Below, in pieces: positions 1 to 43,045 of a DNA stretch of 43,045 nucleotides. The notes under the pieces are model-generated. The model was not told where the DNA came from and made no database searches. It worked only from the letters and a program-made list of their open reading frames with translations. Position numbers and translations under genes: made by a program. The stretch is from Candidatus Mediterraneibacter intestinigallinarum (GTDB lineage Bacteria > Bacillota > Clostridia > Lachnospirales > Lachnospiraceae), in NCBI GenBank assembly GCA_019119265.1, contig DWXI01000105.1, positions 1 to 43,045 of the forward strand, written 5' to 3'. Position 1 is the first letter of the stretch. Each line of letters begins with the position of its first letter.

Positions 1-97
1 GGACAATATCCAGTAGCCTTTTGAAAAATGCTTCATAAATACCTTTTACTTTATGTTTTTGAACCGCTGTTTTTTCATAAACTTTATTACTATCCAT
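1..97 (-). CDS. Initiating sugar-1-phosphate transferase (bacterial sugar transferase family), N-terminus only, truncated by window edge
   Basis: Not in ORF track. Reverse-strand ATG at 97 preceded by GAGAGGATACAAA; reads MDSNKVYEKTAVQKHKVKGIYEAFFKRLLDIV..., with the typical 'FKRxLDIV' start of this family; continues past position 1. Confidence 0.7.
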   Translation of the reverse strand, partial: MDSNKVYEKTAVQKHKVKGIYEAFFKRLLDIV

Positions 98-175
98 TTT
101 GTATCCTCTCGTCATAGTCATTCCATATACAGGGGGTGCTGCATACGGTTTATCTATCGCAAAAGACGGGAATTT

Positions 176-1360
176 TTACTCCTGGCTTTCCATATAAGCC
201 TTATACAGCAATCTGCTGTCAAAATTAAACAGCCCTTTCTTTTCAAAAAACTCTTTCACCTTTTCACGGGCTAACACCGGACCGCACATAATCTGCTCGT
301 AATCAATGGCCGGATGGGAATTAATCTCACATAACTTCATCCCATCCTCTGTGATGATGATATCCAACCCAAGATAATCCAGGGATGAGATATGTTGACA
401 AATATCATTGATTTTTTTCTTCACATAACTCCAGTTTGGAAGTCCAAGTTTTTTCCAAACTGCATCTGTATCAGGATGCTTTTCTAACATCCATTTACCA
501 TCCGGGGTAAACCTTTTATACCGAATGCAGAAATCCTTATATTTTCCTGTTTCAAAATCAAATCCAACCCCAACACCGCCTGATGACAGGTTACTAGCGC
601 CACCATTTACAGATGTTCCAAATCTTGCGTAAGAAACAGCACATGACCAAGTTGTCGGTGCATACCTGTCCTCTGTAGGATTCTTGCACATAATTACACG
701 TAAGGTGCATTCGCTGTCCGGCCATACTGCGGCAAGCTCATGGTGTTGATGCGCATATTCCGTTATAATGTAATTGCGCATTGAGTCCTGAATCTCATTG
801 AATCGTTTGATGTCAATCGGTTTGTTATTCTCCTTAATCTCTCCCTCAACAAGTTCCAGCTTAATAAATCCAAGACCTCCCGACGTACCAGAATTAGGTT
901 TCATCGCAAGTATTCCCTTCTCCTTTAAGAGGTTCATAAGGAAATTCTCATCTTTTTTAATATCATCCGGGCAATCCATCAGATAAGTGAACCTGCCACC
1001 GCACTGCTCGTTCTCCACATATACATAATACTCCGGCATCACATCTTCACATCCGTTGCTATTAAGGACATATTTCAACGTGGTCTTATCCAGCCATTTC
1101 AAAAAATGATTGTTCATCGGATGCAGCATGAAGTACTGGTAATCTGGAATATAATCGAGGTAATTATCCTCCGTCAGACCGTAAAGCTCAATACGACCAG
1201 GATAAAATCCTCTTTCCAAAGCCCACTTCTTTTTCTCTTCGTCTTCCACCGGGAAGGCATTTTCGTCATCGCGCAGTTTTTTTACAAACATTTTGGACCA
1301 TTTATAATCCATTCCCAACTCACGCACTTTTTCTAACAACTTTTCATAATTTGTAGCCAT
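176..1360 (-). CDS. Sugar-transfer associated ATP-grasp domain protein (exopolysaccharide locus)
   Basis: 394-aa ORF; ATP-grasp-like text (GILAMKPNSGTSGGLGFIKLE, SSGGVGVGFDFETGKYKD, GLDIIITEDGMKLCEINSHPAID) and EPS locus context. Confidence 0.75.
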   Translation of the reverse strand: MATNYEKLLEKVRELGMDYKWSKMFVKKLRDDENAFPVEDEEKKKWALERGFYPGRIELYGLTEDNYLDYIPDYQYFMLHPMNNHFLKWLDKTTLKYVLNSNGCEDVMPEYYVYVENEQCGGRFTYLMDCPDDIKKDENFLMNLLKEKGILAMKPNSGTSGGLGFIKLELVEGEIKENNKPIDIKRFNEIQDSMRNYIITEYAHQHHELAAVWPDSECTLRVIMCKNPTEDRYAPTTWSCAVSYARFGTSVNGGASNLSSGGVGVGFDFETGKYKDFCIRYKRFTPDGKWMLEKHPDTDAVWKKLGLPNWSYVKKKINDICQHISSLDYLGLDIIITEDGMKLCEINSHPAIDYEQIMCGPVLAREKVKEFFEKKGLFNFDSRLLYKAYMESQE

Positions 1361-1391
1361 TTTGTCCTCCTAACTTTATCTATAGAATTTA

Positions 1392-2651
1392 TTACTCAAA
1401 ACATCCCTTCACAATCTCTATCACTTTCTCCTGCTCCTCCACCGTCATCTTATTATCACTCGGCAGACACAGCCCTCTCTGGAAGATATCCATCCCCACA
1501 TCCAGCGGTTTCCCATCTTTCCCGACAGCTCCGCCTTCTATATAAGCATTAGTCTTCGCCCTGCCATTCCCTTCCCGGGTCACAAACCCGTTCATCCTGT
1601 AGATCGGCTGCATATGCATCGGTTTCCAGATTGGCCTTCCCTCAGCATTATATTTTGCGAGTGTCTCCAGGATTTCTGTCGGACAGCTCTTGCCAGGTTC
1701 GCTGATATATAACGCTTCCTGTTCGCCTCTCACCTGGCGGCACATCGCCTCCGGCTCGATCAGCAGACAGCTCAGCCAGAAATTAGGCTCGCTGTTTTTT
1801 TCATTATATGGATTCATCGATACGGGAAGATCTTTGAAACCTTCTTTGTATCGCTCATAAATTGCTTTCTTCTGAGCAATATGTTCCTCCAGATATGGGA
1901 ACTGCCCTCGGACAACTCCTGCGATCACATTGCTCATCCTGTAGTTATATCCCAGCTCCTCATGCTGGTACCATGGCGCGTTTTCCCTCGACTGGGTGGA
2001 CCATTTCCTTACTTTCTCCGCTGCATCTTCATCATCTGTCAGCAGCATCCCACCTGATGATCCGGTGATGATCTTATTCCCATTGAAAGAAATACAGTTG
2101 TAAGCTCCAAAAGTACCTGTCTGTATCCCCTTATATGAAGCACCCAGAGATTCCGCCGCATCCTCTATAATCACTGCTCCGTGTCTGTCACAGATTTCTT
2201 TGATCTCATCTATTTTTCCCGGTGTTCCATACAGATGGGCAACAACAACTGTCTTCACTTCCGGATACAGTTCAAAAGCTTTCTCCAAAGCTGTCGGATC
2301 CATATTCCAGGTATCATACTCTGTGTCAATAAATACAGGTTCGCCACCCTCATACACCACCGGATTTACCGTGGCGTCAAATGTCATATCCGAACAGAAT
2401 ACTTTTTCTCCCGGTTTCACGCCTGCCAGCTTCACCGCCATATGTAATGCAGCCGTTCCTGCTGATAGGGCAACCGCATATCTGCACCCGATCTTTTCAC
2501 ATGCCAGTCTTTCAGCTTCATTGATATTTTCACCTACAGTAGACATCCAGTTTGTCTCGTAGGCCTGTTTCACATATTCCAGCTCCGGTCCATGCATTGT
2601 CGGACTGGACAGCCACACTTTATTCTGAAAAGGCATAATCTGTTTTTCCAT
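1392..2651 (-). CDS. DegT/DnrJ/EryC1/StrS family aminotransferase
   Basis: 419 aa; AVALSAGTAALHMAVKLAGVKPGEKVFCSDMTFDATVNPVVYEGG, IIEDAAESLGASYKG, SFNGNKIITGSSGGML. Confidence 0.92.
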   Translation of the reverse strand: MEKQIMPFQNKVWLSSPTMHGPELEYVKQAYETNWMSTVGENINEAERLACEKIGCRYAVALSAGTAALHMAVKLAGVKPGEKVFCSDMTFDATVNPVVYEGGEPVFIDTEYDTWNMDPTALEKAFELYPEVKTVVVAHLYGTPGKIDEIKEICDRHGAVIIEDAAESLGASYKGIQTGTFGAYNCISFNGNKIITGSSGGMLLTDDEDAAEKVRKWSTQSRENAPWYQHEELGYNYRMSNVIAGVVRGQFPYLEEHIAQKKAIYERYKEGFKDLPVSMNPYNEKNSEPNFWLSCLLIEPEAMCRQVRGEQEALYISEPGKSCPTEILETLAKYNAEGRPIWKPMHMQPIYRMNGFVTREGNGRAKTNAYIEGGAVGKDGKPLDVGMDIFQRGLCLPSDNKMTVEEQEKVIEIVKGCFE

Positions 2652-2691
2652 AGTTTACACACTCTTTCGTCAAATATTTCCCCACAAAAAT

Positions 2692-2713
2692 AAGAGCCCT
2701 CTTTCAGGCTCTT
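2692..2713 (-). terminator. Hairpin between loaP and aminotransferase gene (terminator-like or antiterminator target)
   Basis: Minus strand AAGAGCC-TGAAAGAG-GGCTCTT followed by ATTTTTG; 7-bp perfect stem. Confidence 0.6.
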
Positions 2714-2749
2714 CTTCTGCATTCTCTTATTCTTATTTTTCTTTATTTC

Positions 2750-3259
2750 TTAAACTCTCTTCTCCACAATCTCCAGCCCGACCACAACCTCCTGCATTCT
2801 CCCGAACATCTCCAGCTCCAGCCTTGCCTTCCTCTTGTGTCTGTCTACTTTCTTTATATATCCTTCCTTTCCCATCAGAGGCCCCTGGGTCACGATGATC
2901 TTCGTGCCCTCTATGATACCCTCGGACATCTTCACCACCTGCTCCTCTCCGCCGAAACCAAGCAGGAAATCTTTCTCTTCCTCTGTTAAAGGAACGATTT
3001 CTTTTCCCGTACCGATCAGCTTCGTAAGGCCGATCACGGTTTTCAACGAATCATAGAGATGATTCAGATCTTCAGTTACGACAAAAACATATCCGGGGAA
3101 CAGGACTTTTTTCTGGATCGTCCATTCTCCCCGGATACGCTTTTTCTCTTCATAGTATGGGATGAAGCAGCGCTCTAACACTGCTTCCGGTATGTTGCTC
3201 CGGCACTGCAGCCGGATGCTCTCCTCAGTGCCCGTCCGCACCTGCAGAACGTACCACAT
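2750..3259 (-). CDS. loaP: LoaP-type specialised NusG antiterminator
   Basis: 169 aa; NGN start MWYVLQVRTGTEESI, FPGYVFV, C-terminal KOW-like GPLMGKEGYIKKVDRHKRKARLELEMFGR; located inside an EPS operon. Confidence 0.85.
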   Translation of the reverse strand: MWYVLQVRTGTEESIRLQCRSNIPEAVLERCFIPYYEEKKRIRGEWTIQKKVLFPGYVFVVTEDLNHLYDSLKTVIGLTKLIGTGKEIVPLTEEEKDFLLGFGGEEQVVKMSEGIIEGTKIIVTQGPLMGKEGYIKKVDRHKRKARLELEMFGRMQEVVVGLEIVEKRV

Positions 3260-3426
3260 ATTCGACAGCCTCCATCTTAGAATAACTGTTCCTGATTTTG
3301 GGTATGCTTCGCCATTCCATCCGGCTCAAAAAAATTAAAACCGCATGAAACGGAAGTTACCCATGATGACCACCTTACCATACAAACGCGACAAAGCGAC
3401 GATTTGATCCGGTTTAGATCTTTTCT

Positions 3427-3590
3427 GTAACAGTTCAGCCATCTGACATCAGAAGACGGATCTATGCTTGCATAAGAATCCGGCTGCTGATGTTCAGATG
3501 TTCTGAGCGCCCGTCAATGAGTAAAACGGTGGCGTTAGCCACGATAAGCACGAAGTGCGGTTTTACGAATGGCGCGAGCTGAACTGCTTA
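3427..3590 (+). repeat. Dispersed structured repeat, copy A (~165 nt)
   Basis: gtaacagttcagccatctga...cgagctgaactgcttac; aligns nearly end to end with the reverse complement of 25362-25526; terminal inverted repeat GTAACAGTTCAG/CTGAACTG(c)TTAC. Confidence 0.85.
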
Positions 3591-3603
3591 CTCTTTATGT
3601 TTA

Positions 3604-3631
3604 GCCATACAGGAAAAGCCCTCTGTATGGC
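3604..3631. other. Inverted repeat/hairpin between capD-like gene and repeat copy A
   Basis: GCCATACAG-(10 nt)-CTGTATGGC, 9-bp perfect stem, no T-tract. Confidence 0.6.
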
Positions 3632-3663
3632 ATGGCCTGTACTCTTCAAACCAATTGTACTGC

Positions 3664-5541
3664 TTACTGATTATGTTCCAGATCCGGATGATACGTTGGC
3701 ACGATCTCTGCCACGATCTCCTTGATCTTGTCAGATTCAGCCCGACTTTCTTTGTCAAGTAATTCCAGTTTATGCTTAAAGTCTTCATCATCCATCTCAA
3801 TCGGTTTCCCGATAAAGATAAGTTCGTTTTCTGTCTCCTGCATGCCTTCTTCGTCCATGAGGAGTTCTTCGTAAAGCTTTTCGCCAGGTCTCAGACCTGT
3901 GTATACGATCTTAATGTCGTCATCCGGCACGAATCCTGACAGTCTGATCAGATTTCTCGCCAGATCGTCGATCTTGACCGGCTCGCCCATATCCAGGACG
4001 AAGATCTCGCCTCCGTGCGCGTAATAAGACGCCTGGAGCACGAGGGAAACTGCTTCCGGTATTGTCATAAAGTAGCGGATGATCCGCTTATCTGTCACGG
4101 TCACCGGACCGCCTTCCGCGATCTGCTTCTTAAAGAGCGGAATCACGCTTCCGTTACTTCCCAGCACGTTTCCGAAACGGACAGCTACGAAGTCGGTATC
4201 GGACTGGCGGTTCATCATCTGTACCACCATCTCGCAGAGACGTTTGGACGCTCCCATGATATTCGTCGGGTTTACCGCCTTATCCGTTGAGATAAGGACG
4301 AACTTCTTTACGCCCCAGCGTGCTGCTGACTGTGCCACTTTATAAGTACCCTCAACATTATTCTTAATCGCCTCATTCGGGCTGTCCTCCATAAGCGGCA
4401 CGTGTTTGTGTGCTGCTGCATGGAAAATTACCTCAGGCCGGTACTTCTCGATGATACTGTCTACACGCCGTGTATTCCGGACGGAACCGATCAGGGTGAT
4501 CAGATTGAGTTCCGGATGTTTTCTCTTTAATTCCTGCTGGATCGTATATGCATTATTTTCGTAAATGTCAAAGATGATCAGTGCTGCCGGTTCGGACCGC
4601 GCGATCTGACGGCACAGCTCGCTTCCGATGGATCCGCCTCCGCCTGTCACCATGATGACCTTGCCTTTCAGAGACTTGAGGATCTCGGAATTGTTCACCT
4701 TCACCTGGGCTCGCCCGAGGAGATCCGTGATTTCCACATCTCTCAGCTTGGTAACGCTGACTTCTTCGTTCAGAAGCTGATATACGCCCGGAACCGTCTG
4801 CATCTTGCATCCCGTATTCTTGCAGATGTTAAGGATCGCTTTCCGGTTGGCTCCCGTAGTTGCCGGTATCGCGTAAATGATTCTCGTTATACCATATTCT
4901 TTTACTTTTTCTTCTATATCATACCTGTTTCCTACGATCGGCACTCCCTCCAGAAGTCTGCCCTTCTTGTTGGGATTGTCGTCGATCACGCAGCAGACCT
5001 TGCTGTGAAGGTGACTGCTTGTCTGTAATTCCCTGATCAGCACCTGTCCTGCCTGACCGCCGCCGATGATCATAACACGCTCAACTGCCGTGCTACCGTC
5101 ATTTTCCATATTTTTCGTAACGGACCGGATCAGGCGGTAAGCAAATCTGAGAGCTGTAGTCATCAGTATGCTGAACACATATCCGATAAAAAAGTATGAT
5201 CTCGGCATACGAAGATCCATGGCAAATATCCCTGCTGTATATAGGAATATAAGCGCGATATAAGACCATATGATACGCTTTGCTTCATCCAGCCCTGCAA
5301 ACCGCCAGATACTGTGATACAGACGGAACCCGTAGAATACCACGACTGTTATAACGGTCCAGTAGGGCATAGACCAGAAATATCCTTCCAGATACTCCCT
5401 GGGGATATTGGAAAATATAAAATCAAATCTCAGCAGCAGCGCTGCCAGGTATGAAACTAATATTGAAACTATATCCAGGAACAACAGCAGGATTGCCCGT
5501 TTCATCCATATGTAGTCGCCCCTCTTCTTTTGTCCACACAT
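3664..5541 (-). CDS. Membrane-bound polysaccharide biosynthesis NDP-sugar epimerase/dehydratase (CapD/FlaA1/PglF-like)
   Basis: 625 aa; N-terminal TM segments, VMIIGGGQAGQ and VMVTGGGGSIGSELCRQ nucleotide-binding motifs, FHAAAHKHVPLMEDSP, ISTDKAVNPTNIMGASKR. Confidence 0.93.
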   Translation of the reverse strand: MCGQKKRGDYIWMKRAILLLFLDIVSILVSYLAALLLRFDFIFSNIPREYLEGYFWSMPYWTVITVVVFYGFRLYHSIWRFAGLDEAKRIIWSYIALIFLYTAGIFAMDLRMPRSYFFIGYVFSILMTTALRFAYRLIRSVTKNMENDGSTAVERVMIIGGGQAGQVLIRELQTSSHLHSKVCCVIDDNPNKKGRLLEGVPIVGNRYDIEEKVKEYGITRIIYAIPATTGANRKAILNICKNTGCKMQTVPGVYQLLNEEVSVTKLRDVEITDLLGRAQVKVNNSEILKSLKGKVIMVTGGGGSIGSELCRQIARSEPAALIIFDIYENNAYTIQQELKRKHPELNLITLIGSVRNTRRVDSIIEKYRPEVIFHAAAHKHVPLMEDSPNEAIKNNVEGTYKVAQSAARWGVKKFVLISTDKAVNPTNIMGASKRLCEMVVQMMNRQSDTDFVAVRFGNVLGSNGSVIPLFKKQIAEGGPVTVTDKRIIRYFMTIPEAVSLVLQASYYAHGGEIFVLDMGEPVKIDDLARNLIRLSGFVPDDDIKIVYTGLRPGEKLYEELLMDEEGMQETENELIFIGKPIEMDDEDFKHKLELLDKESRAESDKIKEIVAEIVPTYHPDLEHNQ

Positions 5542-5559
5542 TTCTTCAACTATCCTTTA

Positions 5560-5682
5560 TTATCCTTGCTGTTTTGTTGAGAAGGAACTTTTCTTGTTCC
5601 AGTTTCTCCTGATAAAAATCACGATCCCTGCTACGGCTGCCAAGGCTGTAGATACGATCGCCATAGTCTGATCTACATTCAT
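5560..5682 (-). CDS. Small single-TM protein (40 aa), EPS operon
   Basis: Below ORF-track size cutoff. Reverse strand reads MNVDQTMAIVSTALAAVAGIVIFIRRNWNKKSSFSTKQQG*, purine-rich GAGGGTGAAG ribosome-binding region upstream. Confidence 0.6.
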   Translation of the reverse strand: MNVDQTMAIVSTALAAVAGIVIFIRRNWNKKSSFSTKQQG

Positions 5683-5749
5683 CTTCTTCACCCTCTTCTT
5701 TCCCGGTCCTGTCCGGAACCTGTTATACTGCTACTTTACTCCCTGTTCC

Positions 5750-7225
5750 TTATTCACCGTTTAACACCTGCTGCATCTTTGCACTGATCTCAGATACAGA
5801 TGCATCGTCAGGCCACATGACATACAGAAGCTGTGATCCGGATGAATAACATGCCTGATTGTCTCCTGTTCCTACTGCAGCTGTGGATTCGATATCCCAG
5901 CTGCTCGCCTCTGATAACTGTTTATTAATAAATCCGGCCATCTCTGTCCGTGTCATGTTCGTCTCAACACTGTCGCTCACGCTTGTGATAAGCTGGCTCG
6001 CATTCACGAGCATTGCCGGCGACATTGCTTTCTGGAGGATTGCAGTCAGAACCGCCTCCTGGTTCTTACCTCTCTGGTTGTCTCCGCTTGCGAAACTGTA
6101 TCTCTCCCTTGAGAACGCGAGCGCCTGCTCGCCGTTCAGATGGTTTGTTCCTTCTGTAAACTGATATCCGCCTGCTTCGAAGCTGTACTCCGAGTTGACG
6201 TCTACACCTCCCAGGGCATCTACAATCTTGATCAGCGAAGTAAAGTTTACTCTCGCATAGTATGTGATGTCAATCCCGTAAAGGTTTTCCAGCGTGGCCA
6301 TAGACACATCCACACCGTAGATTCCGGCGTGGGTCAGCTTATCGCGCTGTTCCCCGGAAATGCCTGGTATCGTCACGTAATAATCTCTCGGCGTTGTCGA
6401 CAGCAGGATCTTATGTGTATTCGGATTTACCGTCATAATAATGTTTACATCGCTTCGGCTGTTCGTCGTGATCGGTCCGGACACGTCGATTCCGCTGATA
6501 TAGATATTGAACGGCTCATCGACGCTGACCTCTGTCTCCTCCTGCTCGATCTCTGTCTCGATACCATACTGGTACAGGATGCGCACCTGGTCGGAATATC
6601 CCTCGATTGCTTCCTCAATAATGCTTGTGAAAGCTTCGTTATAGACGCCTGCTCCGATTTCTCCGTCCAGCAGGGCCTGTCCTACTTCCTGAACAGACTC
6701 AAACTCTTCCAGATCCGGCGCCTGCCCGATCACTTTCTCTATATCGTCCAGCATAAGCTGATTGTTCTCCTGATCCAGAGTTGTCTGTGTGCCGAACTTA
6801 TAATCTTTTGCATCCAGTATATTCTCTGCGTCGTCATCTTTCCTCACGACAACGATCATGTTGTCAGTCTTATAAGTCGCCCCTCCTACGTCGGCAAGCA
6901 TCCGATCGGCGCGGTATATATAGTAAGTTGCAACACCGAGCGCTATACTGATCAGTACGCTCAGAACTATCCCCAGGATAAACAGTTTATTTTTGACAAA
7001 CTGAAGCCCGAACATAACGCCGAAGAGAACTAACAGCACCACAAAAAGTACCGCAATATATGTTCCCGGCACCATTCCGCTGTTCCAGATGACCGCGGTA
7101 AAGACCACCGTCAGCAGAAGCTGCAGCAGTACGATGAGTTTACCTGCCAGATTCTTCTCCAGTACATTTGCTTTGGCAATATACCGCTTGCCTTTGTACT
7201 TATTGGAATGTCTGTGTGTACTCAT
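5750..7225 (-). CDS. LytR-CpsA-Psr (LCP) family cell-wall polymer transferase
   Basis: 491 aa; N-terminal TMs, LCP core FNIYISGIDVSGPI...RSDVNIIMTVNPNTHKILLSTTPRDYYV...DKLTHAGIYGVDVSMATLENLYGI...ALAFSRERYSFASGDNQRGKNQEAVL. Confidence 0.93.
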   Translation of the reverse strand: MSTHRHSNKYKGKRYIAKANVLEKNLAGKLIVLLQLLLTVVFTAVIWNSGMVPGTYIAVLFVVLLVLFGVMFGLQFVKNKLFILGIVLSVLISIALGVATYYIYRADRMLADVGGATYKTDNMIVVVRKDDDAENILDAKDYKFGTQTTLDQENNQLMLDDIEKVIGQAPDLEEFESVQEVGQALLDGEIGAGVYNEAFTSIIEEAIEGYSDQVRILYQYGIETEIEQEETEVSVDEPFNIYISGIDVSGPITTNSRSDVNIIMTVNPNTHKILLSTTPRDYYVTIPGISGEQRDKLTHAGIYGVDVSMATLENLYGIDITYYARVNFTSLIKIVDALGGVDVNSEYSFEAGGYQFTEGTNHLNGEQALAFSRERYSFASGDNQRGKNQEAVLTAILQKAMSPAMLVNASQLITSVSDSVETNMTRTEMAGFINKQLSEASSWDIESTAAVGTGDNQACYSSGSQLLYVMWPDDASVSEISAKMQQVLNGE

Positions 7226-7271
7226 TTGTATCTGTCTCCTTTTTCACAGCACTGCATGAACTGTGCCGTAT

Positions 7272-7955
7272 TTATTTATTCCCGTTTCCGTAGTAATTGC
7301 CGTAATATTTTTCGTAGTACTTATTCTGCTTCATATCCACTTTGTTGAGGACTACACCGAGGATCGGGCATCCTGTCTTCTCCAGCTGCTCCTTTACCGT
7401 ACGGACGAATTTATAACTTACCGACTTGGCCGCAACGACGAGTACGGATGCATCGCAGACTTTTGAGATGACGGCTGCATCGATCACGCTTCCCAGCGGC
7501 GGCGCATCTATGATCACATAATCATAATTGGCTTTCGCATTTTCAATCAGATGCGCGAAGCGCTTCTGACCGAGGAGCTCTGACGGGTTTGGCGGAACGA
7601 CTCCGGCAAAGATCACAAACAGCCCCGCCTCCTGAGTCCTGCATATGACGTCGTTTAAGTCTGCCTGTCCGGACAGATAGTGGCTCAGCCCCTTTACTTC
7701 TTCCGTTACTCTGTGTCTTCCTACCAGAACGGACTTACGCAGATCGGCGTCGACAAAGAGAACTCTCTTCCCGCTTTCCACCAGCGCCAACGCCAGTCCG
7801 ATAGACACAGTACTTTTTCCTTCGTTCGGCGTGCTGCTTGTCAGCACGATCGCTTTATTATCTGAACCGGAGAACTCCAGATTCGTACGAAGCGTCTTGT
7901 ATGCTTCGTTGCTCCGGTAATCTTTTGCAATATTTTTTAACGTAACTGTCTGCAT
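7272..7955 (-). CDS. cpsD: BY-kinase (CpsD/CapB tyrosine autokinase)
   Basis: 227 aa; Walker A SSTPNEGKST, A' VLFVDADLRKS, B VIIDAPP, C-terminal Tyr cluster KYYEKYYGNYYGNGNK. Confidence 0.92.
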   Translation of the reverse strand: MQTVTLKNIAKDYRSNEAYKTLRTNLEFSGSDNKAIVLTSSTPNEGKSTVSIGLALALVESGKRVLFVDADLRKSVLVGRHRVTEEVKGLSHYLSGQADLNDVICRTQEAGLFVIFAGVVPPNPSELLGQKRFAHLIENAKANYDYVIIDAPPLGSVIDAAVISKVCDASVLVVAAKSVSYKFVRTVKEQLEKTGCPILGVVLNKVDMKQNKYYEKYYGNYYGNGNK

Positions 7956-7968
7956 CGGTATCTCCCTC

Positions 7969-8742
7969 CTAATGCTTCATTCTCTTTGCCATTTTACGTG
8001 TTGAACGCCGTTTCGTCCTTTTGACTTTCTGCGGCGCGCCCTCCTGGATCGGAATGGAAGTCAGCACATTCAGGCCCAGATAATTTTCCACATCATCCGG
8101 AGTTTTGATCGTGTCATCCAGTATATAGATCAGTACAAGTATACCGACCGCCAGCACAATACCAAGCATTCCGCCAATGGCCGTGTTCCTCATCACAGAC
8201 GGGGAAGACGGGCTCTGCGGCAGGTTTGCCTCTTCAATCGTGTTTACCGCTTCGATATCCATGATTTCCTTGATCTTGGTACTTGCTGATTCCCTCAGGG
8301 CGTCGGCTATTTCCCGCGCCAATTCGGGATCTTCGTTTTCTACCTGTATCGTCAGGATACGGGTATTCTCTGTATTTGTTGTGGTAATCATACCGCTGAG
8401 ATCGTCGGTGGTCATTTCCAGATTAAGCACCGATATAACTTCTTCAAGCACAGTACGGCTCTTGATGAGCTCCATGTAATCCTGTGTCAGCTGAGTTCCT
8501 GTCTGCAGATCGCTTGACGTCACGCCTGCAGTTCCGTCTGACCTGTTCAAGACATACATACTGGTCGATGATGTGTACTTAGGAGTAATAAACAGCTGGG
8601 TTCCTGCAAAAGCCGCCAGGGCTGTGAGGATTCCCACCAGTATGATGATGTGTATCTTGCCTAACAGCACGCTGAACAGTTCTGTCAGATCAATAGTTAT
8701 TTCATCATTTTCAAAATCACGTGTTGCTCTGTCCTGATTCAT
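7969..8742 (-). CDS. cpsC: Wzz/CpsC-like chain length determinant, kinase adaptor
   Basis: 257 aa; two TM segments, Wzz region IDLTELFSVLLGKIHIIILVGILTALAAFAGTQLFITPKYTSSTSMYVL, PQSPSSPS motif before second TM. Confidence 0.9.
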   Translation of the reverse strand: MNQDRATRDFENDEITIDLTELFSVLLGKIHIIILVGILTALAAFAGTQLFITPKYTSSTSMYVLNRSDGTAGVTSSDLQTGTQLTQDYMELIKSRTVLEEVISVLNLEMTTDDLSGMITTTNTENTRILTIQVENEDPELAREIADALRESASTKIKEIMDIEAVNTIEEANLPQSPSSPSVMRNTAIGGMLGIVLAVGILVLIYILDDTIKTPDDVENYLGLNVLTSIPIQEGAPQKVKRTKRRSTRKMAKRMKH

Positions 8743-9466
8743 CTTTCTTCTTTTTCCTCAGCATGATTCTCGCATTGCTGAAGAATATCCTCCTCGCATA
8801 TTCTTCTCCATATTTTTTTTCTACATATTCGGCTGCCTTGCGCATACGCGGCGGGCGGCCTTTTGGACTATGAGCATCTGTTCCTACACAGAACACCAGC
8901 CGGTGTTCCAAAAGCTGCTTTACGAATCGCTTCATCTTCCAACCGTTTTCTCCGGTAATGCTGTCTGCATTTACCTGGATCCGAACTCCCATGTGCTTGA
9001 GATGTTCAGCATTGCCGATATCCTTGTACATACACGGATATCTCTCGATATGCGCCAGTATCACTTCGTACCCTTTCATCTGTATCTGCTGGATACACTG
9101 ACAGATATAATCAAAAGTGTCCGAATGAGAGAATTCTACCAGCACAAATCTCGTTTTGTTCATTGTAAGTATCTTGCCTGCCCGGAGTCTGTCCGGGATG
9201 TCTTGTCCGAAATATATCTCTGTTCCGAGATATACTCTGAGCTTGTCGCTGATCTTTGCCGCTTCTTCGCGGGCGACCTTCAATTGCTTTCTCAGCTCAC
9301 GCGGGGGTTTTCTCCCTCGCTGCGGGTGGTGATGGGGAGTTGCTATTATATAGCGGATCCCTTCATCATATGCCATCTGGAGCATCTGCCTCATATCGTC
9401 TATGCTCTGCGCTCCGTCATCCACATCGGCGAGCACGTGGCAATGTGTGTCAACAATTCGTTCCAT
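8717..9466 (-). CDS. cpsB: CpsB/CapC (PHP-fold) tyrosine-protein phosphatase
   Basis: 249 aa; IVDTHCHVLADVDDGAQSIDD, IATPHHHP, LAHIERYP, GTDAHSPKGRPPRM. Confidence 0.92.
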   Translation of the reverse strand: MERIVDTHCHVLADVDDGAQSIDDMRQMLQMAYDEGIRYIIATPHHHPQRGRKPPRELRKQLKVAREEAAKISDKLRVYLGTEIYFGQDIPDRLRAGKILTMNKTRFVLVEFSHSDTFDYICQCIQQIQMKGYEVILAHIERYPCMYKDIGNAEHLKHMGVRIQVNADSITGENGWKMKRFVKQLLEHRLVFCVGTDAHSPKGRPPRMRKAAEYVEKKYGEEYARRIFFSNARIMLRKKKKDESGQSNT

Positions 9467-9560
9467 TCACATTCTCCTGACATTTATATAAATCGTTCCA
9501 TCGGTATAGATTACACGATTTTTCAAACTTTTTCAAGCTATATATGCATTCTCCTTTAAT

Positions 9561-9589
9561 AATATACGCTGAGATATTACATTTGTCAA
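9561..9589 (-). promoter_or_regulatory. Sigma-A-type promoter of capsule operon
   Basis: Minus strand TTGACA (9584-9589), 17-nt spacer, TATATT (9561-9566). Confidence 0.75.
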
Positions 9590-9598
9590 CAATTTTTA

Positions 9599-9609
9599 CC
9601 CCCCCCCCC
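9599..9609. repeat. Homopolymeric (C)11/(G)11 tract upstream of capsule promoter
   Basis: Eleven consecutive C on + strand, ending 9 bp upstream of the -35 box on the minus strand. Confidence 0.95.
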
Positions 9610-9656
9610 GGTATATTGGGAATATGTTACATAACTGGATAAACAGCCTTATTTTC

Positions 9657-10820
9657 TCATAATCTGGATTTAAAATCTTCATATCCGAACGTACGTATGA
9701 TCTCACATGTTCCATCTTCCCGCTCCAATGCTATATCCGGGAGCCGCATTCCGTTAAATGTGTTGTTTTTTACCATCGTATAAATGGCCATATCCTGGAA
9801 CTCCAGCCGCTCTTTGTATACCAGGGGATGGTCGAAGGCATAGTCGCCGATCACGTCTCCCGCCAGGCATGTAGGCCCGGCCAGCCGGTATGTATACGGG
9901 AGCGCCCTGCTGCCCGGTTCCCCTGCATTTTTCAGTGGCGGACGGTAAGGCATCTCCAGCACATCCGGCATATGGCAGGCGGCGGATGCGTCCAGGATTG
10001 CTGTTTTCATTTTATTATCCACAATCTCCAGTACTTCCGTGATCAATTCTCCTGCGTTAAGGGCTACAGCTTCGCCCGGTTCCAGATAAACTTCCACGCC
10101 ATATGTCTCCGACACATGGCGGATACATTTCTTCAGCAGTTCCAGATCGTATCCTTCCCTGGTGACATGGTGCCCTCCTCCGAAGTTCACCCATTTCATC
10201 TGCGACAGCCACCGGCCAAACTTTTCCTCAACGACCTTCAAAGTCGTTTCCAGCGCATCTGCATCCTGCTCGCAAAGAGTATGGAAATGCAGTCCGTCCA
10301 GATCCAGGATCTCATCCTCTGCCAGATCCTGCTCGAATCTCTCCAGAGTAGTTCCCAGCCGGGAATACGGCGCGCAGGGATCATAGATAGCATGTCCTTC
10401 CTGAGTGGAACACTCTGGATTGATGCGCAGACCCATGCCCTTTTCACATCCGGTTTCAGCTGCATACTCCCTGACCTGATCCTTATACCTGCGGAACTGG
10501 GCCGGGGAATTAAAAATGATGTGATCGCACATTCGCAGGATTTCAGGCATCTCTTCCTCTTTATATGCAGGTGAGAAAATATGGTTCTCCTTCCCCATCT
10601 CCTCATATCCCAGCCTCGCCTCATACAGCCCGCTGGCTGTCGTTCCGTCCAGATATTCCCCGATCAGAGGATACACCCTGTACATGGAGAATGCCTTCTG
10701 GGCCAGCAGGATATGACATCCCGTCTCCTCCCGGAGATTTTTTAATATCTCAAGATTCTCCCTTAACTTTCTCTCCCGTATTACATAACAGGGAGTTCTC
10801 AGATCATTTCTCCTGAGCAC
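9657..10820 (-). CDS. nspC: Carboxynorspermidine/carboxyspermidine decarboxylase
   Basis: 387 aa; fold III PLP decarboxylase, TPCYVIRERKLRENLE, LLAQKAFSM, WVNFGGGHHVTREGYD, EPGEAVALNAG, GPTCLAGDVIGDY. Confidence 0.92.
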   Translation of the reverse strand: MLRRNDLRTPCYVIRERKLRENLEILKNLREETGCHILLAQKAFSMYRVYPLIGEYLDGTTASGLYEARLGYEEMGKENHIFSPAYKEEEMPEILRMCDHIIFNSPAQFRRYKDQVREYAAETGCEKGMGLRINPECSTQEGHAIYDPCAPYSRLGTTLERFEQDLAEDEILDLDGLHFHTLCEQDADALETTLKVVEEKFGRWLSQMKWVNFGGGHHVTREGYDLELLKKCIRHVSETYGVEVYLEPGEAVALNAGELITEVLEIVDNKMKTAILDASAACHMPDVLEMPYRPPLKNAGEPGSRALPYTYRLAGPTCLAGDVIGDYAFDHPLVYKERLEFQDMAIYTMVKNNTFNGMRLPDIALEREDGTCEIIRTFGYEDFKSRL

Positions 10821-10833
10821 CTCTGTCTCCTTT

Positions 10834-12036
10834 CTACTCTACCAGTTCCGGGTCTTCACTGATCTTCCACGGCAGCCCCCATTTATTCAGGGCGTCCATA
10901 AACGGATCCGGATCGAATTCTTCCATATTATATACGCCAGGTTTCTTCCATGTTCCGGTCATCACCATCATAGCTCCGATCATCGCGGGAACTCCTGTCG
11001 TATAAGCAACAGCCTGAGATCCTACTTCCCTGTAGCACTCCTGATGGTCGCATGTATTATATATGTAGAGTTTCTTTTCCTGTCCGTCTTTCTTTCCTAT
11101 GAAAATGCATCCGATATTTGTCTTTCCCTTTGTTCTCGGGCCAAGCGACGACGGATCCGGCAGCACTGCTTTGAGGAACTGCAGCGGCACGATTTCACGT
11201 CCTTCATACATGATCGGTTCTATAGAAGTCATCCCCACGTCTTCCAGACAGCGCAGGTGGGTAAGATAACTCTCTCCGAATGTCATGAAGAAACGGATCC
11301 GTTTTATCCCCGGGATATTGAGCGCCAGAGACTCAATCTCCTCATGGTGGAGCAGGTACATGTCTTTTTCTCCGATCTCCGGGAAATTATAGACCCGCTT
11401 GATCTCCATGGGCTCTGTTTCCACCCAGTGTCCGTCTTCCCAGTAGGATCCTTTGGCGGAGACTTCCCGGATATTGATCTCCGGGTTGAAATTTGTCGCA
11501 AAAGGATAGCCGTGGTCTCCTGCATTGCAGTCCAGGATATCGATATAATTTATCTCATCAAAGTAGTGCTTCAGGGCATAAGCAGAAAACACGCTCGTAA
11601 CTCCCGGATCGAAGCCGCTTCCCAGCAGCGCCGTAAGACCGGCTTTTTCATATTTTTCTCTGTAGGCCCACTGCCATTTGTACTCAAACTTGGCCGTATC
11701 CTCCGGCTCATAATTAGCCGTATCTATATAATGTACTCCTGCCTCCAGACAGGCATCCATAATTGTCAGATCCTGATAGGGCAGCGCCAGATTCAGGACT
11801 ACCTCCGGCTTCTCCTTTCTGATCAGTGCTGTCAGTTCGTCTACATGATCTGCATCTACCTGCGCGGTGGTGATCTTCGTCTTTGTCGTATCCTGCAGTT
11901 TCTCTTTCAGCGCGTCGCACTTTGAGACAGTCCTGCTGGCAATGCACAGCTCTGAAAACACCTCGCTGTTCTGACAGATTTTATGAATTGCTACACTGGC
12001 CACGCCTCCGCAGCCGATTACCATTACTTTTCCCAT
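10834..12036 (-). CDS. Saccharopine dehydrogenase-like carboxyspermidine dehydrogenase
   Basis: 400 aa; VMVIGCGGVASVAIHKICQN, HYIDTANYEPED, GSGFDPGVTSVF; adjacent to nspC. Confidence 0.9.
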   Translation of the reverse strand: MGKVMVIGCGGVASVAIHKICQNSEVFSELCIASRTVSKCDALKEKLQDTTKTKITTAQVDADHVDELTALIRKEKPEVVLNLALPYQDLTIMDACLEAGVHYIDTANYEPEDTAKFEYKWQWAYREKYEKAGLTALLGSGFDPGVTSVFSAYALKHYFDEINYIDILDCNAGDHGYPFATNFNPEINIREVSAKGSYWEDGHWVETEPMEIKRVYNFPEIGEKDMYLLHHEEIESLALNIPGIKRIRFFMTFGESYLTHLRCLEDVGMTSIEPIMYEGREIVPLQFLKAVLPDPSSLGPRTKGKTNIGCIFIGKKDGQEKKLYIYNTCDHQECYREVGSQAVAYTTGVPAMIGAMMVMTGTWKKPGVYNMEEFDPDPFMDALNKWGLPWKISEDPELVE

Positions 12037-12058
12037 GATGAAAGCTCCTTTCTTTTGT

Positions 12059-12946
12059 TTACTTGTTTATACGACTGGCTATTGCGATCAGCATCTCCCT
12101 GATGATCTTGCATGCCACTGCCGTTGACGCCCCTGTCGGATCGCAGGGCGGGCATAATTCATTGACGTCGCACCCGATAAGATTTACCTTCTCACATACC
12201 TTCGTCACACTTCTCATAACCGTCAGAAAATCTGTTCCCCCCGGTTCCGGCGTTCCTGTTCCCGGAAATACAGAAGGATCCATCACATCCAGATCCACTG
12301 TAAAATACACCGGCGCATCCCCGATCTTCTCAATTGTGTCCTCCAGGCCATCCAATGTAAACGGGTGAAAATCTGTATGTCCTGCCCGCGCCCACTGAAA
12401 TTCCTCCTTTTCACCAGAACGGATACCGAACTGGTGGATCCTGCCGTCCGCTTTATTTCCGGACTCTTCCAGCACTTCCCAGCAGCGGCGGATCACGCAG
12501 GCGTGTGAAAGCCGAACGCCAAGATAATCCTGCCTCAGATCAGTATGCGCGTCAAAATGTATGATATGAAGATCCGGATACTTTTCTGCGACTGCCCGCA
12601 GGCTGCCCAGCGTCACCAGATGTTCCCCTCCGATCATAAACGGAATCTTTCCGTCCTGAACGATCTCTGCGACGCACGACTCGATCTGATCCAGCGCCAT
12701 CTCCGGGCTTCCGACGGCCATTTCAAGGTCGCCGCAGTCATATATGATATTCTCCGGCAGCTCTTTGTCCTGATAAGGACTGTATATCTCCAGCCCGTAA
12801 GAATCATTTCTCACTGCCTGTCCTGCGAACCTGGTTCCCGGACGAAAGGATGTGGTGGAGTCAAAGGGAGCTCCGAATAAGACAACTTGAGCCTCCTCAT
12901 ACTCAGCATCACATCCGATAAAGTTTACTGTATTCTTCCACATCAT
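12059..12946 (-). CDS. speB: Agmatinase / ureohydrolase family
   Basis: GGEHLVTLG, HFDAHTDLR, DLDVMDPSVFPGTGTPEPGG. Likely start is MMWKN at 12946, overlapping the SpeE stop, rather than the longer 330-aa ORF. Confidence 0.9.
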   Translation of the reverse strand: MMWKNTVNFIGCDAEYEEAQVVLFGAPFDSTTSFRPGTRFAGQAVRNDSYGLEIYSPYQDKELPENIIYDCGDLEMAVGSPEMALDQIESCVAEIVQDGKIPFMIGGEHLVTLGSLRAVAEKYPDLHIIHFDAHTDLRQDYLGVRLSHACVIRRCWEVLEESGNKADGRIHQFGIRSGEKEEFQWARAGHTDFHPFTLDGLEDTIEKIGDAPVYFTVDLDVMDPSVFPGTGTPEPGGTDFLTVMRSVTKVCEKVNLIGCDVNELCPPCDPTGASTAVACKIIREMLIAIASRINK

Positions 12947-13797
12947 CTCTCCACATCCTCCAGCAAAGCCTCCACGTAAGCCGGCAGCGCAAATACTCCG
13001 GCGTGGAGCCTGGGCTCGTAATATTTTGTATGTATCCCTTTCAGCTTCCATCCCACTTTGTCCAGATCATCCAGCGGGTGATATTTCTTCGAGGCGAACC
13101 CGAACAGCCAGTGGCCCGACGGATAGGAAGGAATATGCGCCTGGTAAACCCGGCAGATCGGGAATGTTTCCAGAATCCTTTTGTGCATCCGCTGGCACTG
13201 AAAGGCTTCTTCCGTATAGAACGGACTTTCATTCTGATTGATCATAATACCGTCCTCGTGAAGCGCGTTATAGCAATTCCCGTAAAATTCTTTTGTAAAC
13301 AAGCCCTCGCCCGCGCCAAAAGGATTGGGAGAGTCTATAATAATCAGATCGTAGGCGTCTCCCTTGGACCGGATAAACCTGAGTCCGTCCTCGTGGAAAA
13401 TATTGACTCTGTCATCTGTAAGGCTGTTGGCGATCTCCGGGATGTATTTCCGGCACACCTCTACAAGAAGGGGATCCGGCTCCACCACGTCGATCGTTTC
13501 TATCGTGTCATATTTAATCAGCTCTCTGACGACTCCTCCGTCGCCTCCTCCTACCACCAGCACCCTCTTCACATCAGGATGGACAGCCATGGGCACGTGG
13601 GTGATCATCTCGTGATAGATAAATTCATCCCGTTCCGTGAGCATCAGGTCCCCATCCACCACAAGAATCTTCCCGAAGTCTTTCGACTCAAGTACGTCAA
13701 TCCTCTGGATATCGCTCTGGGCACTGAAGAGCTGTTCTTCAATGCGGATGGACAACTTCACACCGTCCGTATGTATATCCGAAAACCACATTTCCAT
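12943..13797 (-). CDS. speE: Spermidine synthase-like aminopropyltransferase
   Basis: 284 aa; LVVDGDLMLTERDEFIYHEMITHVP, VLVVGGGDGGVVREL; atypical DSPNPFGAGEGLFTKEFY. Confidence 0.92.
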   Translation of the reverse strand: MEMWFSDIHTDGVKLSIRIEEQLFSAQSDIQRIDVLESKDFGKILVVDGDLMLTERDEFIYHEMITHVPMAVHPDVKRVLVVGGGDGGVVRELIKYDTIETIDVVEPDPLLVEVCRKYIPEIANSLTDDRVNIFHEDGLRFIRSKGDAYDLIIIDSPNPFGAGEGLFTKEFYGNCYNALHEDGIMINQNESPFYTEEAFQCQRMHKRILETFPICRVYQAHIPSYPSGHWLFGFASKKYHPLDDLDKVGWKLKGIHTKYYEPRLHAGVFALPAYVEALLEDVER

Positions 13798-13854
13798 ACG
13801 GTTTCTCCCTCCTTTTTCACAAATGTATGATTTCTCTTCAAATGTATTTCCTCT

Positions 13855-15309
13855 CTATCTTTCCGTCAGTACGTTCAGCCGCTCGATCCGCTCATCTTCC
13901 GGTCCGGTCATGGAGCATCCTTTTTCTTTCGCATAGACAATATAATTGATGATCTCATCCGTGATCTCCTCTCCCGGAGCCAGTACCGGTATTCCCGGCG
14001 GATAGCACATGACGAATTCGGAGCAGATCCTGCCTCTCGTCTCCTCCAGCGGCAGCGATTCTTTCTCCGCGTAAAAGGAATCCTGCGGCGTCATGACGAC
14101 TTTCGGTGCAATGTATTCCTGAGAGAGCATTCCTGTCTTGTCTTTCTTATATCTCCGCTTCAGATCCGCAAGGGCAGTCACCAGACGTTCCACTTCCCGC
14201 TTCCTGTCCCCGATTGAAAGGTAGGCCAGTATATTTCCAAGATCTCCAAACTCAATCTGAATATCATACTCGTCTCTCAGGATGTCGTAGACCTCGATTC
14301 CTGCCAGCCCGATATCCAATGTATGGATTGAAAGCTTCGTCGGGTCGAAATCGAAAATACTGTCGCTGTTGACCATTTCTCTGCCAAATGCGTAGTAATC
14401 CCCGATCTGGTTGATCTCTTTTCTCGCGTATTCCGCCAGTTCCGTTACCGCCGCAAACGCCGCCTCGCCCCTGAGCGCCAGATTTCTCCTGGAAATATCC
14501 AGACTGGATAAGAGCAGGTAGGATCCGCTGGTCGTCTGTGTCAGGTTGATGATCTGACGGATATATCCGGGATGCATCCCTTCCCCGATCAGAAGAAAAG
14601 AACTCTGGGTCAGGCTTCCGCCGGACTTGTGCATACTGACAGAGGCAATATCCGCTCCCGCTTCCATAGCAGAGACAGGAAGGTCCTTTCCGAAATAAAA
14701 GTGTGTTCCATGAGCCTCATCCGCCAGAACTTTCATGCCCTTTTCATGCGCCATCTTCACGATTTCTTTCAGATCAGAACAGACTCCGTAATAGGTCGGA
14801 TTGTTGACGAACACCGCAACTGCATCCGGATTCTCCTCAATGGCACGCTCCACGTCAGCACGCTTCATCCCCAGTGAGATTCCCAGCCGCTGATCCACAT
14901 CCGGATTTACATAAATCGGCTTCGCACCGCAGAGCACCATGGCATTGATCGCGCTTCTGTGTACATTTCTCGGAAGGATTATCTTATCCCCTTTCTTGCA
15001 GCAGGAAAGGATCATCGTCTGCACTGCCGACGTCGTTCCTCCCACCATCAGAAATGCGTGTTCCGCTCCGAAAGCATCGGCAGCCAGCTCCTCGGCCTCC
15101 TTGATCACGGATACCGGGTGGCATAGATTGTCCAGGGGTTTCATAGAATTCACATCAATACTGACACATCGTTCTCCAAGGAGCTCCACCAGCTCCGGAT
15201 TTCCTCTCCCATGTTTATGCCCCGGCACGTCAAAAGGAACGACCCTGTTCCGCCGGAAACGTTCCAGCGCCTCGTAAATAGGCGCTCTCTTCTGTGATGA
15301 TCTCTCCAT
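13855..15309 (-). CDS. Orn/Lys/Arg decarboxylase (fold I; speA-like)
   Basis: PFDVPGHKHGRGNPEL, VGGTTSAVQTMILSCCKKGDKIILPRNVHRSAINAM, LADEAHGTHFYF, SMHKSGGSLTQ. RBS GGAGG-tttaag-ATG supports start at 15309 (MERSSQKRAP) rather than 15345. Confidence 0.92.
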   Translation of the reverse strand: MERSSQKRAPIYEALERFRRNRVVPFDVPGHKHGRGNPELVELLGERCVSIDVNSMKPLDNLCHPVSVIKEAEELAADAFGAEHAFLMVGGTTSAVQTMILSCCKKGDKIILPRNVHRSAINAMVLCGAKPIYVNPDVDQRLGISLGMKRADVERAIEENPDAVAVFVNNPTYYGVCSDLKEIVKMAHEKGMKVLADEAHGTHFYFGKDLPVSAMEAGADIASVSMHKSGGSLTQSSFLLIGEGMHPGYIRQIINLTQTTSGSYLLLSSLDISRRNLALRGEAAFAAVTELAEYARKEINQIGDYYAFGREMVNSDSIFDFDPTKLSIHTLDIGLAGIEVYDILRDEYDIQIEFGDLGNILAYLSIGDRKREVERLVTALADLKRRYKKDKTGMLSQEYIAPKVVMTPQDSFYAEKESLPLEETRGRICSEFVMCYPPGIPVLAPGEEITDEIINYIVYAKEKGCSMTGPEDERIERLNVLTER

Positions 15310-15370
15310 CTTAAACCTCCGCTTGTATAATTGCGGCGTGTGCATCCGGCTGCCATATTAATGAAAAAAT

Positions 15371-15408
15371 AATAGTTCAGCACGCGCCATTCGCAAAGCC
15401 GCACTATT
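15371..15408. repeat. Partial copy (C) of the dispersed structured repeat in polyamine-operon leader
   Basis: agttcagcacgcgccattcgcaaagccgcact matches cagttcagcccgcgccattcgcaaaaccgcact of copy B; flanked by AATAGT/ACTATT. Confidence 0.65.
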
Positions 15409-15411
15409 GCA

Positions 15412-15447
15412 ACAAAACAGGCCGGATGCACGTTGCACCCAGCCTGT
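15412..15447 (-). terminator. Strong intrinsic terminator-like hairpin upstream of polyamine operon
   Basis: Minus strand ACAGGCTGGGTGCA-ACG-TGCATCCGGCCTGT (14-bp stem with two G-U wobbles) followed by TTTGTT. Confidence 0.7.
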
Positions 15448-15769
15448 GTGATATCGCGTTATGATCCTGTGCCTCCCGTCAGAGAGGTTATTTTGATTTA
15501 CAGATATAACAGATATTGGACGTAGAGTCTATATAGCAAATATTTTTACTTTTACTACTCTTATTGACCGTTTCACAAGTTGTGTATGCAGATCGTGCAC
15601 ACCGCGGTTATAAAGTAACCAACTTATAAAATTTGAGCTTCTAACTCAATCAATAATGCAGCTTTCCGCCGCGTAAAATATTTGCATGGAGAACGTACCA
15701 TATATCTGCTTTCCATACAAAGGTATGGTAACACAGAATAATAGTGAATTCAAGAAATTTCTTTTTCAT

Positions 15770-16966
15770 TTACAGCCCGCTGCTGTACTCCTCAATCCTT
15801 CCCCGCACCCGTTCTGCTTCGTCGCCTTCCAACGGCGTCGGCTGATAATTGTTATATCCCGATTCTGACGACACAGAGCACGGGATGATATTCGTCACGT
15901 TATCAGCAGTCAGTTCACCGTTTTCCACCGTAAATGTCTGCTGGAAGATCATCGTATCCTTATCTGACGGGTTGCTGTTTCCGCCGAAACAGAAATTGCC
16001 CAGACTGTATACGATATTTTTACCGTTGTATACCTCGATTCCTTCCAGCACATGAGGATGATGTCCGAGAACAAGATCCGCGCCGTTATCAATCGCAGAG
16101 TGCGCAAGATTCACCTGATTCTCCGTCGGATAGTTTTCTCTCTCAAGCCCCCAATGGAAACTGACAATAACGATCTGCGCGCCTTGTTCTTCTACTGCCT
16201 TGATGTTTGCGATCATCTCATCCTCGCATCCCATCCCGTCTGCCAGCTCGTATGTTCCGACCAGACCGACTTTTATTCCATTTACATCCATAACGGCGGT
16301 TCTGTCATACCCGAAAGAAACGATGCCTGCCGCTTCTATCGTCTCGATCGTGTCCGTATAACTTTTATCCCCGTAATCATGGCTGTGGTTATTTGCCAGG
16401 TTTGCCGCTTCCACTCCGCCTGATGTCAATATCTGCGCATACTCCGCGGGGCCTTTGAAAGCATATGTCTTATCCTGCCTTGCGGTCTCCTCGGTGAGAG
16501 TTCCTTCCATATTAACGATGGTCAGATCGTCTGCGTCAAATATGGATTTTACATTCTGGAAGAAATATTCCGGGCCATTACTGTCATAATATGCATTCAG
16601 ACTGGTGCTTGGATCAAAATATTCATCCGTTCCAAGCGTACAGTCGCCGGCCGCACTGATCGTGATGGAGACAGGTTCTGTCTCTGCTTCTTTCTCAGCC
16701 TCCTGCTCTTCGATCGTAAGATCCGACGCCTGCCCGCTGTCCTTTCCGCCGCTGTCATTGTTCCCGGTAAAATGACGCACCAGCGCCACGATCCCCGCGA
16801 TGATCAGGATAAGGATCACCAGCGCTGCGCACATCATCGCGATCAGTATCCTCCGCCTTCTCTTCAGTCTTTCCCGTTTTCGCCGCATCCGCTCTTCGCG
16901 GCTCACAGGTCTGCGCTCCTGCGTTCTCTGCGTTTTTTTCTCTTTTGACTCTTCCCCCTTGTTCAT
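15770..16966 (-). CDS. CapA family protein (poly-gamma-glutamate synthesis/metallophosphatase-like)
   Basis: 398 aa; TISAAGDCTLGTDEYFD, VNMEGTLTEE, ANLANNHSHDYG, VIVSFHWGLERENYPT, LVLGHHPHVLEGIEVYNGKNIVYSLGNFCFGG. Confidence 0.93.
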   Translation of the reverse strand: MNKGEESKEKKTQRTQERRPVSREERMRRKRERLKRRRRILIAMMCAALVILILIIAGIVALVRHFTGNNDSGGKDSGQASDLTIEEQEAEKEAETEPVSITISAAGDCTLGTDEYFDPSTSLNAYYDSNGPEYFFQNVKSIFDADDLTIVNMEGTLTEETARQDKTYAFKGPAEYAQILTSGGVEAANLANNHSHDYGDKSYTDTIETIEAAGIVSFGYDRTAVMDVNGIKVGLVGTYELADGMGCEDEMIANIKAVEEQGAQIVIVSFHWGLERENYPTENQVNLAHSAIDNGADLVLGHHPHVLEGIEVYNGKNIVYSLGNFCFGGNSNPSDKDTMIFQQTFTVENGELTADNVTNIIPCSVSSESGYNNYQPTPLEGDEAERVRGRIEEYSSGL

Positions 16967-17109
16967 CTTCTGTCACCTCTCAAATCATCTGTTTCTCTTG
17001 TGGCTTCTAATCCTTTCTCAAGATCTGATAATCTGATTTCATCGTATCATCCTGAACATATTTTTGCAATGACAGAATAACTCTCAGCTCACCCTTTTCC
17101 TCTCTTATT

Positions 17110-19698
17110 TCAGCGTACTCTTGCGAACCGGATATTCACCCGGAACAGGTCTCCGTCAAGATACAGTTCAAACTCACCGCCCTGCATTGTCGTAAGACTC
17201 TTCGCAATAGAAAGCCCCAGTCCGCTTCCTTCTGTGCTTCTTGAGATATCCCCCCGGATAAATCTCTCCGTCAGTTCATCGGCCGATATATTAAGCTGCT
17301 GTTCGGATACATTTTTCAGAGAAAAATTTACCTTATCTTCTGTTACGATAATATCTGCGTACACTCTTGTTCCCGGCATAGCATACTTCGCTGCGTTCCC
17401 GAAAACATTCTCCAGAACCCGCCACATTCGTCTGCCGTCCACATGGATAACAGCCGGCTCCTCTGAAATATTCAGCACCATAGTCAGATTGCGCGCCGCA
17501 AATTTCTCGGCCATCTCTCCCTCTGTCTGCTGTACCAGTTCCCGAAGATCCATGTCCATATATTCCAGTGTGATATTGCCGCTGCTCACCTTAGACGCTT
17601 CGACCACATCTTCCGTCAGCGTCTTCAGGCGCTGAGCCTTTGCCTCAAGAATATCCAGATATCCGCGTATCTTTTCATCTGTAATGTTCGACCGCTTCAG
17701 GATATCTACATAATTGATGATAGAAGTCAGCGGCGTCTTGATGTCGTGAGAAACATTCGTGATAAGATCTGTTTTCAGCCGTTCATTCCGCATTGCTTCG
17801 TCCACGGCTTTATTGAGGCCGCTTCCTATATTATTAATTTTTTCTGCAATATCACGTTCCTCTCCGCGCAGCCATTTCAGATCGATCCGGTATTCCAGAT
17901 TGCCTCCGGCAATCTCTTCGATACCCTTTCTGATCCTGCTTTTCGCGATCGCACCGCTGAGCACGATCCAGATCACGATAAGGTCAGCTGCAAAGGCCAG
18001 CAATACAAACGGAAAATCCCTGATCAGAATCGCCAGCCACTGGACGAACAGAAATCCTATTACGGCTATACCGGCTTTTAAAGTGACCGCCCGGGTTTTC
18101 CACACCTGTCCGGCTGCCGAAATCAGTGCATAGAACAAACTTCCTTTCCACAGTATTTTGGCCTTGATCCTTCGAGTCAGGCTCACATAGCCTGCGAAGA
18201 AACATGCGAAGCTAAACAGTCCGTAGAAAAACAGTCCTGCCAGATCCGCCAGATTTATCGCCGCCGTAAACAATGTCGAATATACTACCGGTATCGTATC
18301 GGCGCCATAATATTCCACTGCTGTCGGTATATCCGAAAAGCTGCCGAATGTGGTGCCTGCAGCAATAACGGCACATGTAACAAACACCCACAATCCTATT
18401 ACCAGCGCGGCAGAGATTTCCGTTTTCCAGTGATCAAATACGGTCAGATGGAGTTCCTCATCAGCCGGTTTTTTCCCTGCTGTTATCGCCAGCCACACAG
18501 CAGATACAAGAAAGAGTATGCCGCCCGCTATAAATAAGAGCAATGTTCCTCTCAGAAACGGTATATTCTGGTTATAATTTCTGCTCCCCTCGTAAAACTG
18601 ATCCTGTATCGGATAGGAAGTATCCACTGAGACGGCCAGAATATTTTCAGAATCTCTGGACGTTTCATAAGATCTTACCATATCCCATTCTCCGGATGCA
18701 GTCAGATTCATATTTGTCTCAAAATCTTTCAGTCGGGGATTAACGATCATATATTTTACAGAATCGCCCGCCTTTATCTCCTCGATATGTTTCTCCGCAT
18801 CCTGATAGCTTTCATACTCAGTCTTATTCGTATATACCTGTTTTTTCTCCCGGTCAACGTAGAGATAAGTAAAGTTCGTATTTCCTTCTTCCAGATATTC
18901 CCACCCGGACTGATAAGTCGTATAATCATCAAACATCGCATTCAGGGCAAAAGTAAGATGATCATATATCTCCGACAGATTTCCGTTCAATTCCGGCGTA
19001 TCGTTTACAATCTGGAGAAGATTTCCCCCGCCTGCAGGGGTATACTCTTCCCTCAATGCCGATCCAAAGTTCCAGCAGTCCGTGTAGATTTCGTTTCCGT
19101 CGGAATCTACGATCCTCAGTCTGCCGTTATAGCCGCCTTCTGCATTTTCATCAGAAAGGTCGTTTAAGAATTGCGTCTGTGTATTGTATTCATCATCAAA
19201 CTCGGCAGTAAGTTCCCCTCTCTCAAACAACGCAAGAAAATCATCAAAATAATAATAAAAATAGCTTCCGTCTGTTTTTCGGCATACAATCACATTTTCA
19301 TTGTACAACTCATCGCTGGATGAAGTATAATCTTCACTCCAGTTAATCAAGTCTCCCAGCCTGTATACCAGACTTGCTCCCCTGTTGTTGCCAATGCTCC
19401 CGGAATCACCGTAAGCCATGATATCGATCTCTTTGTCCGGGTCGTATGTTCCGTCTGTCTCAAGCACATTTTTCACCCTGAACATTCCAAATGTTTCGAA
19501 CATGGCGCCTTCTACGGCAGAATTAAAATCCGGCGAATCCTCATAAGACTCGTTTACCAGGCTCATAATCTGAGACGGATCGATCGTTCCCGCATATGTT
19601 GCAGCTACTCCCAACGAGGTAACAAACGCCGCGCCGCTTATAATGCCCACCAGCAGAACGATTACTTTCGCCAGGGTTCGTCTGTACCATTGCTTCAT
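17110..19698 (-). CDS. Membrane sensor histidine kinase
   Basis: Multiple TMs, large N-terminal extracytoplasmic region, LITNVSHDIKTPLTSIINYVDIL (H box), NAAKYAMPGT, GSGLGLSIAKSL. Start likely MKQWYRR at 19698. Confidence 0.92.
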   Translation of the reverse strand: MKQWYRRTLAKVIVLLVGIISGAAFVTSLGVAATYAGTIDPSQIMSLVNESYEDSPDFNSAVEGAMFETFGMFRVKNVLETDGTYDPDKEIDIMAYGDSGSIGNNRGASLVYRLGDLINWSEDYTSSSDELYNENVIVCRKTDGSYFYYYFDDFLALFERGELTAEFDDEYNTQTQFLNDLSDENAEGGYNGRLRIVDSDGNEIYTDCWNFGSALREEYTPAGGGNLLQIVNDTPELNGNLSEIYDHLTFALNAMFDDYTTYQSGWEYLEEGNTNFTYLYVDREKKQVYTNKTEYESYQDAEKHIEEIKAGDSVKYMIVNPRLKDFETNMNLTASGEWDMVRSYETSRDSENILAVSVDTSYPIQDQFYEGSRNYNQNIPFLRGTLLLFIAGGILFLVSAVWLAITAGKKPADEELHLTVFDHWKTEISAALVIGLWVFVTCAVIAAGTTFGSFSDIPTAVEYYGADTIPVVYSTLFTAAINLADLAGLFFYGLFSFACFFAGYVSLTRRIKAKILWKGSLFYALISAAGQVWKTRAVTLKAGIAVIGFLFVQWLAILIRDFPFVLLAFAADLIVIWIVLSGAIAKSRIRKGIEEIAGGNLEYRIDLKWLRGEERDIAEKINNIGSGLNKAVDEAMRNERLKTDLITNVSHDIKTPLTSIINYVDILKRSNITDEKIRGYLDILEAKAQRLKTLTEDVVEASKVSSGNITLEYMDMDLRELVQQTEGEMAEKFAARNLTMVLNISEEPAVIHVDGRRMWRVLENVFGNAAKYAMPGTRVYADIIVTEDKVNFSLKNVSEQQLNISADELTERFIRGDISRSTEGSGLGLSIAKSLTTMQGGEFELYLDGDLFRVNIRFARVR

Positions 19699-19705
19699 AT
19701 ATCTT

Positions 19706-20413
19706 CTACATTCCTTTCTCAATTTTGTAGCCGACTCCCCATACCACTTTCAGATATCTGGGATCTTTCGGATTGATTTCAATCTTCTCTCTAATATGGC
19801 GGATATGTACGGCAACAGTATTGTCCGCTCCTATAGCCTCTTCGTTCCAGATTGATTCGTAGATCTGACTGATAGAAAATACTCTCCCCTGATTCTTCAT
19901 AAGCAGCAGAAGAATATTATATTCGATGGGAGTAAGCTTCACCGGCTCTCCATCCACTGTTACCTCTTTCAGGTCATCGTTGATCTTCAGGCCGCCGACT
20001 TCGTATATCCGCTCCTGTTCTTCTTTTACCGAACCTCCGAGCTGGTTATATCTGCGAAGCTGGGATTTTACCCTTGCCACCAGTTCCAGAGGGCTGAATG
20101 GTTTCGTCACATAATCGTCAGCCCCCACATTCAGTCCCAGTATCTTATCCGCATCCTCAGACTTGGCCGAAAGAATGATAATCGGAATGCTGTTCTTCTC
20201 CCTGATCTTAAGCGTCGCCCGTATTCCGTCCAGCCGCGGCATCATCACGTCAATGATCAGAAGATTTATCTTCTCCTTTTCCAGAATAGCAAGAGCTTCG
20301 ATCCCGTCGTATGCCTTCAGGATCCGATAGCCTTCCTGAGACAGATATATTTCAATTGCTTCTACGATTTCCCTGTCGTCGTCACATACAAGTATATTGT
20401 ACATTATGGTCAC
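19706..20413 (-). CDS. OmpR/PhoB-family response regulator (VanR-like)
   Basis: 235 aa; LVCDDDREIVEAIEIYL, LLIIDVMMPRLDG, C-terminal winged helix PIEYNILLLLMKNQGRVFSISQIYE. Confidence 0.93.
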   Translation of the reverse strand: MTIMYNILVCDDDREIVEAIEIYLSQEGYRILKAYDGIEALAILEKEKINLLIIDVMMPRLDGIRATLKIREKNSIPIIILSAKSEDADKILGLNVGADDYVTKPFSPLELVARVKSQLRRYNQLGGSVKEEQERIYEVGGLKINDDLKEVTVDGEPVKLTPIEYNILLLLMKNQGRVFSISQIYESIWNEEAIGADNTVAVHIRHIREKIEINPKDPRYLKVVWGVGYKIEKGM

Positions 20414-20551
20414 CCCTTTGCCTCTCTTAATGATTTGATTCCTTTTTCTCTCTACTATTGTCGAGGAGAGATTCCATCTATAGTATACATGATATGATTG
20501 ATTTTTTAAGAGGGAGAAATAAAAATCTTATGATTTCCTTAATAAAGCAGA

Positions 20552-20770
20552 TCATATTTCCTTATCCAGATTACAATTTCCTCCTATATGCACAAAATAG
20601 CAGGCGGGATCACAGACGGAGCGCATCATTTCCACCGGCAGCCCTTCCAGTACCGATGCCTTCGGCGCCAGTTTGCGTATGGTCTGATAAGCGCCGCCAT
20701 CCCCGGAACCCATATGGGTATTGAAGGGAATGATTGTCTTTCCGCTGAAATAATACTGGTCAAAACTTCA
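20552..20770 (-). pseudogene. C-terminal flavodoxin remnant
   Basis: Reverse strand reads (stop)SFDQYYFSGKTIIPFNTHMGSGDGGAYQTIRKLAPKASVLEGLPVEMMRSVCDPACYFVHIGGNCNLDKEI*; flavodoxin C-terminal pattern without N-terminal half or start codon. Confidence 0.7.
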
Positions 20771-20854
20771 GGGGAAGATGCAACTCATATGAGAAACACC
20801 TTCCCCTGTTTAGAACTATCTATTTGTTTTCAATTCTGAATGTTATTTCGACTA

Positions 20855-22774
20855 TTAGTACAGCTTCGCTCCTGCCGGAATACTATCATCCAGCATCAGC
20901 AGATTCAGTCCTTCGTGTCCGTCGTACTCGTACACCGCACTGATCAGCATACCTTCGGAATCGATACCCATCATCTTCCTCGGCGGCAGATTTGTGATTG
21001 CCACACAGGTCTTTCCGACCAGCTCTTCCGGCTCGTAATACTCGTGAATTCCGCTTAAAATCATGCGTTTCCGGTCTGTTCCATCGTTCAGTGTGAATTT
21101 CAGGAGCTTCTTACTCTTCGGAACTGCCTCGCATGCCTCCACCTTTACAACCCGGAAATCGGACTTGCTGAAGGTGTCAAAATCAACGGCATCTTCAAAC
21201 AGCGGCTCGACTTTCACCTTGGAAAGATCGATCTTCACAGCCGGTTCGGACTCTTCTTTCTTGTCCGTTTTCTTACCTTCGGCTCCGCCGATGCTCTTCA
21301 TTGTCGGGAAAAGCAGCACATCACGGATAGCTGCGCTGTCCGTGAGCAGCATACACATCCTGTCGATGCCGAATCCGATACCACCTGTCGGCGGCATACC
21401 GATCTCCAGCGCATTCAGGAAGTCTTCATCTGTCGTATTCGCTTCCTCGTCGCCCTGTGCGAGCTGTTCTTCCTGCGCTTTAAAGCGCTCTCTCTGATCG
21501 ATCGGATCATTGAGCTCGGAGTAAGCGTTCGCCATCTCCCAGCCGTTCATGAAGAACTCGAAACGCTCTACATAGTCCGGATTCTCCGGTTTCTTCTTGG
21601 TCAACGGCGAGATCTCGATCGGGTGATCCATAACAAATGTCGGCTGTACCAGATGCTCTTCTACATATTCCTCGAAGAACAGATTCAGTATATCACCCTT
21701 CTTATGTCTCTCCTCAAACTCAATGTTATGCTCTTTCGCAAGCTCTCTTGCCTGCTCCAGATTCTCTACTTCATTCCAGTCCACGCCTGCATATTTCTTC
21801 ACAGCGTCCACCATCGTAATGCGCTCGAAAGGTTTTCCAAGATTCATCTCGATACCGTTATAAACAATCGTTGTCGTTCCGAGCACCTCCTGCGCCACAT
21901 GACGATACAGATTCTCTGTCAGATCCATCATTCCGTTATAATCTGTATATGCCTGATAGAGCTCCATCAGAGTAAATTCCGGATTGTGTCTCGTGTCAAG
22001 ACCCTCGTTACGGAATACACGGCCGATCTCATATACTTTCTCAAGTCCGCCCACAATCAGTCTCTTCAGGTAGAGTTCCAGGGAAATACGAAGCTTCAGA
22101 TCTTCATTGAGCGCGTTAAAATGTGTCTCGAACGGTCTTGCAGCAGCGCCGCCGGCATTTGCCACCAGCATTGGCGTCTCAACCTCCATGAAACCCTGTC
22201 CGTCAAGGTACTTACGGATTGCGCTGATGATTCTGGAACGTTTGATAAACGTATCCTTTACTTCAGGATTCATGATCAGATCCACATATCTCTGACGGTA
22301 ACGCGTATCCGTATTCGTCAGTCCGTGAAACTTCTCCGGAAGAATCTGAAGACTCTTGGAGAGAAGTGTCACACGGGAAGCATGAATAGACATCTCACCG
22401 GTCTTTGTCTTAAACACCTCGCCCTCAATGCCGATCACATCGCCTACGTCAAGTTTCTTGAACTCTTTATAGTTCTCCTCCCCGACGCTGTCTCTCGCCA
22501 CATAGGACTGGATATTTCCTGTCAGATCCTGCACATTGCAGAAAGATGCTTTTCCCATTACACGCTTGGACATCATACGTCCTGCGATGGATACTGTCTT
22601 GCCCTCTAGTTCATCAAAGCTGTCTTTGATCTCCTGACTGTGATGTGTCTGGTCATATTTGGTGATGACGAACGGGTCTTTTCCGTTCTGCTGCAGCTCC
22701 GCAAGTTTCTCGCGGCGCACCTTTCTCAACTGATTCAGATCTGGTTCCTGTCCATTTTTCTGCTGCTGTGCCAA
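20855..22774 (-). CDS. lysS: Class II lysyl-tRNA synthetase with C-terminal EMAPII/MetG-beta-like tRNA-binding domain
   Basis: 639 aa; class II motifs ([60 protein letters not shown]); extra C-terminal domain [35 protein letters not shown]...RMILSGI...[17 protein letters not shown]. Confidence 0.95.
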
Positions 22775-22824
22775 TGTCTTTTCTCCTTCCTTTCTTCAGC
22801 CCAAACCGGGCCATATGCGAATTC

Positions 22825-22855
22825 AGACCTCTTAAATCGTATCATTAAGAGGTCT
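22825..22855. other. Perfect inverted repeat between greA and lysS
   Basis: AGACCTCTTAA-(9 nt)-TTAAGAGGTCT, no T-tract on either side. Confidence 0.6.
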
Positions 22856-22871
22856 GTGTCATGTCATATGT

Positions 22872-23357
22872 TTACTTTGAGCGGCTGATCTCAAGCACTT
22901 TGTACTGAATGTCTCCGGCCTGTGTTTCCACGTTGACCGTCTCGCCGACTTTCTTTCCCATCAATGCCTGACCCACTGGTGATTCATTGGAAATCTTTCC
23001 TTCGAGACTGTTTGCCTCTGTAGAGCCGACAATCTTGAATTCCATTTCTTCATCATATGTGATGTCATATACCTTTACAGTACATCCCACATTGATCTTG
23101 TCAAAGTCAACTTCATCCTCGACAACTACCTCTGCGTTTTTCAGGATTCCTTCAAGTTCCTCGATGCGTGCTTCAATGTCTCTCTGCTCGTCCTTTGCAG
23201 CGTCATACTCCGCATTCTCGGAGAGGTCGCCCTGCTCTCTCGCCTCTTTGATCTTGGCTGCGACTTCTTTTCTCTTCACCACTTTAAGATCTTCAAGTTC
23301 ATCCTCAAGTGCCTTCAATCCGGCATAAGTAAGTAATCTTTTCTTTGCCTCTGCCAT
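22872..23357 (-). CDS. greA: Transcription elongation factor GreA
   Basis: 161 aa; [50 protein letters not shown]. Confidence 0.97.
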
Positions 23358-23477
23358 TGGTTACGCTTCCTTTCTGTCTCTTCAGATTTTCATTTTTCGA
23401 TTTTATTTCGCAGGACCGCATGTCCTGTAATGCTGTCATTTAAGTCTATTTCGCAATTTCAATATTATAACCAAACT

Positions 23478-24437
23478 CTATAATGATGTCAAGAGATTTT
23501 CCAGTTCTTCAAGGCTCTCTACAGCATTCACTTTTTCCCTCAAACGTGCGGCTCCCTTCAGGCCTTTCGTATACCACGCCACATGTTTTCTCATCTCCCG
23601 GATACCGGAAAACTCACCTTTATATTCAAGCTGCAGACGGGCGTGTCTGAGCATCATTTTCCTTATCTCATCCTTATCAGGTCTGAGCGGAAGCTCACCT
23701 GTCTCTTCCCATTGTGTCAACTCCGAGAATATCCACGGATTCCCCTGCGCCCCTCTGGCGATCATGACGCCGTCACACCCGGTCTGCCGCACCAGTTCGT
23801 CCGCTTTCTGAGGCGAGGTCACGTCTCCGTTTCCTATAACGGGAATAGATACCGACTCTTTTACCTGCCGGATAATGTTCCAGTCCGCCTTTCCACTGTA
23901 ATACTGTTCTCTCGTCCGCCCGTGCACCGCCACAGCCGCCGCGCCCGCCTCCTCGATGATCTTCGCAATCTCCACCGCATTGACATGATCGTCGTCAAAG
24001 CCTTTCCTGATCTTCACCGTCACCGGCTTGTCGATGGCTTTTACAAGCGCGCTCACAATCTCATAAACGAGCTTCGGGTTCTTCATAAGCGCGGAGCCCT
24101 CGCCGTTTTTGACCACTTTGGGCACCGGGCATCCCATATTAACGTCGAGAATAGCAAAAGGTCTCTCTTCAATACGTTTTGCCATCTCACTCATGATCTT
24201 CGGATCGGATCCGAAAAGCTGCAAAGACACTGGCCTCTCATCCGGATGTATCTCCAACAGGCTCTCTGTATTTCTGTTATTATAATAAATTGCTTTCGCA
24301 CTCACCATCTCCATACAGAGAAGCCCCGCCCCCTGCTCACGGCAGAGCAGACGAAATGGCAGGTCAGTGACGCCTGCCATGGGGCCCAGGATATATCGGT
24401 TTTCAAGTTCTATATTTCCTATCTTTAAATGTTTCAT
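23478..24437 (-). CDS. dusB: tRNA-dihydrouridine synthase
   Basis: 319 aa; LGPMAGVTDLPFRLLCREQGAGLLCMEMVSAKAI, DVNMGCPVPKVVKNGEGSALMKNP, VHGRTREQYYSG. Confidence 0.96.
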   Translation of the reverse strand: MKHLKIGNIELENRYILGPMAGVTDLPFRLLCREQGAGLLCMEMVSAKAIYYNNRNTESLLEIHPDERPVSLQLFGSDPKIMSEMAKRIEERPFAILDVNMGCPVPKVVKNGEGSALMKNPKLVYEIVSALVKAIDKPVTVKIRKGFDDDHVNAVEIAKIIEEAGAAAVAVHGRTREQYYSGKADWNIIRQVKESVSIPVIGNGDVTSPQKADELVRQTGCDGVMIARGAQGNPWIFSELTQWEETGELPLRPDKDEIRKMMLRHARLQLEYKGEFSGIREMRKHVAWYTKGLKGAARLREKVNAVESLEELENLLTSL

Positions 24438-25237
24438 AGTTCCGTAACTCTGCTTTTCTTTACTCCTTCTGTCTTCATCCTCTCATAGATCAACCGCAGT
24501 CCGTTCAACGTAAGCTGCGGATCATACAGATCAATGCAATCTGTCTCATTTGCAATAATCTTTCCCAACCCGCCTGTCGCTATCACATATGCATCCGCAT
24601 ATCCTGATTCTTCTTTCATCCGTCTGACAATGTATTCCGTCTGTCCTATAGCTCCGAATACGAGACCGCCCTGCATTCCTGTCACAGTATCCCGCGCAAG
24701 CGCAGTTTCCGGCATCTGGATCTGTATCGCAGGCAGCATCGCCGCTCCGCCCCATAAGGAGCGTCCGGCCGTCTCAATACCGGGCGCAATGATACATGAT
24801 TCCAGCGTGCCGTCCGGACCGATCAGGTCATAGGTAGTAGCCGTACCAAAATCAACAACGATTGCCGGTCCTTTTGATATTGCATATCCTGCCACTGCAT
24901 TGACAATCCTGTCCGGACCCGTCCTGGACGGATTGTCCGTATTTACACGAATGCCGGTATCGGAATCCGCCGAAACGATCACCGGCGTCGTATGCAGATA
25001 TTTGATGACTCCGCTGGTCAGGGAATGCATAATATCAGGCACGACTGAGGCAATAATGACGTCCTCTATTGCTTTCGGATCGATAGATCTGTGTTCCAGT
25101 ATACCACAGATCGTAAATCCATATTCATCAGATGTCCGCGGACGCTTTGTCGTCATGCGGAACATCCCCGTCAGAAACTCTTCTGCGAACACTCCCATTG
25201 TAATATTGGTATTTCCCACGTCGATCGTAAGCAGCAT
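24434..25237 (-). CDS. coaX: Type III pantothenate kinase
   Basis: MLLTIDVGNTNITMGVF, SVVPDIMHSL, NPSRTGPDRIVNAVAGYAI, VVDFGTATTYDLI; start at MLLTID supported by GAGAGGTGG RBS. Confidence 0.95.
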   Translation of the reverse strand: MLLTIDVGNTNITMGVFAEEFLTGMFRMTTKRPRTSDEYGFTICGILEHRSIDPKAIEDVIIASVVPDIMHSLTSGVIKYLHTTPVIVSADSDTGIRVNTDNPSRTGPDRIVNAVAGYAISKGPAIVVDFGTATTYDLIGPDGTLESCIIAPGIETAGRSLWGGAAMLPAIQIQMPETALARDTVTGMQGGLVFGAIGQTEYIVRRMKEESGYADAYVIATGGLGKIIANETDCIDLYDPQLTLNGLRLIYERMKTEGVKKSRVTEL

Positions 25238-25361
25238 GCACATCCCACCTCTCATTTTGCCTGCCTGTAACATATACATTATCGTTTATTCTATGGACTA
25301 TATCTTACCAAGCCCCATTCGTTCCCGTCAAGTGCCCCCTTCCATTGCCTTCTGCAAGTTC

Positions 25362-25526
25362 GTAACAGTTCAGCCCGCGCCATTCGCAAAACCGCACTGC
25401 GTGCTTACTGCGGCTACCGCCGCTGTTTTGCTCATATACTGGCGCTCAGCTCATCTGATTGTCAGGAGCCGGATTCTTATGCAAGCATAAATCCGTCTCC
25501 TGACAATCAGATGGCTGAACTGTTAC
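25362..25526 (-). repeat. Dispersed structured repeat, copy B (~165 nt)
   Basis: GTAACAGTTCAGCC...GGCTGAACTGTTAC terminal inverted repeat; internal perfect 16-bp stem ATCTGATTGTCAGGAG/CTCCTGACAATCAGAT; aligns to copy A in opposite orientation. Confidence 0.88.
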
Positions 25527-25713
25527 GCAAGTTCATGTGCAGCATCCGCTATCCTGATTTTCCCCAAAAAGACTAACAACTTTAAATATTAATATGAATC
25601 TGAAAAACGAGTCATTGTAAAACGACTTTACTTTCGCTAAATTTATCAAAGAATTGAAAACTGACAGAGCACATCAACATCAGTTCAATTACTAAAGGAA
25701 AAGGAGGTCTTAT

Positions 25714-28700
25714 ATGAAAAGACAGAGGCAATTGACAGCCTTATCACTAAGCGCTGTCATCACTGCAACCACTCTGGGCGGCTTCTGCGCACCCCTGCGC
25801 ACAGTTGAAGCAGCCGATATCACTCAGGGTGAAGCAACGACAACCGCCAGCTCTTCAGGTGTTATCTATGCGGACAGCCGGACAGATTTTCGTGATGAAT
25901 CTATTTATTTTGTGATCACGACAAGATTCTACGACGGAGATCCAAGCAATAACGAGCACTGCTCAGAAGACGCCAAGGCGAACAATCCGGACTCAGATCC
26001 CGCATGGAGAGGGGATTTCAAGGGTCTGATCGACAAACTGGACTACATTAAAGCCCTCGGCTTTACTGCAATCTGGATCACGCCGGTCGTAGAAAATGAT
26101 TCCGGATACGACTATCACGGCTACCATGCATATGATTTCAGTGCCGTGGATAACCGGTATGAGTCAAACGGCATCACGTACCAGAATCTGATCGACGCCT
26201 GCCACGAAAAGGGTATCAAAGTAATTCAGGACGTTGTGCTGAACCACACATGCAACTGGGGAGAAAAGAATCTCCTGCAGCTGACAAGCGACGTTTATAC
26301 GGAACGCAACCAGACAGTTATGAACGGCGCAAATGATCCGGACAACATCTATCATCACAACGGCTTCTGCGGAGGAGGCGACTTCGATACGTATGACGCC
26401 CAGATCAAGACGATCGCAGACGACTGTTTTGATCTTGAAACCGAAAACCCCCAGGTTTACAATTATCTGATAGACTGCTATACCAAGTATATCGATATGG
26501 GTGTGGACGCATTCCGTGTGGATACCACAAAGCATCTTTCCCGCCTTACACTGAACTCAACTTTTCTTCCGGCATTTAAAGAGGCCGGTGGAGACGACTT
26601 CTATATGTTCGGAGAAGTGTGCACCAAGGGATACGACGTCTGGTACAGGGATGCTCCGCCGATTTCAACCTGCTTTTATACCTGGGCAGATGATGAAAGC
26701 TGGACTGACCGCTGGAGCAATGATCTGGCTTCGAACGAAGCGCTTGTAAAAGAACATTATGACGAACATATGGATACGGGCAAACAGCCTGTAAGCGACA
26801 ACGCATTCCTGGAGGGGAACGAATACCACACCCCGGACTATTCTGAAAGTTCCGGTCTTAATGTGATTGACTTCCAGATGCACTGGAGCTTCAACAATGC
26901 AAACAATGCCTTCCATACTGCTCTTAATGAAGACAAATATTTCAATGATCCCACATGGAATGTCGTCTATGTAGACTCTCATGATTACGCTCCGGATCAG
27001 TGCCAGACAGTCCGCTATAACGGCGGCACAGATGCATGGGCCGAAAACCTTTCTCTCATGTTCACATTCAGGGGAATTCCGTGTATCTACTACGGCAGCG
27101 AGATAGAATTCCAGGCAGGCAAACCCATTGACGTGGGCCCGAATGCTCCTTTAAGCGAAACAGGCCGTGCTTATTTCGGAGATCATATCGAAGGAGATGT
27201 GGTAACCGGGGATTTCGGAGAATATTTCGGCGCAACCGGTGAAATGGAGGAAACACTGAACTATCCGCTGGCGCGCCACATCCAGCGCCTGAACCAAATC
27301 CGACAGGCTGTACCGGCCCTCAGAAAAGGACAGTACTCCACAGAAGATATCAGCGGAAATGATATGGCATACAAGAGACGTTATACCGACAATACTACCG
27401 ACAGTTTTGCCCTGATCACAGTAAGTGGATCCGCAACATTTAACAACATACCGAACGGCACCTATGTAGACTGTATCACCGGTGATACAAAAAATGTAAC
27501 AAACGGCTCACTTACCGCTGACTGTTCGGGAAAAGGGAATCTCCGCGTATACGTCCTTGACACAGATAAAACTCCCGCTCCCGGAAAGATTAGCCAGGAC
27601 GGAACCTATCTGTACGCAGACGCTCCTGTAGAGAGCACTTCCCGCCAGTGCATTTACTTTAAAAATGACACAGGCTGGGATAATGTAACCGCAAATCTGT
27701 TTAAAAACGGTGAGCTGATCGAAAGCATTCCTATGACGCATGTAGAAGGTCAGGACTATGCATGTGCATATACCGGAAACGAGACCGGACTGACTGTCAT
27801 CTTCACCGACGGCTCTTCCACAAGTACAGCCGCCGATTTTAAAGACGGCGGATATTATGGAAACAACGGCAGCCTGGGTGAATATCAGATCGGCGAAGAC
27901 ACTGTTGAAGTATCTTCTGTAGAACTTTCAACTGACAGACTTGATCTTAAGCTGGGTGATACCGCACAGCTTACCGCCACCGTCCTTCCGGAAAACGCTG
28001 ATAACAAAGCGCTTACATGGGAATCTTCCAACACAGACGTAGCCACAGTTAACAATAAAGGAGTCGTAACTCCTCAGGGGGAAGGAACTGCTGTAATCAC
28101 AGCAAAGGCAAAAAACGGCGTCTCTGACAAGGCAACTGTCACCGTCACTATACCTCCTTACAACTACGAGGCCGTACCGGAAGGTAAAACAGCCATCTAT
28201 TTTGAAAAACCGTCAGACTGGGGTAATAATATCAACTGTTACCTGTACTACGGGAACGCCACTACCATCGCCGGCGCATGGCCCGGAGCGTCAATGGAAC
28301 GTCTGCCCAACGGCGTCTACCGATATGTCTTTGACACGCCTGCCACCGATGATACGATAAAAGTACTTTTCAACGATGGAAACAGACAGGCTCCCGCAAG
28401 TATAGGCTACGATGTCGCTGCTTACGGAAAATATAATACCGACGGACTGAACGAGATCATAAAGCCCTCAGAAGGATCTGACGAGACAGAGAAACCGGAG
28501 ATCACGAATTTTACTGCAGCAAAGGAATCTCCACAACCTCAGGGCACTTCAATCAGACTGTCTGTGACGGCTACAGGAGGCACCGGAGAACTCCAGTACC
28601 GTTTTTACCGCATCAAGGACGGCGTAACGACTGTATTCCGGGATTATGACAACAGCCATATAGCATACAGCAATCCGCCCGAAGCCGGAGACTATATACT

Positions 28701-29052
28701 CTATGTGGATGTAAAGGATGAAGCCGGGAACATTGCCACACAAGAATTGAAATATACATGGAGTGATTCATCAAAGGATCTTAAAATCCAATCACTGACA
28801 ACATCCAAAGCTTCTCCTCAATCAAAGGGAACTTCTATTCAGCTTGTGGCCATGGCTTCTGGCGGTACAGGAGAACTGCAGTACCGCTTCTATCGTTCAA
28901 TAAACGGCAAGACAACAGTGTTCCGCGACTTTTCGCCAGACAGGGCCGCCTATTGTAATCCGCCTGAGCCGGGAAAGTATACTATTCTTGTTGATGTAAA
29001 AGATGAATCCGGCAATATCGTAACCGAGCATATTTCCTACGAATGGAAATAA
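25714..29052 (+). CDS. Secreted multimodular GH13 alpha-amylase
   Basis: 1112 aa; signal peptide; GH13 motifs DVVLNHT, GVDAFRVDTTKHL, FGEV, VDSHDY; Big2-like Ig domain (VELSTDRLDLKLGDTAQLTATVLPENAD); CBM26-like module (IYFEKPSDWGNNINCYLYYGNATTIAGAWPGASMERL). Confidence 0.93.
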   Translation: MKRQRQLTALSLSAVITATTLGGFCAPLRTVEAADITQGEATTTASSSGVIYADSRTDFRDESIYFVITTRFYDGDPSNNEHCSEDAKANNPDSDPAWRGDFKGLIDKLDYIKALGFTAIWITPVVENDSGYDYHGYHAYDFSAVDNRYESNGITYQNLIDACHEKGIKVIQDVVLNHTCNWGEKNLLQLTSDVYTERNQTVMNGANDPDNIYHHNGFCGGGDFDTYDAQIKTIADDCFDLETENPQVYNYLIDCYTKYIDMGVDAFRVDTTKHLSRLTLNSTFLPAFKEAGGDDFYMFGEVCTKGYDVWYRDAPPISTCFYTWADDESWTDRWSNDLASNEALVKEHYDEHMDTGKQPVSDNAFLEGNEYHTPDYSESSGLNVIDFQMHWSFNNANNAFHTALNEDKYFNDPTWNVVYVDSHDYAPDQCQTVRYNGGTDAWAENLSLMFTFRGIPCIYYGSEIEFQAGKPIDVGPNAPLSETGRAYFGDHIEGDVVTGDFGEYFGATGEMEETLNYPLARHIQRLNQIRQAVPALRKGQYSTEDISGNDMAYKRRYTDNTTDSFALITVSGSATFNNIPNGTYVDCITGDTKNVTNGSLTADCSGKGNLRVYVLDTDKTPAPGKISQDGTYLYADAPVESTSRQCIYFKNDTGWDNVTANLFKNGELIESIPMTHVEGQDYACAYTGNETGLTVIFTDGSSTSTAADFKDGGYYGNNGSLGEYQIGEDTVEVSSVELSTDRLDLKLGDTAQLTATVLPENADNKALTWESSNTDVATVNNKGVVTPQGEGTAVITAKAKNGVSDKATVTVTIPPYNYEAVPEGKTAIYFEKPSDWGNNINCYLYYGNATTIAGAWPGASMERLPNGVYRYVFDTPATDDTIKVLFNDGNRQAPASIGYDVAAYGKYNTDGLNEIIKPSEGSDETEKPEITNFTAAKESPQPQGTSIRLSVTATGGTGELQYRFYRIKDGVTTVFRDYDNSHIAYSNPPEAGDYILYVDVKDEAGNIATQELKYTWSDSSKDLKIQSLTTSKASPQSKGTSIQLVAMASGGTGELQYRFYRSINGKTTVFRDFSPDRAAYCNPPEPGKYTILVDVKDESGNIVTEHISYEWK
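28501..29049 (+). repeat. Two tandem ~85-aa modules at amylase C-terminus
   Basis: ITNFTAAKESPQPQGTSIRLSVTATGGTGELQYRFYR... and IQSLTTSKASPQSKGTSIQLVAMASGGTGELQYRFYR...; both end YxxxVDVKDExGNIxT. Confidence 0.9.
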
Positions 29053-29079
29053 TGTAACATAATCCGGTAACATATATAA

Positions 29080-29111
29080 GGAGCAGCCACACCTGTTAGC
29101 GAAGCTGCTCC
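29080..29111. terminator. Intrinsic terminator-like hairpin between convergent genes
   Basis: GGAGCAGC-(16 nt)-GCTGCTCC then TTACATATATTTTC. Confidence 0.7.
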
Positions 29112-29153
29112 TTACATATATTTTCTGTAAAAATCTTATTCAGAAATTTGCTT

Positions 29154-29786
29154 CTACGGTCTCTCTTCACTCCAGCTTAATATCTCCCCGGTATCAGCGT
29201 CAATCTCAAATTCATACTCCATTTGTTCGTAGATGATATTACCTTCGTATGTCATTCTTCCATCGTCACGTTCCAGTTCGATCCTGATATCGTTCTCCGT
29301 AGCTCCGGGCACCTTTGCAAGTGCTGTTGCAATTGCATCTTCCCTGCTTACAGCTGCTCCGGAATTGTCTGTGTTCTGCCCTCCGCCGTTATTCTGCTCT
29401 ACATCAGATCCCAGGATCTGTCCGTCAGATGCAAGAATCTCATAATCATATTCCTTCTGCCCCACATCGAACCTCACATCATATGTCAGTCTGCCGTCAT
29501 CCCTGTCCTGTGATACCTGAAGCCGTGAGATGTCAGATTCGCTGACGCCGGCCGCATCCAACGCCGCCTGCAAAGCTGCGTCCTCTCCAATATCCTGATT
29601 GCCCCCATTGTTATTCTGTGCTGTGTTCTGGGTATCATTTTGAGCATTACTCTGTGCGCCGCTTTCCTGGCCGCTCTGAGAAGACTGGTTTTCCACCGGC
29701 GTCGTCTGAGATCCTGCACTGCCGCATCCTGTAAATACTCCTGCTGCCATCACTGCGATAATTGCTGCTATTGTTAATCTTTTCAT
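29154..29786 (-). CDS. Lipoprotein with two PepSY domains
   Basis: MKRLTIAAIIAVMAAGVFTGCGSAG lipobox; Q/N/S-rich linker; two repeats ending DDGRLTYDVRFDVGQKEYDYEI and DDGRMTYEGNIIYEQMEYEFEIDADTGEI. Confidence 0.88.
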   Translation of the reverse strand: MKRLTIAAIIAVMAAGVFTGCGSAGSQTTPVENQSSQSGQESGAQSNAQNDTQNTAQNNNGGNQDIGEDAALQAALDAAGVSESDISRLQVSQDRDDGRLTYDVRFDVGQKEYDYEILASDGQILGSDVEQNNGGGQNTDNSGAAVSREDAIATALAKVPGATENDIRIELERDDGRMTYEGNIIYEQMEYEFEIDADTGEILSWSEERP

Positions 29787-29898
29787 TTTTCTTTCCCCTT
29801 TCTTATAGTGCAATTATTTTTTACTTTATTTGTTTTGTTGATACCACTATAACGTGGAAAGATTAAAACAACATTAAAGCATCTCATTTTTTGCTTAA

Positions 29899-31290
29899 TT
29901 ATTCAGGCATTGATTTGTATTCCCCCGTTGGGATACAAAAAGTAAACACACTTCCCTCTCCCTCTTTGCTTTCTGCTGAAACCCATCCTCCGTGCGCCTC
30001 CGCGATCCATTTCACCATAGACAAGCCAAGCCCTGAATGACTTCCGTCCGTCCTGGATGAATCAGCCCGGTAAAATCGTTCCCACATATGCGGGAGTGCT
30101 TCTGCAGAAATTCCTTCCCCGTGATCGCGCACACTTCCTACGACATCACCGTTTCTTTTTTCCAGCGTCACCTCTACCGTTCCGTTTTCCCTGCTGTGTC
30201 TCACGGCATTGGACAGCAGATTTACGATCATCCTTATATAAAATGTTTCATCCGCATCCGCCCATATGTCCGGAGTGATATTATTAACCACACGGATTCC
30301 CCGGCCTTCGCCGTCTGCAAGCATCTGCTGTTCTTCGGCCGCCATCTCCGTAAGTTCACTTAAATCAATCCACTCCCTGTTCAGCGGCTGCCGGCCCTGA
30401 TCCGCCCTGGATAAGAAAAGCAGCTGAGAAATCATATCAGCCATGCCTTTCGCTTTCCTGCGGATCAGGCTGATCTGAATCTTCTGTTCTTCTGTCAGTT
30501 CTTCATTGTCTAACATCGCATCACACTGGGCAAGGATTACGCTCACAGGAGTCCTGAGCTCATGTGATACGTCTGAAGTAAACCTTTGTTCCCTGCGAAA
30601 TACCTCCTCAAGTTCCGCCAGCATATCATCAAATGTTCCCGCCAGAACATAAATCTCATCCCGTTCTTTCCCACCGGTATCTGCTATGCCGATCCGTCGT
30701 GAAATGTCTGCATCCGCCCGGATTTTACGCACTGTATCCGTAATGCGTCGCACCGGAGCAAGAGTCCGACATGTAAAACGGTAGCCGATAATGGCTGTCG
30801 CCAGCACCATCAACGGAAGTATAATAAGGGCAAACCGCACAGTGACAGTAAAGCTTTCCTCCGCATCCGTCACTGATGTGATTCCCCGGACGTATACCGT
30901 CTGATCCCCGGACAGGCGATAAGACATATCATATACATACCACTCTCTGTTTCCGTCGCGGATCGTCCGCAACTCCCCGTCAGACAGTTCCGGCTGCCCG
31001 GCAAACCCATGCGGAAGTCTGCCATACAAAAAATACATATCCCTGTCATATAAAGACAGATATATATCCCTCTCTACAGAATAAAAATCCGAATCTATCC
31101 TGATCTCCCCGCCTCGGAGAGTTATGTTTTCCACACTCTCCTGCACACGATTCTCCAGCCTTGACTGAGCGGAAGAAAGGACTTCACGGCTACTGAGCGA
31201 AAACAGGATCGCCAGAGCCGCGCAGGTAAGGAGCGCCATAAAAACTGTATATAATAATGTAAGTTTTAATTTCAGCGATAATTTTCTCAT
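29899..31290 (-). CDS. HAMP-containing sensor histidine kinase
   Basis: 463 aa; FTSDVSHELRTPVSVILAQCDAML, NLLSNAVRHSREN, GSHSGLGLSMVKWIAEAHGG. Confidence 0.93.
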   Translation of the reverse strand: MRKLSLKLKLTLLYTVFMALLTCAALAILFSLSSREVLSSAQSRLENRVQESVENITLRGGEIRIDSDFYSVERDIYLSLYDRDMYFLYGRLPHGFAGQPELSDGELRTIRDGNREWYVYDMSYRLSGDQTVYVRGITSVTDAEESFTVTVRFALIILPLMVLATAIIGYRFTCRTLAPVRRITDTVRKIRADADISRRIGIADTGGKERDEIYVLAGTFDDMLAELEEVFRREQRFTSDVSHELRTPVSVILAQCDAMLDNEELTEEQKIQISLIRRKAKGMADMISQLLFLSRADQGRQPLNREWIDLSELTEMAAEEQQMLADGEGRGIRVVNNITPDIWADADETFYIRMIVNLLSNAVRHSRENGTVEVTLEKRNGDVVGSVRDHGEGISAEALPHMWERFYRADSSRTDGSHSGLGLSMVKWIAEAHGGWVSAESKEGEGSVFTFCIPTGEYKSMPE

Positions 31291-31314
31291 GCTTCTGCCC
31301 CTGCAATCTGTCTT

Positions 31315-31989
31315 TTATTTTTCGGCCTTCAATACATATCCAGCGCCGCGCACCGTATGAATCAGCTTCTGTTCATGCCCCTCATCGATCTTCTTGCGCA
31401 GGTAACGGATATAGACGTCGATCACATTGGATCCCCCTGCATAGTCAAAATTCCACAAATGCTGCTCCAGCCGGTCTCTTGAGAGCACGATTCCTTCGTT
31501 CTGGATCATATACCGGAGCAGAGCGAACTCCTTGCCCGAGAGCCTGATCTCCTGCCCGCCCCGCTTCACCTGCTGTGTGTCCATATGCACCTCAAGATCC
31601 GCCACCTTATAGCATGTCTTAGGCGCTTCTGCCGGCTTGCGCAGAAGCACACGTATCCGTGCCAGCAGTTCCTCAAAAGCGAAAGGCTTCACCAGATAAT
31701 CATTTGCCCCTGCATCCAGCCCGGACACCCGGTCCTCAATGCTGTCCTTTGCCGTCAGCAGGATCACCGGGGTACTGTCATTTCTGCGTCTCATCTTTTT
31801 CAATACACTGAGGCCGTCCATTACAGGCATCATGATATCAAGTACCGCAGCGTCATAGTCCGCGCTCTCAAGATACTCCAGCGCCTCCCGGCCGTCAAAA
31901 CAAGAGTCCACACTGTAATGTTCCGCTTTCAGACGACTTGTTATAAGGCGGTTCAGATCTTTCTCGTCTTCTGCTATCAATATTCTCAT
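31315..31989 (-). CDS. OmpR-family response regulator
   Basis: 224 aa; MRILIAEDEKDLNRLI, AVLDIMMPVMDGLSV, GANDYLVKPFAFEELLARIR, winged-helix C-terminus. Confidence 0.95.
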   Translation of the reverse strand: MRILIAEDEKDLNRLITSRLKAEHYSVDSCFDGREALEYLESADYDAAVLDIMMPVMDGLSVLKKMRRRNDSTPVILLTAKDSIEDRVSGLDAGANDYLVKPFAFEELLARIRVLLRKPAEAPKTCYKVADLEVHMDTQQVKRGGQEIRLSGKEFALLRYMIQNEGIVLSRDRLEQHLWNFDYAGGSNVIDVYIRYLRKKIDEGHEQKLIHTVRGAGYVLKAEK

Positions 31990-32050
31990 ACGACCATCTC
32001 CTTTATGGTTCCCAGTATACGCAAACTGCCGGGGATTGTAAAGCTGTCAC

Positions 32051-32079
32051 TTGACAATGCCCGGCACAGATTATATTCT
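32051..32079 (+). promoter_or_regulatory. Candidate promoter for Gfo/Idh/MocA gene
   Basis: TTGACA (32051-32056), 17-nt spacer, TATTCT (32074-32079). Confidence 0.5.
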
Positions 32080-32148
32080 GAAAATATCGGGAACAGACAT
32101 TGCCAGACGTCGGTATGTCGGGATAAGAATGTAAGGCGGTGAAACAAA

Positions 32149-33138
32149 ATGGAAATCAAAATAGGGATCATTGGAACAAACTTTATCAGCGACGACTTCT
32201 GCAACGCTGCGGTAAAGGTGCCGGGCGCCGTACTTCGGGCGGTATATTCAAGGAAGGAAGAAACAGGAGCTGCATTTGCAGAGCGCCACTCCATCCCCGA
32301 AGTATTTACAGACTATAAAAAATTCCTCTCATCGGATATTGACGCGGTCTATGTAGCCTCTCCCAATTTTATCCACTGCAGTCAGACGATCATGGCGCTG
32401 GAACACAAGAAACATGTCCTGTGCGAAAAGGTCATGGCGGTCAATGAAGCGGAAGTCCGATCCATGATCGACTGCGCCCGCCGTAATCAGGTCGTACTGC
32501 TTGAGGCAATGCGTCCGGACTTCGATCCGGCGTTTGATATCGTAGAACAGAATCTGAACCGCATCGGCCGACTGCGCAGGGCGACATTTGAATTCTGCCA
32601 GTATTCCAGCCGCTACGACAAGTTCCGCGAGGGCATTGTCATGAATGCCTTTGACCCCACGCTGGGGAATGCGGCTGTCATGGATATCGGTGTATACTGC
32701 ATCCACTCTCTCGTCCGCCTTTTCGGAATGCCGCAGGAGATACAAGCATTCTCCACAAAGCTTTCCAATGATTTCGACGGCAGCGGCATCGTACTTATGA
32801 AATATGAAACAATGATCGCAGAAGCTGTGTACTCCAAAATCTCCGTCTCGGTCAATCCCAGTGTGATCCAGGGCGAGGACGGATCCATCCTGATCGACTA
32901 TATCAGCAAGCCCGAAAAGATCTGCCTTCAGCTCAGGGAAGGCGCCCGCGACACACTGGAAGGCGCCGGCCGGGAGATACTGCCGTTCATTCCCGCAGAT
33001 AATAATATGATCTATGAAATACAGGAATTTATAAAACTTATCAGCGAAAACAATATCGCTCATAAATACCTGCAGTATTCACTGGATACGATCCGCGTCA
33101 TAGACGAGGTAAGACGACAGACATGTATAGACATATGA
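32149..33138 (+). CDS. Gfo/Idh/MocA family oxidoreductase
   Basis: 329 aa; IKIGIIGTNFISDDFCNAA, AVYVASPNFIHCSQTIMALEHKKHVLCEKVMAVNEAEV. Confidence 0.93.
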   Translation: MEIKIGIIGTNFISDDFCNAAVKVPGAVLRAVYSRKEETGAAFAERHSIPEVFTDYKKFLSSDIDAVYVASPNFIHCSQTIMALEHKKHVLCEKVMAVNEAEVRSMIDCARRNQVVLLEAMRPDFDPAFDIVEQNLNRIGRLRRATFEFCQYSSRYDKFREGIVMNAFDPTLGNAAVMDIGVYCIHSLVRLFGMPQEIQAFSTKLSNDFDGSGIVLMKYETMIAEAVYSKISVSVNPSVIQGEDGSILIDYISKPEKICLQLREGARDTLEGAGREILPFIPADNNMIYEIQEFIKLISENNIAHKYLQYSLDTIRVIDEVRRQTCIDI

Positions 33139-33164
33139 TTCAAACGAAAGGAGCGACCAGTCAA

Positions 33165-34439
33165 ATGGACCAGGTAATTTCTAAAGAACTGGCAAAGTTT
33201 CTGGAAAACAGTCCTTCTGTTTTCCATGCAGTTGATAATATGGAGAACATTCTCACCAGGGAAAAGTTTACGCGCCTGTATGAAAACCAGAGATGGGCGC
33301 TCAGCCCCGGCGGCAGATACTTTGTCGCAAGAAACGGTTCTTCCCTGATTGCATTCACAATCCCCGATCATGATTTCAAAGGCTTGCGGATCATGGCAAG
33401 TCACAGTGATTCTCCTACATTCAAGATCAAGGAGAATCCTGAGCTGGAGACAGACGGACATTACATCCGCCTTAATGTAGAGCGTTACGGCGGTATGCTA
33501 TGCGCTCCCTGGTTCGACCGTCCGCTCTCCGTGGCCGGTCGTGTGATCGTGAAAGATCCCGTTTCCGGATCTTTCCTCACAAAGCTGGTAAATATCGACC
33601 GGGATCTGGTTCTCATCCCCAACCTTGCCATTCATATGAATCGGGAAGCCAACAATAGTTACAAATACAATGCCCAGAAGGATATGCTTCCCTTATACGG
33701 CGACCTGTCAGCGAAAGATACATTTATAAAGACCGTCGCAGACGCCGCCGGGGTACGCGAATCTGACATTCTCGGTCATGACCTCTTTCTCTACAACAGA
33801 GAAAAGGCAAGTATATGGGGAGCTTCCGGTGAATTTATCTCCTGCGGGCGACTGGACGACCTGCAGTGTACATTTGCATCACTGAAAGGTTTCCTTGCCG
33901 GGAAGAAACAGGAATACATGGCGCTTCACTGTGTCTTTGACAATGAAGAGACCGGAAGCGGCACAAAACAGGGCGCGGCATCCACTTTCCTGTATGATAC
34001 ACTGACACGGATCCATGACAGCCTTGGTCTTACCCGTGAAGATTATCTGATCCATCTTGCAGACAGTCTGATGATCTCCGCTGACAACGCCCACGCAGTT
34101 CATCCGAACTACACGGACAAAGCCGATCCGTCCAACCGACCGTATCTAAACAGCGGCATCGTGATCAAATTCAATGCGAACCAGAAATACTGCACTGACG
34201 GGATATCAGCCGCCATGTTCCGTGACATCTGTCGAACCGCAGATGTTCCGGTCCAGACTTTTACCAACCGTTCAGATATGGCCGGCGGTTCTACACTGGG
34301 AAATATCTCCAATACACAAGTTGCGCTCAATACTGTGGATATCGGTCTTCCGCAGCTCGCCATGCATTCTCCTTACGAAACTGCGGGCGTAAAAGACACT
34401 GGATATCTTATACGGGCGGCAGAAGAGTTTTTCAGATAG
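33165..34439 (+). CDS. M18 family aminopeptidase
   Basis: IMASHSDSPTFKIKENPE, VFDNEETGSGTKQGAAST, DNAHAVHPNYTDKADPSNRPYLNSGIVIKFNANQKYCTDG, AGGSTLGNI; start at 33165 after AAAGGAGCG. Confidence 0.94.
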   Translation: MDQVISKELAKFLENSPSVFHAVDNMENILTREKFTRLYENQRWALSPGGRYFVARNGSSLIAFTIPDHDFKGLRIMASHSDSPTFKIKENPELETDGHYIRLNVERYGGMLCAPWFDRPLSVAGRVIVKDPVSGSFLTKLVNIDRDLVLIPNLAIHMNREANNSYKYNAQKDMLPLYGDLSAKDTFIKTVADAAGVRESDILGHDLFLYNREKASIWGASGEFISCGRLDDLQCTFASLKGFLAGKKQEYMALHCVFDNEETGSGTKQGAASTFLYDTLTRIHDSLGLTREDYLIHLADSLMISADNAHAVHPNYTDKADPSNRPYLNSGIVIKFNANQKYCTDGISAAMFRDICRTADVPVQTFTNRSDMAGGSTLGNISNTQVALNTVDIGLPQLAMHSPYETAGVKDTGYLIRAAEEFFR

Positions 34440-34495
34440 AAAAATTCTTTCGAATACAAACCATTTGCACACTGACGATTTATTGAGGATACACT

Positions 34496-35587
34496 ATGAG
34501 AGATCAAAAGGATTCAATATATAAAATACTCCGGCTTGCCAGCTCTGTAGATCCGGCGCTTTTCGGCGCGCTTCTGATCATCCGCCATGTGTCACCCGGA
34601 TTCATCCCAACATACAGGCAGCTGACGTTAGAAGATATGCAAGATTCCCGAATACCAGAGAATGATTGCGACTGTACTCCTTGGCAGATTGTCGCTGATG
34701 CCCCAAAGGGCAAGGTGATATCTTCTGCTATAGCAGCTCTTTCTGCCATCCGTTCCCACAGCCCATTGTTTGACTGCCTGACGGAAAAGCTAAAATACGC
34801 TCCACCGACCGAAACCAATGAATTAATAGATCTAATCCATATCCTGTCGCATATTTCAACCGGAAATCACGCACTTGCCGAAATATATGAAGTTTTTTTG
34901 TCTTCATGGTTTCCGTCAGACACACAACTGCACGCCGCAAAATCCTCAGGCGATATCTATACACCCCGCGATGTTTCCACCCTTATTTGGGAACTTTTGG
35001 ATTTAAACGGAAAAACTTTCTACGATCCCTGCTGCGGGAGCGGTTCCCTTCTGGCCCGCGCCTTTTTATCCCTGCCTCTAAAAAAAGAGGTACGGTTATT
35101 CGGACAGACAAACGATCTTCTTTCATACTGTATCTGTCAGACTTACTTTTTCCTTCTGGACATTCCTGTTGATTTAGCCGGCATGTCCGGTAACACTCTT
35201 GTCAAAGATTTGCATGCCGAAAAGCAGTTTGACCGTATCGCGACGAATCCGCCCTTTAATCAGGCCCGCTGGTGCGATAGCGGCTACATTTATGACAGGC
35301 GCTGGCAGTATGGCATTCCGCCTCGTTCCAACGCAAACTTTGCATGGCTCCAGCATGTCATCAGCCATCTTTCAGATCAGGGCAGAGCCGCCGTCATCTT
35401 GTCAAACGGCTCTTTAAGCGCTCAGAATCATGCAGAACATGAAATACGACGCAGGATTCTGGACGATGGTTTAATCGAAGCAATCATCGCCCTGCCTCCA
35501 AAATTGTTTTTTAATACAAAAGTTCCCTGTTGTATCTGGCTTCTGCGAAAGCCTAAGGTACCGGGGGGCCCCCATCCTCATGATTGA
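34496..35587 (+). CDS. N6-adenine DNA methyltransferase (HsdM-like), catalytic part; frame broken at 35563-35573
   Basis: SGDIYTPRDVSTLIWELLDLNGKTFYDPCCGSGSLLARAF (SAM motif I), RIATNPPFNQARW (NPPF motif IV); terminates at KPKVPGGPHPHD*, whereas the shifted frame continues PILMIDARYAG. Confidence 0.88.
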   Translation: MRDQKDSIYKILRLASSVDPALFGALLIIRHVSPGFIPTYRQLTLEDMQDSRIPENDCDCTPWQIVADAPKGKVISSAIAALSAIRSHSPLFDCLTEKLKYAPPTETNELIDLIHILSHISTGNHALAEIYEVFLSSWFPSDTQLHAAKSSGDIYTPRDVSTLIWELLDLNGKTFYDPCCGSGSLLARAFLSLPLKKEVRLFGQTNDLLSYCICQTYFFLLDIPVDLAGMSGNTLVKDLHAEKQFDRIATNPPFNQARWCDSGYIYDRRWQYGIPPRSNANFAWLQHVISHLSDQGRAAVILSNGSLSAQNHAEHEIRRRILDDGLIEAIIALPPKLFFNTKVPCCIWLLRKPKVPGGPHPHD

Positions 35588-36533
35588 CGCCAGATATGCC
35601 GGATTTTCAGATAAGAACGGAATTTCGCCCAAAACTGGTCCCAAACTGGTCGACACTGTTCTGAGACATCGAAGCGGAGCGCTTGAGGGGAAATGCAGCT
35701 GGTATGCCGTAGTTTCTCCGAACGACATCGCACGGGAACACTATATACTCAGTCCGAATCTTTACACAAAGCCCGTTTCGATTTCACCGGCCTCTCTGAT
35801 AATCCACCGCCCGGCTTTTCTAAAGCTGATTGACAAATTGAGTACGTTTCCAGAATGTCGCCCAATTTTACCCTGCATCCAGCTATGGAGGCATGCTAAA
35901 TACTCATCACACTGGAAAAATTTTCTTTGGACGGATCTATATCAAGTCTCCGGCGGACTGGCAAAAAAGAGAGAATTTTTCGGACACGGTGTTCCCATGG
36001 CGGATGTAAAAACTGTAATCCGCCATACCTTTCTTCCCGACGCTCTGTCTTCTTCCGTTGAACTTTCAGAAGCAGAGTTTGAAAAATATCGTATCAAAGC
36101 CGGAGATATCCTGATCAACAGAACGAGTGAAACCATTGCAGAACTTGCCTGCTGTTGTATCGCAGCACATGATTACAATGCAGTCTATGGCGGTTATCTG
36201 AAACGACTCCGCCCGCTGCCCGACTCACCGGTCTCCCCTTTTTATATGGCCGCCTATCTCAACAGCCATATTTACCGGCTGGAAGTCGAAAACAACATTC
36301 CCGCCTGCACGACCAGAGCAAACATCAGCACAGAAAGACTTTCACGGATACATATTTATTATCCCGAATCAGACATGCAGAAAATACTCGGAGATACCAT
36401 ATTCTCTGTCAGACAATTTCAGAAAGAGTGTCAGGATTCCAGATTATCCGACCTGTTGAACCGGTTTATTCGGCTGTTGATTGAACAGTTTATCACATAT
36501 CCCATACTTCAGACACAGCAAAAGGAGGAATAA
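35580..36533 (+). CDS. Continuation of the methyltransferase: HsdM C-terminal part plus single specificity (TRD)-like domain, likely one gene with 34496-35587
   Basis: MIDARYAGFSDKN... is the expected HsdM continuation; later IKAGDILINRTSETIAELACCCIA...AAYLNSHIYRLEVENNIPACTTRANISTERLSRIHIYYP resembles HsdS/TRD text. Confidence 0.75.
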   Translation: MIDARYAGFSDKNGISPKTGPKLVDTVLRHRSGALEGKCSWYAVVSPNDIAREHYILSPNLYTKPVSISPASLIIHRPAFLKLIDKLSTFPECRPILPCIQLWRHAKYSSHWKNFLWTDLYQVSGGLAKKREFFGHGVPMADVKTVIRHTFLPDALSSSVELSEAEFEKYRIKAGDILINRTSETIAELACCCIAAHDYNAVYGGYLKRLRPLPDSPVSPFYMAAYLNSHIYRLEVENNIPACTTRANISTERLSRIHIYYPESDMQKILGDTIFSVRQFQKECQDSRLSDLLNRFIRLLIEQFITYPILQTQQKEE

Positions 36534-36536
36534 AAG

Positions 36537-37424
36537 ATGACGCAACGAGACCAGAAATGGCTGGTATTGCTTTATTGCCTCGCCGAACTCAGAGGCGGCG
36601 CACAGCGCAATCTTGTATTACAGCACATACAAGATCAGGGTTACTGGTACAAAAACGACCAGAATGATACCTATCGCACCACACGCAGGGAAAGTGTATG
36701 GAGAAATGATTTTTCTTATGAGCGCCAGCATTTGGTAGAGGAAGGCTACATGAAAAGCGGAATTCCCGGCAGATGGGAAATAACGCAAACGGGCAGGGCG
36801 CTCCTTGCCCGTCTGATAAACAAGGCGCTAAACCGGCCTGCAGATGAAAATCTCTGCTATACCCCTGTATTCTTCCAAGAATTAATACAGGAGCAGGAAG
36901 ATGATCAATATCCAACGAGCGGACAGCCCGGATCCAATGCGAATGCAACTCCCGGGAATACAGCCCGGCCGAATGTTCCGAAGCCTCCAATGTCGAACAA
37001 GCCTCGGGCTCCAAGATCACCTTCTATATCATCTTCCGGCAAGCGTATTTACCCGCGCTCCGCAGCTGTTTCCCTGAACGCTCTCAATCTGGCCGGAAAT
37101 GTATGCGCTGTCAATCCGGATCACCCCTCTTTTCTCCGAAGAGACCGGAGTGCTATGTATATGGAGCCCCATCACCTGATTCCAATGTCTCTGACAGATT
37201 ATTTTAATGTCGATCTGGACAGGGAACAGAATATATTTTCTCTGTGCAGTAATTGTCATAATCGAATACATTACGGAACAAAGGAAGATGTAAAAATCTT
37301 GATCACCAAACTTTTCTCATCCAGAGAAGATGATATCTGCTCTATTCTCGGGAAAAAAATCACCATAGACGAACTCTGCCGAATCTATGACACGATGGCA
37401 AAGAAAAAACGCCATAGGCACTGA
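36537..37424 (+). CDS. HNH endonuclease with N-terminal winged-helix (Mrr_N-like) domain
   Basis: 295 aa; N-terminal LYCLAELRGGAQRNLVLQHI...YERQHLVEEGYMKSGIPGRWEITQTGRALL; C-terminal HNH MEPHHLIPMSLTDYFNVDLDREQNIFSLCSNCHNRIHYG; follows MTase by 3 nt. Confidence 0.8.
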   Translation: MTQRDQKWLVLLYCLAELRGGAQRNLVLQHIQDQGYWYKNDQNDTYRTTRRESVWRNDFSYERQHLVEEGYMKSGIPGRWEITQTGRALLARLINKALNRPADENLCYTPVFFQELIQEQEDDQYPTSGQPGSNANATPGNTARPNVPKPPMSNKPRAPRSPSISSSGKRIYPRSAAVSLNALNLAGNVCAVNPDHPSFLRRDRSAMYMEPHHLIPMSLTDYFNVDLDREQNIFSLCSNCHNRIHYGTKEDVKILITKLFSSREDDICSILGKKITIDELCRIYDTMAKKKRHRH

Positions 37425-37450
37425 GTGATATACAATACAACAGTTACAGA

Positions 37451-37491
37451 AAAGCTCCGCCTGCATCTTAAATCTCTGCAGACGGAGCTTT
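37451..37491. terminator. Bidirectional terminator-like hairpin
   Basis: AAAGCTCCGcCTGCA-(11 nt)-TGCAGaCGGAGCTTT between convergent genes. Confidence 0.75.
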
Positions 37492-37511
37492 CCGCTTATT
37501 TTATCGTTGTT

Positions 37512-38192
37512 TTAATATCCCCCGTTATTCTTATCGGGCGTCTTCACCTGACCGTATGACTGGAACCGGGTCATAACGTCAGCCATCTCCTGATCTGTAA
37601 GGACAACGCCTCTGTTTTGCCCTGCGGACTCGCACATCCACTGCATCTCTGCGCAGAATTCACAGCTCACAGCAAGATTAAACGCCTTTGCAAGACTGAC
37701 CCCGCATGTCACGAGACCATGATTGGCAAGCAGAACCGCGCGGCTCTCGCCGATCGCTCCTTCTACTTTCTCAGCCAGCTCATGTGTTCCGAAAGTCGCA
37801 TACTCCGCGCACGGAACCTCCGCTGTGCCTGCCGAAGCGATCACATAATGAACTGCTTTCAGCGGCTCCCGCATACATGCCAGCGCCGTACAGTATTTTG
37901 AATGTGTATGTACCACGCCGCGCGCCTCCGGTTTGATCTTATAAATGATCGAATGAAGTTCATGTTCGCTGGACGGCTTTCTGTTTCCTTCCACAATCTC
38001 TCCATCCAGAGTCATAACTACCACATCCTCGGGCAGCGTCTCAAAATATCCGATTCCCGACGGACTGATCGCCATGTATCCTGTCTCCGGATCAAAAATG
38101 CTGATATTGCCGGCAGTTCCCTTTGCCAGCCCTGCTGAACTCATCTTTTTTCCATACTCTACGATCTGTTTTCTTGCTTCTTCCATTAACAT
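37512..38192 (-). CDS. Class II aldolase (FucA/DrdA-like)
   Basis: 226 aa; TAGNISIFDPETGYMAISPSGIGYE-like start, PSSEHELHSIIYKIKPEARGVVHTHSKY, LLANHGLVTCG. Confidence 0.9.
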   Translation of the reverse strand: MLMEEARKQIVEYGKKMSSAGLAKGTAGNISIFDPETGYMAISPSGIGYFETLPEDVVVMTLDGEIVEGNRKPSSEHELHSIIYKIKPEARGVVHTHSKYCTALACMREPLKAVHYVIASAGTAEVPCAEYATFGTHELAEKVEGAIGESRAVLLANHGLVTCGVSLAKAFNLAVSCEFCAEMQWMCESAGQNRGVVLTDQEMADVMTRFQSYGQVKTPDKNNGGY

Positions 38193-38204
38193 AATCTTTT
38201 TCTC

Positions 38205-38980
38205 CTAATCCTGAAAATATCTTTTTATATCGTACGGTGAATAGATTCCCTTGTTGGTGACAATTCCATTACACAAATATGGGGGTGTAATATCAAATGC
38301 CGGGTACCATCCTTTTACCCCTTCCTTAGCCGTGCGTACCCCCATTGCCTCAAGCACCTGATTTCCATCTCTGTATTCAATTTTAACAGAATCTATCGTC
38401 GGATGCTTTTCATCCGGTGCTCCCGTAACATAATAAGGGATTCCGTAATGTTTGCAGACAATTGCAATCTGCAGGGTTCCCACTTTATTCACAATATGCC
38501 CGTCACAGGATATTGCATCCGCTGCTGACGTAAACACATCTACCAGTCCGTTCTGCATTGCAAATGCCGGCATATTATCTGTAATAACCGTTACGTCAAA
38601 CCCCTGATCATAAGCTACGCTGGCTGTCAGTCGGGCTCCCTGAAAATACGGTCTTGTTTCCGCACAGACAACTTTCATATCCTTTCCGCGTTCCCTGATT
38701 TCCTTTAACATAAGTCCTACAATTGTTTCACCGAAACACTGTGTCATAACAGACCCTTTGTCCGGGAATAGATCAACCAGGTATTTTGCCGTCTTCCCAA
38801 TCCGGATATACTTATTATTAACTTCTTCTACGGAGTGTTCAAAAACAGCCTTGTCTGCCGGTTTGCCTTCTGCAAGCGCTTCTTTCGCGGTATCTATACA
38901 TTTCTGTGTGATTGCTTCCATTCGCACAGTAGTCGTCGGACGCGCATGTGATAATGTATAGGAAGCTCCGTATCTGTATT
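38205..38980 (-). pseudogene. MtnA/eIF2B-alpha-like sugar-phosphate isomerase (DrdI-like), N-terminally truncated
   Basis: Homologous text begins at GASYTLSHARPTTTVRMEAITQ and runs to the C-terminus (CAETRPYFQGARLTA, AISCDGHIVNKVGTLQIAI); upstream part of the 289-aa ORF is antisense to a DeoR-type gene and not family-like. Confidence 0.7.
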
Positions 38981-39367
38981 CTGTGCGACTCCGCCAAAAA
39001 CAGCAAGATAACCCTCGTATGTGCAGGCGGACAGCTCCGGGCAAAAACCAGTTCTTTTGTAGGGTACAGGACAACCGACATGATCAGCAGTAATTTTGCC
39101 AATATAGCTTTCCTCAGCAATCCTGCCGTCAACATAACATACGGTTTGACCGACAACAACCTGAACGAGGCAAACGTTCGGAAATGTATGCTGGAACACT
39201 CCAAACAGCACATCTTCCTGATGGATCATACAAAATTTTCAAAAACAAGCAGCAATATATTCGGACAGCTTTCCGATATAGATGTACTGATCACAGACAA
39301 AAAACTGAGCAGAGACTGGGAAACATCACTCAGGACAAAAGGAGTGGCGTTTCATTATACAGCATGA
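38948..39367 (+). pseudogene. DeoR-family transcriptional regulator, C-terminal sensor domain only (HTH lost)
   Basis: ITLVCAGGQLRAKTSSFVGYRTTDMISS...GLTDNNLNEANVRKCMLEHSKQHIFLMDHTKFSKTSSNIFGQLSDIDVLITDKKLS is the DeoR C-terminal pattern; no helix-turn-helix present. Confidence 0.8.
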
Positions 39368-39417
39368 AGTAATACTGCCAGTAAATATGTCATCATAATC
39401 ATAACAGGGAGGCAATT

Positions 39418-40701
39418 ATGTTCTTTTTCTTCGAAGATCTCTACTATACTAACGAGGATATCTGCCAGGCTTTTAAAAAAATATGTCTTGATAAGATGCT
39501 TGCTGACGGCTATTTTGACATGAGCACTTACATTTTCGGGCGTATCAGAAAAGAGGATATGTACGCCAGCCTGACCGCCCACAGATCAAAATACGCAGCC
39601 CTCTATCGCGGCGCCTACCCCAAAAAGGATACCATCGCCTCCGAATGGAAACAACGGCTTGCAAACACTGAACAGCAGGATGGACCAGATCAGACCGAAC
39701 TCACCTATGAAGAATCCGGCGCAATTGTAAACTGGATATACAGAGCATTAAAAAATTCCCAGGAAAGGGAGAAATTTACTGAATATATCTTTAAATCCTT
39801 AAAAGACTTACATCACATCCAGAATAATATCCGTTTCTCAAAAGGAGTCGTTTACAATGCCGCTAAAGTAAATCTTCATTTTCTTTCTTCTGTTTCAGGA
39901 GTCAACACTTTTCTTTCAACTCTGAAAAAGAAAGGAAACACTCTGTTTTTCCGCGGGCACGCAGATGCCAATTATATTCTGCGGCCTTCCATCATGCGTT
40001 CGACTCAACTCATGCAGAATGAAAGCCGTTTATATCACGAACTGCTGATCAACTGTCCTGAAGACTTCGAAAAATGCCATACGCACCTGGAGAAACTTGT
40101 TAAAATGCAACACTATGGTCTTCCCACACGGCTGCTCGACATCACCCGGAACCCGCTTGTAGCCCTGTACTTTGCCTGTGAAAGCCGCCCTGAGTCTTAC
40201 GGGGAACTGATCTTGATCTCTGCGGAAAATCATGAAATCAAATACCCGCAAAGCGATACCGTATCTGTTCTAGCAAGCCTTCCTGTGTTTTCTTATGAAA
40301 AGCAGCAGGAATTCTTAACACTGGCCCTTACTCCGGGCATATCCTCCCGGGAGTTCAATAAAAAGGCTGCCCGACTGATCCATGAAGTCCGCCTGGAAAA
40401 GCCGGCTTTCCAGGCGGAAGTAAACAGCGCTGATATTCTGAATAATTATATCGTTTATGCTCTAAAGAATAATAATAGAATCATAAAACAAGACGGCGCA
40501 TTTATTCTCTGCGGACTTTCCGCGGAAGCCGACTCTCTGGATCAATTCCGCTATAAAGAGCGCGGCAGAAAAACCGTCGTACTTATAGAGAAGAAAAAAA
40601 GAATCCTGGAACAGTTAGAAACTTTTTCGATCAACAGAGCATCTCTGTTTCCCGAAATAGAATGTGTCGCTGAATATCTGAAGAATAAGTTTGACCGGTA
40701 G
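39418..40701 (+). CDS. FRG domain-containing protein
   Basis: 427 aa; LFFRGHADANYILRPSIMR...LEKLVKMQHYGLPTRLLDITRNPLVALYFACES; RBS GGGAGG upstream. Confidence 0.88.
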   Translation: MFFFFEDLYYTNEDICQAFKKICLDKMLADGYFDMSTYIFGRIRKEDMYASLTAHRSKYAALYRGAYPKKDTIASEWKQRLANTEQQDGPDQTELTYEESGAIVNWIYRALKNSQEREKFTEYIFKSLKDLHHIQNNIRFSKGVVYNAAKVNLHFLSSVSGVNTFLSTLKKKGNTLFFRGHADANYILRPSIMRSTQLMQNESRLYHELLINCPEDFEKCHTHLEKLVKMQHYGLPTRLLDITRNPLVALYFACESRPESYGELILISAENHEIKYPQSDTVSVLASLPVFSYEKQQEFLTLALTPGISSREFNKKAARLIHEVRLEKPAFQAEVNSADILNNYIVYALKNNNRIIKQDGAFILCGLSAEADSLDQFRYKERGRKTVVLIEKKKRILEQLETFSINRASLFPEIECVAEYLKNKFDR

Positions 40702-40729
40702 ACATTACCTATAATATATTTGTTCTTCC

Positions 40730-41200
40730 TTATTGTCTTGAACATTTTTCGGCATCAATCGCCAGTGTAAACATCAGCACATGCAGTGCATCTCCCGGAT
40801 TCACGATATCCAGTACATAGGTATCTGTCATATGAAAAAGCTCCTTCGATATGACCGCTAGCGTTCTCCCTGCGCCATCCGTAATGGAATAATTCCATTC
40901 CGTCCAGTCTCCTTCAATATGCCATCCGTTAAAATCAATATCATAGCGCGGCTTCAGGAAAGTAAGCTCTTTGCTGATAGAGCCGATCCTCTGCTCCCCT
41001 TCATACACCTCGAACTTCGGAAGAAACGTAAGCACTCGTTCCTTCACCATTCCCAGTTCCCGGTCACGGGAATCAAATATCTTGAGGCAATGTCCCCATG
41101 ACAGCTGCCCTTTTACCACATAAACCGTATTTTCATATTCATCATAAATGTCATAGCTGTCCAGCCATGAAAAAAATCTCTGTTTAAATAGTAATTTCAT
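40730..41200 (-). CDS. LURP-one-related/YxjI-like family protein
   Basis: MKLLFKQRFFSWLDSYDIYDEYENTVYVVKGQLSWGHCLKIFDSRDRELGMVKERVLTFLPKFEVYEG; start likely 41200. Confidence 0.8.
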   Translation of the reverse strand: MKLLFKQRFFSWLDSYDIYDEYENTVYVVKGQLSWGHCLKIFDSRDRELGMVKERVLTFLPKFEVYEGEQRIGSISKELTFLKPRYDIDFNGWHIEGDWTEWNYSITDGAGRTLAVISKELFHMTDTYVLDIVNPGDALHVLMFTLAIDAEKCSRQ

Positions 41201-41261
41201 GCACTTCTCCTCTCTGATATAAAACTGCCACATCCACTTCTCCAAAACTTCTGCAGGGAAC

Positions 41262-41915
41262 TCATAGCAGCATTTCCACCAGTTCTCTGTGCACACATGA
41301 CATATCTGCCTGATAAATATCAATACAGTTCAATAGCGCACCACCTTTTGCATATGACGGAAAAATGAATCCGCACTCCGGACTTCCCGCCTTGTAATCC
41401 CCGGTAACCGGACAAACCGCGCAGATCAGATATTCGAACATCTCCTCCGACTCTCCCAGCCTGACATGATCCGCTGCCTTGGACGGAATATCATACCGGT
41501 CATGAAACATAAAGATGCCGTACTCATGATCTGAACGATATCTCTCCCCTGTCTTCTCATAAAAAATCTCAAGCAGTGCATCGTTCTCCAGGCCCGAACT
41601 TCGGATTCCCATCAGGAGCTGATACATGCTCTCCTTGCCTCTGGAGTTTTCTGGAATCACATAACGCTTCAGATTGCCATTCGTCTGCGCAAAGGGAATC
41701 GACTTTGCAATCTCCAGATTTTTCGCCCGGTCCGATCCTGACAGCTTAAGGAATCGGGTGTTGAATGTTCCGTCAATAAATCCGTCCGGATCCATATATG
41801 CCCCTGCGATCCGAGTCACAGAAGTCCGCTTCACTGTCATGCGGCGGGTAATGGCAAGCATATCCTCACGGTCAATCTGAAGAGACCGCAAAGAGGTGTT
41901 ATATTCTGTGTTCAT
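41262..41915 (-). CDS. DUF4317-like protein, shorter than typical
   Basis: MLAITRRMTVKRTSVTRIAGAYMD, LEIFYEKTGERYRSDHEYGIFMFHDRYDIPSKAADHVRLGESEEMFEYLICAVCPV. Confidence 0.65.
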   Translation of the reverse strand: MNTEYNTSLRSLQIDREDMLAITRRMTVKRTSVTRIAGAYMDPDGFIDGTFNTRFLKLSGSDRAKNLEIAKSIPFAQTNGNLKRYVIPENSRGKESMYQLLMGIRSSGLENDALLEIFYEKTGERYRSDHEYGIFMFHDRYDIPSKAADHVRLGESEEMFEYLICAVCPVTGDYKAGSPECGFIFPSYAKGGALLNCIDIYQADMSCVHRELVEMLL

Positions 41916-42248
41916 GGTTCTTTCTCCTTATTAAGCCAGATTTACAGCCATTGCTGCGCCGGAATTTACACCTGCTTTTCCATAATATCATAACATAAAA
42001 ATCATTCTTTTCTGTGGATATTATATTAAATTCCTTATCTCTATATCCTCTTCTGAGATATGTCTTTTTCCAATATCAGAAACTTCCAGCGAATGACCCA
42101 GCGAATGAGTCAGTCATGTACGCACATAATCATTTTCGTGAATGATGCCATTTTTCGAATCTCCGTAAAAATGTCTTTCTGATAATAATTCACTCCCTAT
42201 CATATTACCATCTCCCTCAAACGGATTTATATTTGCAAGTATGAATCG

Positions 42249-42282
42249 AAAAAGCCGAATGCATTTGACCGCATTCGGCTTT
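42249..42282. terminator. Intrinsic terminator-like hairpin
   Basis: AAAAGCCGAATGC-(8 nt)-GCATTCGGCTTTT. Confidence 0.8.
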
Positions 42283-42492
42283 TCCTGATTCTATATAGCT
42301 TGACTTTCATATAACCGCTTTTTGATATTTTCTGCTTTGGATTATCCGTGTTTTACTCAAACTCCTCAGCGGATAAATTGAACTGGCTACTTTTCTATGA
42401 TTTTTGTTGATTTTATTATTCTTATTTCTTATAACTTCTTCTCATATTCGTGCCGGTTCAAATTTTTAGAGCCAAAATAGAGCCAGTTAGAA

Positions 42493-42966
42493 TCACTGGC
42501 TGCGCCCCTTCAGTTTCTTCAGTATCGCCATAACATCTGGCTGCGTTGGAGTAAACTTAACGCCACGTTTCAACATCCCCATAACTTTTCTCGCTTTTCG
42601 CTCAATCTCTCTGGCGGTATGCTCACTGGTCAACATCAAATGGTTTCCGGCAATCGTGTATTCCCGTTCTATGTATTCTTCTGTTATCGGAAACATATCC
42701 TGTATCAGAAATGCGCTTTCCCGGCTGTCATCCAGTTTAACAATATGGATAATATCGCAAGGTTCCCCTGCTTTTTCCTTCCTCTCCATAATTCGTCTGT
42801 ATTTGTCAATACGGCTGGACAGTGGTATCATCCAGTATATTCCTATACTTGTATCCTCAAAGCAGTAATAATGTGGTCTGTTTCCCGCCTTATTTCCTTT
42901 AAGATACGGGTCTGGCATATCTTCAAAAAAGTTATCTTTGATAATATAAAATCCTGTTTTTCTCAT
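42493..42966 (-). CDS. CptN-like (ToxN superfamily) endoribonuclease toxin, type III toxin-antitoxin
   Basis: 157 aa; MRKTGFYIIKDNFFEDMPDPYLKGNKAGNRPHYYCFEDTSIGIYWMIPLSSRIDKYRRIM...AFLIQDMFPITEEYIEREYTIAGNHLML...RKARKVMGMLKRGVKFTPTQPDV; preceded by terminator. Confidence 0.75.
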   Translation of the reverse strand: MRKTGFYIIKDNFFEDMPDPYLKGNKAGNRPHYYCFEDTSIGIYWMIPLSSRIDKYRRIMERKEKAGEPCDIIHIVKLDDSRESAFLIQDMFPITEEYIEREYTIAGNHLMLTSEHTAREIERKARKVMGMLKRGVKFTPTQPDVMAILKKLKGRSQ

Positions 42967-42985
42967 TTACCTGTCCTCATTATGG

Positions 42986-43014
42986 AAAAAGTCCCTCGCC
43001 TTGCGGCGAAGGAC
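42986..43014 (-). terminator. Intrinsic terminator between candidate antitoxin RNA and toxin gene
   Basis: Minus strand GTCCTTCGCC-GCAA-GGCGAGGGAC-TTTTT (10-bp stem, GCAA tetraloop, T5). Confidence 0.9.
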
Positions 43015-43045
43015 TATACTTTCGACCCAACCACTTATATACCGC
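43015..43045 (-). ncRNA. 3' end of putative type III antitoxin RNA (repeat region cut by window edge)
   Basis: Positional: directly 5' of terminator and toxin; sequence GCGGTATATAAGTGGTTGGGTCGAAAGTATA. Tandem repetition cannot be seen in this window. Confidence 0.45.

Follow-up and report, generated by a model that had tools for sequence, protein, structure and literature searches.

A one-base frame break at a G6C5 tract splits a predicted methyltransferase–specificity fusion gene in a restriction-modification cassette of Candidatus Mediterraneibacter intestinigallinarum

Introduction

A methyltransferase gene that is interrupted exactly at a mononucleotide tract raises the question of what the interruption represents, be it the off-state of a switchable enzyme, a mutated or functionally divided gene, or an error of sequencing. 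In this study, we address this question for a restriction-modification (R-M) locus of Candidatus Mediterraneibacter intestinigallinarum, for which a preliminary description had reported an HsdM-type gene broken at a G6C5 tract. The window, i.e. the whole stretch of DNA analysed, has a length of 43,045 nt and constitutes an entire contig (C185) of a 3.11-Mb, 88.5%-complete draft genome of 258 contigs (G000). The locus comprises the following features:

34441..37446, + strand: R-M cassette, flanked by a conserved M18 aminopeptidase gene on one side and a terminator/aldolase gene on the other
34496..35587, + strand: ORF1, 363 aa, predicted N-terminal part and most of an N6-adenine methyltransferase (MTase) core (PF02384, 1.8e-63)
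35563..35573, + strand: GGGGGGCCCCC tract with the frame break (from the sequence)
35580..36533, + strand: ORF2, 317 aa, predicted final β-strand of the MTase core, then a linker and one specificity (target recognition) domain (HsdS-like PADLOC and NCBIfam matches, orthologue alignment)
36537..37424, + strand: nuclease gene, 295 aa, predicted Mrr_N winged helix and HNH domain (PF14338, 4.8e-08; PF01844, 1.1e-04)

Results

Organisation of the cassette

The HsdM-type assignment made earlier is borne out by the PF02384 match of ORF1, which carries the motifs DPCCGSG and NPPF, and by its PDB relatives 3khk, 7vru and EcoR124II M. The neighbouring nuclease is likewise present as an apparently intact Mrr_N/HNH gene that begins 3 nt 3' of ORF2 and displays the HNH motif MEPHHLIP...N...CSNCHNRIHYG; its structure prediction is poor (pLDDT 45). 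ORF2 gave a weak structural-database match to EcoKI S (2y7c), and in the joined window protein the Pfam domain Methylase_S is undetected, while HsdS profiles do match. Judged by these matches, joined ORF1 and ORF2 encode a putative Type I-like N6-adenine MTase (M) fused to one specificity domain (S), and the locus is a predicted two-gene R-M cassette, in which an M-S fusion, each chain having one recognition domain, is paired with a separate Mrr_N/HNH nuclease.

With Type I systems such as EcoR124II and EcoKI, the window shares the HsdM-like catalytic core and the HsdS-like recognition domain, but M and S are fused with only one target recognition domain (TRD), and an HNH nuclease replaces the HsdR translocase/nuclease; no HsdR gene is found within 34441–37446, where ORF1, ORF2 and the HNH gene are the only contents. 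The best PADLOC match of both ORFs is the MTase_I cluster PDLC03019, a long Type I MTase model that also covers the specificity domain and on whose 932 positions ORF1 (77–378) and ORF2 (509–693) are colinear. The window differs from this cluster by the split into two ORFs, the Mrr_N/HNH partner and the cassette without HsdR. The HNH domain of the nuclease is similar to that of EcoKMcrA (PDB 6ghc, E 7e-06), with a PADLOC match to mREase_IV, although in the window the nuclease has an N-terminal Mrr_N domain and its gene is paired with an MTase.

The frame break at the G6C5 tract

The runs G6 (35563–35568) and C5 (35569–35573) form the 11-mer GGGGGGCCCCC on the + strand, which is unique in the 43-kb window, sits where the 363-aa and 317-aa ORFs abut in different frames and is present in one of 100 dinucleotide shuffles of the window. 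It constitutes the longest G/C tract of the MTase gene and, in a scan of the window, both the sole G run of at least 6 on the + strand and the sole site with at least four G followed by at least four C. ORF1 terminates a few codons past the tract with ...LLRKPKVPGGPHPHD and a stop, while ORF2 begins with MIDARYAGFSDKN in the +1 frame relative to ORF1, overlapping it by 8 nt at its ATG (ATGATTGA). Both frames are simultaneously open over 110 nt (35475–35584); homology to HsdM proteins (WF.xKNKKxxGK-TLFIDAR) and the intact orthologue described below places the shift within about 25 nt including the tract.

Joined, the reading ...LLRKPKVPGGPILMIDARYAGFSDKN yields a protein of 678 aa, for which the N6_Mtase Pfam match is extended from profile positions 3–234 (215 bits, ORF1) to 3–306 of 311 (234 bits). 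Together with the gap-free orthologue alignment, this supports the earlier proposal that the two ORFs belong together. Apart from the break at the tract, all three ORFs of the cassette are uninterrupted. The one-base frameshift at G6C5, splitting the M-S gene in two, is confirmed as a genuine feature of the assembly, as the preliminary description had stated.

An intact orthologue in another family

Searching the joined protein against 371 genomes of the same class returned as top match a genome of another family (G890, E 1.9e-98), followed at 6.5e-62 by an ordinary HsdM some 500 aa long. At the locus of the top match (L227), the M-S fusion is contained in one uninterrupted frame of 563 aa, carries N6_Mtase and Methylase_S, matches PDLC03019 in one piece (144–698, 1.2e-115) and overlaps its Mrr_N/HNH nuclease gene by 4 nt. 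The M-S and nuclease pairs of the two loci are 35–36% identical, with 36% end to end for the nucleases. Across the break the alignment is gap-free (CSIWILSRKKARKGNILFIDAR against CCIWLLRKPKVPGGPILMIDAR), and the L227 DNA at this site is A-rich, with the G/C tract being absent. One tract length would give a full-length MTase, the joined frame matching the orthologue end to end. In the L227 fusion (8652–10343), the HsdM domain of about 110 aa with which the window protein begins is missing.

Since the orthologue is uninterrupted, the split in the window is either derived or an artefact, and a fixed split shared by all members, which the preliminary description had left as an option and which we also considered as a trait common to the family, is excluded. 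The presence of intact paired orthologues in L227 further argues that the M-S fusion and the nuclease constitute a genuine two-gene unit. A sample of 359 genomes from across the phylum yielded no further full-length nuclease orthologues, and viral contigs scanned with ORF1 and with the nuclease alignment contained no relatives, so that the unit looks rare among the sampled genomes, with one other intact copy. HNH relatives within the same family (L065–L073) were rejected as M-S-paired orthologues, as they share the C-terminal HNH module only.

Position of the break in the protein

The model predicted for the joined protein (mean pLDDT 68, pTM 0.63) is good for the MTase core and poor for the recognition domain. 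In this model the break falls at residues 358–359, in a hairpin between the strands 345–351 and 360–364. The tract had been placed at a catalytic/specificity junction, a claim that the model does not uphold: its predicted position is within the MTase core, where the break separates the last two β-strands, about 100 residues before the specificity domain. With the break between these strands, each half alone would be an incomplete MTase, and ORF1 alone is predicted to lack both the final strand of the core and the recognition domain.

Presence and absence of the cassette

The sister genome G053, the closest relative compared, aligns to 29151–34440 and 37447–38966 of the window at 86–87% DNA identity. 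Only about 10 bp separate the two aligned blocks there (L082), and 34441–37446 is missing, so that the terminator and the aldolase gene come right after the M18 aminopeptidase gene. The cassette thus appears as a presence/absence difference of about 3.0 kb, which is most simply accounted for by an insertion, and we regard it as horizontally acquired.

Further differences are found downstream. Beyond the aldolase and MtnA-like genes, the window contains an FRG-domain gene (39418–40701), whose product matches the candidate anti-phage family PDC-S15 (PADLOC, 1.4e-85) and which is missing at this place in G053, where an unrelated 8.7-kb segment is found; with the cassette, this amounts to two defence-like presence/absence differences within 6 kb. 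DNA similarity to G053 ends at 38966, and the 5' part of the MtnA/IF-2B-like gene (38205–39074; 289 aa with a TTG start, compared to 345 aa in G053, L082:9178–10215) may be replaced or truncated.

Poly-G tracts at promoters

The genome holds only four tracts of at least nine G. One of them (G000:C176:44502–44528, L056) reads TTGACAAAAATATTCC-G11-TATAAT, i.e. the poly-G tract lies within the 21-bp spacer of a putative σ70 promoter, and the same promoter occurs in another species (G008:C40, L187) with G9 and a spacer of 19. Of 58 genomes of the genus, 14 contain TTGACA and, within 16 nt, at least G8, compared with 3 for the reversed control pattern. Most of the fetched sites (G005:C6, L186; G045:C6, L194; G055:C17, L196; G019:C87, L190; and others) run into a –10-like hexamer, with tracts of G8–G14 and spacers of 16–21 bp, and are situated mainly 5' of genes for predicted secreted proteins. 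From their sequence, the promoters with poly-G spacers in the genus resemble those at which spacer length drives phase variation, as described for fetA of Neisseria (PMC5320596), and phase variation is more plausible for them than for G6C5. In the window itself, a C11 tract (9599–9609; G11 on the minus strand) precedes a CpsB/CapC gene (8717–9466, PF19567, 4e-93) by about 130 bp and lies shortly before a TTGACA-N17-TATATT promoter; a capsule/EPS operon may be under phase-variable control here.

Discussion

The split of the M-S gene can reflect a real mutation or an error of the assembly. To place the break in context, we drew samples of 719 kb from this genome and 723 kb from G053 and compared their shared coding sequence of about 34,000 aa (102 kb), which contained two candidate frame breaks in G000, none of them at a homopolymer, and none in G053. 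About 30 further G/C tracts (at least 6, or 4+4) in coding DNA of the 719 kb from G000 lie almost all inside intact frames. A generally indel-prone assembly was rejected, since no homopolymer-linked break was seen in the 102 kb compared with G053, and this lack mildly favours a real slippage mutation over an error. A candidate frame break of G000 other than that at the tract was noted at L136:2574–2832; it is not at a homopolymer and shows in comparison with a 201-aa protein of G053. No second copy of the locus and no other tract length were found in the genome itself, plasmids, phages or viral contigs; the sole viral match to the tract pattern (L229) proved unrelated. Nor did a second strain of the species come to light.

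An error, with the true gene being a continuous 678-aa M-S fusion in an ordinary, active R-M system, is possible, though we consider it doubtful. There is a single break, located at the longest G/C tract and with everything else intact, the assembly is a draft of 258 contigs, and the intact nuclease gene is what one would expect next to an active MTase; the absence of homopolymer-linked breaks and the mostly intact frames around the other G6/C6 runs of the genome speak against it. The reading which we favour, at about even confidence, is a real and recent slippage mutation at G6C5, disabling or splitting the MTase. We take the shift as real because the three ORFs are otherwise undisrupted and no general excess of homopolymer frameshifts is observed. 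The order of events remains unexpected under this reading, as the MTase would have been lost before the nuclease, and in a draft assembly that is 88.5%-complete one error at the tract is possible.

That ORF1 and ORF2 are both translated and their products assemble, making the split functional or the gene recoded, is distinctly unlikely. ORF2 could be reached by coupled reinitiation at the ATG overlapping the end of ORF1 (ATGATTGA) or by +1 slippage, CCC followed by C permitting +1 re-pairing. The break lies, in the predicted model, in a hairpin after the catalytic motifs, the C5-MTases M.AquI and M.EcoHK31I are naturally split (PMC3404938), and the intact nuclease argues for persisting protection. 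However, the orthologue is fused, CCC-C is no rarity in frame, with 12 occurrences among the 11,034 codons of the window, and RNA folding is weaker than in shuffles (z +2.2) with no stimulatory structure. A programmed +1 frameshift at CCC-C was rejected, support from RNA structure and from conservation both being absent.

The preliminary description had further called such a tract typical for switching, which is not supported for G6C5. A phase-variable, phasevarion-like MTase with G6C5 as contingency tract could draw on a mononucleotide tract that lies in frame, the frames on both sides being open, on the apparent use of poly-G slippage at promoters in this genus and on the gonococcal NgoAV hsdS, which varies between 6 and 9 G's among strains (PMC9577141; PMC5320596). 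NgoAV resembles the window in having a short poly-G tract within a Type I R-M gene, where two ORFs are joined or separated by a change of one base (PMC9577141), but strain length variation and altered specificity are shown there, whereas the window tract is located in the MTase core and known from one assembly. Neisserial siaD switches at G7 (PMC5953494), while the cut-off used in the PhasomeIt survey of Neisseria is at least 9 G/C (PMC5953494), which neither G6 nor C5 reaches; moreover, the tract is not conserved in the L227 orthologue and the candidate variable tracts of this genome are G9–G11 and lie elsewhere. We therefore consider a true switch highly improbable: G6C5 could change its length occasionally, but nothing marks it as selected for switching. 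A wider view is that the M-S fusion is naturally split or slippage-controlled, with G6C5 switching the enzyme on and off, or with the two parts coming together again between the final pair of core strands, so that a single tract tunes both modification and Mrr_N/HNH restriction; this we regard as unlikely.

For the slippage mutation, which we prefer, we propose a model in which a recent single-base change at G6C5 in the sequenced population split the M-S gene. The MTase would most likely be off or strongly reduced, because neither the last core strand nor the recognition domain is part of ORF1, and making ORF2 would require reinitiation at the overlapping ATG. By analogy to Type I systems, the nuclease would probably be harmless in the split state, since it would need the M-S protein for target recognition. 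Reversion via the same tract may occur but should be rare, in line with a tract that is not a dedicated high-frequency switch.

If the frameshift were an error, the locus would be an ordinary, sparsely sampled R-M cassette with one more intact copy among the genomes searched. If it is real, this organism keeps an apparently intact restriction nuclease without a full-length MTase, and the dependence of Mrr_N/HNH nucleases on an M-S partner becomes testable.
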